From positions 1 to 36,514 of the forward strand of contig NZ_FNWJ01000003.1 in assembly GCF_900108055.1 (NCBI RefSeq): 36,514 nucleotides of DNA. Direction: 5' to 3'. The notes beneath the pieces are model-generated. The model worked only from the letters and a program-made list of their open reading frames with translations, did no database searches and was not told the DNA's origin. Source of the DNA: Thermoleophilum album. Its GTDB lineage: Bacteria; Actinomycetota; Thermoleophilia; Solirubrobacterales; Thermoleophilaceae. The translations under genes were made by a program, and so were the position numbers. The stretch's first letter is position 1. Each line of letters begins with the position of its first letter. This document shows positions 1 through 36,514 of this stretch, in pieces.

Positions 1-105
1 GCAAACGGAGCGAGCGGCCGAATCCTGGAAATCCCGGATTAGCAGGGAAAACGCGGACCGGCCAGAAACGGCCGAAAACGCGATCACGGCTTCCCGAGCC
101 CGCTC

Positions 106-900
106 GTGCCGCTGCTCGTGTTCGCCGCGGTCGCGTTCGACTCGGCGTCGCGACGGAACTGGTCTGCGTCGGCGGTCGCTGCGGCGCTTGCCGTAGCGCT
201 GTACGTGACGTACGTGCCGTACCTCAACTGGATCCGCTCCGATGTCCGCCTCGAGACGGCGGATGTCGTGCTCGGGCTCCCGCTTGCCTGGCTCGGTGGC
301 GCGGCAGCGATCGCGGTGGCGAGCGGGAAGGTGTCGCTGCGCCTTCCTGGTCGTCGAGTTGCCGCGACGTCGGTCGTACTCCTCGTCGCGGCGATGCCGG
401 CCGCCGCGCTCGCTCACGACCCCGGACAGGGTGAGGAGACCAGCAACGCGCGCGTCACCGCCACGGCCGCCGGACCGCGCGCTCAACTCCACGTCGACGT
501 GGCGGAGTCGCCGAGGGGCTGCGGCGATCTCGAGCCGCGGCGGGCGGTCGCCCGCCGCGCCGGGGAGGTCACGTCCGGGCCGCTGCGCCGCACCGCCCGC
601 TGCACGTATCGGGGCTCGGTGGCGCTTCCCGCGAGGGGGCGCTGGTTCGTATATGCCGAATTCCGCCGTGGTCGGGACCGACTCGAGACCTGGGTACCGG
701 TCATCGCCGGGACCGCTTCGCCGCGAACGGAGCTGCGGTCGTTGTATGTCCCGCCCTCGGTGAGCTCGCCGCTCGTCAAGACGCTCAGCGGCATCGCCAT
801 GTACGGGGTCTTCCTGGCGATCGCGCTGAGGATCGGGAGCCTGTATCGCCGCGAGGCCGCCCGGCGGCTTGCGGGCTCGCGCGCCGCCGGGGCGGCGTGA
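106..900 (+). CDS. polytopic membrane protein with exported domain, possibly 5'-truncated
   Basis: I do not recognise a named family. Hydrophobic segments lie at about residues 1-12, 22-40, 53-73 and 84-103. An exported stretch follows from AHDPGQGEE to about residue 225, with two cysteines, then a last membrane segment near 228-246 and a basic tail. The GTG at 106 is the first usable start, but PLLVFAAVAF looks like the middle of a membrane protein, and the A-rich bases 1-85 do not look like the same gene. The 5' end may therefore be lost at the window edge. An in-frame stop (40-42) limits any upstream extension. The stop is 3 bp before the TetR gene, so the two are probably cotranscribed. 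Confidence 0.6.
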   Translation: MPLLVFAAVAFDSASRRNWSASAVAAALAVALYVTYVPYLNWIRSDVRLETADVVLGLPLAWLGGAAAIAVASGKVSLRLPGRRVAATSVVLLVAAMPAAALAHDPGQGEETSNARVTATAAGPRAQLHVDVAESPRGCGDLEPRRAVARRAGEVTSGPLRRTARCTYRGSVALPARGRWFVYAEFRRGRDRLETWVPVIAGTASPRTELRSLYVPPSVSSPLVKTLSGIAMYGVFLAIALRIGSLYRREAARRLAGSRAAGAA

Positions 901-903
901 GCG

Positions 904-1494
904 ATGGGACGCCGGCCAATCGTCGACGACGCGCTCTACGCCGGGGCTCGAAGGGCCTTCGCCAAGTACGGCTTCCACGAGGCGACGCTCGAGCGGATCG
1001 CAGAGGAGGCCGGCGTCTCACGCGTGACGTTGCACCGGCGGGGGATCACCAAGCAGGGGCTCCTCGAGCAGCTCGCCGAGCGGGCGGCAGAGCAGTACCG
1101 CGCGGCGATGTGGCCGGCGCTCACCGCCTCCGGCAGTGGCGCCGACCGCCTCGAACGCGCCCTTGAGATCCTCTGCGAGCAGGCAGAGGCCAACCTCGAC
1201 GTGCTGCTCGCGCTGGGAGCGCAGGCGAATGCTGAGGTCTTCCACGAGGAGGGGGACGAGGCGCTCACTCGCGCCCCGTTCACCGAGCCGCTCGAGCGGC
1301 TGCTGCGCGACGGCGCGGCAGACGGAACCCTCCGCGAGGTCGACCCGGTCGAGACCGCGACGGTGCTCTTCAACCTCGTCGGATGGGCGTACGTGCACTT
1401 GCGCGCGGAGCACCGCTGGGCGCCCGAGCGCGCGCGGCGGGCGACGCTCGACGTCGCCGTGAACGGGCTCAGGGCTGCGGGCTCGCGGCGGTAG
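904..1494 (+). CDS. TetR/AcrR family transcriptional regulator
   Basis: 196 aa. Residues 8-55 form the usual TetR N-terminal helix-turn-helix: a helix with AFAKYGFHEATLERIAEEAG, then the recognition helix VSRVTLHRR. The rest is an all-helical ligand/dimerisation domain of normal length. It starts 3 bp after the membrane protein gene, and may control that gene or sense its substrate. The stop lies 1 bp from the stop of the convergent CHAP gene. The ligand cannot be predicted. No palindrome resembling a TetR operator was seen, because the region upstream of its operon is outside or at the edge of the window. Confidence 0.9.
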   Translation: MGRRPIVDDALYAGARRAFAKYGFHEATLERIAEEAGVSRVTLHRRGITKQGLLEQLAERAAEQYRAAMWPALTASGSGADRLERALEILCEQAEANLDVLLALGAQANAEVFHEEGDEALTRAPFTEPLERLLRDGAADGTLREVDPVETATVLFNLVGWAYVHLRAEHRWAPERARRATLDVAVNGLRAAGSRR

Positions 1495-1495
1495 C

Positions 1496-2101
1496 TCAGC
1501 TCATCCGCACAAACCCGACGGCATTCCCGCCGCCGCCCGGGTGCACGCGGCGTGCAACCTGGTCCGAGGAGTTGCCTTCGATGGTCTGGATGGACCCGTC
1601 CGGGCGGACGGACTCGACGATGCCCATGTGCTCGTCCCAGATGATCAGATCGCCTGGGCGCGGCGTCACGTTGGGCCCGGCAGGAGTCGCGCGCCCGTTC
1701 CGCTGCGCCCACGCCCACACGTCGTCGACTCGGGCGAAGCCCTGACCGCGGTCGCCGAGAGGCATGCCTGCCTCACGTGCCACCCAGGACGCGAAATACG
1801 CACACCACGGACCGATGGGTCCACCCGGGACGGCCGACCGGTACTCGGCGATCCGGGCCGAGTTGTTCGAGCCCCGCGGCTGTTCCGTCTGGCCGACCTC
1901 GGCCTGCGCCAGCGAGACCATGCGCTGGTTTCCTCCGCCGGGCAGTCCGGACGCAGCAGGCGCTTCGCCCGCCTGGCTGAGGGCCCTGGCGAACGATGTC
2001 GCGCCGGCGGAAGCAGGAGGCGGAGGCGCTGTCGGGGCGAGCGGCGGGGCGAACAGCCGGCTGATCTCGTCGATGCGAACAAGGGTCGAGTCGAGGCTCA
2101 T
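1496..2101 (-). CDS. CHAP-domain peptidoglycan hydrolase (amidase/endopeptidase)
   Basis: 201 aa. The C-terminal ~135 residues form a CHAP (NlpC/P60-like cysteine hydrolase) domain: catalytic Cys in PWCAYFASWVAREAG, then GDLIIWDEHMGIVESV carrying the His, then IEGNSS. CHAP enzymes cut peptidoglycan amide bonds. The N-terminus, SLDSTLVRIDEISRLFAP, is followed by a Pro/Ala linker. It is not a signal peptide, so export would need another route. The ATG at 2101 directly abuts operator 2102-2118, which suggests leaderless or very short-leader transcription under the shared regulator. A flagellar FlgJ-like role is possible from the N-terminal style but unproven. Confidence 0.85.
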   Translation of the reverse strand: MSLDSTLVRIDEISRLFAPPLAPTAPPPPASAGATSFARALSQAGEAPAASGLPGGGNQRMVSLAQAEVGQTEQPRGSNNSARIAEYRSAVPGGPIGPWCAYFASWVAREAGMPLGDRGQGFARVDDVWAWAQRNGRATPAGPNVTPRPGDLIIWDEHMGIVESVRPDGSIQTIEGNSSDQVARRVHPGGGGNAVGFVRMS

Positions 2102-2118
2102 CCCTACAGGTAGTCGGA
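2102..2118. promoter_or_regulatory. 17-bp palindromic operator, site 1
   Basis: CCCTACAGGTAGTCGGA, one mismatch to TCCKAC-N5-GTMGGA. It touches the start codon of the CHAP hydrolase gene on the minus strand. Confidence 0.55.
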
Positions 2119-2152
2119 GTTCTCGCCAGAAAGTTGAGCGGCCTCGGCTCGC

Positions 2153-3028
2153 TCAGCCCGCTGGTGCGAGGCGGACCGACCACGACCGTCCGCCGTCGAC
2201 GGAGCGGACGATCGTCCCGTCGTGCAGGGCGGCGAAGAGTTCCCCGCCGGCCGCCTCGAAGGCCGCCGGCTCCCCTGGTATCTCGCCGACCCGCTGCCAG
2301 TGTGCGCCGCGATCGCGGCTTACCGCTACCGAACCGTCGGATGCCGCCCGGAAAAGCCTGTCGGCCGCCGGCCAGGCAAGCAACCCGGCGTCGCTGTCGA
2401 TCCGCTGCCAGGAGCGGCCCTCATCGCCTGTTGCGTATAGCGCGTTCGCGCCACTGGCAATCGCTTTGGCCGGGTCGTCGGGGTCGAGAGCGAGCGAGGC
2501 GAGCGGCTGCGGCGTCCGTCGTTCACTCCACGTCCTTCCGCCATCCCGGCTGACCAGCAGCTGTTCCCGCCGCGTGCGGAAGTCCGACCCGAAACCCCAG
2601 ACGCGATCGTCGAAGGCCTCGAGGACGTGGAAGTCCTTCTCGCCGAGTAGGGAGACGGGCTGCCAGGTCCCGCCGGCGTCGGTGGAGGCGATCAGGCCGA
2701 GGAATGGCGGCAGGTCCTCGCGGCCGTCCGGGTGGCCGGAGGCGAGGAAGCGGTCGGGTCCGACGACCGTGAAGCCCATCGTGTCCTGCCAGCGATCGCC
2801 GACGCGAGTGGCGCGCTCGGCTCCGTCGGGGAGCCGGAACAGCCCGGTGTGTGCCGCGATGTAGAGCGCATCGTCGCTCGGATTCACGCCGAGTCCGTGG
2901 ACGTGAACCGGGCCAGGATCGCCGACCCTTGTAGACGCAGCCTCGGGGTCCGCATCGTCGCCGCCACACGCTCCGACCCACGCAGCGGTCAGGGCGAGGC
3001 ACAACATGGCGGTGAGCCGACGAGCCAT
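2153..3028 (-). CDS. F510_1955-like Asp-box (BNR) repeat lipoprotein
   Basis: 291 aa from the ATG at 3028. That start gives a clean lipoprotein signal: MARRLTA, hydrophobic core, WVGAC lipobox. The mature part is a beta-propeller-like protein with five Asp-boxes (STDAGGTWQ, SRDGGRTWS, TGDEGRSWQ, SRDRGAHWQ, SVDGGRSWS). It begins with VHVHGLGVNPSDDALYIAAHTGL, the hallmark of the F510_1955 'glycosylhydrolase' family, which often sits in copper-resistance loci. The catalytic role is unknown in the family. It lies downstream of the ABC exporter on the same strand but has its own 50-bp gap containing operator-like site 2. An extension to 3064 is possible but would bury the lipobox. Confidence 0.85.
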   Translation of the reverse strand: MARRLTAMLCLALTAAWVGACGGDDADPEAASTRVGDPGPVHVHGLGVNPSDDALYIAAHTGLFRLPDGAERATRVGDRWQDTMGFTVVGPDRFLASGHPDGREDLPPFLGLIASTDAGGTWQPVSLLGEKDFHVLEAFDDRVWGFGSDFRTRREQLLVSRDGGRTWSERRTPQPLASLALDPDDPAKAIASGANALYATGDEGRSWQRIDSDAGLLAWPAADRLFRAASDGSVAVSRDRGAHWQRVGEIPGEPAAFEAAGGELFAALHDGTIVRSVDGGRSWSVRLAPAG

Positions 3029-3058
3029 GTCGGCGATGTTAGCCGCGACTCGAGCGCC

Positions 3059-3075
3059 CCACACAACTTGTAGGA
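3059..3075. promoter_or_regulatory. operator-like site 2 (one good half-site)
   Basis: CCACACAACTTGTAGGA. The right half GTAGGA and the following CT match other copies; the left half is degenerate (about 3 mismatches). It lies 30 bp upstream of the lipoprotein start. Confidence 0.4.
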
Positions 3076-3080
3076 CTCCG

Positions 3081-3830
3081 TCAGGCGACAGGGGCTACGG
3101 ATCGGCGAAGCGCATACGCGACGACCGCGCCGATGCCGATCGACCAGACGACGCTCAGCGCGAGGGGGCCGGTCGCCTCGAACCCTGCCGCCAACGCACC
3201 GTCGACCATGACCCGCGACGGCGCATACCCTGGCAGCAGCGTCGCCCACCATTCCGGACTGCCGTCGCCGAACATCGGGTTCTGGGCGATGCCGAGGTCG
3301 GTCAACGGGAAGAAGAGCATCAAGTAGGTCGCTGCGACCTTGTCGAGGATCGCGCCGCTCAACGCGCCGAGCCCCGCGTAGATCAGGCCGATCAGGAGCG
3401 TCGCGGCGCCGAACGGCAGCCACGACTCGGGCTCGAACGCCATCGCGGTGACGCCGAGCGAGACGCCGACGACCAGCGCGGTGGTCGCTGCGAGCACGCT
3501 GAGGCGGGCGACGATCGTCTCACCCGGCCGGTACCCGGCGATCACGAGGCGGCGGTCCCCTTGGAGCGCTGCATGCATGACGAACACCCCGCAGAGCGCA
3601 GCGACGAAGGCGATCGCCTGGCCTGCCATGACCGCGCCGTGGATGTCCTTCATCGTCGTGACGAACGAGAGATCGCCGGGGAGGCCGATGCGGCGGGGAG
3701 TCTCCTCGGTCGTGGCGATGCTTCGGAGGACCGCATAGGCGGGGACGACGACGAGCAGGATCAGCAGCAACGGCCGGCGGCCCTCGTCGCGAAACGCCAT
3801 TCCGGTAGCTGCTCGGACGCGCCCGGTCAT
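3081..3830 (-). CDS. ABC-2 type transporter permease
   Basis: 249 aa, six predicted membrane segments (about residues 20-38, 68-90, 105-128, 133-160, 165-178 and 222-243). This is the layout of an ABC-2 permease without a soluble domain. It starts 2 bp after the stop of the second permease (3832-4545), which itself overlaps the ATPase gene, so the three form one operon in the order ATPase, permease, permease. Two non-identical permeases and one ATPase suggest a heteromeric exporter. The substrate is unknown. ABC-2 exporters of this size also appear in copper/NosFY-like contexts, but I see no Nos-specific motif. Confidence 0.85.
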   Translation of the reverse strand: MTGRVRAATGMAFRDEGRRPLLLILLVVVPAYAVLRSIATTEETPRRIGLPGDLSFVTTMKDIHGAVMAGQAIAFVAALCGVFVMHAALQGDRRLVIAGYRPGETIVARLSVLAATTALVVGVSLGVTAMAFEPESWLPFGAATLLIGLIYAGLGALSGAILDKVAATYLMLFFPLTDLGIAQNPMFGDGSPEWWATLLPGYAPSRVMVDGALAAGFEATGPLALSVVWSIGIGAVVAYALRRSVAPVA

Positions 3831-3831
3831 C

Positions 3832-4545
3832 TCAGACGCGCGAGCGGGCCGACAACCAGAACGCCGTCACGGCCACCACCAGAGCCCCGAAGCTGATCGC
3901 ACCTACGGCGAGCCACGCGTCTCCCGGCGAGCCGCGGCCCCCGCCCGCAGCGATCAGGAGGTCCGCTGCCTCGCGGGTGGGCGTGAGCAGGAATGAACTC
4001 CTGTCGCTCGTCATCGCCGGGCCCGAGAAGACGTCAACCACGAAGACCAGCACGACGAGCAGCGACCCCTCGAGCGGCCCGGAGACGAGCGCGCCGACGA
4101 GCGCGCCGACGCCGATGTAGATAGCCGCGAACGCGAAGACGGCGACAGCGGCGTGCGCCGGATGCTCGATCCCGCTCTCGAGCCAGAGCGTCCCGAGCGC
4201 GACCGCGCTCACGGTGACGCCGAGCGTCAGCGAGGCGGCGAGCCTCGCCGCCGCGACGCGCCACGGACCCAGGCCGGCCAATGCCAGCCGACGATCGGCG
4301 CCACGGGAAGAGGCCAACTCGAAGAACGCGAGGCTGCCGGACAAGAACGCAGCAGCCCATCCCGCGCTGATGGCTGTCGCCGCACGCTCGGCGAGCGTGC
4401 CGCCGAGCGCGCGCGCGAAGTCCCCGAGGACGCTCGCGAAGATCAGCACGAACAGCGCCGGAATCGCGACGAGGAGCGTGAGCGTGAGCGGTGCCCGGAG
4501 GTGCTCCCGCGCGAAGGCGGAACCGACCGCGGTGAACGCGCTCAC
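3832..4545 (-). CDS. ABC-2 type transporter permease
   Basis: 237 aa with about six hydrophobic stretches, for example LTLTLLVAIPALFVLIFASV near the N-terminus and ISFGALVVAVTAFWL at the C-terminus. The start codon overlaps the ATPase stop by 4 bp (ATGA), so translation is coupled. It shares the motif RRLALAGLGPWRVAAARL with its partner permease (RRLVIAGYRPGETIVARL). This marks the two as ancient paralogues forming the two halves of one transporter. No substrate can be assigned. Confidence 0.85.
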   Translation of the reverse strand: MSAFTAVGSAFAREHLRAPLTLTLLVAIPALFVLIFASVLGDFARALGGTLAERAATAISAGWAAAFLSGSLAFFELASSRGADRRLALAGLGPWRVAAARLAASLTLGVTVSAVALGTLWLESGIEHPAHAAVAVFAFAAIYIGVGALVGALVSGPLEGSLLVVLVFVVDVFSGPAMTSDRSSFLLTPTREAADLLIAAGGGRGSPGDAWLAVGAISFGALVVAVTAFWLSARSRV

Positions 4546-5189
4546 TCGACCGTCCTCCCGTCGACCAGCGTGTAGACGCGATCGAGCCGCTCCCGCTCGG
4601 CCAGGAAGTGCGAGACGATCAGGATGCCCATGCCCACATCACGGCGCTGTTCGGCGATGTCCCAGAACCGTAGGTACGTCTCCCAGTCGAAGCCGGCATA
4701 CGGTTCGTCCAGCAGGAGCAGGTCTGGCTCGTGCATCAATGCGAGCGCCAGGTTGAGCTTCTGGCGCGTGCCGCCGGAGAGCTCCTCGACGCGGTATCCG
4801 CGGTAGCGTCCGAACCGCAGATCCTCGAGCAGTGGCACTACGGCGCGCTCGCGGTCCTCCAGGCCCAGGCCGTAGGCGTGGGCAAACAGCGCGAAGTGCT
4901 CGTCGACCGTGAGCTTGTCCCAGAGCATCGGCAGCTGCGGGCAGTACCCGAGCCGCCCAGGCCGCTCAACGGTCCCGCCGTCGCGGCGGAGCAGGCCGAC
5001 GATGATCTGGAGCAGCGTGCTCTTGCCGGAGCCGTTCTCGCCGACCAGCCCGACGAGCTCGCCCGAGCGCACGTCGAAGCTGGCGCCTTTGAGCACCTCG
5101 GTCGTGCGCCGGAAGGGCCGGATCCCGCGCCGGAACGACTTCGTCACGTCGCGTACACGCAATACCGTGCCAGGCGGCCGCTCCTCCAT
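4542..5189 (-). CDS. ABC transporter ATP-binding protein
   Basis: 215 aa from the ATG at 5189, chosen because ABC ATPases begin just before the first beta strand (here VLRVRDVTKSFRRG). Walker A is GENGSGKSTL, the signature LSGGTRQKLNLA, Walker B LLLLDEPYAG and the H-loop VSHF, so ATP hydrolysis should be intact. It energises the two permeases that follow. Longer in-frame starts up to 5429 exist, but they would cross the duplicated operator and encode low-complexity residues. The promoter is probably the region shared with the divergent gene at 5321. Confidence 0.9.
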   Translation of the reverse strand: MEERPPGTVLRVRDVTKSFRRGIRPFRRTTEVLKGASFDVRSGELVGLVGENGSGKSTLLQIIVGLLRRDGGTVERPGRLGYCPQLPMLWDKLTVDEHFALFAHAYGLGLEDRERAVVPLLEDLRFGRYRGYRVEELSGGTRQKLNLALALMHEPDLLLLDEPYAGFDWETYLRFWDIAEQRRDVGMGILIVSHFLAERERLDRVYTLVDGRTVE

Positions 5190-5281
5190 CGCCTCAGCGT
5201 AAGCAAGCCACTCCACCGTGCGGTCGAGAGCCAGCCCGTTCGCTACGCGGGGGAGATACGGATGAACGACGCACGACGCGA

Positions 5282-5298
5282 TCCTACGATGTGTCGGA
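5282..5298. promoter_or_regulatory. 17-bp operator, site 3 (exact match)
   Basis: TCCTACGATGTGTCGGA, an exact match to TCCKAC-N5-GTMGGA, between the divergent ABC operon and the small membrane protein gene. The TACGAT inside it could act as a -10 element for the plus strand. An out-of-frame ATG (5299) follows immediately. Confidence 0.65.
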
Positions 5299-5327
5299 AT
5301 GGAGGCTACGATGTGTCGGAATGGAGG
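5284..5327 (+). repeat. 22-bp perfect tandem duplication containing operator and start codon
   Basis: Copies 5284-5305 and 5306-5327 are identical. Each contains most of the operator, an ATG and the bases GGAGG. Because 22 is not a multiple of three, the ATGs at 5299 and 5321 open different frames, both beginning Met-Glu-Ala-Thr. Confidence 0.9.
5304..5320. promoter_or_regulatory. 17-bp operator, site 4 (duplicated copy)
   Basis: GGCTACGATGTGTCGGA, two mismatches at the outer left edge because of the duplication joint. It ends one base before the ATG at 5321. Confidence 0.55.
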
Positions 5328-5725
5328 CGACGAACTACACCCGTCCGTTGCCCAGCCTGCGCATTGCGGGGCGCCGTGTCTGGGTTGCGGTGTCGGCAGC
5401 GGCGGCCGCGGTGCTCGGGGCACTCCCACACCTCCTCCACCACGTCGGCCCGCTCGCCGGTGCTGCGCTGTTCGCGGGGGCCGGTGGGACGTTCCTGTTC
5501 GGGGCGCTCGGCTTCCTGGCGGCGATCCCGTTCCTCCTGCGCCTGCGCCGCCATTGCGGCGGGTGGAAGGTGCCAGGGCTCGCGCTCGCAGCGATGGTCG
5601 TCACCTTCGCGGTGTCGACGCTCGTCATCGGTCCGGCGCTCGCGGGCGATGACGCCGACGAGCGGCCCCCCGCTTCAGCGCCATCCGAGCCGGCGGAACC
5701 GACCGGGCACGAGGCGCATCACTAG
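5321..5725 (+). CDS. small membrane protein with His-rich tail
   Basis: 134 aa, family not recognised. Three hydrophobic segments (about 20-35, 45-70 and 85-108) surround a basic loop RLRRHCGG. The tail is acidic/proline-rich and ends GHEAHH, a plausible metal-binding end. The ATG at 5321 is chosen because only this frame gives a membrane protein. The other ATG, created by the tandem duplication at 5299, runs in a poorer frame. The operator abuts the start, implying a leaderless or very short leader. The gene heads a plus-strand group with the SHOCT protein and the csoR-like remnant. Confidence 0.75.
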   Translation: MEATNYTRPLPSLRIAGRRVWVAVSAAAAAVLGALPHLLHHVGPLAGAALFAGAGGTFLFGALGFLAAIPFLLRLRRHCGGWKVPGLALAAMVVTFAVSTLVIGPALAGDDADERPPASAPSEPAEPTGHEAHH

Positions 5726-5764
5726 GACGAGCCGCCGACGAATGAGCGAAGGGAGTTGAGACTG

Positions 5765-6073
5765 ATGCAGACAGGTGAACTCGGCGGCGCTGTTGCGATG
5801 GTGATCGCCGACTGGGACGGCCACCACGGTTGGGACGACGGATGTTGGATCGTGATGGGAATCGGCATGATCGTCTTCTGGGCGCTCGTGATCCTCGGCA
5901 TCGTCTGGGCCGTTCGGACGCTGTCCAGCGGACAGGGCAGCGCAGCATCGAACCGGCCGGAGCCGACGGCGATCGAGGTGCTCGAGCGGCGACTCGCCGA
6001 GGGCGAGATCTCGGTCGAGGAGTACGAACAGCGCCGGGACGTGCTCACGCGTGATGCCTCTAAAGCCTCCTAG
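5765..6073 (+). CDS. SHOCT-domain membrane protein
   Basis: 102 aa. An N-terminal His/Trp/Asp-rich stretch (ADWDGHHGWDDGCW) precedes one membrane helix (about 28-50). The C-terminus is a SHOCT domain: LERRLAEGEISVEEYEQRRDVL. SHOCT is a short helical oligomerisation module often attached to small membrane proteins, and such genes are frequent neighbours of copper loci. The ATG at 5765 has AAGGGAG about 10 bases upstream. The end overlaps the start of the csoR-like remnant at 6054. The function is unknown; the His-rich head may touch metal. Confidence 0.8.
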   Translation: MQTGELGGAVAMVIADWDGHHGWDDGCWIVMGIGMIVFWALVILGIVWAVRTLSSGQGSAASNRPEPTAIEVLERRLAEGEISVEEYEQRRDVLTRDASKAS

Positions 6074-6358
6074 CGAGACTGCCGACACTCAAGTGCGATC
6101 CGCGCACGCGATCGACACTCGCTTGCGCTGCCGTCTCGCGCGCATCGAGGGTCAGTGCATGGAATTGCGCGGATGGTCGACGACGGCCGTCCGACCCGGG
6201 ATGTCGTCACGCAGATCCGCGCCGTGGGCGCCGCGCTCGACGCCGTCGGCTTGAGCCTGGTCGAACGAGACGCTCGTCAGCGCTTCGAGGACTCGGCGAC
6301 GAGCCCCGAGGCGGTCGATGCGCTCGTCGCCGACCTCGCGCATCTCATGGGGCGATAG
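6054..6358 (+). pseudogene. frameshifted CsoR/FrmR-family (DUF156) regulator lacking copper ligands
   Basis: Two adjacent frames together give a CsoR-type protein. From the ATG at 6054 the first frame ends in LRCRLARIEGQ. The second, entered near 6155, continues HGIARMVDDGRPTRDVVTQIRAVGAALDAVGLSLVERDARQRF. Restoring one base at about 6155 (CAG-TGC to CAG-GTGC) joins the expected IEGQVHGIARM. Independently, the Cys-His-Cys copper ligands of CsoR are absent: the YC position reads PT, and the HxxxC positions read D and R. So even if the frameshift were a sequencing error, this would not be a normal copper sensor. It sits between the SHOCT gene and the LOG gene. Confidence 0.75.
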
Positions 6359-6370
6359 ACCGACGCTTCG

Positions 6371-7066
6371 ATGCTCGACGACGAGCTCTTATGTGCCGGA
6401 TGGAAGGGCGTCGACCCCGAGCGGCTTGCGAGGATCGTGTCCGAGCTCGAGCGCGGCTTCGCGGCGTTGGCGGGTGTCGAGCGCGGGGTGTCGATCTTCG
6501 GGTCCGCGCGGACGCCGGCCGACCACCCCACCTACGTGCTCGCTCGCGAGACCGCGGCGTGCCTGGGGCGTGCCGGCTTCGCCGTCATCACGGGCGGTGG
6601 CCCGGGGATCATGGAAGCCGCGAACCGCGGCGCCCGGGATACCGGCGCGCTTTCCATCGGGCTGAACATCGACTTGCCGTACGAGCAACGCCTGAACGAC
6701 TACGTCGATCTCGGACTCAACTTCCGCTATTTCTTCGTCCGCAAGCTGCTGTTCGTCCGCTATGCGCAGGCATTCGTCATCTTCCCCGGCGGCTTCGGGA
6801 CGCTCGACGAGATGTTCGAGGCCCTCACGCTCATGCAGACGGGACGGATCCGCCACTTCCCCTTGATCCTGGTGGGTTCCGGTCGCTGGGCCGCCTTGCT
6901 CGACTGGATCCGGGGCGATCTCGTGACCAACGGCCTGATCGGCGCGCTCGACCCCGACCTCATCCAGGTCACCGAGGACCCGCGCGAGGTGTGCTCGATC
7001 GTCGAGGCGGCATGCCGCCGTCAGCAGCAGCGCTATGGCGGGAACGGGATTGCCGACGAACTCTGA
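6371..7066 (+). CDS. LOG family protein (Rossmann-fold nucleotide-binding, TIGR00730 type)
   Basis: 231 aa. It contains GGGPGIMEAANRGA and PGGFGTLDE (residues 139-147), the paired signature of the LOG/lysine-decarboxylase-like family. Characterised members are cytokinin-activating phosphoribohydrolases acting on nucleoside monophosphates. The N-terminal ~40 residues before VSIFGSART are an extra helical segment seen in the longer bacterial subgroup. The physiological role here is unknown. It overlaps the following membrane gene by 32 bp, so the two are probably cotranslated. Confidence 0.85.
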   Translation: MLDDELLCAGWKGVDPERLARIVSELERGFAALAGVERGVSIFGSARTPADHPTYVLARETAACLGRAGFAVITGGGPGIMEAANRGARDTGALSIGLNIDLPYEQRLNDYVDLGLNFRYFFVRKLLFVRYAQAFVIFPGGFGTLDEMFEALTLMQTGRIRHFPLILVGSGRWAALLDWIRGDLVTNGLIGALDPDLIQVTEDPREVCSIVEAACRRQQQRYGGNGIADEL

Positions 7067-7706
7067 ACTGTCACGAGGCTCGCAAGGCCTCCACCGGTTG
7101 CGCAAGGCGCTGTTCGGCGACTGGCATCCGCTGTTGCGCGATCCGCTCGACCTGTTGCGGCTGTCGTTCGCCGGTGCGGCCGTGGCCTTCGGCCTGGCCG
7201 GCAGCTTCGAGTACTCGGTGCGCCTGACCGGGACCTTCCTGCTCGTCCTTGCGGCGCAACGCCTGCGGCTGCCCCGCCTGTTCGACCTGCTCTTCATCGT
7301 GGGGATGTGGCTACAGGCATGGGGAAATGCCCTGCGGCTCTTCGAGAACATCGACTGGTGGGACAACCTCGTGCACCTCTTCGTCCCGTTCTCGAGCGTT
7401 CCCGTCCTCTACGTCCTGCTCGTGCGCCTGGGGCTGGTTCACCATGAGATCACCGACGAGGGCCACCCGGCGCGCCATCACGTCGGCCTGGCGATCTTCG
7501 CCGTCGCCATCGGACTCTCGATCGGCGCGATCTACGAGGTCTACGAGTACGTGGCCAGTCGCTGGCTGAACGCGCCGATCGAGATCGGCTACTCGGACAC
7601 GATCTTCGACCTCGTCCTCGACACGCTCGGTGCGCTCGCAGGCGGGATCCTGCTCATGCTGTGGGCCGCTGGGCGCCGCGGCACCGAACGTGAGCAGCTT
7701 GCCTAG
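7035..7706 (+). CDS. DUF2238/YjdF-like membrane protein
   Basis: 223 aa with about six hydrophobic segments. Conserved polar residues inside the membrane region, NIDWWDNLVH and AIYEVYEYVASRW with SDTIFDLVLDTLGALAGG, match the DUF2238/YjdF style (WxDxxVH and DTxxDLxxDxxGA). The biochemical role of this family is not established. The start at 7035 overlaps the LOG gene. The gene ends 25 bp before operator site 5, so it is not itself downstream of that site. Confidence 0.7.
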   Translation: MAGTGLPTNSELSRGSQGLHRLRKALFGDWHPLLRDPLDLLRLSFAGAAVAFGLAGSFEYSVRLTGTFLLVLAAQRLRLPRLFDLLFIVGMWLQAWGNALRLFENIDWWDNLVHLFVPFSSVPVLYVLLVRLGLVHHEITDEGHPARHHVGLAIFAVAIGLSIGAIYEVYEYVASRWLNAPIEIGYSDTIFDLVLDTLGALAGGILLMLWAAGRRGTEREQLA

Positions 7707-7731
7707 CGCCGTTCAGGATCGTCTGGCAGAG

Positions 7732-7748
7732 TCCGACGTGTTGTAGGA
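7732..7748. promoter_or_regulatory. 17-bp operator, site 5 (exact match)
   Basis: TCCGACGTGTTGTAGGA, an exact consensus match, 100 bp upstream of the P1B ATPase start. TAGGAT at its right edge could be a -10 element. Confidence 0.7.
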
Positions 7749-7758
7749 TCGACAGTAC

Positions 7759-7810
7759 GGCTAGCGGGTGTCTGCCGGTTTCGCGGCTAGCGGGTGTCTG
7801 CCGGTTTCGC
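7759..7810 (+). repeat. 26-bp perfect tandem duplication in the P1B ATPase leader
   Basis: Two identical 26-bp units, 7759-7784 and 7785-7810, beginning GGCTAGCGGGTG. They lie between operator site 5 and the ribosome binding site. Each carries a GTG, and the two GTGs are in different frames. Confidence 0.9.
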
Positions 7811-7848
7811 CAGGCAGCCGCGTGGAACGCGACGACAGGAGCCTCGTC

Positions 7849-10308
7849 ATGGAGCCGAAGGAACACGCAACCGCGGTGCTCGATGTCCGCCCGATGCTGC
7901 GGGGATCCGAGAAGGTCACCGTCGAGGCGGTCTTGGGGCGCGTGGACGGCGTGGAAACGGTCGAGGCAAATCCGGTGGCCCAGACGGCCAGCGTGACCTA
8001 CGATCCACACCGCGTTTCGCTCGCGGACCTGCGCCGGGTCGTCGAGGAGTGTGGCTATCACTGCGCGGGCCAGTCGGTGCCGTCGCACATCTGTGATCCC
8101 GAGGCGGAACCCGACCCGATCCAGGGGGACGGAGCGGTGGTGACGACGCCCACTGAGGAGCGGGCCAAGCCCGAGGCGCACGCCGGCCATCGTGGCCACG
8201 GCGAGGCGGCGACACTGCGCTCGCCGGACGAGGTGATGGGTCACGGCGGTCATGGCGCGATGTCGATGGAGGAGATGGTCGCCGACATGCGCAACCGCTT
8301 CCTCGTCGCGGCGCTGCTGGCAATCCCGATCGTGGTCTGGTCGCCGATCGGGCATGACGTCTTCGGCATCGATATCGGCGTGCCCTTCGGGCTGCGTGAA
8401 GACGTCTGGGCGCTGCTGCTGAGTCTCCCGGTGATCTTCTACTCGTGCTCGATCTTCTTCTCGGGCGCTGTGCGTGCGCTCAAGGCGCGCACGCTCGACA
8501 TGATGGTCCTGGTCGCGGTGGCGGTCGGCGCCGGGTGGCTGTACTCGCTCGTTGTCACGCTGACCGGCGGCGGCGAGGTGTTCTACGAGGCGGCGGTCGT
8601 ACTCGCCGCGTTCGTCCTGCTGGGCCATTGGTTCGAGATGCGCGCCCGCGGCGGAGCCAACGACGCGGTGCGGACATTGCTCGACCTCGCTCCGCCGAAG
8701 GCGCTGGTGATCCGCGACGGCGCGACCGTCGAGGTGCCGACGTCCGAGGTCGTCGCCGGCGACCTGCTGCTCGTCCGGCCTGGGTCGAAGATCGCCGTGG
8801 ATGGCGTAGTCGAGGACGGCGAGAGCGAAGTCGACGAGTCGATGGTGACCGGCGAGAGCCTGCCGGTCCACAAGGCGCCGGGCGACGAGGTCATCGGAGG
8901 GACGATCAACGAGAACGGGACGTTGCAGGTCCGTGCGACGAAGATCGGCGCGGACACCGCGCTGGCGCAGATCGTCAAGCTCGTCCAGGAGGCCCAGAAC
9001 TCCAAGGCGCCGGGACAGAAGCTGGCGGATCGGGCGGCGTTCTGGCTCGTCTTCGTCGCGCTCCTTGGCGGGGCGGCCACGTTCGCCGCCTGGATGCTTT
9101 TCAGCGACCGCCCGGCGGCCGACGCCGTGCTGTTCGCGATCACCGTCGTCGTGATCACCTGCCCTGACGCGCTTGGGCTGGCGACGCCGACGGCGATCAT
9201 GATCGGCACCGGCCTCGGCGCCAAGCGCGGGATACTGTTCAAGAACGCGATCGCGCTCGAGACGTCCGCGCACATCGACACGGTGGTGATGGACAAGACC
9301 GGGACGCTGACCAAGGGCGAGCCGGAGGTCACCGACATCGTCGCCGACGGCTTGGACGAGCGTGAGCTGCTGCGATTGGTGGCCGCCGTGGAGCGCTTGT
9401 CCGAGCATCCGCTGGCTGACGCGATCGTGCGCCGATCCGACGAGGCCGGTGTGCCCGAGGTCCCGGCGTCGGACTTCCAGAACGTCCCCGGGCACGGCGC
9501 GATCGCGACCGTCGACGGACACCGCGTCGCGGTCGGCAACCGGCGGTTGATGACCGACCAAGGCGTCGATCTCGGCGAGCTCGGGGCGCGGCGTGATGAG
9601 TTCGCGGCCGGAGGCCGGACGGCGGTGATGGTCGCCGTCGACGGGCGAGCGGCGGGCGTCATCGCGCTAGCCGACGCCGCGCGGCCGACCTCGGTGCAGG
9701 CAGTAGCCGCGCTGCACGATGCCGGCGTGGAGGTCGTCATGCTCAGCGGCGACAACCAGGCGACGGCGGAGCGGATCGCCAGCCAGCTGGGGATCGACAC
9801 GGTCATCGCGGAGGTTCTGCCCGGCGACAAGGCCGCCAAGATCGCCGAGCTCCAGCAGGCGGGACGCAAGGTGGCGATGGTCGGCGACGGCGTCAACGAC
9901 GCCCCGGCGCTCGCCCAGGCAGATCTGGGCATCGCGATCGGTGCCGGGACGGACGTCGCGATCGAGACGGCCGATGTCGTGCTCATGCGCTCCGATCCGC
10001 TGGACGTCGCCACGGCGATGGCGATCGGCCGGGGGACGCTGCGCAAGGAGCGGCAGAACCTCGCGTGGGCGGTCGGCTACAACACGATCGCGCTGCCGAT
10101 CGCGGCCGGCGTCTTCGAGCCTTCACTCGGACTCGTGCTGCGGCCGGAGATCGCGGCGCTCTCGATGTCGGGCTCGAGCCTGATCGTCGCCGTCAACGCC
10201 CTCCTGCTCAAGCGCCTACGCGTCCCGTCGCCCCAGCCCGGAGACGAGGAACCGCCTGCCGCCGAGCCGCCACGTCCCGTGCGCGAGCAGGTCGAGCCGG
10301 CCACATGA
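7849..10308 (+). CDS. heavy-metal (copper-type) P1B ATPase with CPD motif
   Basis: 819 aa from the ATG at 7849, which has AGGAG 7 bases upstream. An in-frame GTG at 7768 lies inside the tandem repeat and is less likely. The P-type core is complete: TGES at 334, C438-P439-D440, DKTGT at 482, SEHPL with H520, and GDGVND at 679. Residues 10-70 fold like an HMA domain but lack the CxxC. They are followed by CGYHCAGQ and a His-rich stretch ([24 protein letters not shown]) before the first membrane segment. Normal CopA has CPC and CopB has CPH; CPD leaves one cysteine in the transport site. Copper export is the likeliest role from the His/Met-rich head and context, but specificity is uncertain. Confidence 0.9.
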
Positions 10309-10541
10309 CCGGATGCCGTTCGCAGCGCGAGCGGCGGCGGTCCTCAGGCGCGGCCGGCGGGTCGTACCACGAGACGGCCGTAGAGCACGCCCCGCTGGCA
10401 GCTCATCGGGTAGCTGCCCGAGCGGCCGTAGCTCGACGCCGACATCCTCGAACGTAGAGCGGTTCTGAAGGTTCGGCGAAGGCCCTTCGCCGATCTCGTG
10501 AAAGCACAGCTGCGCGACGGCGTCGCGGAGCCGGCGGCATC
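10309..10541. other. intergenic region between convergent genes, possibly decayed coding sequence
   Basis: No intact gene seen. On the minus strand one frame reads FHEIGEGPSPNLQNRSTF and another continues MSCQRGVLYGRLVVRPAGRA to a stop. They would join only through a frameshift. This may be the remnant of a small gene once downstream of the GH65 gene. No clear terminator hairpin with a T-run was found. Confidence 0.3.
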
Positions 10542-12893
10542 TCAGGAAAGCGAGGTCGGCCGGCGGCGCTCCGGCGCGCGGCCGGGGGGCTGGCGCAGCG
10601 TCGGTGCGGGCTTGGCGGGTGCAATCCGCGCGGCCGCCGGTTGCCCCGGCCGCACCTGAAGCACGTCGCCCCAGTGGGTGACCTCGATGGCGTCGCCGCT
10701 CTCGATCGCATAGGGCGCGTCGCTCGGCGTGATCTCGACACGCAATCGTCGCCCGCGATACGTCAACGGGAAGGCCAGCCGTGGGATGCCGTCGGGCAGG
10801 CGCGGCGCGAACGACAGGCGGTCGGCATCCTCGCGCAGCCCGGCGAGGCCGTTGATCACAGCGGCCCAACCCCCGGCGAGTGCGGCGAGGTGGAGGCCGT
10901 CGGCGGTGTTGCGGGCGGTGTCGTGATGGTCGAGGAGGATCGCCTCCGCGAGATAGTCATAGGCGAGCTGCACATCGCCGACCTCGGCGGCCATGACCGC
11001 CTGCGTGCCGGCCGCCAGGGAGGAGTCGCGGACGGTCAGCGCCTCGTAGTAGGCGAAGTTGCGACGCTTCTGCTCGTCGGTGAACGCGTCGCCGCGGACC
11101 GTCATCGCCAGCACGAGATCGGGCTGCTTGATCACCTGCCGGCGGTAGAGCTCGAAGTACGGGACATGCAACAGCAGCGGGCACTGCTCGGGCGCGACCG
11201 CCGCGAAGTCGAACGGGGCGTGGCGCGTGAAGTCCTCGTCTTGGAGATGGATGTTGAGCTCGGGGTCGTACGGGATCGTCATCGCATCGGCGGCGCGGCG
11301 CCACGCGACGACCTCTCCGGGCTCCACTCCGAGTGCCTCCGAGCCGAGCCGGTCGACGAGCGCGGCGGCCGCTCGGAGGTTGGCCTGCGCCATGAGGTTG
11401 GTGTAGAGGTTGTTGTCGACGAGCGTCGAGTATTCGTCGGGTCCGGTGACGCCGTCGATCGAGAACCGCCCGCCGCGACGGTCGTCGTGGTATCCCAGGC
11501 TGGCCCACATCCGTGCGATCTCGACGAGCAGTGGCGCGGCGACCTCGCGCTCGAAGCGCTCGTCGCCGCTCACCGCGGCGTGCCGCGCTGCGGCATGCGC
11601 GATCGCCGCGTTGACGTGAAATGCGGCGGTGCCCGCCGGGAGATAGCCGGAGCATTCCTCGCCGCCGATCGTCCGCCACGCGAACGCGGCGCCGCGCAAT
11701 CCGAGCCGGCGCGCCTTCGCCTTTGCCTTCGGAAGCGTCGAGGCCCGCCAGCGCAGCGCGTTCTCGGCGTGGTCTGGAGCGCAATAGCTCAGCGCCGGCA
11801 GCACGAACATCTCGGTGTCCCAGAACGTGTGTCCGCTGTAACCGGGCCCCGTCAAGCCCTTCGCGGGTATCGCGTGGCCTTCGGCGCACGCCGCGTTCTG
11901 GTGGAGTTGGAAGAGCGCGTACCGCAACGCGTGCTGGACCTCGGCGTCGCCCTCGAGCTCGATATCGGCGTGGGCCCAGACATCGTCGAGCGCAGCGTGC
12001 TGCATCGCAGCGAGCCGCTCGAATCCGAGCGCGCGACCGACATCGAGGCTCCGCCGCACGGTGGCGAGCAGCGTCCCGGGCTCGGCATCGGGCGCCCCGT
12101 GATAGGCGAGCAGCTTCGCGAGCCGGATCGGGCGCCGCGCCTCCGCGGTGCCCGTCAAGGTCCACCGCGCCAGCGAGCCGTCCGCTTCGATCGTCTCGGC
12201 GAACCCGTCACCCGCGATCAACTCGTGGTCCATGCCGGCCGCGACGACGTGACCGCTGCGTCGTGTCTGATGGGCGAGGAGCGCCCGCCGGCGCTCGTGC
12301 TCGCTGCAGCGGGCGACGAGCGTGTCGGCCGGCAGGACGGCGCCCTCGCGGGGGTCGTCGGTTGCCCGCCTCGCGAGAGCCCGCACGGCGAGATCCGACG
12401 CGACGGTTAGCCGCAGCGGGCGTCCGATCGCCTCGGCCTCGTAGGCGATCCCCGCGATCTCGGGCCGCGCGAGAGAGACCAGCCGCCTGCTGCGAACGGC
12501 GATCTCGTGGCCGCCCGGCGAGCGCCAGCGCAGCGTGCGCACCAGCATGCCCGCCCGCAGGTCGAGCACGCGCTCGTGCTCGAGAAGCGTGCCTGTCCGC
12601 AGATCCAGCGGCTCGCCCTCGACGAACAGTGCGATGCGCGTGCCGTCAGTGACGTTGACGAGGACCTGATCGATCTCAGGGTCGCCGGCGCCGCGCTCGG
12701 CGTAGGGGATCGGCCGCGTCTCGAAGAATCCGGCGAGGTAGGTACCCGGGAGCGCAGCAGGCGCACCTTCGTCGAGCGTGCCCCTGATGCCGAGATGGCC
12801 GTTGCTCAGCGACAGCATCGTCTCGCTGTGCGCGGCGTCGTCCGGCGGCCAGCCGGTTTCGCGGTGGACCCACGGCTCGAGCTGCGGCCTCAT
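10542..12893 (-). CDS. glycoside hydrolase family 65 disaccharide phosphorylase
   Basis: 783 aa, usual GH65 length. The (alpha/alpha)6 barrel motifs are present: GYSGHTFWDTEMFVLPAL, GAAFAWRTIGGEECSG, and GPDEYSTLVDNNLYTN with the predicted catalytic acid Glu487. GH65 enzymes split trehalose, maltose, kojibiose or nigerose with phosphate, giving beta-glucose-1-phosphate. Which sugar is used cannot be told from sequence by eye. The start ATG overlaps the beta-phosphoglucomutase gene by 4 bp, matching the usual pairing. The last ~40 residues after QVRPGQPAAARIA are low-complexity Pro/Arg. A trehalose hydrolase activity is an alternative. Confidence 0.9.
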   Translation of the reverse strand: MRPQLEPWVHRETGWPPDDAAHSETMLSLSNGHLGIRGTLDEGAPAALPGTYLAGFFETRPIPYAERGAGDPEIDQVLVNVTDGTRIALFVEGEPLDLRTGTLLEHERVLDLRAGMLVRTLRWRSPGGHEIAVRSRRLVSLARPEIAGIAYEAEAIGRPLRLTVASDLAVRALARRATDDPREGAVLPADTLVARCSEHERRRALLAHQTRRSGHVVAAGMDHELIAGDGFAETIEADGSLARWTLTGTAEARRPIRLAKLLAYHGAPDAEPGTLLATVRRSLDVGRALGFERLAAMQHAALDDVWAHADIELEGDAEVQHALRYALFQLHQNAACAEGHAIPAKGLTGPGYSGHTFWDTEMFVLPALSYCAPDHAENALRWRASTLPKAKAKARRLGLRGAAFAWRTIGGEECSGYLPAGTAAFHVNAAIAHAAARHAAVSGDERFEREVAAPLLVEIARMWASLGYHDDRRGGRFSIDGVTGPDEYSTLVDNNLYTNLMAQANLRAAAALVDRLGSEALGVEPGEVVAWRRAADAMTIPYDPELNIHLQDEDFTRHAPFDFAAVAPEQCPLLLHVPYFELYRRQVIKQPDLVLAMTVRGDAFTDEQKRRNFAYYEALTVRDSSLAAGTQAVMAAEVGDVQLAYDYLAEAILLDHHDTARNTADGLHLAALAGGWAAVINGLAGLREDADRLSFAPRLPDGIPRLAFPLTYRGRRLRVEITPSDAPYAIESGDAIEVTHWGDVLQVRPGQPAAARIAPAKPAPTLRQPPGRAPERRRPTSLS

Positions 12894-13636
12894 CTCTCGC
12901 TGAGGAGCTCGGCGAGATCGTCGACGACGATGTCGGCGCCTGTAGCGCGCAACTCCGCGCCGCGGCCCACGCGGTCGACGCCGACGACGAGCCCGAAGGC
13001 GCCAGCACGACCGGCGGCGACGCCGGCCAGCGCATCCTCGAAGACGGCCGCGTCCGCCGGCTCGACCCCAAGTCGGCGTGCGGCCTCGAGGAAGACGTCA
13101 GGGGCGGGCTTGCCGGCGAGTCCGAGCGTGTGCGCGACTGTGCTGTCCACGGTGGCAGCGAACATGTGTGCCAGTCCGGCAGCGTCAACCACGGCGGTCG
13201 CATTCTCGCTCGACGTCACGAGCGCGCATGCCAGCCCGGCGTCTCGCGCGGCGGCCAGGAACCGCACGGAGCCCTCGTAGGCCTTCACGCCGTCGCTTGC
13301 GATCAGCGCGCGTACCAGCTCGTTCTTACGCCTGGCCAGGCCGTGGACGGTCTCTGCTGATGCGGCGTCCTCGGGGGTTCCCTCCGGAAGCGTGATCCCG
13401 CGTGCGTCAAGAAAGGCACGGACCCCGTCGACGCGCGGCCGGCCGTCGACGTATTCGCCGTAGTCGCGATCCGCGTCGAAAGGTCGCGCCAACTCGCCTG
13501 CACCGCGCCGGCGCAGGAACGCGTCGAAGGTCTGCTTCCAGGCCGCTGCATGCACCTCCGCTGTGCGCGTCAGTACTCCGTCGAGGTCGAACAAGCACGC
13601 GGTGATGCGCGCGGGGAGCCGCAAGTGTGCGCTCAC
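12890..13636 (-). CDS. pgmB: beta-phosphoglucomutase-like HAD hydrolase
   Basis: 248 aa from the GTG at 13636, chosen because AGGAG lies 5 bases upstream and the HAD motif then starts at the normal place (FDLDGVLTRT, D17/D19). Motif II is VTSSENATAVV, the Lys is in LAGKPAPDVF, and motif IV is AAVFEDALAGVAAGRAG. The cap with YVDGRPRVDGVRAFL is typical of the beta-phosphoglucomutase/trehalose-locus subgroup. It should convert beta-glucose-1-phosphate from the GH65 enzyme to glucose-6-phosphate. It is sandwiched between the phosphoketolase (8-bp gap) and GH65 (overlap). Confidence 0.88.
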   Translation of the reverse strand: MSAHLRLPARITACLFDLDGVLTRTAEVHAAAWKQTFDAFLRRRGAGELARPFDADRDYGEYVDGRPRVDGVRAFLDARGITLPEGTPEDAASAETVHGLARRKNELVRALIASDGVKAYEGSVRFLAAARDAGLACALVTSSENATAVVDAAGLAHMFAATVDSTVAHTLGLAGKPAPDVFLEAARRLGVEPADAAVFEDALAGVAAGRAGAFGLVVGVDRVGRGAELRATGADIVVDDLAELLSER

Positions 13637-13643
13637 GGCGCTC

Positions 13644-16070
13644 CTATCCGGGGAGGCCGCGGACGGGCTCGGGCTCGGGCGCGGCTCGGTCCTCGGCCGG
13701 CCAGGTCCAGTCTCGCACGTCTGGCATGTCGTCACCCACATCCCGGGTGTATGCCCGGTGGCGGAGACGCTCGTCGGCCATCTGCTGGCGCACGTGCGCC
13801 GCACGTGCGCCGAGGCCGGGGACGCGGTCGATCACGTCGATGACGAGGTGGAAGCGATCCATGTCGTTGAGCATCACCATGTCGAATGGCGTCGTCGTGG
13901 TGCCCTCCTCCTTGTAACCGCGCACGTGGAGGTTGGGGTGGTTGGTGCGCCGGTACGTCAGGCGGTGGATCAGCCAGGGGTAGCCGTGGTAGGCGAAGAT
14001 CACCGGCCGGTCGGCCGTGAAGAGCGCGTCGAACTCGGCGTCGGGGAGGCCGTGCGGGTGCTCGCGTGCGTCTTGGAGGCGCATCAGGTCGACGACGTTG
14101 ACGACGCGGACCTTGACGTCGGGCAGGACGTCACGCAGGATCGCGGCCGCCGAGACGGTCTCGAGGGTCGGGATGTCGCCCGCGCACGCGAGCACGACGT
14201 CAGGCGCCTGTCCGCCGTCGTTGCTTGCCCACTCCCACGTGCCGATCCCACGGGTGCAGTGCGCGATCGCTTCGTCCATCGTCAGGTAGTTGAGCGACGG
14301 CTGTTTGCCCGCGACGATCACGTTGACGTAGTTCCGGCTGCGCAGGCAGTGGTCGGCGACAGAGAGCAGGCAGTTCGCGTCGGGCGGGAGGTAGACCCGG
14401 ATGATCTCGGCCTTCTTGTTGACGACGTGGTCGATGAAGCCCGGGTCCTGGTGCGAGAAGCCGTTGTGGTCCTGGCGCCAGACGTGAGACGTGAGCAGGT
14501 AGTTCAGCGAGGCGATCGGGCGACGCCAGGGGATCTCGCGTGTCACCTTCAGCCACTTCGCGTGCTGGTTGAACATCGCGTCGACGATGTGGATGAACGC
14601 CTCGTAGCAGTTGAAGATGCCGTGGCGCCCGGTGAGCAGATACCCCTCCAGCCAGCCTTCACAAAGGTGCTCCGACAGCACCTCGACGACACGCCCGGAC
14701 GGCGCGAGATGGTCGTCGGTCACAAGGCGCGGAGCATTCCACTGGCGGTCGGTGGTCTCGAAAACCGCTCCGAGGCGGTTCGAGACGGTCTCGTCGGGGC
14801 CGAAGATCCGGAACCGGTCGTCGTTGCTCGCTACCACATCGCGGAGGAAGCCGCCGAGCACGCGGGTGGCCTCACTTGACGTCGTCGCCGGCGCTTTGAG
14901 GTCGACCGCGTAGTCGCGGAAGTCGGGCCGGTCGAGATCCCGCAACAGCAGCCCGCCGTTGGCGTGCGGGTTGGCGCCCATCCGCCGGTCGCCCTCGGGC
15001 GCCAGCGCGGTGATCTCAGGTCGCACGGCGCCGCTCTCGTCGAACAACTCCTCAGGCTTGTACGAGCGGAGCCAATCCTCGAGCTGGGCGAGGTGCTCCG
15101 GTCGCTTGGCGAGGTCGGCGAGCGGTACCTGGTGCGAGCGGAACGAGCCCTCGGCCGGCCGTCCGTCGACCTCCTTCGGACCTGTCCAGCCCTTCGGCGT
15201 GACGAGGACGATCATCGGCCACCGGACTCGCGCGGCTTCGTGCCCCGCGCGGGCTTCAGCTTGGATACGCCGGATTTCGCACACCGCCTCGTCGAGCGCG
15301 GTGGCCATCGTCTGGTGGACGTCGGACGGTTCCGAGCCCTCCACGAACCACGGCCGGTGTCCGAAGCCCTCGAGCAGGGCTCGTAGTTCGTCGCGAGGGA
15401 TGCGTGCGAGGACGGTGGGGTTGGCGATCTTGTAGCCGTTCAGATGCAGCACCGGCAGGACGGCACCGTCACGGGCGGGGTCGACGAACTTGTTGGCCTG
15501 CCAGCCGGCGGCGAGCGGCCCGGTCTCGGCCTCGCCATCGCCGACGACGCAGCACACCAGCAGGTCGGGGTTGTCGAACGCCGCGCCGTAGGCGTGGATC
15601 AGCGAGTAGCCGAGCTCGCCGCCCTCGTTGATCGAGCCGGGGGTCTCGGGTGCGACATGGCTGGGGATGCCGCCGGGGAACGAGAACTGGCGGAACAGGT
15701 GGCGTAGCCCCTCCTCGTCGTGGCTGATGTGGGGATAGACCTCGCTGTAGGTGCCTTCCAGGTAGGTACTCGCCACGAGCGCCGGCCCCCCATGTCCCGG
15801 CCCGGTGACATAGATCGCGTCCAGGTCGTGACGCTTGATCGCCCGGTTCAGGTGTGCGTAGACGAAGTTGAGCCCGGGCGTGGTGCCCCAGTGGCCGAGC
15901 AGCCGTGGCTTGATGTGCTCGATGCGCAGCGGCTCGCGGAGGAGCGGGTTGTCGAGCAGGTAGATCTGCCCGACCGAGAGGTAGTTGGCCGCGCGCCACC
16001 AGCCATCGACGCGGCGGAGTTCCTCGTCGGTGAGAGCGGCGGAAGGAGAACTGGGCTCGAACTCGTTCAT
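13644..16070 (-). CDS. xfp: phosphoketolase (xylulose-5-P/fructose-6-P)
   Basis: 808 aa, full family length. The N-terminal thiamine-diphosphate half has [30 protein letters not shown] and [11 protein letters not shown] (the GDGxxExG cofactor motif). The second half has [11 protein letters not shown] and [11 protein letters not shown]. The enzyme cleaves xylulose-5-P or fructose-6-P with phosphate to acetyl phosphate plus an aldose phosphate. GAGGAGATGAG precedes the ATG. It is first in an operon with pgmB and GH65, so disaccharide phosphorolysis would feed glucose-6-P into a phosphoketolase shunt. The minus-strand genes upstream (16137-17362) run the same way with a 66-bp gap, so read-through from there is possible. 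Confidence 0.95.
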
Positions 16071-16136
16071 CTCATCTCCTCGCGGATGTCACAGGAAGGG
16101 GAGCCAGTTCTCGAGTCCAATCCTCGGAGAACCTAC

Positions 16137-16316
16137 TCAACGCCGGCCGCCGCCGAAGCGCCCGGCGTAACCGACGCTCATCACCGCGAGCGCGAGCGCC
16201 GCGATCAGGAGAACGACGCGAGCGACACCCCCGGTCTCGTTCAGGCGCAGGTACAGCGCAACCGACAGCAGCGCCGCACACGCCAGCGCCAGGGCGATCA
16301 ACGCGAGATTGCGCAT
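16137..16316 (-). CDS. small two-helix membrane protein
   Basis: 59 aa: MRNLALIALALACAALL starts a first membrane helix, a short polar loop RLNETGGVAR follows, then a second helix and a Gly/Arg tail (YAGRFGGGRR). Start and stop are clean, and a stop codon of the preceding reading frame lies 3 bp upstream (16320-16322), consistent with translational coupling in the minus-strand operon. The family is not recognised. Confidence 0.55.
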   Translation of the reverse strand: MRNLALIALALACAALLSVALYLRLNETGGVARVVLLIAALALAVMSVGYAGRFGGGRR

Positions 16317-16319
16317 GGC

Positions 16320-16466
16320 CTACGCGAGCGCGATCGCGACCAGGACCGCGACGATGACGATCGCCACGCAGCACGAAACCAGGACGTACAGCAGCAGCCA
16401 ATCGCGGCCAGCGCCAAAGCGCGAGTTCGCCTTACGGTCGTCGTCATGCGGCCGGGGACGTCGTGG
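16320..16466 (-). pseudogene. short membrane reading frame without a normal start
   Basis: Directly after the stop of the 16467-16703 gene, the same frame continues as protein-like sequence: DRKANSRFGAGRDWLLLYVL, then a strongly hydrophobic VAIVIVAVLVAIALA and a stop at 16320. There is no ATG, GTG or TTG in frame before the hydrophobic part. It may be a small membrane gene whose start was lost, or one read from a rare start. Confidence 0.3.
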
Positions 16467-16703
16467 TCATCGCGAGCCCCCGCCGCCGTGCGACATGCCC
16501 GCCATCATGAGGACCATCATCGCCGTGCAGGCCAGCGCCACGACGAGGAAGCCCCCGCCCGCGCCGCTTGCCACCAGGAGGACGGCGATCAGCAGCATCG
16601 GGATGCAGCAGGCGATCATCGCCCAGCGGCTGTGACTGTGCTTGTGCTCCCCCTCGGGTGGGTCGCGCTCGTCGATACGTGAGTTGGGATCCCAGGTGCT
16701 CAT
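16467..16703 (-). CDS. small His-rich two-helix membrane protein
   Basis: 78 aa. A polar head with EGEHKHSHSRW precedes two membrane helices (AMIACCIPMLLIAVLLVAS and FLVVALACTAMMVLMMAGM) and a tail SHGGGGSR. His, Met and Cys residues cluster near the membrane, as in small proteins common in copper loci (DUF2933-like in style). The start overlaps the DUF2892 stop by 4 bp (ATGA). The function is not established. Confidence 0.65.
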   Translation of the reverse strand: MSTWDPNSRIDERDPPEGEHKHSHSRWAMIACCIPMLLIAVLLVASGAGGGFLVVALACTAMMVLMMAGMSHGGGGSR

Positions 16704-17362
16704 GCCGGCCTCCTCAGAGATGGCGGGACGTAACCGAGCTTGCGATACAGCGGGCAGTGCCCGAGCGCCCCCGTCAGGACCAGGTCGAGGCCGGCAAGCA
16801 TCAGCAGCACCTCGAGCACCGTGCTGACGGCGCCACCCGTCGAAGCGAGCAGGAGCACGCCACCGACGATGGCCACCAGGCCGATGAAGACCCGTGCGAA
16901 GCGCTCGGGCGCAGTGATGTTGACCGTGGGACGCTTCATCTCGGCTCCCCCTCCTTCCGCTGTGTCCGACACAGCGTAGGACTTCCGCGATGCGATGTCA
17001 TCCGGGGTTGGGTGCCGCCCGGGGCGGAGCTTCCGCGGATGCGGGGTGCCATGGTCATCGTGGACGCGGATCGATCCGCGCAGGACGCCGAGCCTGCAGC
17101 GGAATTCGTGGTCGCCGGCCGGCAGGGGACCGAGATCGATGGCCACGTCCTCGAAGGGCGGGAGCATGACGCTCTTGCCGAGGCTCGGGAACACCACGTG
17201 GCTGGAGCAGGCTGCGGTCTCCTCGCGCCGGAGAACGAGCCTAAGGCGCTCGCCGGGTCGGGCGTCGATCACGCTGGGCGAGAAGCTGCCGTTCACCCGG
17301 ACCCACGCGACGCCTTCGCTGTAGCGCGATCGTCCGGGTTGCATGCGGGAGAGGGGACTCAT
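16700..17362 (-). CDS. cupredoxin-like domain in frame with DUF2892/YgaP-like membrane domain
   Basis: One open frame of 220 aa. Residues 15-105 are a cupredoxin-like domain (VRVNGSFSPSVIDARPGERLRL, TAACSSHVVFPSLGKSVMLP, DHEFRCRLGVLRGSIRVHD). It keeps the CS...VVFP and FxC positions but not the usual axial Met of FxCxMGM. Residues 142-220 are a DUF2892-type two-helix domain (MKRPTVNI start, ALGHCPLYRKLGY end). The linker is encoded by operator site 6. The ATG at 16939, 26 bp after that operator, very probably starts an independent 79-aa DUF2892 protein. Whether the long fusion is also made is uncertain. It heads the minus-strand operon of small membrane proteins. Confidence 0.7.
   Translation of the reverse strand: MSPLSRMQPGRSRYSEGVAWVRVNGSFSPSVIDARPGERLRLVLRREETAACSSHVVFPSLGKSVMLPPFEDVAIDLGPLPAGDHEFRCRLGVLRGSIRVHDDHGTPHPRKLRPGRHPTPDDIASRKSYAVSDTAEGGGAEMKRPTVNITAPERFARVFIGLVAIVGGVLLLASTGGAVSTVLEVLLMLAGLDLVLTGALGHCPLYRKLGYVPPSLRRPA
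16965..16981. promoter_or_regulatory. 17-bp operator, site 6 (exact match), inside a reading frame
   Basis: TCCGACACAGCGTAGGA, exact match. It lies within the cupredoxin-DUF2892 frame and 26 bp upstream of the internal ATG at 16939. Confidence 0.65.
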
Positions 17363-17438
17363 GCGGGCAGCATCGCGCGGCGGTTCGAAGATCCGGTGAA
17401 GGTGCTGCGCGCTTCTCGTGAGCGCGACGGCCGCTTCC

Positions 17439-17477
17439 CTTCACGGATTCCTCACATCGGCCACACGTGTTCTTCAC
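17439..17477 (+). promoter_or_regulatory. 11-bp-phased CTTCAC direct repeats (putative response-regulator site A)
   Basis: CTTCAC at 17439, CCTCAC at 17450 and CTTCAC at 17472; the spacings are 11 and 22. It lies 53 bp upstream of the GTG at 17531. The arrangement resembles OmpR/PhoB-family direct-repeat boxes. Confidence 0.55.
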
Positions 17478-17530
17478 GGCCCCTGCCGACGATTCCCCCA
17501 GCAGCGCTCACCCTGAAGGAGCACGAGAAC

Positions 17531-17959
17531 GTGAAGCACAAGCTCGCCTGGCTCACGGCCGCGTTCGCGGCCGGAGCTTTCGGCATCGCAATCGCCCTGG
17601 CCTCGTCCGGCACGGAAGACAGGCCGCCGGTGGCCGCCCCGCAGGACCAGCCCGCCCCGCCCGGGCACACGGCCGTCGGGCCGCAGAGAACGGTGTACGT
17701 GGCCGCAGCGGCCGGGTCGTCGACGTCGACCCAGGACGAGCTGAAGGCGGTACGTGTCGCCGGCTCGATCCCGGCCGGTCCGACCGAGGCGACGGTGGTG
17801 ACCGATACGGATTGCGCCCCCGACGCAGCCGGGGTCTCGCACTGCCTGAACGAGCTTCGCCTGCCAGGCGGCCGTCGGCTGACCGTCCGCCATGCCCACA
17901 AGATGTCCGAGGTGGCGTGCCTGACCCCGGGCGAACGCGTCACCGTCGCTCCCGCCTGA
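17531..17959 (+). CDS. secreted or membrane-anchored Cys/His-rich protein
   Basis: 142 aa from the GTG at 17531, with AAGGAG about 10 bases upstream. KHKLAWLTAAFAAGAFGIAI is a signal or anchor helix, followed by a Pro-rich linker. The C-terminal ~60 residues have a compact pattern TDTDCAPDAAGVSHC and VRHAHKMSEVAC, that is three Cys and an HxH that could bind metal or form a disulfide. The family is not named. The CTTCAC repeats upstream and the convergent two-component genes suggest it is a target of that system. It ends 10 bp before the stop of the sensor kinase gene. Confidence 0.75.
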   Translation: MKHKLAWLTAAFAAGAFGIAIALASSGTEDRPPVAAPQDQPAPPGHTAVGPQRTVYVAAAAGSSTSTQDELKAVRVAGSIPAGPTEATVVTDTDCAPDAAGVSHCLNELRLPGGRRLTVRHAHKMSEVACLTPGERVTVAPA

Positions 17960-17969
17960 TTCCGCTTCG

Positions 17970-19340
17970 TCAGCGGATCGGGTCGGTCTTTGGGGCGTGC
18001 GGCTCGGGACCGGCGGGCAGCGTGACGCGCATCGTCGTGCCTTCGCCGACTGCACTGTCGACCTCGATGCGCCCGCCGTGGGCGCGGACCAGCTCGCTGG
18101 CGATCGCGAGCCCGACGCCGGTGCCGCCGGTCGCGCGCGAGCGCGACCGCTCGCCGCGCCAGAAGCGCGTGAAGAGATGCGGAAGGTCCTCCGGGGGGAT
18201 GCCATGCCCCGTGTCGGCGACCTCGAGGAGGACGTCGGCGTCCTGGCGCCGGGTGGAGAGGACGACCGCCCCGTCCGGGTCCGTGTAGCGCAAGGCGTTC
18301 GAGAGCAGGTTGTCGACGACCTGCTCGAGCCTGCCTCGGTCGCCGTGCATCGCCGCTGGGCTGAGCTGCTGTCGGAAGCGGATCTGCTTGCGCTCGAAAA
18401 GCTCGCCATACACAGCGGCTCGGGCCCTCGCGACATCGGCGAGATCGAGCGCTGTCCGGTCGAGCAACAACCCCGGTCGCTCCGCGTCCGCCAGCCTGCC
18501 GATGTCCTCGATGAGGCGGGTCAGGCGTAGCGCCTCGGTGTGCATCGACTCGAGGTTCGCGCGCTCGTCGTCGAGCACGCCGTCCTGCGCGGCCTCGATG
18601 CGCCCGAGAATCCCACTCACCGGCGTGCGCAGCTCATGCGCCACGTCCGCCACGGTCGCTCGCCGGAGCTCTTCCTCCCGCTCGAGCGTCCGCGACAGCC
18701 GATCGAGGGCGTGAGCGAGCTGCTCGATCTCCGCGCCGCCGCCATCTCCCCGGAGCCGCGTCGAGAGGTCGCCGCGCTCGACACGCCTGGCCGCCTCGGT
18801 GAGCCGGCGTATCGGCCGCGTGAGCGAGGACGCGACCAGGACGGCGGCCAGGAGGGCGAGCGCGACGGCCAGCAGCCCAGCCACCATGTGCTGGCTGTCC
18901 AGCCTCGAACGGAGGTCTTGCTCCTCCTCGGTGAGCAGGCCGCTGCCGAGCGACGCGACGCTGACCGTTCCCACGCGTCGTGCCCCGACGCGCACCGGGG
19001 CGCTCGCGCGCTCTGCGTCCGCCGGGCGCGCGCCGGTCGGTGCGAGGACATGCCGTCCTGCGGCGTCGATCACGACAAGCGACATCTGGTTGGCCTGCGC
19101 CACGTGGCGGAGCTCGTCGGCGACGCGCTCGTTCCACCCGCCCTCGCGCTGGTAGAACCGCGCCGCCAGCGCGGCCGTGTGGTCTGCCGATGCCTGGAGG
19201 CGCTCGCGCGCGAAGTCGGTCAGGCTCGCATCAAGACCGCGATTCGCAAGGAGAGTGGCAAGCGCGACCGCCGCGACAGCGACGGCGCCGAGCGCGGTCG
19301 CAAGGCGCGCCCGGAGTCCGAGCCGCCGCAGGCGACTCAC
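17970..19340 (-). CDS. two-component sensor histidine kinase
   Basis: 456 aa. Two membrane helices (about 13-32 and 153-172) flank a ~120-residue extracytoplasmic sensor. Then come HAMP (LTRPIRRLTEAARRVERGDL), HisKA with VAHELRTP (His at about 235) and HATPase with NLLSNALRY, DTGHGIP and GTGVGLAI. All catalytic boxes are intact. The start overlaps the response regulator stop by 4 bp. The sensor domain carries no obvious His/Met copper cluster. Its input is unknown, but the neighbouring multicopper oxidase and Cys/His protein suggest metal or envelope stress. Confidence 0.93.
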   Translation of the reverse strand: MSRLRRLGLRARLATALGAVAVAAVALATLLANRGLDASLTDFARERLQASADHTAALAARFYQREGGWNERVADELRHVAQANQMSLVVIDAAGRHVLAPTGARPADAERASAPVRVGARRVGTVSVASLGSGLLTEEEQDLRSRLDSQHMVAGLLAVALALLAAVLVASSLTRPIRRLTEAARRVERGDLSTRLRGDGGGAEIEQLAHALDRLSRTLEREEELRRATVADVAHELRTPVSGILGRIEAAQDGVLDDERANLESMHTEALRLTRLIEDIGRLADAERPGLLLDRTALDLADVARARAAVYGELFERKQIRFRQQLSPAAMHGDRGRLEQVVDNLLSNALRYTDPDGAVVLSTRRQDADVLLEVADTGHGIPPEDLPHLFTRFWRGERSRSRATGGTGVGLAIASELVRAHGGRIEVDSAVGEGTTMRVTLPAGPEPHAPKTDPIR

Positions 19341-20035
19341 GACGGCTTGGCGCCCAGCCGGTATCCGACGCCGTGCACCGTCTCGACGTAGCGCGGGCGT
19401 GCCGGATCGGGCTCGATCTTCTTGCGCAGGTTCTTCACGTGCGCGTCGATCGTGCGCTCATAGCCCTCGAAGTCGTATCCGCGCACCCGGTTGATGAGCT
19501 CGAACCGGGAGTACACGCGTCCTGGATACTGCGCCAGGGCCAGCAGCAGCGCGTACTCGCTCGGGGTGAGGTCGACGGTGCGGTCGCCGGCCACGACCTC
19601 ACGACGCGACGTGTCGATCCGCAGGGCGCCGCCGTCGAAGCTCAGGTGCTCGACCAGGGGTACGTCTCCGCCGCCGGTGCGGCGGAGCACCGCCTTGACC
19701 CGCGCCACCAGCTCGCGCGGGCTGAAGGGCTTCGCCAGGTAATCGTCGGCCCCGAGCTCGAGGCCGGTCACACGATCCTCCTCGGCGGACTTCGCGGTGA
19801 GCATCAGGATGGGCACGTCCGAGCGCCGGCGCACCTCCCGGCAGATCTCCTCGCCCGAGAGGTCGGGGAGCATGAGATCGAGGACGAGCAGCGCGGGTTG
19901 CTTGCTCTCGGCGAGCCGCAGGCCCTCCAGCCCGTTGTCGGCCGAGTAGACGATGAAGCCCTCCCGCTCCAGGTAGGCGCGCACGACCTCGTGCACCGAC
20001 GGCTCGTCGTCGATCACCAGGATCTTCTCGTTCAC
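19337..20035 (-). CDS. OmpR-family response regulator
   Basis: 232 aa from the GTG at 20035, which puts the receiver start ILVIDDEPSV at the normal place. The receiver has the DD pair at 9-10, phospho-acceptor Asp53 in VLDLMLPD, and Lys in DDYLAKPFSP. The C-terminal winged helix contains LTPSEYALLLALAQYPGRVYSR and RTIDAHVKNLRKKIEPDP. It would bind direct repeats in DNA, for which the 11-bp-phased CTTCAC sites are the best candidates. Site B lies in its own divergent promoter, implying autoregulation. Operator site 7 lies 15 bp upstream of the start. Confidence 0.93.
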   Translation of the reverse strand: MNEKILVIDDEPSVHEVVRAYLEREGFIVYSADNGLEGLRLAESKQPALLVLDLMLPDLSGEEICREVRRRSDVPILMLTAKSAEEDRVTGLELGADDYLAKPFSPRELVARVKAVLRRTGGGDVPLVEHLSFDGGALRIDTSRREVVAGDRTVDLTPSEYALLLALAQYPGRVYSRFELINRVRGYDFEGYERTIDAHVKNLRKKIEPDPARPRYVETVHGVGYRLGAKPS

Positions 20036-20050
20036 TGCGGCGAGCTTAGC

Positions 20051-20067
20051 TCCGACGCGTCGTCGGA
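20051..20067. promoter_or_regulatory. 17-bp operator, site 7 (exact match)
   Basis: TCCGACGCGTCGTCGGA, exact match with a fully symmetric pair of half-sites, 15 bp upstream of the response regulator start. The sequence is very GC-rich, so chance is a little more likely here. Confidence 0.5.
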
Positions 20068-20081
20068 CGGCCTTCACAGAA

Positions 20082-20110
20082 GCGGCAGCGGCTCTTCACA
20101 GATCCTTCAC
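20082..20110 (+). promoter_or_regulatory. CTTCAC direct repeats (putative response-regulator site B)
   Basis: CTTCAC at 20082, 20094 and 20105 (spacings 12 and 11), in the divergent promoter between the response regulator and the multicopper oxidase. Confidence 0.55.
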
Positions 20111-20174
20111 GGCCGCTGCGTACACTCGCCGCGTGGCGGGGCGTCCCGCCGAAGTCAAGACAACGGAGACCTTC

Positions 20175-21266
20175 GTGGAGAACACCCGACAAGAGGAGAA
20201 GCTCGATGTCCTGCCGTGGCTGGCGACGGCGGGGGTGCTCCTCGCCGTGGTGGCGGTCGCGCTGGCGGCGGTCGCGCTCGTGAGGTCCGGCGACGAGATC
20301 ACGGCCGCATCGACCGGGATGGCCTCGATGTCGGCGGGAGGCATGGATCACATGACCCCGCTGCCTATCGACGGCATCGCGGACCCGCCATCCGATCGTG
20401 GCAACGTCCCGCTCAACGGCGTGCGCCGCGACGGCGCGCTCGAGTTCACCCTCGACGCGCGCCCGGTCTGGTGGCGGATCTTCGGCCGGCAGCGCTTGGC
20501 GGCGTGGGCCTACAACGGCATCGTGCCCGGCCCCGTGATCCGCGTCCGCAACGGTGAGCGCGTCCGCGTGCGCTTCACGAACCGCCTCCCGGAGGCCACG
20601 ACGGTGCACTGGCACGGCGTCGGGGTCCCGAACTCGCAGGACGGCGTTCCCGACGTGACGCAGAAGCCGATCCAGCCGGGCGACACCTACACGTACGAGT
20701 TCACCGCCCGCCCAGCCGGCAACCCGCGTGGGGGCGGCACCTTCCTCTACCACTCGCACGTCGACGAGGACCGGCAGATGTCGGCGGGGCTGGCCGGCGT
20801 GCTCATCATCGACCCGCCCGCCGGCGCCGCGCCCGAGTACGACACCGAGCGCACCGTCGTGGTCTCGGAGTGGACGGCCGACGCCGCGTCCGGACGGACA
20901 CGTGGGGTGATGGAGATGGAGGGCATGCTCCCCAACTTCTTCACCATCAACGGCAAGAGCTTCCCGGACACCGAGCCGATTCGGGTGCGCGCCGGTGAGC
21001 GCGTGCTCCTGCGCCTCGTGAACGCCGGGCAGTTCGAGCACCCGCTGCATCTGCACGGCACCTCGTTCGAGGTCGTGGCGCGCGATGGCCACGCCGTTCG
21101 CCCAGAAGGCCGGCGCGACTCGATCACGCTCGCCAGCGGCGAGCGCGCCGACATCGCGTTCGCGCTGCCGCGTGGGAAGTGGGCGTTCCACTGCCACATC
21201 GGCCACCACCAGACCAACGACGGCGAGGGCCCGGGCGGCCTCTTCACGATCGTCGAAGCCAGCTGA
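20175..21266 (+). CDS. two-domain multicopper oxidase
   Basis: 363 aa from the GTG at 20175 (GGAGA 6 bases upstream); a GTG at 20133 is the alternative. An N-terminal anchor helix is followed by a Met-rich stretch (GMASMSAGGMDHM). Copper ligands are present: HWHG (H145, H147), FLYHSHVDED, HPLHLHG, and H339-C340-H341-IGH-H345. The axial residue five after H345, often Met, is Gly, within a longer loop TNDGEGPGG. Two cupredoxin domains rather than three mark the small two-domain type, which usually works as a trimer. It acts outside the membrane, probably oxidising Cu(I) or phenolic substrates. It is divergent from the two-component genes and followed by a Met/His-rich peptide gene. Confidence 0.9.
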   Translation: MENTRQEEKLDVLPWLATAGVLLAVVAVALAAVALVRSGDEITAASTGMASMSAGGMDHMTPLPIDGIADPPSDRGNVPLNGVRRDGALEFTLDARPVWWRIFGRQRLAAWAYNGIVPGPVIRVRNGERVRVRFTNRLPEATTVHWHGVGVPNSQDGVPDVTQKPIQPGDTYTYEFTARPAGNPRGGGTFLYHSHVDEDRQMSAGLAGVLIIDPPAGAAPEYDTERTVVVSEWTADAASGRTRGVMEMEGMLPNFFTINGKSFPDTEPIRVRAGERVLLRLVNAGQFEHPLHLHGTSFEVVARDGHAVRPEGRRDSITLASGERADIAFALPRGKWAFHCHIGHHQTNDGEGPGGLFTIVEAS

Positions 21267-21279
21267 ACGAAGGACTGAC

Positions 21280-21480
21280 ATGACCAAGCGAGCACTGACG
21301 ATCCTGATCGTCGCCGTGCTGGCGATCGGCGGCGCGACCGCCGTCATCGCCAGCAGCCTCACCGGCGGCGGTGATGAGCCCGTCCATACGCTGCCCTCCG
21401 GCGAGACGCACACCGGTGAGATGCCGACCGGCACCCACGAGATGGACGACGGCACGTCGATGGAGGGGATGGGGCACTAG
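21280..21480 (+). CDS. small exported Met/His-rich peptide
   Basis: 66 aa. One signal/anchor helix (ALTILIVAVLAIGGATAVIA) precedes an acidic Met/His-rich tail containing HTGEMPTGTHEMDDG and MEGMGH. AAGGA lies 6 bases before the ATG. It starts 13 bp after the multicopper oxidase stop, so it is surely cotranscribed. The tail looks like an extracytoplasmic Cu(I)-binding peptide that could hand copper to or from the oxidase. No family name is known to me. Confidence 0.75.
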   Translation: MTKRALTILIVAVLAIGGATAVIASSLTGGGDEPVHTLPSGETHTGEMPTGTHEMDDGTSMEGMGH

Positions 21481-21550
21481 GGCCATGGTCTCGGGCGGTG
21501 GGCGGCTCGTCGATGGGTTTGCCGTCCACCGCTTGGACATGTACGGTCCT

Positions 21551-21567
21551 TCCGACATGCTGTCGGA
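21551..21567. promoter_or_regulatory. 17-bp operator, site 8 (exact, symmetric)
   Basis: TCCGACATGCTGTCGGA, exact and symmetric, 53 bp upstream of the ATG at 21621. TACGGT just upstream could be a -10. Confidence 0.68.
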
Positions 21568-21620
21568 GCCTGCCGCAGCCGCGCGACGCGGCGCAGGATC
21601 TTCTCCAGGAGGTGAAGCAG

Positions 21621-22130
21621 ATGCCTACCGACACCGATGATTCCGTCGGCCGCGATCGCGCGACAGCCGCGGACCTCAGCTCATACGTCCTGGTCGTTGC
21701 CAGCCTCTACATCGGGTTCGGCTTCCTCTGGTACTACTCGGCGAAGGAGAAGCTCTTCGATCAGGACGGCGAGATGCCGCCGCCGCTGAAGGAGCGCTTC
21801 GACGGTTCGTTCCTCGACACGGTCCCAGGGCTGGACACCGCGTGGCTTCTCCTCGGGATCGTCGAGGCGGTGGTATTCCTCGTCGTCGTCGCAAGCCTGC
21901 TCGCAGGCGAGTTCCTACCTCACCGGCGCAAGCCGCTGTTGCTCAACTTCCTCGCTCTCAGCATGCTGACGTTCGCCGGAATGCTCTTTGCCGAGTCGAT
22001 GGTCGGCGAGTTCGAGTCCGTCTTCCAGCTGTTCACCTACCTCGCTGGTACGGCGCTGCTCATCGTGTTGGTGCTGCTCATGCCGCCGTACCGTGACCGG
22101 CGCTGGCTCGCGTCGCTCTCGCTCCGCTGA
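21621..22130 (+). CDS. four-helix membrane protein, DoxX-like
   Basis: 169 aa from the ATG at 21621, with a strong AGGAGGTGA 6 bases upstream. Four hydrophobic segments (about 20-40, 72-94, 107-125 and 135-155). The first is followed by SAKEKLFDQDGEMPPPLKERFDGSF, reminiscent of DoxX/quinone-reductase-associated membrane proteins. The exact function is not known. Its operator site 8 makes it a clear member of the putative regulon, apart from the oxidase operon just upstream. Confidence 0.75.
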   Translation: MPTDTDDSVGRDRATAADLSSYVLVVASLYIGFGFLWYYSAKEKLFDQDGEMPPPLKERFDGSFLDTVPGLDTAWLLLGIVEAVVFLVVVASLLAGEFLPHRRKPLLLNFLALSMLTFAGMLFAESMVGEFESVFQLFTYLAGTALLIVLVLLMPPYRDRRWLASLSLR

Positions 22131-22201
22131 TGCCCTCGCAGCCTCACCTCTCCGCGGTCGGCCTCGACCGGACATGAGGATCCGCCGGGCTCGGTGTTCG
22201 C

Positions 22202-22300
22202 ATGGACTGGATCGGCGACAACGCGGAAGCGCTCGTAGGCCTGCTGGTCATCTTCGGATGGCTGCTCTGGATACGGAAACGCGCGGCACGACGCGACTGA
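22202..22300 (+). CDS. tiny single-helix membrane protein
   Basis: 32 aa: MDWIGDNAEALVGLLVIFGW, then LLWIRKRAARRD. One membrane helix with a strongly basic end. No clear ribosome binding site upstream. It lies alone after the DoxX-like gene and 28 bp before the stop of the convergent M23 gene. It may be real, but support is only composition. Confidence 0.4.
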   Translation: MDWIGDNAEALVGLLVIFGWLLWIRKRAARRD

Positions 22301-22328
22301 CAGCGCCCCCGCGCCGGTCTACCGCGAA

Positions 22329-23534
22329 CTACAGGTAGCCGAACGGATCCACGGGCGACCCGTTGACGCGCACCTCGAAGTGGAGGTGCGCGCCGAACGA
22401 GTTGCCCGTGTTGCCGACGTAGCCCATCACCTGTCCCTGGCGCACCGACGCCCCTTGACTCGTCCCCAGCCGGGACTGGTGGGCGTAGCAGGTGGAGAGG
22501 CTGCCGGTGTGCTGGATGCAGGTGTAGTTTCCGTAACCGCCCATCCAGCCGGCGATGACGACACGGCCGGAGTCGGCGGCGCGGATCGGAGTGTCCTCCG
22601 GGGCGCTGATGTCGATGCCGGCGTGCTGGCGTCCCCAGCGCGGGCCGAAGGGCGAGGTCAGCGGGCCGTTGATCGGCCAGATCAGCCGGCCCGAGCCGCG
22701 GCGGATCGGTGCCGCGGGCGGGTTGCCGGGCACCGGAGGGGAGGCGGATGTCCGCTCCTGGGCGGCGCGGCGAAGGGCCGCCTCCACGCGCGCCTGCTCG
22801 GCCTCGAGGGCACGCAGGTCCTCCTGGGCCCGGCGCCGGCTGCTGCGGACGCGCGCGAGTGTCGCCTGGCGCCGGTCGCGGGCCTCCTGCAGGTTCGTGC
22901 GCCTGCGCACCACACGTTTCCTGACCGCCGCGATCTCGTTGCGGCGCGCGAGGATGGTCTGCGCGGCGTCTTCGGCACGGCGCTCGAGCGTCAGGAGCTG
23001 CTCGGCCTGTCGCTGCGCCCGGGCCTTCGCCGTTCGCACCCGGCCGACGATCCGTTGATCTTGGTCGGAGATGCGATCGAGGAACTCGACCCGTTCGAGG
23101 AGGTCGCCGAACCCGTCGGCGTTGAGCACCACCGTGAGGACGTCAGGCTCATCCGTCTTGTAGGCCTCGACGAGCCGCGCGGCCAGGGCGTCCTCGGCGA
23201 CAGCGAGCTCCTCCCTCAGCTCCGCCAGGCGCCTACGCGCGCGCTCGAGACGGTCGCGGACATCCAGCAGCTCGGTGCGCTTCTCATCGAGCGTCGCCTG
23301 GAGGCGCTGCTGTCGACGTTGCAGACCCCTGACCTCGCCTTGGAGGCCGCGGATCTTCTCGTTCTGTGCCGCGATCGTCTGCGTGAGCACGCCTTCGGTC
23401 TGCCGCTTGCGCTCGACCTTTGCGCGCTGGCGATCGATCCGTTCGTCGAGCGGAGCCGACAGTCCCGGCAGCGGGAGTACGAGATAGGCCGATAGGCCCA
23501 AGGTGATGGGAAGCCAGAAGCGTCGTCTCATCAT
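22329..23534 (-). CDS. EnvC-like M23 peptidase with coiled coil
   Basis: 401 aa. A signal sequence (FWLPITLGLSAYLVLPLPGLSA) leads into a long coiled coil (about residues 28-250, rich in Arg/Glu/Gln/Leu heptads). A C-terminal M23/LytM domain follows: HAGIDISAPEDTPI, YAHQSRLG and HLHFEVRVNG, with the zinc ligands in place. Such proteins cut or regulate cutting of peptidoglycan cross-links at division. The gene is preceded on its own strand by a c-di-AMP riboswitch and operator site 9. The ATG at 23534 has only a weak ribosome binding site. Confidence 0.9.
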   Translation of the reverse strand: MMRRRFWLPITLGLSAYLVLPLPGLSAPLDERIDRQRAKVERKRQTEGVLTQTIAAQNEKIRGLQGEVRGLQRRQQRLQATLDEKRTELLDVRDRLERARRRLAELREELAVAEDALAARLVEAYKTDEPDVLTVVLNADGFGDLLERVEFLDRISDQDQRIVGRVRTAKARAQRQAEQLLTLERRAEDAAQTILARRNEIAAVRKRVVRRRTNLQEARDRRQATLARVRSSRRRAQEDLRALEAEQARVEAALRRAAQERTSASPPVPGNPPAAPIRRGSGRLIWPINGPLTSPFGPRWGRQHAGIDISAPEDTPIRAADSGRVVIAGWMGGYGNYTCIQHTGSLSTCYAHQSRLGTSQGASVRQGQVMGYVGNTGNSFGAHLHFEVRVNGSPVDPFGYL

Positions 23535-23540
23535 CGATGT

Positions 23541-23676
23541 CCATCGGCGCTTACGGGGTTAGCTGACGGGCTCGCGATTGCCGCTACGCCGCGCTCGCGG
23601 CGGCGATTCGCCCCAATGGATCGACGGGCCCCCCGTTCGCCCCGGCGAGGCGGGGCAACTCAGCTTGAGGACGGCG
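23541..23676 (-). promoter_or_regulatory. c-di-AMP riboswitch (ydaO-yuaA type), copy 1
   Basis: Minus strand. It shows GAACGGGGGGCCC, GGGGCGAATCGCC, GTAGCG and CGAGCCCGTCAGCTAACCCC with GTAAGCG, in the order of the ydaO consensus. The 5' part is more divergent than in the other two copies. It sits between operator site 9 and the EnvC-like gene. Known members bind c-di-AMP and switch expression off. Confidence 0.75.
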
Positions 23677-23690
23677 GGAGAGTAACAAAG

Positions 23691-23707
23691 TCCGACGTGA
23701 TGTCGGA
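23691..23707. promoter_or_regulatory. 17-bp operator, site 9 (exact, symmetric)
   Basis: TCCGACGTGATGTCGGA, exact and symmetric, just 5' of the minus-strand riboswitch. Confidence 0.68.
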
Positions 23708-23776
23708 TTACTGCGCGCATGCTTGCACCGCCGGCGCGAGGACTTCGTGCGCGCCGCCGAAGCTGTTGCTAGAGTC

Positions 23777-23793
23777 TCCGACGCTTTGTAGGC
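23777..23793. promoter_or_regulatory. 17-bp operator, site 10
   Basis: TCCGACGCTTTGTAGGC, one mismatch. It directly precedes the plus-strand riboswitch. TAGAGT one base upstream could be a -10 element. Confidence 0.62.
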
Positions 23794-23930
23794 CTGCCGA
23801 ATCCGCGGTCTCCATGAGATCGCGGTACGGGGGACCCAGGTTCGGGGCGAATCGGCCGTTGCACAGGCCGTAGCGCATCTCTTCCAGCGCGAGCCCGGCA
23901 GCTAACCCCGGAGGCGCACGAGAAGAGAGG
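23794..23930 (+). promoter_or_regulatory. c-di-AMP riboswitch (ydaO-yuaA type), copy 2
   Basis: GCCGAATCCG, GGTACGGGGGACCCAGG, GGGGCGAATCGG, GTAGCGCATCTCTTCC, GAGCCCGGCAGCTAACCCCG and a closing GAAGAGAGG appear in the exact consensus order. GAGAGG also serves as the ribosome binding site of the M23 gene. Confidence 0.92.
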
Positions 23931-23938
23931 ATTGTCGA

Positions 23939-25072
23939 TTGCGTCCTACGCAAATGCTCGGTCGTGGCGCCGTGGTGATGATCGGCGTGGCGACGCTCGT
24001 TCCCGCGGCTGCCGCCAGTCCCACCGGTGGCGCTGGGATCCCCGATGACCCGCGCGTACGGGCTCTCAGTTGCGTCGCTACGGCGCAGCGCCCTTGCCCC
24101 GCAGATGGAGCGCTCGTCCGCGGCGGCAAGGTGAAGGTCGAGGGATCGGAACTGCAGGCATCCACCGCCCTCATCTTCCGCGGTCGTCGCGGCCGTCGCG
24201 ACGACGTCCGCGTGAAGCCGCGAAAGGTGGAAGAGGGAGGAATCGAGGCGAACGTGCCGCGGAGAGCGCGCAGCGGGCCGGTCGTTGTCGTGAACCGCTT
24301 CGGCGCCACCACTCGAGCGGCTCGGCACGTGGCGGTCAAGGCCGCTGCTCGGCCCGAGCCGATCGACGCCGCGCCAGGCGGCAAGTTCTTCTTCGCGGGG
24401 CGATCCAAGCCGACCTTCACGTTCCAGGTAGGCCGAGCCGTGACGGCGCAGGTGGAGCTCGTTCGCGAATCGGATGGCGCGGTCGTGCGAGCGTGGGACG
24501 TCCCGGCCGAGCCCGGTCGCCCGGCCGAGATCCGCTGGGACGGAAAAACCGTCGACGGGGGCGTGCAGAATGGCCGCTACCGCTTCCGCATCGCAGGCGA
24601 CGCAGCCACTGCGGCGAGCCCCGCCCCCGACGCGCAGGCCGACTTCGCCTACTTCGACCACGTCTTCCCGATCCGCGGGCGTCACAACATGGGCTACACC
24701 GACACGAACAACTTCGGTGGCGGTCGCAACCACAAGGGCCAGGACATGTTCGCTGCTTGCGGCACGCGCCTGGCGGCAGCCCGCGGCGGTCGCGTGAAGT
24801 TCGCCGGGTATCACAGCGCCGCCGGCAACTACGTCGTCATCGATGGCGCCGGCACGGACGTCGACTACGTCTACATGCACTTGCGCTCGGCCCCGCTCGT
24901 CAGGACCGGGCAGCGTGTGTTCACCGGGCAGCAGATCGGTGAAGTCGGAGAAACCGGACGCGCAACCGGCTGCCACCTGCACTTCGAGATGTGGTCGGCG
25001 CCCGGCTGGTATGACGGCGGGGCGGCCTTCGACCCGCTCCCGCATCTACAGGCCTGGGACGCGTACAGCTGA
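23939..25072 (+). CDS. secreted M23 peptidase with FlgD-Ig-like domain
   Basis: 377 aa from the TTG at 23939. This start is supported because GAGAGG lies exactly 8 bases upstream, the same spacing as GAGAGG to ATG in the homologous gene at 34617. A signal peptide is followed by two beta-rich regions, the second FlgD-Ig-like (PAEIRWDGKTVDGGVQNGRYRF). The C-terminal M23 domain has HKGQDMFAACGTRL, YMHLRSAPL and CHLHFEMWSAPGW. It cleaves peptidoglycan peptides. It is under riboswitch copy 2 and operator site 10, and divergent from another M23 gene. Confidence 0.92.
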   Translation: MRPTQMLGRGAVVMIGVATLVPAAAASPTGGAGIPDDPRVRALSCVATAQRPCPADGALVRGGKVKVEGSELQASTALIFRGRRGRRDDVRVKPRKVEEGGIEANVPRRARSGPVVVVNRFGATTRAARHVAVKAAARPEPIDAAPGGKFFFAGRSKPTFTFQVGRAVTAQVELVRESDGAVVRAWDVPAEPGRPAEIRWDGKTVDGGVQNGRYRFRIAGDAATAASPAPDAQADFAYFDHVFPIRGRHNMGYTDTNNFGGGRNHKGQDMFAACGTRLAAARGGRVKFAGYHSAAGNYVVIDGAGTDVDYVYMHLRSAPLVRTGQRVFTGQQIGEVGETGRATGCHLHFEMWSAPGWYDGGAAFDPLPHLQAWDAYS

Positions 25073-25275
25073 GCGGCGCCCTGGATCAGCTCCTCGACAT
25101 CGTCGTCATCGCCGGCGTGCTCGCGGCGATCTTCGGCCTCACCGAGTGGCTCGGGGCACGGTCACGGCAGGGGCCGCGACGATATGAGAAAACGCGGCAG
25201 TGCCGGAGCGACGCGGCATCGACAACCACCGCCCACGGGGAGGACCCTGTCTCCGACCTGCGGCGCGCGGCTTAG
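25069..25275 (+). CDS. possible small membrane protein, start uncertain
   Basis: The open frame overlaps the M23 stop and encodes a hydrophobic helix (LLDIVVIAGVLAAIFGLTEW) followed by a basic tail, about 68 aa. No ATG, GTG or TTG precedes the helix; a CTG at 25069 would be needed. Weakly supported. Confidence 0.28.
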   Translation: MSGALDQLLDIVVIAGVLAAIFGLTEWLGARSRQGPRRYEKTRQCRSDAASTTTAHGEDPVSDLRRAA

Positions 25276-25504
25276 CTAGGCGACGGTCGCTCGGGGCAGG
25301 CGTTGACGGTCTTGAGCCATCGCCTGTTTGGGGAATAGAAGACCGCAAGTGGTCGTGGCCGCCGCGCCGCGGCCTCGACTCTGAGATCCGTTTGTGTGAA
25401 GTGACGGGAGCGGCTTCACAACATCGGCTTGGGCCCTTCACGGCTTCTTCAACGCGGGGCGCGACGCTCAGGCCGCCGGAATCAACGAGCGATTGGAGAC
25501 CGCC
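25276..25504. other. gene-free promoter region
   Basis: No gene seen. It holds the CTTCAC repeats (site C). TGTGAAG at 25395-25401 faces CTTCACA at 25414-25420, making a 7-bp inverted repeat. Confidence 0.5.
25414..25452 (+). promoter_or_regulatory. 11-bp-phased CTTCAC repeats (putative response-regulator site C)
   Basis: CTTCAC at 25414, CTTCAC at 25436 and CTTCAA at 25447 (spacings 22 and 11), the mirror of site A's 11/22. It lies upstream of the tiny ORF at 25505 and the ICMT-like gene. Confidence 0.55.
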
Positions 25505-25624
25505 ATGACCATCCGACAGATGTGGGGCCTGGCGGGAGAGGATGGACGCGTTGGCGAGCTCGAGCCACATGATGCCGGGCGGCGACCAGATGCACGGCAT
25601 GGACATGGGCCGGTGACGCCGTGA
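25505..25624 (+). CDS. tiny ORF with an overlapping Met/His-rich frame
   Basis: 39 aa from the ATG at 25505, with GGAGA about 6 bases upstream. The last bases overlap the GTG of the next gene. The +1 frame over the same DNA ends in SSSHMMPGGDQMHGMDMGR, a Met/His-rich copper-peptide-like sequence with its own ATG at 25541. Either the true product is in the second frame, or a one-base slip split a single small gene. Not a known family. Confidence 0.4.
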   Translation: MTIRQMWGLAGEDGRVGELEPHDAGRRPDARHGHGPVTP

Positions 25625-26286
25625 ATGACTACGGGTACGGCCTGTGGTTCCTGGTGGTGGTCAACACCGCGGTGGTGCTTATCTTCGCGGCCAGCTTCTT
25701 CCACCCCACGAGCGAGCGCGACTGGCGGGCGTTCGGGACCTTCTCGGCGTTCGTCGTCGCCCTGTTCACCGAGATGTACGGCCTGCCGCTGACCGTCTAC
25801 CTGCTCTCGAGCTGGCTCGGCAACGGCTTCCTCGGCCTCGACCTCACCCACGACGGCGGGCACCTGTGGGCAGAGCTCATCGGCTGGGAAGGCGACCCGC
25901 ACTTCAGCCCGTTCCACCTGGTCAGCTACGTGTTCATCATCGGCGGCTTCTGGATCGTCGCCGCGGCGTGGAGCTCCCTCTACCGGGCCCAAAAGGCTGG
26001 AGGCCTCGCCGTCGACCGCCTGTACGCGCGGATACGCCACCCGCAGTACGTGGGGTTCATGGCCATCATGGTCGGCTTCCTGCTGCAGTGGCCGACGCTC
26101 CCAACGCTGCTGATGTTCCCGGTGCTGGTCTACGTCTACCGGCGCCTGGCGATCTCCGAGGAAGGTGAGACCCGTGACCGGTTCGGCGCCCGGTGCGACG
26201 CCCACGCGGCACGCACGCCGCGGTTCCTACCGCGACTCCGCACCGATACCCGTCCTCCGCGATCTCGCCAGGTACGAACGCCATGA
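25621..26286 (+). CDS. isoprenylcysteine carboxyl methyltransferase-like membrane protein
   Basis: 221 aa with about five membrane segments. The C-terminal region has the ICMT/phospholipid methyltransferase pattern: LYARIRHPQYVGFMAIMVGF, then LAISEEGETRDRFGARCDAHAARTPRFLPR. Family members use S-adenosylmethionine, but bacterial substrates are mostly unknown, and members recur in metal-resistance islands. The GTG start overlaps the stop of the tiny ORF. The C-terminal ~15 residues (TDTRPPRSRQVRTP) are low-complexity. Promoter site C suggests two-component control. Confidence 0.8.
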   Translation: MNDYGYGLWFLVVVNTAVVLIFAASFFHPTSERDWRAFGTFSAFVVALFTEMYGLPLTVYLLSSWLGNGFLGLDLTHDGGHLWAELIGWEGDPHFSPFHLVSYVFIIGGFWIVAAAWSSLYRAQKAGGLAVDRLYARIRHPQYVGFMAIMVGFLLQWPTLPTLLMFPVLVYVYRRLAISEEGETRDRFGARCDAHAARTPRFLPRLRTDTRPPRSRQVRTP

Positions 26287-26367
26287 CGAGCCCAACCGCA
26301 CACGCGCACGCCGTGCCGGCCGACGCCGGGCCCGAGCGCGTAACGCTCGCATGCCAATCTGTGGGCC

Positions 26368-28542
26368 TCATCCGGCGGGCACCGGCGTGTCGGGCTGCCG
26401 AGCCAGGCGCGCGGCACGCACCCCGGTGTATCGCCGACGCGCCGGGCTGGTGGGCCAGACAGCCACGATCCCACCGAACAGCGCGATCAGCCCGCCGACG
26501 TAGACCCAGATGACCAGTGGAAACACGATCAGCCGGAACTGGGCGGTCCCGGGGCTGCCACGGTAGCGATCGGCCAGCGCCGCGACGATAAGTCCTTGGA
26601 CGTCGCTCGGTGCCGAGGCGAAGCGCTGGTCCGCCTCGCGGATCGCGTCTTCGAGGCTTCGCACGTCCGGCTGCACCGCCACCCACATGTCGTCACCGAG
26701 ATCGGTTCGGATGCCGACCTCCGTGGTCGCCTCGCCCTCGAAGAAGCTGCGGATCGGCGCCTTCGGATCGCTGCTGCGAGCCCCGTAGTAGTTGCGGCGA
26801 GGTTCCAAGCGGAACCGCTCGGACCCGTTCTGCACGTCCAAGACTGCGCCGAGCGTGACTGGAGCGCCCGTGCCCGCAGGATCGTCGAGGACCGTTGCGG
26901 TCGCCGCGCGATAGGTAACGGTGTAGGCGCCGACCTGCGTCGACTCCCCGGGAGTGAGCCGTGCGTCTCGACGCTCCTCGAACGCGGACGACACCGCCAC
27001 TCCAAGGAACATGATCGCCATCCCGACGTGGACGATGTAACCGCCGTAGCGTCGGCGGTTCTGCGCCACCAGTCCGAGCAACGCCGACGCGAGGCCTATG
27101 CCGCCGATCGACCGGCGTGCGGCCGTGCCGCGCCAGAACTCCTGCGCCGCAACCGTGATCGCGAACGCGACGAGGGTGAACATCAGCAGCGACGCGGCGC
27201 TCTCGGCCGCCGGTGTGAGAGCCAGCAGCCCGGCGAGCGTCATCACCGCCGCGGCTACCGGAATCGTGAACGCGCGCCGAATGCCGGCGCGGGTGACGCG
27301 GCGCCACGCAAGGGCAGGGCCGATGCCGGACAGGAGGACCAGGACGATCGCGAGCGGGGCCGCGTAGCGGTTGAACCATGGCGGCCCGACGCTCACCGCC
27401 TCTCCGCTGACCGCTTCTGAGATCAGCGGGAAGAACGTCCCCCAGAAGATCGCCAGGCATAGCCCGACCAACGCCAGGTTGTTGAGGAGGAAGACAGCTT
27501 CGCGCGATACCAGCGACTCCAGCTTGCCCTCGGAACGCAGGTGATCGAGGCGACTCACGACCAAAGCGACCGAGCCTGCGACGACCACGACGATGAAGAT
27601 CAGGAACGGCAGGCCGAGCGTCGAGGCGCCGAATGCGTGGATGGATTGCAGGATCCCCGACCGCACGAGCAGCGTGCCCGTCAGCGCCAGGACGAACGTC
27701 GCGATGATCAGCGATACGTTCCATACCCGCAGCATCCCGCGACGCTCCTGCACGACGATCGAGTGCAGGAACGCCGTGCCCGTAAGCCATGGCATGAGCG
27801 CCGCGTTCTCCACCGGATCCCAACCCCAGTAACCGCCCCAGCCGAGTTCCGAGTAGCCCCAGTAGGACCCGAGCAGCAGGCCGGCTCCCAGGAATGTCCA
27901 GGCCACGAGGGCAAACCGCCGCGTCGCGCGGATCCAGTCGGCGCCGGTTCGGCGGGTGATCAGCGCCCCGACCGCGAAGGCGAACGGGATCGAGAAGCCC
28001 ACATAGCCGACGTAGAGCGCCGGCGGGTGGAACATCATCATCTCGTTCCGTAGAAGAGGGTTAAGGCCGGCGCCTTCGGCGGGAGGCGTCGCAAGCACGG
28101 TGAACGGGTTCTCGCCGACCACGACCATCAACGTCAGGAAGAACGCGGCGATCGTGCCGAGCACGGCGGTCGCGTAGGGCAGGATCTGCTGCAGGGCGTT
28201 GCGCGTCGTGCGTAGGACGACGCTCGAGAAGACCGCCAGCAGGAACACCCAGAGCAGCAGCGAGCCTTCCTGGCTCGACCACATCGCGGTGAGCTTGTAG
28301 AAGGTCGGCGTGCTCGTCGACGAGTTGCGCGCTACGAGCTCGAAGGAGAAATCGGATCGCAGATACGCGAGCTCCAGCAGGACCATCGCAAGCGTGAGCA
28401 GCCCCGCGAGGCAGTAGAACGCGCGACGGGCTGAAACGACGAAGCGAGCGCCGCCGCGGCCGGCGCCGTAGAGCGCTGCGGCAACCGCGTAGAGCGCGGT
28501 GAGCAGTGCGACATCCAGCGCGGCGGACCCGACCTCGGCCAT
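26368..28542 (-). CDS. ccmF: cytochrome c heme lyase subunit CcmF
   Basis: 724 aa, polytopic. The WWD-type heme-handling region reads ELGWGGYWGWDPVENAALMPW. Other CcmF landmarks are MWSSQEGSLLLWVFLLAVFSS and MMMFHPPALYVGYVGFSIPFAF. CcmF delivers heme to apocytochrome c in System I maturation. The ATG at 28542 is chosen because operator site 11 ends 10 bp upstream and TACGAT lies 6 bases before the ATG, as in leaderless promoters. A start at 28590 would place the operator inside the gene. No ccmA-E, ccmG or ccmH is present here, so the rest of the system must lie elsewhere or this is an extra copy. Confidence 0.9.
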   Translation of the reverse strand: MAEVGSAALDVALLTALYAVAAALYGAGRGGARFVVSARRAFYCLAGLLTLAMVLLELAYLRSDFSFELVARNSSTSTPTFYKLTAMWSSQEGSLLLWVFLLAVFSSVVLRTTRNALQQILPYATAVLGTIAAFFLTLMVVVGENPFTVLATPPAEGAGLNPLLRNEMMMFHPPALYVGYVGFSIPFAFAVGALITRRTGADWIRATRRFALVAWTFLGAGLLLGSYWGYSELGWGGYWGWDPVENAALMPWLTGTAFLHSIVVQERRGMLRVWNVSLIIATFVLALTGTLLVRSGILQSIHAFGASTLGLPFLIFIVVVVAGSVALVVSRLDHLRSEGKLESLVSREAVFLLNNLALVGLCLAIFWGTFFPLISEAVSGEAVSVGPPWFNRYAAPLAIVLVLLSGIGPALAWRRVTRAGIRRAFTIPVAAAVMTLAGLLALTPAAESAASLLMFTLVAFAITVAAQEFWRGTAARRSIGGIGLASALLGLVAQNRRRYGGYIVHVGMAIMFLGVAVSSAFEERRDARLTPGESTQVGAYTVTYRAATATVLDDPAGTGAPVTLGAVLDVQNGSERFRLEPRRNYYGARSSDPKAPIRSFFEGEATTEVGIRTDLGDDMWVAVQPDVRSLEDAIREADQRFASAPSDVQGLIVAALADRYRGSPGTAQFRLIVFPLVIWVYVGGLIALFGGIVAVWPTSPARRRYTGVRAARLARQPDTPVPAG

Positions 28543-28552
28543 CAGCGGATCG

Positions 28553-28569
28553 TACGACAAGCTGTAGGA
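28553..28569. promoter_or_regulatory. 17-bp operator, site 11
   Basis: TACGACAAGCTGTAGGA, one mismatch, 10 bp upstream of the ccmF start. Confidence 0.6.
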
Positions 28570-28623
28570 GTAGCGGTAGGCTCCACCCACGATGGCTGTC
28601 CACCGGCGCCGCAGGGGCCGACA

Positions 28624-28944
28624 GTGAAGGAACAGTCCGGAGCCCGGCCGATCTTCTCGAGCGTCGCCGGCGGCGCTCCCCGACCATGGCTGAACGCTCT
28701 GCGGCTGCTTTCGCTAGCCGACGGTCTACTGCTCGTCGCCTTGCTCTACGTGGCGGTCAGCCACAATGAGCCAGCCGTCGACGTGCTCGGCCCGGCGCAC
28801 GGTGTGCTCTTCCTCGCCCTCCTGGCCGGGATCGGGGGCGGCGCCCGCAACGGCTGGTGGACGTGGCTTTTCTTCGTCGCGGTCGCGATCCTGGGCCCGC
28901 TTGCGTCGGTCCCCGGGTTGGAGCGGCTACGCAGACGTCGCTGA
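28624..28944 (+). CDS. DUF3817-like small membrane protein
   Basis: 106 aa with three hydrophobic segments. LRLLSLADGLLLVALLYVAV and VLGPAHGVLFLALL match the DUF3817 layout (conserved HGxLF). The function is unknown. The GTG at 28624 is the best available start. It is divergent from ccmF with operator site 11 between them, and ends 5 bp from the stop of the convergent FliL-like gene. Confidence 0.75.
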   Translation: MKEQSGARPIFSSVAGGAPRPWLNALRLLSLADGLLLVALLYVAVSHNEPAVDVLGPAHGVLFLALLAGIGGGARNGWWTWLFFVAVAILGPLASVPGLERLRRRR

Positions 28945-28949
28945 GGGCG

Positions 28950-29375
28950 CTATTGGACCGTCACGTCCATGAGCAGCACGTCCTCCACCAGCACGTCGGT
29001 CTCCGCGCGGAGCCGCTTGACGATGCGCTTCTTCAGCCGCCGGCGCCCGCTACGCCGGATCAGCGAGCTGGCCGGCGTCCCCGTGATGACGTCAGTGACG
29101 ATGTCGCGCACGAGGGCCTCCTGCTCGAGGGGGCCGAAGCCCTCGGGCGGCTTTCCCTCCTCCTCGGGGAAAACGGTGTCCTCCAAGAGGAGGAGCGAGA
29201 CGCTGACCTTCGCGAAGCGGTCCCCGTCGAGGTTGACGACGAACTCGCGCGGCAGCACGTAGCCGAACCCATCGACCTTGTGCTCCGGCTCGGCCGGCTT
29301 CGCCAGCGCGAACTTGTAGGCGCCGCCGCCCAGGGCAGCGACGAGCGCGACGGTGATCACGACTCGCTTCTTCAT
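28950..29375 (-). CDS. FliL-like membrane protein, not in a flagellar operon
   Basis: 141 aa. One N-terminal membrane helix precedes a periplasmic domain with FVVNLDGDRFAKVSVSLLLLE and a C-terminal helix-strand region (RIVKRLRAETDVLVEDVLLMDVTVQ), the FliL pattern. FliL associates with the flagellar stator, but no flagellar gene is nearby. GGAGG precedes the ATG at a good distance, inside a small hairpin. Operator site 12 lies 101 bp upstream of the start, so it appears to be a regulon member. It may be a stator-independent paralogue. Confidence 0.75.
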   Translation of the reverse strand: MKKRVVITVALVAALGGGAYKFALAKPAEPEHKVDGFGYVLPREFVVNLDGDRFAKVSVSLLLLEDTVFPEEEGKPPEGFGPLEQEALVRDIVTDVITGTPASSLIRRSGRRRLKKRIVKRLRAETDVLVEDVLLMDVTVQ

Positions 29376-29376
29376 G

Positions 29377-29391
29377 GTTCCTCCATGGAAC
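29377..29391 (-). promoter_or_regulatory. small hairpin over the FliL-like ribosome binding site
   Basis: On the minus strand, GTTCC-ATGGA-GGAAC places the Shine-Dalgarno bases in the loop and 3' arm, directly before the ATG at 29375. A second inverted repeat, GGAGCAGGTGCTCC, is at 29409-29422 in the same leader. Confidence 0.35.
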
Positions 29392-29476
29392 GTGGTTGCT
29401 CCGTCCTTGGAGCAGGTGCTCCCGGCTTCGTCGGATTGCGGGTGCTTCTGAAGCGTCCCGGCGCCCGCGTGGACAA

Positions 29477-29493
29477 TCCGACAGTACGTAGGA
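29477..29493. promoter_or_regulatory. 17-bp operator, site 12 (exact match)
   Basis: TCCGACAGTACGTAGGA, exact match, followed by CTTG. It lies between the stop of the 63-aa gene and the FliL-like gene. Confidence 0.68.
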
Positions 29494-29502
29494 CTTGCGG
29501 CG

Positions 29503-29694
29503 TCAGTCGGTCGAGCGAACCGTGATGCTCGCGCGACTGTCTACCGCGGACCCCGTGTCCAGGGTCGAGTCGTCCCGCGATTCCAGGAAGTAGATGAGCG
29601 CCGCGACGAGCACGAGCGCGATGGCGATGGCGGCGAGCCAGTACGCGACTCGCAGGAGCGCCCTCTTGGCTCGGTGACCTCGATCGTCAGTCAT
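29503..29694 (-). CDS. small single-helix membrane protein
   Basis: 63 aa. A basic cytoplasmic head (TDDRGHRAKRALLR) precedes one membrane helix (VAYWLAAIAIALVLVAALIY) and a short exported Ser/Asp-rich tail. The ATG at 29694 is 3 bp from operator site 13, and TAGAGT lies 7 bases upstream, as in leaderless transcripts. The family is unknown. Confidence 0.65.
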   Translation of the reverse strand: MTDDRGHRAKRALLRVAYWLAAIAIALVLVAALIYFLESRDDSTLDTGSAVDSRASITVRSTD

Positions 29695-29697
29695 GGT

Positions 29698-29714
29698 CCC
29701 TACTCTATGTAGGA
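29698..29714. promoter_or_regulatory. 17-bp operator, site 13, between two divergent start codons
   Basis: CCCTACTCTATGTAGGA; its core CCTAC-N5-GTAGG is a perfect inverted repeat. Start codons lie 3 bp away on the minus strand (29694) and 2 bp away on the plus strand (29717). Confidence 0.65.
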
Positions 29715-29716
29715 GT

Positions 29717-30628
29717 ATGTCGCTCCTCGCCTCTGGGCGGCCGCGCCCGTCCGACGGAACCGCCCCGGTCGTGCAGCTCTCACAGGGTTTGGCCATAGCG
29801 CTCGTCGCGGCGGCGCTCGGATACGCGCTCCACCACCTTCCGTTCCTCGAAGACCACGCGATGCTCAGCGCTGCGCTTTCCGTCGCGGCCGCAGGAGTGG
29901 CCGCTGTCGCGCTCGGCGCGGTGGCCGTCCCCAGCCGGCGCCGTCTCCTTCCTGTGGTCGTCTTCGCGCCGGGGCGTACCAGCCCCGTTCAGCCCCTGGA
30001 ACGCCGAGATATCGACTTCTGCGTCGCCCTGCACCGAGAGGCACTCGGGCATGGATTCTTCGTCGAGCTCGGTGATCGCTTCATGCGGGCGTACTACCGG
30101 ACGTTCCTCGACTCGCCCCACGCTGTCGCGATCAAGACGGACGTTGGCGGGCAGGCAGTCGGCTTTCTCGTTGGCGCGACACGGGCGCGCGCTCACCGGC
30201 GCTGGACGCTCCGACATCGCGGCGCCACCCTGGCGTTGCTCGCCGCAGCCGGCCTCGTCGGTCACCCGCGAGTCGCGGTGCGTTTCGTCCGCACGAGACT
30301 CGCCCGTTACCTGCGAACGTGGCGTCGGCATCGGGTGAACGAATCGGCACAGCGGTCGGTTGTCGCGCCGGACCCGGCTGTCCTGACGCACGTTGCCGTC
30401 GTACCCGGCGCGCGCGGCTCCGGTGCCGGCCAACAGCTCGTCGAGGCGTTCACCGACCACGCGCGGCGTGCGGGTGCCGACCGTGCGCTGCTGACCACGC
30501 TCGCCGGCGAAGGTGGCGCCGGCGGCTTCTATGAGCGTCTCGGCTGGCGCAAGTCGGGAGTTCACACGACCGCCGATGGGCATCGCGTGGAGGAATGGAC
30601 GTTCGCCCTCGAGGTCGCCATCCCGTGA
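29717..30628 (+). CDS. GNAT acetyltransferase with N-terminal membrane segments
   Basis: 303 aa from the ATG at 29717. Two hydrophobic segments (about 20-36 and 44-70) anchor a cytoplasmic GNAT domain at about residues 90-300. The acetyl-CoA loop is LTHVAVVPGARGSGAGQQLV, and GGAGGFYERLGWRKSG is the C-terminal motif. The substrate is unknown. An anchored GNAT near wall genes could modify an envelope precursor or a membrane protein. A GTG at 29771 is an alternative start if the abutting operator argues against leaderless translation. The stop overlaps the next gene's GTG. Confidence 0.78.
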   Translation: MSLLASGRPRPSDGTAPVVQLSQGLAIALVAAALGYALHHLPFLEDHAMLSAALSVAAAGVAAVALGAVAVPSRRRLLPVVVFAPGRTSPVQPLERRDIDFCVALHREALGHGFFVELGDRFMRAYYRTFLDSPHAVAIKTDVGGQAVGFLVGATRARAHRRWTLRHRGATLALLAAAGLVGHPRVAVRFVRTRLARYLRTWRRHRVNESAQRSVVAPDPAVLTHVAVVPGARGSGAGQQLVEAFTDHARRAGADRALLTTLAGEGGAGGFYERLGWRKSGVHTTADGHRVEEWTFALEVAIP

Positions 30629-31611
30629 GAGCCGTGCTGCTGGTCCTCGCCACGTGCGCGAGCGTGGCACTGGTTGCGTGCGGCGGCGACGAGGCGGCCC
30701 AACAAGGGACCTCGACGGCGGCTGGTCAGCGCTCGCCTGCGACCGTCCCAGTCAGCCGGCCGCAGGTCGAGCCGTTCGTTCCGGACAGTGCCGAGGTGTA
30801 CGCCAATGGCAAGCGCCTCGCCGGTCAGATCGCACAGGACGCGCTGACGTATCGACGGGGCGCGACCGCGCGGGAAGTCGCTGAGTCCCTGCCGGATGCC
30901 GCGGTATCGACGCGGAGGCTTGCACGCATCCTCGCGCCGGTCGTCGACCCGGAGATGCGCTCCACCGGCCAGGTCGTCTACCCGCAGCTCTCCGGAGTGA
31001 CCGAGACGTCGCTCGGGGTGATGGTCGTGGTGCGGCAGACGCTCGAGAGCGCCGACGGCGCCCGCAGTTCGTTCACCCGGGTTCTCGACGTGCGCCTCCG
31101 CCGGTCGGGCGGGCCCTGGGAGTTCGACTCCATCGCGTCGGTCGGCGGGCGGCCTATGTCTCGCCCGGCTTCGCTCCCCGATGAGGCGGAGCGCGTCCTA
31201 GACCATCCCAACATCGAGCTTTCCGACAGCGCCCGCTGGGACATCTATCGCGGTAACGTCGACCCGTCGCTGCTCACCGCGCTCGCGAACGTCGCTGACG
31301 AGCACGAGCTTGCCGTGGCCGTCATCAAGTCGGGCCATCCGCCGAACGTTTGGGCCACCGACCGTGCAAGCGCCCATTCGCGTGGGTTCGCAGCCGACAT
31401 CTACGCGGTCGACGGCGAGCTCGTCATTCGCCAGCGGCAGGTTGGTACCGGCGCCCACGCCGCCGCTCGGATGTTCTTCGAGGGCGGCGCGCGACAGCTA
31501 GGGAGCCCCTGGTCGTTCGGAGGCGGGAGGCGGTCGTTCACCGACCCGGTCCACCAGGACCACATCCACGTCCAGCAGGCGGCGGTGCGAGACGTCGCCG
31601 ACGGCGATTAG
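30625..31611 (+). CDS. lipoprotein with M15-like (D-Ala-D-Ala peptidase fold) domain
   Basis: 328 aa from the GTG at 30625, whose GTGA overlaps the GNAT stop. The signal peptide ends in the lipobox LVAC. The C-terminal ~110 residues have zinc-peptidase M15 features: SAHSRGFAADIYAVDG (HxxxxxxD) and PVHQDHIHVQ (HxxHxH). These enzymes trim peptidoglycan stem peptides. The middle region (about 90-200) is beta-rich and unassigned. It lies directly upstream of lgt, the enzyme that would lipidate it. Confidence 0.75.
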   Translation: MRAVLLVLATCASVALVACGGDEAAQQGTSTAAGQRSPATVPVSRPQVEPFVPDSAEVYANGKRLAGQIAQDALTYRRGATAREVAESLPDAAVSTRRLARILAPVVDPEMRSTGQVVYPQLSGVTETSLGVMVVVRQTLESADGARSSFTRVLDVRLRRSGGPWEFDSIASVGGRPMSRPASLPDEAERVLDHPNIELSDSARWDIYRGNVDPSLLTALANVADEHELAVAVIKSGHPPNVWATDRASAHSRGFAADIYAVDGELVIRQRQVGTGAHAAARMFFEGGARQLGSPWSFGGGRRSFTDPVHQDHIHVQQAAVRDVADGD

Positions 31612-31624
31612 CACGGACGCCAGG

Positions 31625-32422
31625 ATGGACATTGCCGTCATCACCATCGGAATCGACCCGACGATCGAGCTCGGGCCGATCACGCTCGCGTGGCATGGGA
31701 TCGGGATTGCCGCTGGCATCGCGGTGGGCGCGGTGTTCGCGCGGCGATATGCGAGCGAGCGCGACCTCGATCGCGAGGCGCTTCTCAGCGCCGTGATCGT
31801 CATCGCCCTGGCCGGGATCGTCGGCGCACGGTTGTTTTTCCTCTTAGAGAACGACCCGGGCGCGCTCCTCCGCCCGGCCGACTGGTTCGGCACCAACGGC
31901 TTTGCGTTCTACGGCGGGATGATCTTCGGAACCGCAGCCGCTGCGCTGTTTCTGTGGCGGACCCGGCTCGGACTCCGCTATCTCGACGCCATCGCGGCGG
32001 GCTTTCCGATCGGCATGGCCGTCGGCCGCGTCGGTGATGTCATCAACGGCGAGCACTACGGTCCGCCTAGCGACCTACCGTGGGCCGTCCGCAACACCCA
32101 CCCCGACGCGGACGTTCCGAGCACAGCCATGGCCTACCACTCCGGTGGGCTGTACGAGGTCGTGCTCGCCCTTGTCATGTTCGCGGTCATCTGGCCGCTG
32201 CGACACCGTTTCCAGAAGCAGCTGACGCTGCTATGGACCGTCGTCGGCGCCTACGGCTTGGGCCGCTTCGTCATGTTCTTCTACCGCGCCGACAGCGAGG
32301 ACGCCGCTCTGGGTCTCAACGGCGCGCAGTGGACAAGTGTTGCGCTGGTCGGCATCGCGGCGGTCGGGATCGCGTGGGCGAAACTTCGGAAACGAGGCAG
32401 TTCGGCGTCCGACAGACCGTAG
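31625..32422 (+). CDS. lgt: prolipoprotein diacylglyceryl transferase
   Basis: 265 aa with about seven membrane segments. Signature regions are GARLFFLLENDPG, GFAFYGGMIFG and GMAVGRVGDVINGEHYGPP (the Lgt signature, usually GRxGNFxNxE; here Asp replaces Asn). The enzyme moves diacylglyceryl from phosphatidylglycerol to the lipobox Cys. It is shorter than many actinobacterial Lgt proteins and may be an accessory copy. It begins 13 bp after the lipoprotein gene, with a weak ribosome binding site. The stop lies inside operator site 14 just before the blaI-type gene. Confidence 0.88.
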   Translation: MDIAVITIGIDPTIELGPITLAWHGIGIAAGIAVGAVFARRYASERDLDREALLSAVIVIALAGIVGARLFFLLENDPGALLRPADWFGTNGFAFYGGMIFGTAAAALFLWRTRLGLRYLDAIAAGFPIGMAVGRVGDVINGEHYGPPSDLPWAVRNTHPDADVPSTAMAYHSGGLYEVVLALVMFAVIWPLRHRFQKQLTLLWTVVGAYGLGRFVMFFYRADSEDAALGLNGAQWTSVALVGIAAVGIAWAKLRKRGSSASDRP

Positions 32423-32424
32423 TA
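32408..32424. promoter_or_regulatory. 17-bp operator, site 14, in front of the BlaI-type repressor
   Basis: TCCGACAGACCGTAGTA, one mismatch, 16 bp upstream of the repressor ATG and overlapping the lgt stop. This is the main reason for assigning the motif to this repressor (autoregulation). Confidence 0.62.
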
Positions 32425-32440
32425 CCCTCGAAGCACTCCC

Positions 32441-32842
32441 ATGGCGGCCCCCAAGAAGGAACTCGACTTCAGCGGCGAGCTGCAGAATGCCGTGATGGCG
32501 GCGGTGTGGGAACTGGGGGAGGCGAAGGTCGACGACGTCCGCAACTTGCTCCCAAGGCGACGGCGCCCGGCGTACAACACGGTCCAGACCGTGATGAACC
32601 GGCTCGTGGAGCGCGGGCTCCTCAAACGTACGCGCCAGGGCAACGCCTACGTGTACAGCGCGAAGCTTGCAGAGGCCGAGTACCTGGCGCGTACGATCCA
32701 GACGCGCCTCGCCGGCGCGTCCCCCAGTGCACGGAGGGCCGTTCTCGTCAATCTCGTCGGCGAGCTCGAGAGCGACGACCTCGACGAGCTCGCTCGCTAC
32801 GCAAACCGCATCAGGCGGGCACGGGGGAAAGCCGGGTCATGA
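32441..32842 (+). CDS. BlaI/MecI/CopY-family transcriptional repressor
   Basis: 133 aa. The winged helix reads LQNAVMAAVWELGEAKVDDV, then AYNTVQTVMNRLVERGLLKRTRQGNAYVYSA, the family's hallmark recognition helix and wing. The C-terminal dimerisation helices follow. There is no CopY-type CxC copper hook, so it is not a direct copper sensor of that kind. Release from DNA is normally through cleavage by a partner protease, and the next gene overlaps it (ATGA) and encodes one. BlaI-family operators are CTACA/TGTAG palindromes; the 17-bp motif here has the same half-site core. Confidence 0.93.
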   Translation: MAAPKKELDFSGELQNAVMAAVWELGEAKVDDVRNLLPRRRRPAYNTVQTVMNRLVERGLLKRTRQGNAYVYSAKLAEAEYLARTIQTRLAGASPSARRAVLVNLVGELESDDLDELARYANRIRRARGKAGS

Positions 32843-33816
32843 CGGTGCAGCTGGCGGCCGCCGCGGTGCTCGCCGGCGCCCTCTCGCTACCCCACATTCT
32901 CCCGCTCCGCATCGTCGCGCCCACCACCGCGGCGACGATCTGGTTCGCCGCGCTGGCGCTGAGGGCGCTGACGGCGATCGGGCTTGCCGCCTTCGTGTTG
33001 CTCTACGTACCGCAGACCGGCGCGTTCCGGGCGGTCGCGGAGCGGTGCTGGCACGCGATCCTCCCGCTCTTGACAGACCATCTCGGCCCGTCAGCCCACC
33101 CGCTCGCTGACGCGGCGGTGATCTTGCCCGCGATGGTCCTCGCGACCTCGGCGGTCTGGGTCGCCTGCGGGCTCATCCGTGCGGCAGTAGCCGTGGACCT
33201 TCATATCCGGCGGCGCGCACGCGCTCGTGGACCGCTGGGGAGCACCGTCGTCGAGGACAACGACGTCGTCGTCGCGGTCGCCGGCATCGGTCGTGGGCGG
33301 ATCGTCGTCTCCGATACGGCTCTCGGCGTGCTTGATGCCGAGGAGCTTGAGGCGAGCGTTACGCACGAGCTCGGCCACATCAAGCGGCGGCACCGGCCGC
33401 TGCTCGTCCTTGGGTCGCTTCTCGCCGCGATCGGCCGCTGGCTCCCGGGCACGGCAGCGGCCGAGCGCGAGCTCGCGTTCAGCCTCGAGCGCGATGCCGA
33501 CGAGTTCGCGGTCTCACGCACCGCCAACCCGCTCGCGCTCGCAAGTGCGATCTGCAAGGCCGCTCAGGCGCGGGGCGCGAGCGCCATCGTTCCGGCCCTC
33601 GGAGGACGTGGCCCTGTCGGTCAACGCCTGGACGACCTGCTTGCCGGCGGCCGCCGGCGAGGCGGTCGCGGGCTGGAGCGTGCCGCGCGAGCGCTGGCCC
33701 TGCTCATGCTTGTGCTCGTCGGTCTCGTCGCCGTCACGATGCCTAGCTGGGCGCTGGCAGCGCCCAGCAAGCAGTCGGTCGACGCGACGCTCACAAGCTG
33801 TCACGACCACGCCTAG
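32839..33816 (+). CDS. BlaR1/M56 (M48-like) membrane metalloprotease
   Basis: 325 aa. About three N-terminal membrane helices precede a cytoplasmic protease with VTHELGHIKRRH (H176, E177, H180) and the downstream Glu region LERDADEFAVSR. A last helix (LALLMLVLVGLVAV) is followed by a short tail ending SCHDHA. Unlike true BlaR1 there is no large penicillin-binding sensor, so the signal must be read by the helices or the tail. The Cys-His-Asp-His end is a possible metal site, which is inference. The gene is translationally coupled to the repressor, which it presumably cleaves. Confidence 0.88.
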   Translation: MTVQLAAAAVLAGALSLPHILPLRIVAPTTAATIWFAALALRALTAIGLAAFVLLYVPQTGAFRAVAERCWHAILPLLTDHLGPSAHPLADAAVILPAMVLATSAVWVACGLIRAAVAVDLHIRRRARARGPLGSTVVEDNDVVVAVAGIGRGRIVVSDTALGVLDAEELEASVTHELGHIKRRHRPLLVLGSLLAAIGRWLPGTAAAERELAFSLERDADEFAVSRTANPLALASAICKAAQARGASAIVPALGGRGPVGQRLDDLLAGGRRRGGRGLERAARALALLMLVLVGLVAVTMPSWALAAPSKQSVDATLTSCHDHA

Positions 33817-33822
33817 CGGGCC

Positions 33823-33853
33823 GACCCGTCGGGTCTCAACCCGCGGCGCGCGG
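33823..33853. terminator. possible terminator hairpins between convergent genes
   Basis: GACCC-GTC-GGGTC (33823-33835) and CCGCG-GCG-CGCGG (33841-33853) lie in the gap between the protease gene and the convergent 33854 gene. There is no strong T-run. Confidence 0.4.
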
Positions 33854-34321
33854 TTACGGCTTCGCGCCTCGAGCCGTTCTAGAGGCCGACGGGTCGATAG
33901 GACAACCGCTCTCCAATAGCGCCAGGCGCCGCCGCACCGCGACGACGGCGAGCGTGACGGCCGTGATGCCGAGCAGCGGCTGAATCGGCTCGAAGTACGT
34001 CAGCGCGCCAGACACGCCGAGCGTCGCGACGACGAGCTTGTTGCAGATCGGGCAGCCGATCGCGAAGGTCCCGAGCAGGCCACCGCCGGTCGCCTGCGCC
34101 GTGCCGCGTGCATCGCGGCGCGCTACGACGTAGGTGGCGATCAGCACGCCAAGAGCGGCGCTCAGAATCGGCCACAGCACCAGGTCGAGCGTGCGGACTG
34201 CGGTCATCCGGTCAAACCACGGGTTCGGCAACACGTCCGTCGGAATGCCGATCGCCGCTGCTGCGAGGACCGTCGCGGGGACCGCGGCGAGCAACAGCCT
34301 GGCATTCAGCAGGAGCGTCAC
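33854..34321 (-). CDS. four-helix membrane protein with CPxC motif
   Basis: 155 aa from the GTG at 34321. There are four hydrophobic segments. A conserved-looking FAIGCPICNKLVVATLGVSGAL places a CPxC pair at a membrane boundary, suggesting thiol-disulfide chemistry or metal binding. The C-terminus carries another Cys (ESGCPIDP). Operator site 15 lies 23 bp upstream. TAGAAT is 7 bases before the GTG, so a leaderless transcript is plausible. The family name is not known to me. Confidence 0.7.
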   Translation of the reverse strand: MTLLLNARLLLAAVPATVLAAAAIGIPTDVLPNPWFDRMTAVRTLDLVLWPILSAALGVLIATYVVARRDARGTAQATGGGLLGTFAIGCPICNKLVVATLGVSGALTYFEPIQPLLGITAVTLAVVAVRRRLALLESGCPIDPSASRTARGAKP

Positions 34322-34344
34322 CTGGACGATTCTACGTACCTATC

Positions 34345-34361
34345 TCCGACGGACTGTAGGA
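34345..34361. promoter_or_regulatory. 17-bp operator, site 15 (exact match)
   Basis: TCCGACGGACTGTAGGA, exact match, upstream of the CPxC membrane protein. On the minus strand TACAGT inside it could be a -10 element. Confidence 0.68.
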
Positions 34362-34452
34362 GCCGGGCGGTAGAGCGCGGCGCGGCGCTCGCCAGGCAAG
34401 CCGTCAGCATCGCTAGTCTGCCGACGCGATCAGGGGCGCCTGATAAGGTGCG

Positions 34453-34469
34453 ACCGACATTTTGTAGGA
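34453..34469. promoter_or_regulatory. 17-bp operator, site 16
   Basis: ACCGACATTTTGTAGGA, one mismatch. It directly precedes riboswitch copy 3, in the same arrangement as site 10 with copy 2. GATAAGGT just upstream may be a -10 element. Confidence 0.62.
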
Positions 34470-34470
34470 A

Positions 34471-34608
34471 TTGCCGAATCCGCCACCCCTCGACGTGGCG
34501 GTACGGGGGACCCAGGTTTCGGGGCGAATCGGCCCGCCATAGGCCGTAGCGCAGCTCTTTCGGCGCGAGCCCGACAGCTAACCCCGGAGGCGCCCGACGA
34601 AAGAGAGG
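34471..34608 (+). promoter_or_regulatory. c-di-AMP riboswitch (ydaO-yuaA type), copy 3
   Basis: TTGCCGAATCCG, GGTACGGGGGACCCAGG, GGGGCGAATCGG, GTAGCGCAGCTCTTTC, GAGCCCGACAGCTAACCCCG and a closing GAAAGAGAGG appear in consensus order. GAGAGG doubles as the ribosome binding site, 8 bases before the ATG. Confidence 0.93.
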
Positions 34609-34616
34609 TCTGTCGC

Positions 34617-35651
34617 ATGTCACAGCCGGCCGTGCGCCACGCGGTCGTACTTGCCGTCGTGGCGGTGTTGACTGGAGCCGGTTCCGCCTACGGCGCCTTC
34701 GGAGACCGCCCGCTCGAGTCGGGCGACCGCGGCCAAGACGTCCGCGTCCTGCAGTCCTGGCTCACGCGGCTCGGTTTCCCGACGACGGTCGATGGCGCGT
34801 TCGGGGAGCTCACGGCCCGTGCCGTCTATCGCTACGAACGCGAGAACGGACTCAAGCGCGACCGCAAAGTCAGCCGCGCACAGGCCCGCCGCATGCGTCG
34901 ACAGGTCGAGGGCGAGGGCGCCGGCGCCCGAAGGACGGGTGACGACGAGGAAGAGCGCGTGTTCACCTTCGGGGAACGGGCGCTGCGCCGTGGCGATCGC
35001 GGCCGTGACGTGCGGGTCCTGCAGTCGTGGCTGGCTCGGCTTGGCATTCCGACCGAGGTCGACGGCGCGTTCGGCGCTCGAACCGAGGCGAACGTGAGGA
35101 GCTACGACGAGTGGAACGGGTTGCGGGTGAACGGTGAGGTGAGCCGGTCCCAGGCCCGGTTGATGCGCCGCCAGGTCGAAGAGGGCATGGATCTTCCTGC
35201 GACGCCGCCACCAGGTGGCGGTGACGCCAAGGTCGAGACGAGCGGATCGCACGTCTTTCCAGTCCAGGGCACGCACCGCTACGGCGACGGTTTGGGTGCC
35301 GGGCGCGGTCACCGCGGCGTCGACGTCTTCGCAGAGTGCCGCACTCCGCTCGTCGCTGCGCAGGGCGGCGAGGTCGACTACGCCGGATACAACTCGTCAG
35401 CCGGCTACGACGCCGTCATCAACGGTGCTGAGTCCGGGCAGGACTACATCTACATGCATATGTCCTCTGCGCCGCTGGTCAAGGCCGGCGACACCGTGCA
35501 GACCGGGCAGCAGATCGGAACCGTCGGCGAGACGGGCAATGCGAGTGGATGCCATCTCCACTTCGAGTTGTGGTCGGGGCCCGGCTGGTACAAGGGGGGC
35601 GACTTCCTCGACCCCCTGCCTGCTCTCCGCTCTTGGGATGGCCAGCAGTAG
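34617..35651 (+). CDS. secreted M23 peptidase with two peptidoglycan-binding repeats
   Basis: 344 aa. A signal peptide precedes two PG_binding_1 domains (about 33-85 and 125-175; each has GDRGxDVRVLQSWLxRLG and VDGAFG). A Pro/Gly linker leads to an M23 domain with GHRGVDVFAECRTPL, YMHMSSAPLV and CHLHFELWSGPGW. Its M23 half closely resembles that of 23939-25072, including GAGCxHLHFE-type ends and the shared operator/riboswitch leader, so the two are paralogues that kept their control region. It binds and cuts peptidoglycan. Confidence 0.93.
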   Translation: MSQPAVRHAVVLAVVAVLTGAGSAYGAFGDRPLESGDRGQDVRVLQSWLTRLGFPTTVDGAFGELTARAVYRYERENGLKRDRKVSRAQARRMRRQVEGEGAGARRTGDDEEERVFTFGERALRRGDRGRDVRVLQSWLARLGIPTEVDGAFGARTEANVRSYDEWNGLRVNGEVSRSQARLMRRQVEEGMDLPATPPPGGGDAKVETSGSHVFPVQGTHRYGDGLGAGRGHRGVDVFAECRTPLVAAQGGEVDYAGYNSSAGYDAVINGAESGQDYIYMHMSSAPLVKAGDTVQTGQQIGTVGETGNASGCHLHFELWSGPGWYKGGDFLDPLPALRSWDGQQ

Positions 35652-35696
35652 GCGACAAGGGGCGCCACCGCACGATCGTCCGGCGGTGCGTCGGGA

Positions 35697-35936
35697 TCAG
35701 AGACACGGCGGGCCGGCGCATCCACGCGCCGACCCGCCATGGTTTGCGCGCTCTTGAGCTATGCGAGCCATCTCGATGGCGCCCTCTTGGTGGGCCGTCA
35801 TGTCGGCGATGAACGCGGCGTCGGCTGAGTTGCCCGGAGCGGTGGTGTCGTCATCGCCCCAGCCGGTGGCCATAGCGCCCACGGCAATAACGGCAAGCGC
35901 CGCGAGTAGCAGCGCAAGCCAGGTCTTCGTTTTCAC
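35697..35936 (-). pseudogene. truncated DUF305-family gene
   Basis: 79 aa from the GTG at 35936. A signal helix (TWLALLLAALAVIAVGAMA) is followed by DAAFIADMTAHQEGAIEMARIAQERANH, the first metal-binding part of DUF305 (FIxxMxxHHxxAIxMA; here HQ instead of HH). The family normally continues for another 60-100 residues with a second His/Met segment. Here the frame runs instead into the hairpin at 35707-35738 and ends (GGSARGCAGPPCL). Probably a truncated gene fused to the terminator of the M23 gene. Confidence 0.65.
35707..35738. terminator. strong hairpin, likely terminator of the M23 gene
   Basis: GGCGGGCCGGCGC (35707-35719) pairs with GCGCCGACCCGCC (35726-35738), 13 bp with one mismatch, 56 bp after the M23 stop. 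On the plus strand ATGGTTTG follows, with only a short T-run. Confidence 0.6.
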
Positions 35937-35948
35937 GGTTCCACTTTC

Positions 35949-36033
35949 CTTTCGGTTGTGAGTACCTGCTGCGCACGCCTGGGCGCGGAGCCCGGTTCGT
36001 GAGCGCCTCTCTGGGCGCGCTCACAACCGAAAG
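35949..36033 (-). repeat. 85-bp region bounded by a 14-bp perfect inverted repeat
   Basis: CTTTCGGTTGTGAG at 35949-35962 is the exact reverse complement of CTCACAACCGAAAG at 36020-36033. Inside, GTGAGCGC (35999-36006) pairs with GCGCTCAC (36017-36024). As minus-strand RNA it would fold immediately before the DUF305 ribosome binding site. No target-site duplication was seen. Confidence 0.55.
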
Positions 36034-36472
36034 ACCTGCAGCAACGGCGGCCGCGCGCGCGAACATCGACCGGCGCGGCGGCGAACACAAACTGCGAGAA
36101 CCGGCGCTGCGAGCGGCACGCGCGGGCGCAACATCCACGCGCATAGCGCGAGCGCTGCGCCGACGGACACACCGGCGGTTTCGGTTAGGCCAGGCACATC
36201 ACCATCGCGTCGTCCATGTGCTCGCCGCCGATTGCGCTGTGTGCCGTCACGACGACGCCCGCGAGCGCCAGCACGGCTGCAAGAACCAGCAGCCGGGCGC
36301 CGCGGGCGGCGAAGCGTGTCGTTGACGGCGCTGAGCATTCCGAGACGTTACGGCCGCGCGTCCGAGCGCTGGCACGCAGCGTTCGTCGCAGCCGATTTCC
36401 CTCCCCGCCGCGAGACGCCGCGCTGTCCGCCCCGGTGTGGGCGGTGCAGCGCCTCGCGAAGGGACGGCGCAT
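36021..36472 (-). pseudogene. possible frameshifted small membrane protein gene
   Basis: On the minus strand one frame gives a membrane helix plus ARLLVLAAVLALAGVVVTAH and GEHMDDAMVMCLA, then a stop (36185). The neighbouring frame immediately continues ETAGVSVGAALALCAWMLRP and runs to 36021. A one-base change near 36188 would join them into a two-helix protein with a His/Met/Cys centre. No convincing start was found upstream. The sequence from about 36350 to the window end shows nothing I can name. Confidence 0.35.
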
Positions 36473-36514
36473 CCGTTCGCGGGAACGAATCGGCCCGCGG
36501 GGTTGCGGTCCCCC

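What the first reader, a model, noticed from the sequence alone, without database searches (positions are those of the whole stretch)
32839..33816. BlaR1-like protease without a beta-lactam sensor but with a Cys-His-Asp-His tail
The M56/M48-type protease partner of the repressor has HELGH but only a ~25-residue segment after its last membrane helix, ending SCHDHA. In BlaR1/MecR1 this position holds a large penicillin-binding sensor. If the tail faces outside, it could be a minimal metal or redox sensor, which would fit a regulon rich in copper genes. The repressor itself lacks the CopY CxC hook, so sensing by the protease is the logical alternative.
Basis: inference. Interest (0 to 1): 0.6.

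Follow-up and report, generated by a model that had tools for sequence, protein, structure and literature searches.

The report
Copper-linked BlaR1-type protease with cysteine tail
An actinobacterium makes a relative of the penicillin-sensing protease BlaR1 in which the large drug-sensing part is replaced by two never-changing cysteines that face outside the cell, and it sits among copper-handling and cell-wall genes that share one DNA switch, so it probably senses copper or thiol stress rather than an antibiotic.

Summary
Residues 1-325 (32839-33816) form a BlaR1-fold protease with HELGH, directly downstream of a BlaI-type repressor, with a ~20-residue tail ending SCHDHA and no sensor domain. 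The CHxH end is not conserved, but its cysteine is: in 38 distinct orthologues exactly one Cys lies 1-7 residues from the C-terminus, in an otherwise variable tail. A second Cys (C70) is invariant in the outer loop between helices 2 and 3, the loop that contacts the sensor in S. aureus BlaR1. The positive-inside rule and the BlaR1 match put both outside. The repressor has no Cys or His, so it is not a CopY.

I found an operator, CCTAC-N5-GTAGG (63 copies in 499 kb around the gene pair, 0 in 330 kb of neutral sequence), before the repressor, copper ATPases, peptidoglycan hydrolases and others. In this genome 9 of 14 sites fall in the window. Copper genes cluster with the pair (CopA 14/36 loci, neutral 0/20). 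Two distant actinobacterial lineages carry repressor, Cys-rich-tail protease, cupredoxins and CopA in one run.

Best reading: a BlaR1-like switch with a two-cysteine exoplasmic metal or thiol sensor. Copper specificity is inferred. No earlier description was found.

The parts
32839..33816 (+). BlaR1-like (M56/M48 superfamily) membrane zinc protease, 325 aa
32441..32842 (+). BlaI/Penicillinase_R-type repressor, 133 aa, no Cys and no His; only one in the genome
33364..33378 (+). HELGH zinc site (residues 176-180); third ligand E217 at 33487-33489
33004..33108 (+). outer loop EL1 (residues 56-90) with H72, H81, H87
33046..33048 (+). codon of C70, invariant exoplasmic Cys in EL1
   Evidence: 37/37 in A4, all of A5
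33748..33813 (+). C-terminal exoplasmic tail (residues 304-325) ending SCHDHA
33799..33801 (+). codon of C321, invariant tail Cys
   Evidence: 38/38 distinct sequences
32409..32423 (+). imperfect operator CCGACAGACCGTAGT, 18 bp before the repressor start
31625..32422 (+). second Lgt (prolipoprotein diacylglyceryl transferase) of the genome, directly upstream of the repressor
7733..7747 (+). operator CCGACGTGTTGTAGG before CopA
7768..10308 (+). CopA-type copper P-type ATPase with HMA domain
34346..34360 (+). operator CCGACGGACTGTAGG before the GCPICNK membrane protein gene
33854..34321 (-). small membrane protein with GCPICNK motif, conserved neighbour (8/36 loci)
34454..34468 (+). operator CCGACATTTTGTAGG before the M23 gene 34617-35651
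34617..35651 (+). M23 peptidase with peptidoglycan-binding domains
29699..29713 (+). perfect operator CCTACTCTATGTAGG before the GNAT gene (29714 or 29717 to 30628)
29478..29492 (+). operator CCGACAGTACGTAGG before the FliL-like gene 28950-29375 (-)
23778..23792 (+). operator CCGACGCTTTGTAGG between divergent M23 genes 22329-23534 (-) and 23939-25072 (+)
2103..2117 (-). operator CCGACTACCTGTAGG before the CHAP-domain gene 1496-2101 (-)
5283..5297 (-). operator CCGACACATCGTAGG before the ABC transporter ATPase gene (-)
16966..16980 (+). operator-like site CCGACACAGCGTAGG with no assigned target
20133..21266 (+). multicopper oxidase (copper island; no operator found directly before it)

Best explanation
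The pair is a BlaR1/BlaI-type transmembrane proteolytic switch whose outside sensor is reduced to two cysteines (with histidines nearby): C70 in the EL1 loop between helices 2 and 3, and C321 near the end of the tail after helix 4. Shown here: the gene pair, the BlaR1 fold, the invariance of both cysteines, and a shared operator CCTAC-N5-GTAGG before copper-export and cell-envelope genes. Predicted from sequence rules: both cysteines are outside. Inferred: a thiophilic metal, most likely Cu(I), or a change in thiol redox state alters the C70-C321 contact. As in BlaR1, where displacement of EL1 moves helix 3, this activates the cytoplasmic HExxH site, which cleaves the repressor and opens the regulon (CopA, GCPICNK protein, M23 and CHAP hydrolases, GNAT, FliL-like protein, probably the second Lgt).
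For: Tail Cys in 38/38 and C70 in 37/37 orthologues, other tail columns variable. Positive-inside pattern and BlaR1 fold. EL1 contacts the sensor and signals through helix 3 in BlaR1 (PMC9834060). Repressor adjacent in 36/36 loci and without Cys/His. Operator: 63 sites in 499 kb, none in 330 kb neutral sequence, one strict spacer; 9 of the 14 sites of the genome lie in the window. CopA 14/36 and DUF305 13/36 against 0/20 and 0/20. Two distant lineages carry repressor, Cys-tail M56, cupredoxins and CopA together.
Against: No metal binding, cleavage or DNA binding has been measured. The His residues are not invariant. The operator in the window is mostly the CCGAC variant and the repressor's own site is imperfect. 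The regulon also holds many cell-wall genes, so the signal could be wall damage. Loci are related by descent, so neighbourhood p-values are optimistic. An unrelated five-helix M56 type also lies near CopA (7/17), so copper context is not special to this tail. Tail confidence in the model is low.
Confidence: 0.6

Rival explanations
1. Thiol-redox sensor without metal: C70 and C321 form a disulfide in the exoplasm, and its formation or loss (oxidative, reductive or folding stress, with copper acting only as an oxidant) switches the protease.
For: Two lone invariant thiols, one in each outer segment; His not invariant. CcdA/DsbD-type and VKOR genes near some relatives.
Against: His close to the tail Cys in 31/38, H87 in 95% and the CopA/DUF305/cupredoxin context point to metal.
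Confidence: 0.2
2. Structural disulfide: C70-C321 only holds the tail to EL1, and the real signal is cell-wall or lipoprotein damage felt by another part of the protein or by a partner.
For: The operator precedes many peptidoglycan hydrolases (M23, CHAP) and sometimes Lgt.
Against: No other conserved exoplasmic element is seen in EL1 or tail apart from H87 and nearby residues; copper genes cluster with the pair, and copper itself impairs lipoprotein acylation in E. coli (PMC6538781).
Confidence: 0.13
3. The tail is cytoplasmic or is removed, and plays no part in sensing.
For: Tail sequence is variable and low confidence in the model.
Against: Positive-inside pattern, BlaR1 fold, and invariance of the tail Cys.
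Confidence: 0.04
4. The repressor itself senses copper like CopY and the protease is incidental.
For: BlaI and CopY are related; the CopY/TcrY model scores 57 bits.
Against: The repressor has 0 Cys and 0 His and 36/36 relatives have no Cys in the aligned part. CopY depends on CxC motifs (PMC7253601).
Confidence: 0.02

Closest known systems
BlaR1/MecR1 with BlaI/MecI (Staphylococcus aureus, Bacillus licheniformis)
   Same: Adjacent BlaI-type repressor, HExxH...ExxxD protease core in the cytoplasm, four membrane helices, EL1 loop between helices 2 and 3
   Different: No penicillin-binding sensor; a ~20-residue tail with one Cys; an invariant Cys in EL1; different operator and a copper/envelope regulon
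BlaR (Rv1845c)/BlaI (Rv1846c) of Mycobacterium tuberculosis
   Same: BlaR without extracellular sensor domain, paired with BlaI; signal unknown (PMC5473688)
CopY/TcrY (CopR-CopY) copper repressors of Firmicutes
   Same: Related winged-helix repressor controlling CopA; dyad operator
   Different: Here the repressor has no CxC and no Cys or His at all; operator is CCTAC-N5-GTAGG, not KACANNTGTA (PMC7253601); a protease is present
NlpE-CpxAR of Escherichia coli
   Same: Functional analogy only: outside sensing of copper and lipoprotein stress linked to envelope genes (PMC6538781)
   Different: Lipoprotein plus two-component kinase; no homology

Membership tests
BlaR1/MecR1 sensor-protease | HExxH plus ExxxD gluzincin core with BlaR1 fold | tested here: met
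   HELGH, E217xxxD221; Foldseek probability 1.00, VIA Z up to 11.8 to BlaR1
BlaR1/MecR1 sensor-protease | Pfam Peptidase_M56 above its curated cut-off | tested here: not met
   21.8 bits against a cut-off of 31
BlaR1/MecR1 sensor-protease | Adjacent BlaI-type repressor | tested here: met
   ATGA overlap in the window; 36/36 loci
BlaR1/MecR1 sensor-protease | C-terminal extracellular penicillin-binding sensor | tested here: not met
   No such domain; only ~20 residues after the last helix
BlaR1/MecR1 sensor-protease | N-out/C-out four-helix topology | tested here: met
   Sequence-based only: four helices and positive-inside pattern
BlaR1/MecR1 sensor-protease | Autocleavage and signal-triggered cleavage of the repressor | not testable with these tools
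   Needs biochemistry
CopY/TcrY copper repressor | C-terminal CxC metal hook in the repressor | tested here: not met
   0 Cys in 133 residues; 0 of 36 relatives have Cys in the aligned part
CopY/TcrY copper repressor | cop-box operator KACANNTGTA | tested here: not met
   The shared dyad has a strict 5-base spacer, CCTAC-N5-GTAGG
CopY/TcrY copper repressor | NCBIfam CopY_TcrY equivalog cut-off | tested here: not met
   57.2 bits against 121.95
HtpX (M48) quality-control protease | HtpX equivalog score | tested here: not met
   15-22 bits against cut-offs of 275-369; a separate HtpX-like gene exists in the genome

The most novel reading that the evidence does not exclude
Sensor-domain-free BlaR-type proteases of Actinomycetota are a widespread class of exoplasmic copper/thiol sensors: an EL1 cysteine plus cysteines just after helix 4 (in a short tail, or in the loop before a fifth helix) replace the penicillin-binding domain, and each subtype reads its own operator to drive copper and envelope-repair regulons. 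This would also suggest what 'sensorless' BlaR proteins such as that of M. tuberculosis respond to.
Probability: 0.4. Interest if true: 0.8.

Novelty: new variant of a known kind. Interest (0 to 1): 0.63.

Why it matters
What BlaR-like proteases without a penicillin sensor respond to is an open question (for M. tuberculosis BlaR it is stated as unknown, PMC5473688). Two invariant exoplasmic cysteines give a concrete two-mutation test, and the operator defines the regulon. If copper is the signal, this would be proteolytic transmembrane sensing of exoplasmic copper, different from the cytoplasmic CopY and CsoR sensors and from sensor kinases. It would also tie copper export to peptidoglycan hydrolases and a second Lgt, in line with copper impairing lipoprotein acylation in E. 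coli (PMC6538781).

Tried and rejected
CHxH as a conserved motif: rejected, only the Cys is conserved. Haem-c attachment (CxxCH) as the general mechanism: three relatives in another family of the class have CxxCH tails, and members of that family sit in a cytochrome c maturation cluster, but their sisters have CALSH, TCHA or GCAGSAACH instead, so it is not a conserved haem site. Five-helix M56 loci as a negative control for copper context failed as a neutral control, because they also lie near CopA (7/17); I therefore added 20 arbitrary regions of the same genomes. My first count of operators before CopA was wrong because the query was trimmed by 100 residues; redone. Yinghuangia (L139) was considered as a covariation case (two tail Cys) but dropped: one case, and a Cys remains near the start of its loop. 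Conservation of a BlaI-like cleavage site (N101-F102 equivalent): the pattern was found in only half of the repressors and the first residue varies, so inconclusive. Plasmid searches: no match. Literature searches found nothing on a metal-sensing M56 protease, in an open-access library only.

Full report
What is there. The ORF at 32839-33816 (+) starts with ATG inside the ATGA overlap with the repressor gene 32441-32842 and encodes 325 residues ending TSCHDHA. It has HELGH (176-180) and E217xxxD221. Pfam sees M48 (E 3.6e-7) and, below its cut-off, M56. AlphaFold2 on an alignment of 33 relatives gives mean pLDDT 86.8, with long helices 2-20, 28-59, 88-126 and 277-306 plus a protease core; the last ~15 residues are low confidence. 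Foldseek's best matches are the S. aureus BlaR1 chains at probability 1.00, though E-values are only 0.012-0.03. VIA-align gives Z 9.0-11.8 over 188-212 residues, with ZMPSTE24/Ste24 of the same protease superfamily close behind. So this is a BlaR1-like core without the sensor.

Topology. Arg+Lys average 3.7 in the segment after helix 3 and 3.2 in the segment before helix 4, against 0.65 in the 56-90 loop and 0.78 in the tail (37 sequences). With HExxH in the cytoplasm and four membrane helices, the loop and the tail are both outside, as in BlaR1, which is N-out/C-out (PMC9834060). This is prediction from sequence, not mapping.

Conservation. A profile search of 232 genomes of the order gave 37 full-length close matches, clearly separated from all other hits (E 1e-66 or better against 1e-22 or worse). 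A scan of named genomes returned Thermoleophilaceae MAGs, Solirubrobacter species, Svornostia abyssi, and single MAGs labelled Chloroflexota and Gemmatimonadetes, so the window most likely comes from Solirubrobacterales (Thermoleophilia). In 38 distinct sequences there is exactly one Cys in the last 26 residues, always 1-7 from the end; a His lies within 4 residues of it in 31. The 37 rows of the alignment fall in 25 clusters at 60% identity. Other tail columns have majority fractions mostly between 0.1 and 0.5 (the two next to the helix reach 0.51 and 0.70). C70 in the outer loop is 37/37; H87 95%, H81 70%, H72 68%. The CHxH end itself is not shared.

A structural reason to pair C70 with the tail. 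In BlaR1 the same loop (EL1, between helices 2 and 3) occupies the binding groove of the sensor, and its displacement moves helix 3 and the protease (PMC9834060). Here the loop and the segment after helix 4 each keep one invariant thiol. A C70-C321 disulfide or a shared metal ion would be a minimal version of the loop-sensor contact.

The repressor. It is BlaI-type (Penicillinase_R E 2.5e-26), the only one in the genome, with no Cys and no His; 36 relatives have no Cys in the aligned part. A CopY-type metal switch in the repressor is therefore practically excluded.

The operator and regulon. Upstream regions of the repressor in relatives share a dyad. CCTAC-N5-GTAGG occurs 63 times in 499 kb around the gene pair, with 0-2 occurrences at every other spacer from 0 to 14. 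It occurs 0 times in 330 kb of arbitrary regions of the same order and 0 times in 269 kb around an unrelated M56 type. In this genome CCKACN5GTAGG has 14 sites, 9 of them in the 36.5-kb window (binomial p about 2e-13; the pattern was chosen after seeing window matches, so this p is optimistic). In relatives and the window, sites stand before the repressor (20/35), M23 hydrolases (9/11 and 8/16), a methyltransferase (9/9), the GCPICNK membrane protein (6/8), FliL (4/5), GNAT (3/3), CHAP (3/3) and Lgt (4/12), and before CopA in the window (-28) and in several relatives. In the window, sites stand before CopA, the GCPICNK gene, three M23 genes, CHAP, FliL, GNAT and an ABC ATPase; the site before the repressor itself is imperfect.

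Copper context. In regions reaching about 8 kb on each side where contigs allow: CopA 14/36, DUF305 13/36, Lgt 8/36; arbitrary regions 0/20 for each (Fisher p 0.0007, 0.001, 0.02). The loci are related by descent, so these p-values are optimistic. Two lineages outside the class carry repressor, M56 with a Cys-rich short tail, DsbD/cupredoxin proteins and CopA in one run (L210, L212); these are independent of the window's clade. An unrelated M56 type in the same order, with a probable fifth helix, is also near CopA (7/17). Many of its members have one Cys in EL1 and one just before the fifth helix, and its regions show ACTAC-N5-GTAGT-like dyads. That weakens the claim that the tail form is special for copper, but fits the idea that M56 proteins with exoplasmic cysteines serve copper in general.

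Mechanism and alternatives. Best supported: an exoplasmic Cys-pair metal or thiol sensor that activates cleavage of the repressor. The copper step is inferred from gene context. The main rival is a purely redox (disulfide) sensor; the next is a structural disulfide with a wall-damage signal. Wall and Lgt genes do not argue against copper, since copper impairs lipoprotein acylation in E. coli (PMC6538781), and the genome has a second, separate Lgt.

Known or new. BlaR proteins without the sensor are already known in mycobacteria, where the signal is stated as unknown (PMC5473688); in M. tuberculosis blaR was required for growth on haem iron in a transposon screen (PMC7058343). I found no description of an invariant exoplasmic Cys pair, of this operator, or of a copper regulon under a BlaI-M56 pair, within an open-access library only. 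I rate it a new variant of a known kind.

Noticed in passing
L036, L039, L042, L044 (relatives in another family of the class): The repressor-M56 pair lies directly after a cytochrome c maturation cluster (CcmE, CcmF, CcmH, CcmA, CcmB, CcmC), with CcdA downstream; three proteins of this group have a haem-attachment-like CxxCH in the outer tail (CSACH, CSTCH, CAACH).
   Followed up: partly
L009, L018, L024, L041: In a further family the M56 tail carries two C-x3-H motifs (e.g. CYTQH...CESEHPSH) and in several loci the pair faces a polyferredoxin-like membrane protein gene.
   Followed up: partly
L218-L234: An unrelated M56 type of the same order has a probable fifth helix; many members have one Cys in EL1 and a QSCM-like motif before the last helix, ACTAC-N5-GTAGT-like dyads nearby, and CopA or CcdA neighbours.
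   Followed up: partly
window 31625-32422 and G000:C1:1132516-1133220: The genome has two Lgt genes; one is next to the repressor, the other elsewhere on the chromosome.
   Followed up: no
L085, L086, L087, L094, L097, L100, L102, L103, L106: A SAM-dependent methyltransferase of unknown role has the operator 16-42 bp before its start in 9 of 9 copies near the pair.
   Followed up: no
window 35697-35936: A short DUF305 match covers only part of the family profile (positions 92-126 of 151), so the gene may be truncated or frameshifted near the window end.
   Followed up: no
window 16966-16980: An operator-like site without an obvious target gene within 300 bp.
   Followed up: no
L032:5653-7068 (-): A mercuric-reductase-like flavoprotein ending in a Cys pair (SCCAA) lies next to the repressor-M56 pair, so mercury is another conceivable signal.
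   Followed up: no
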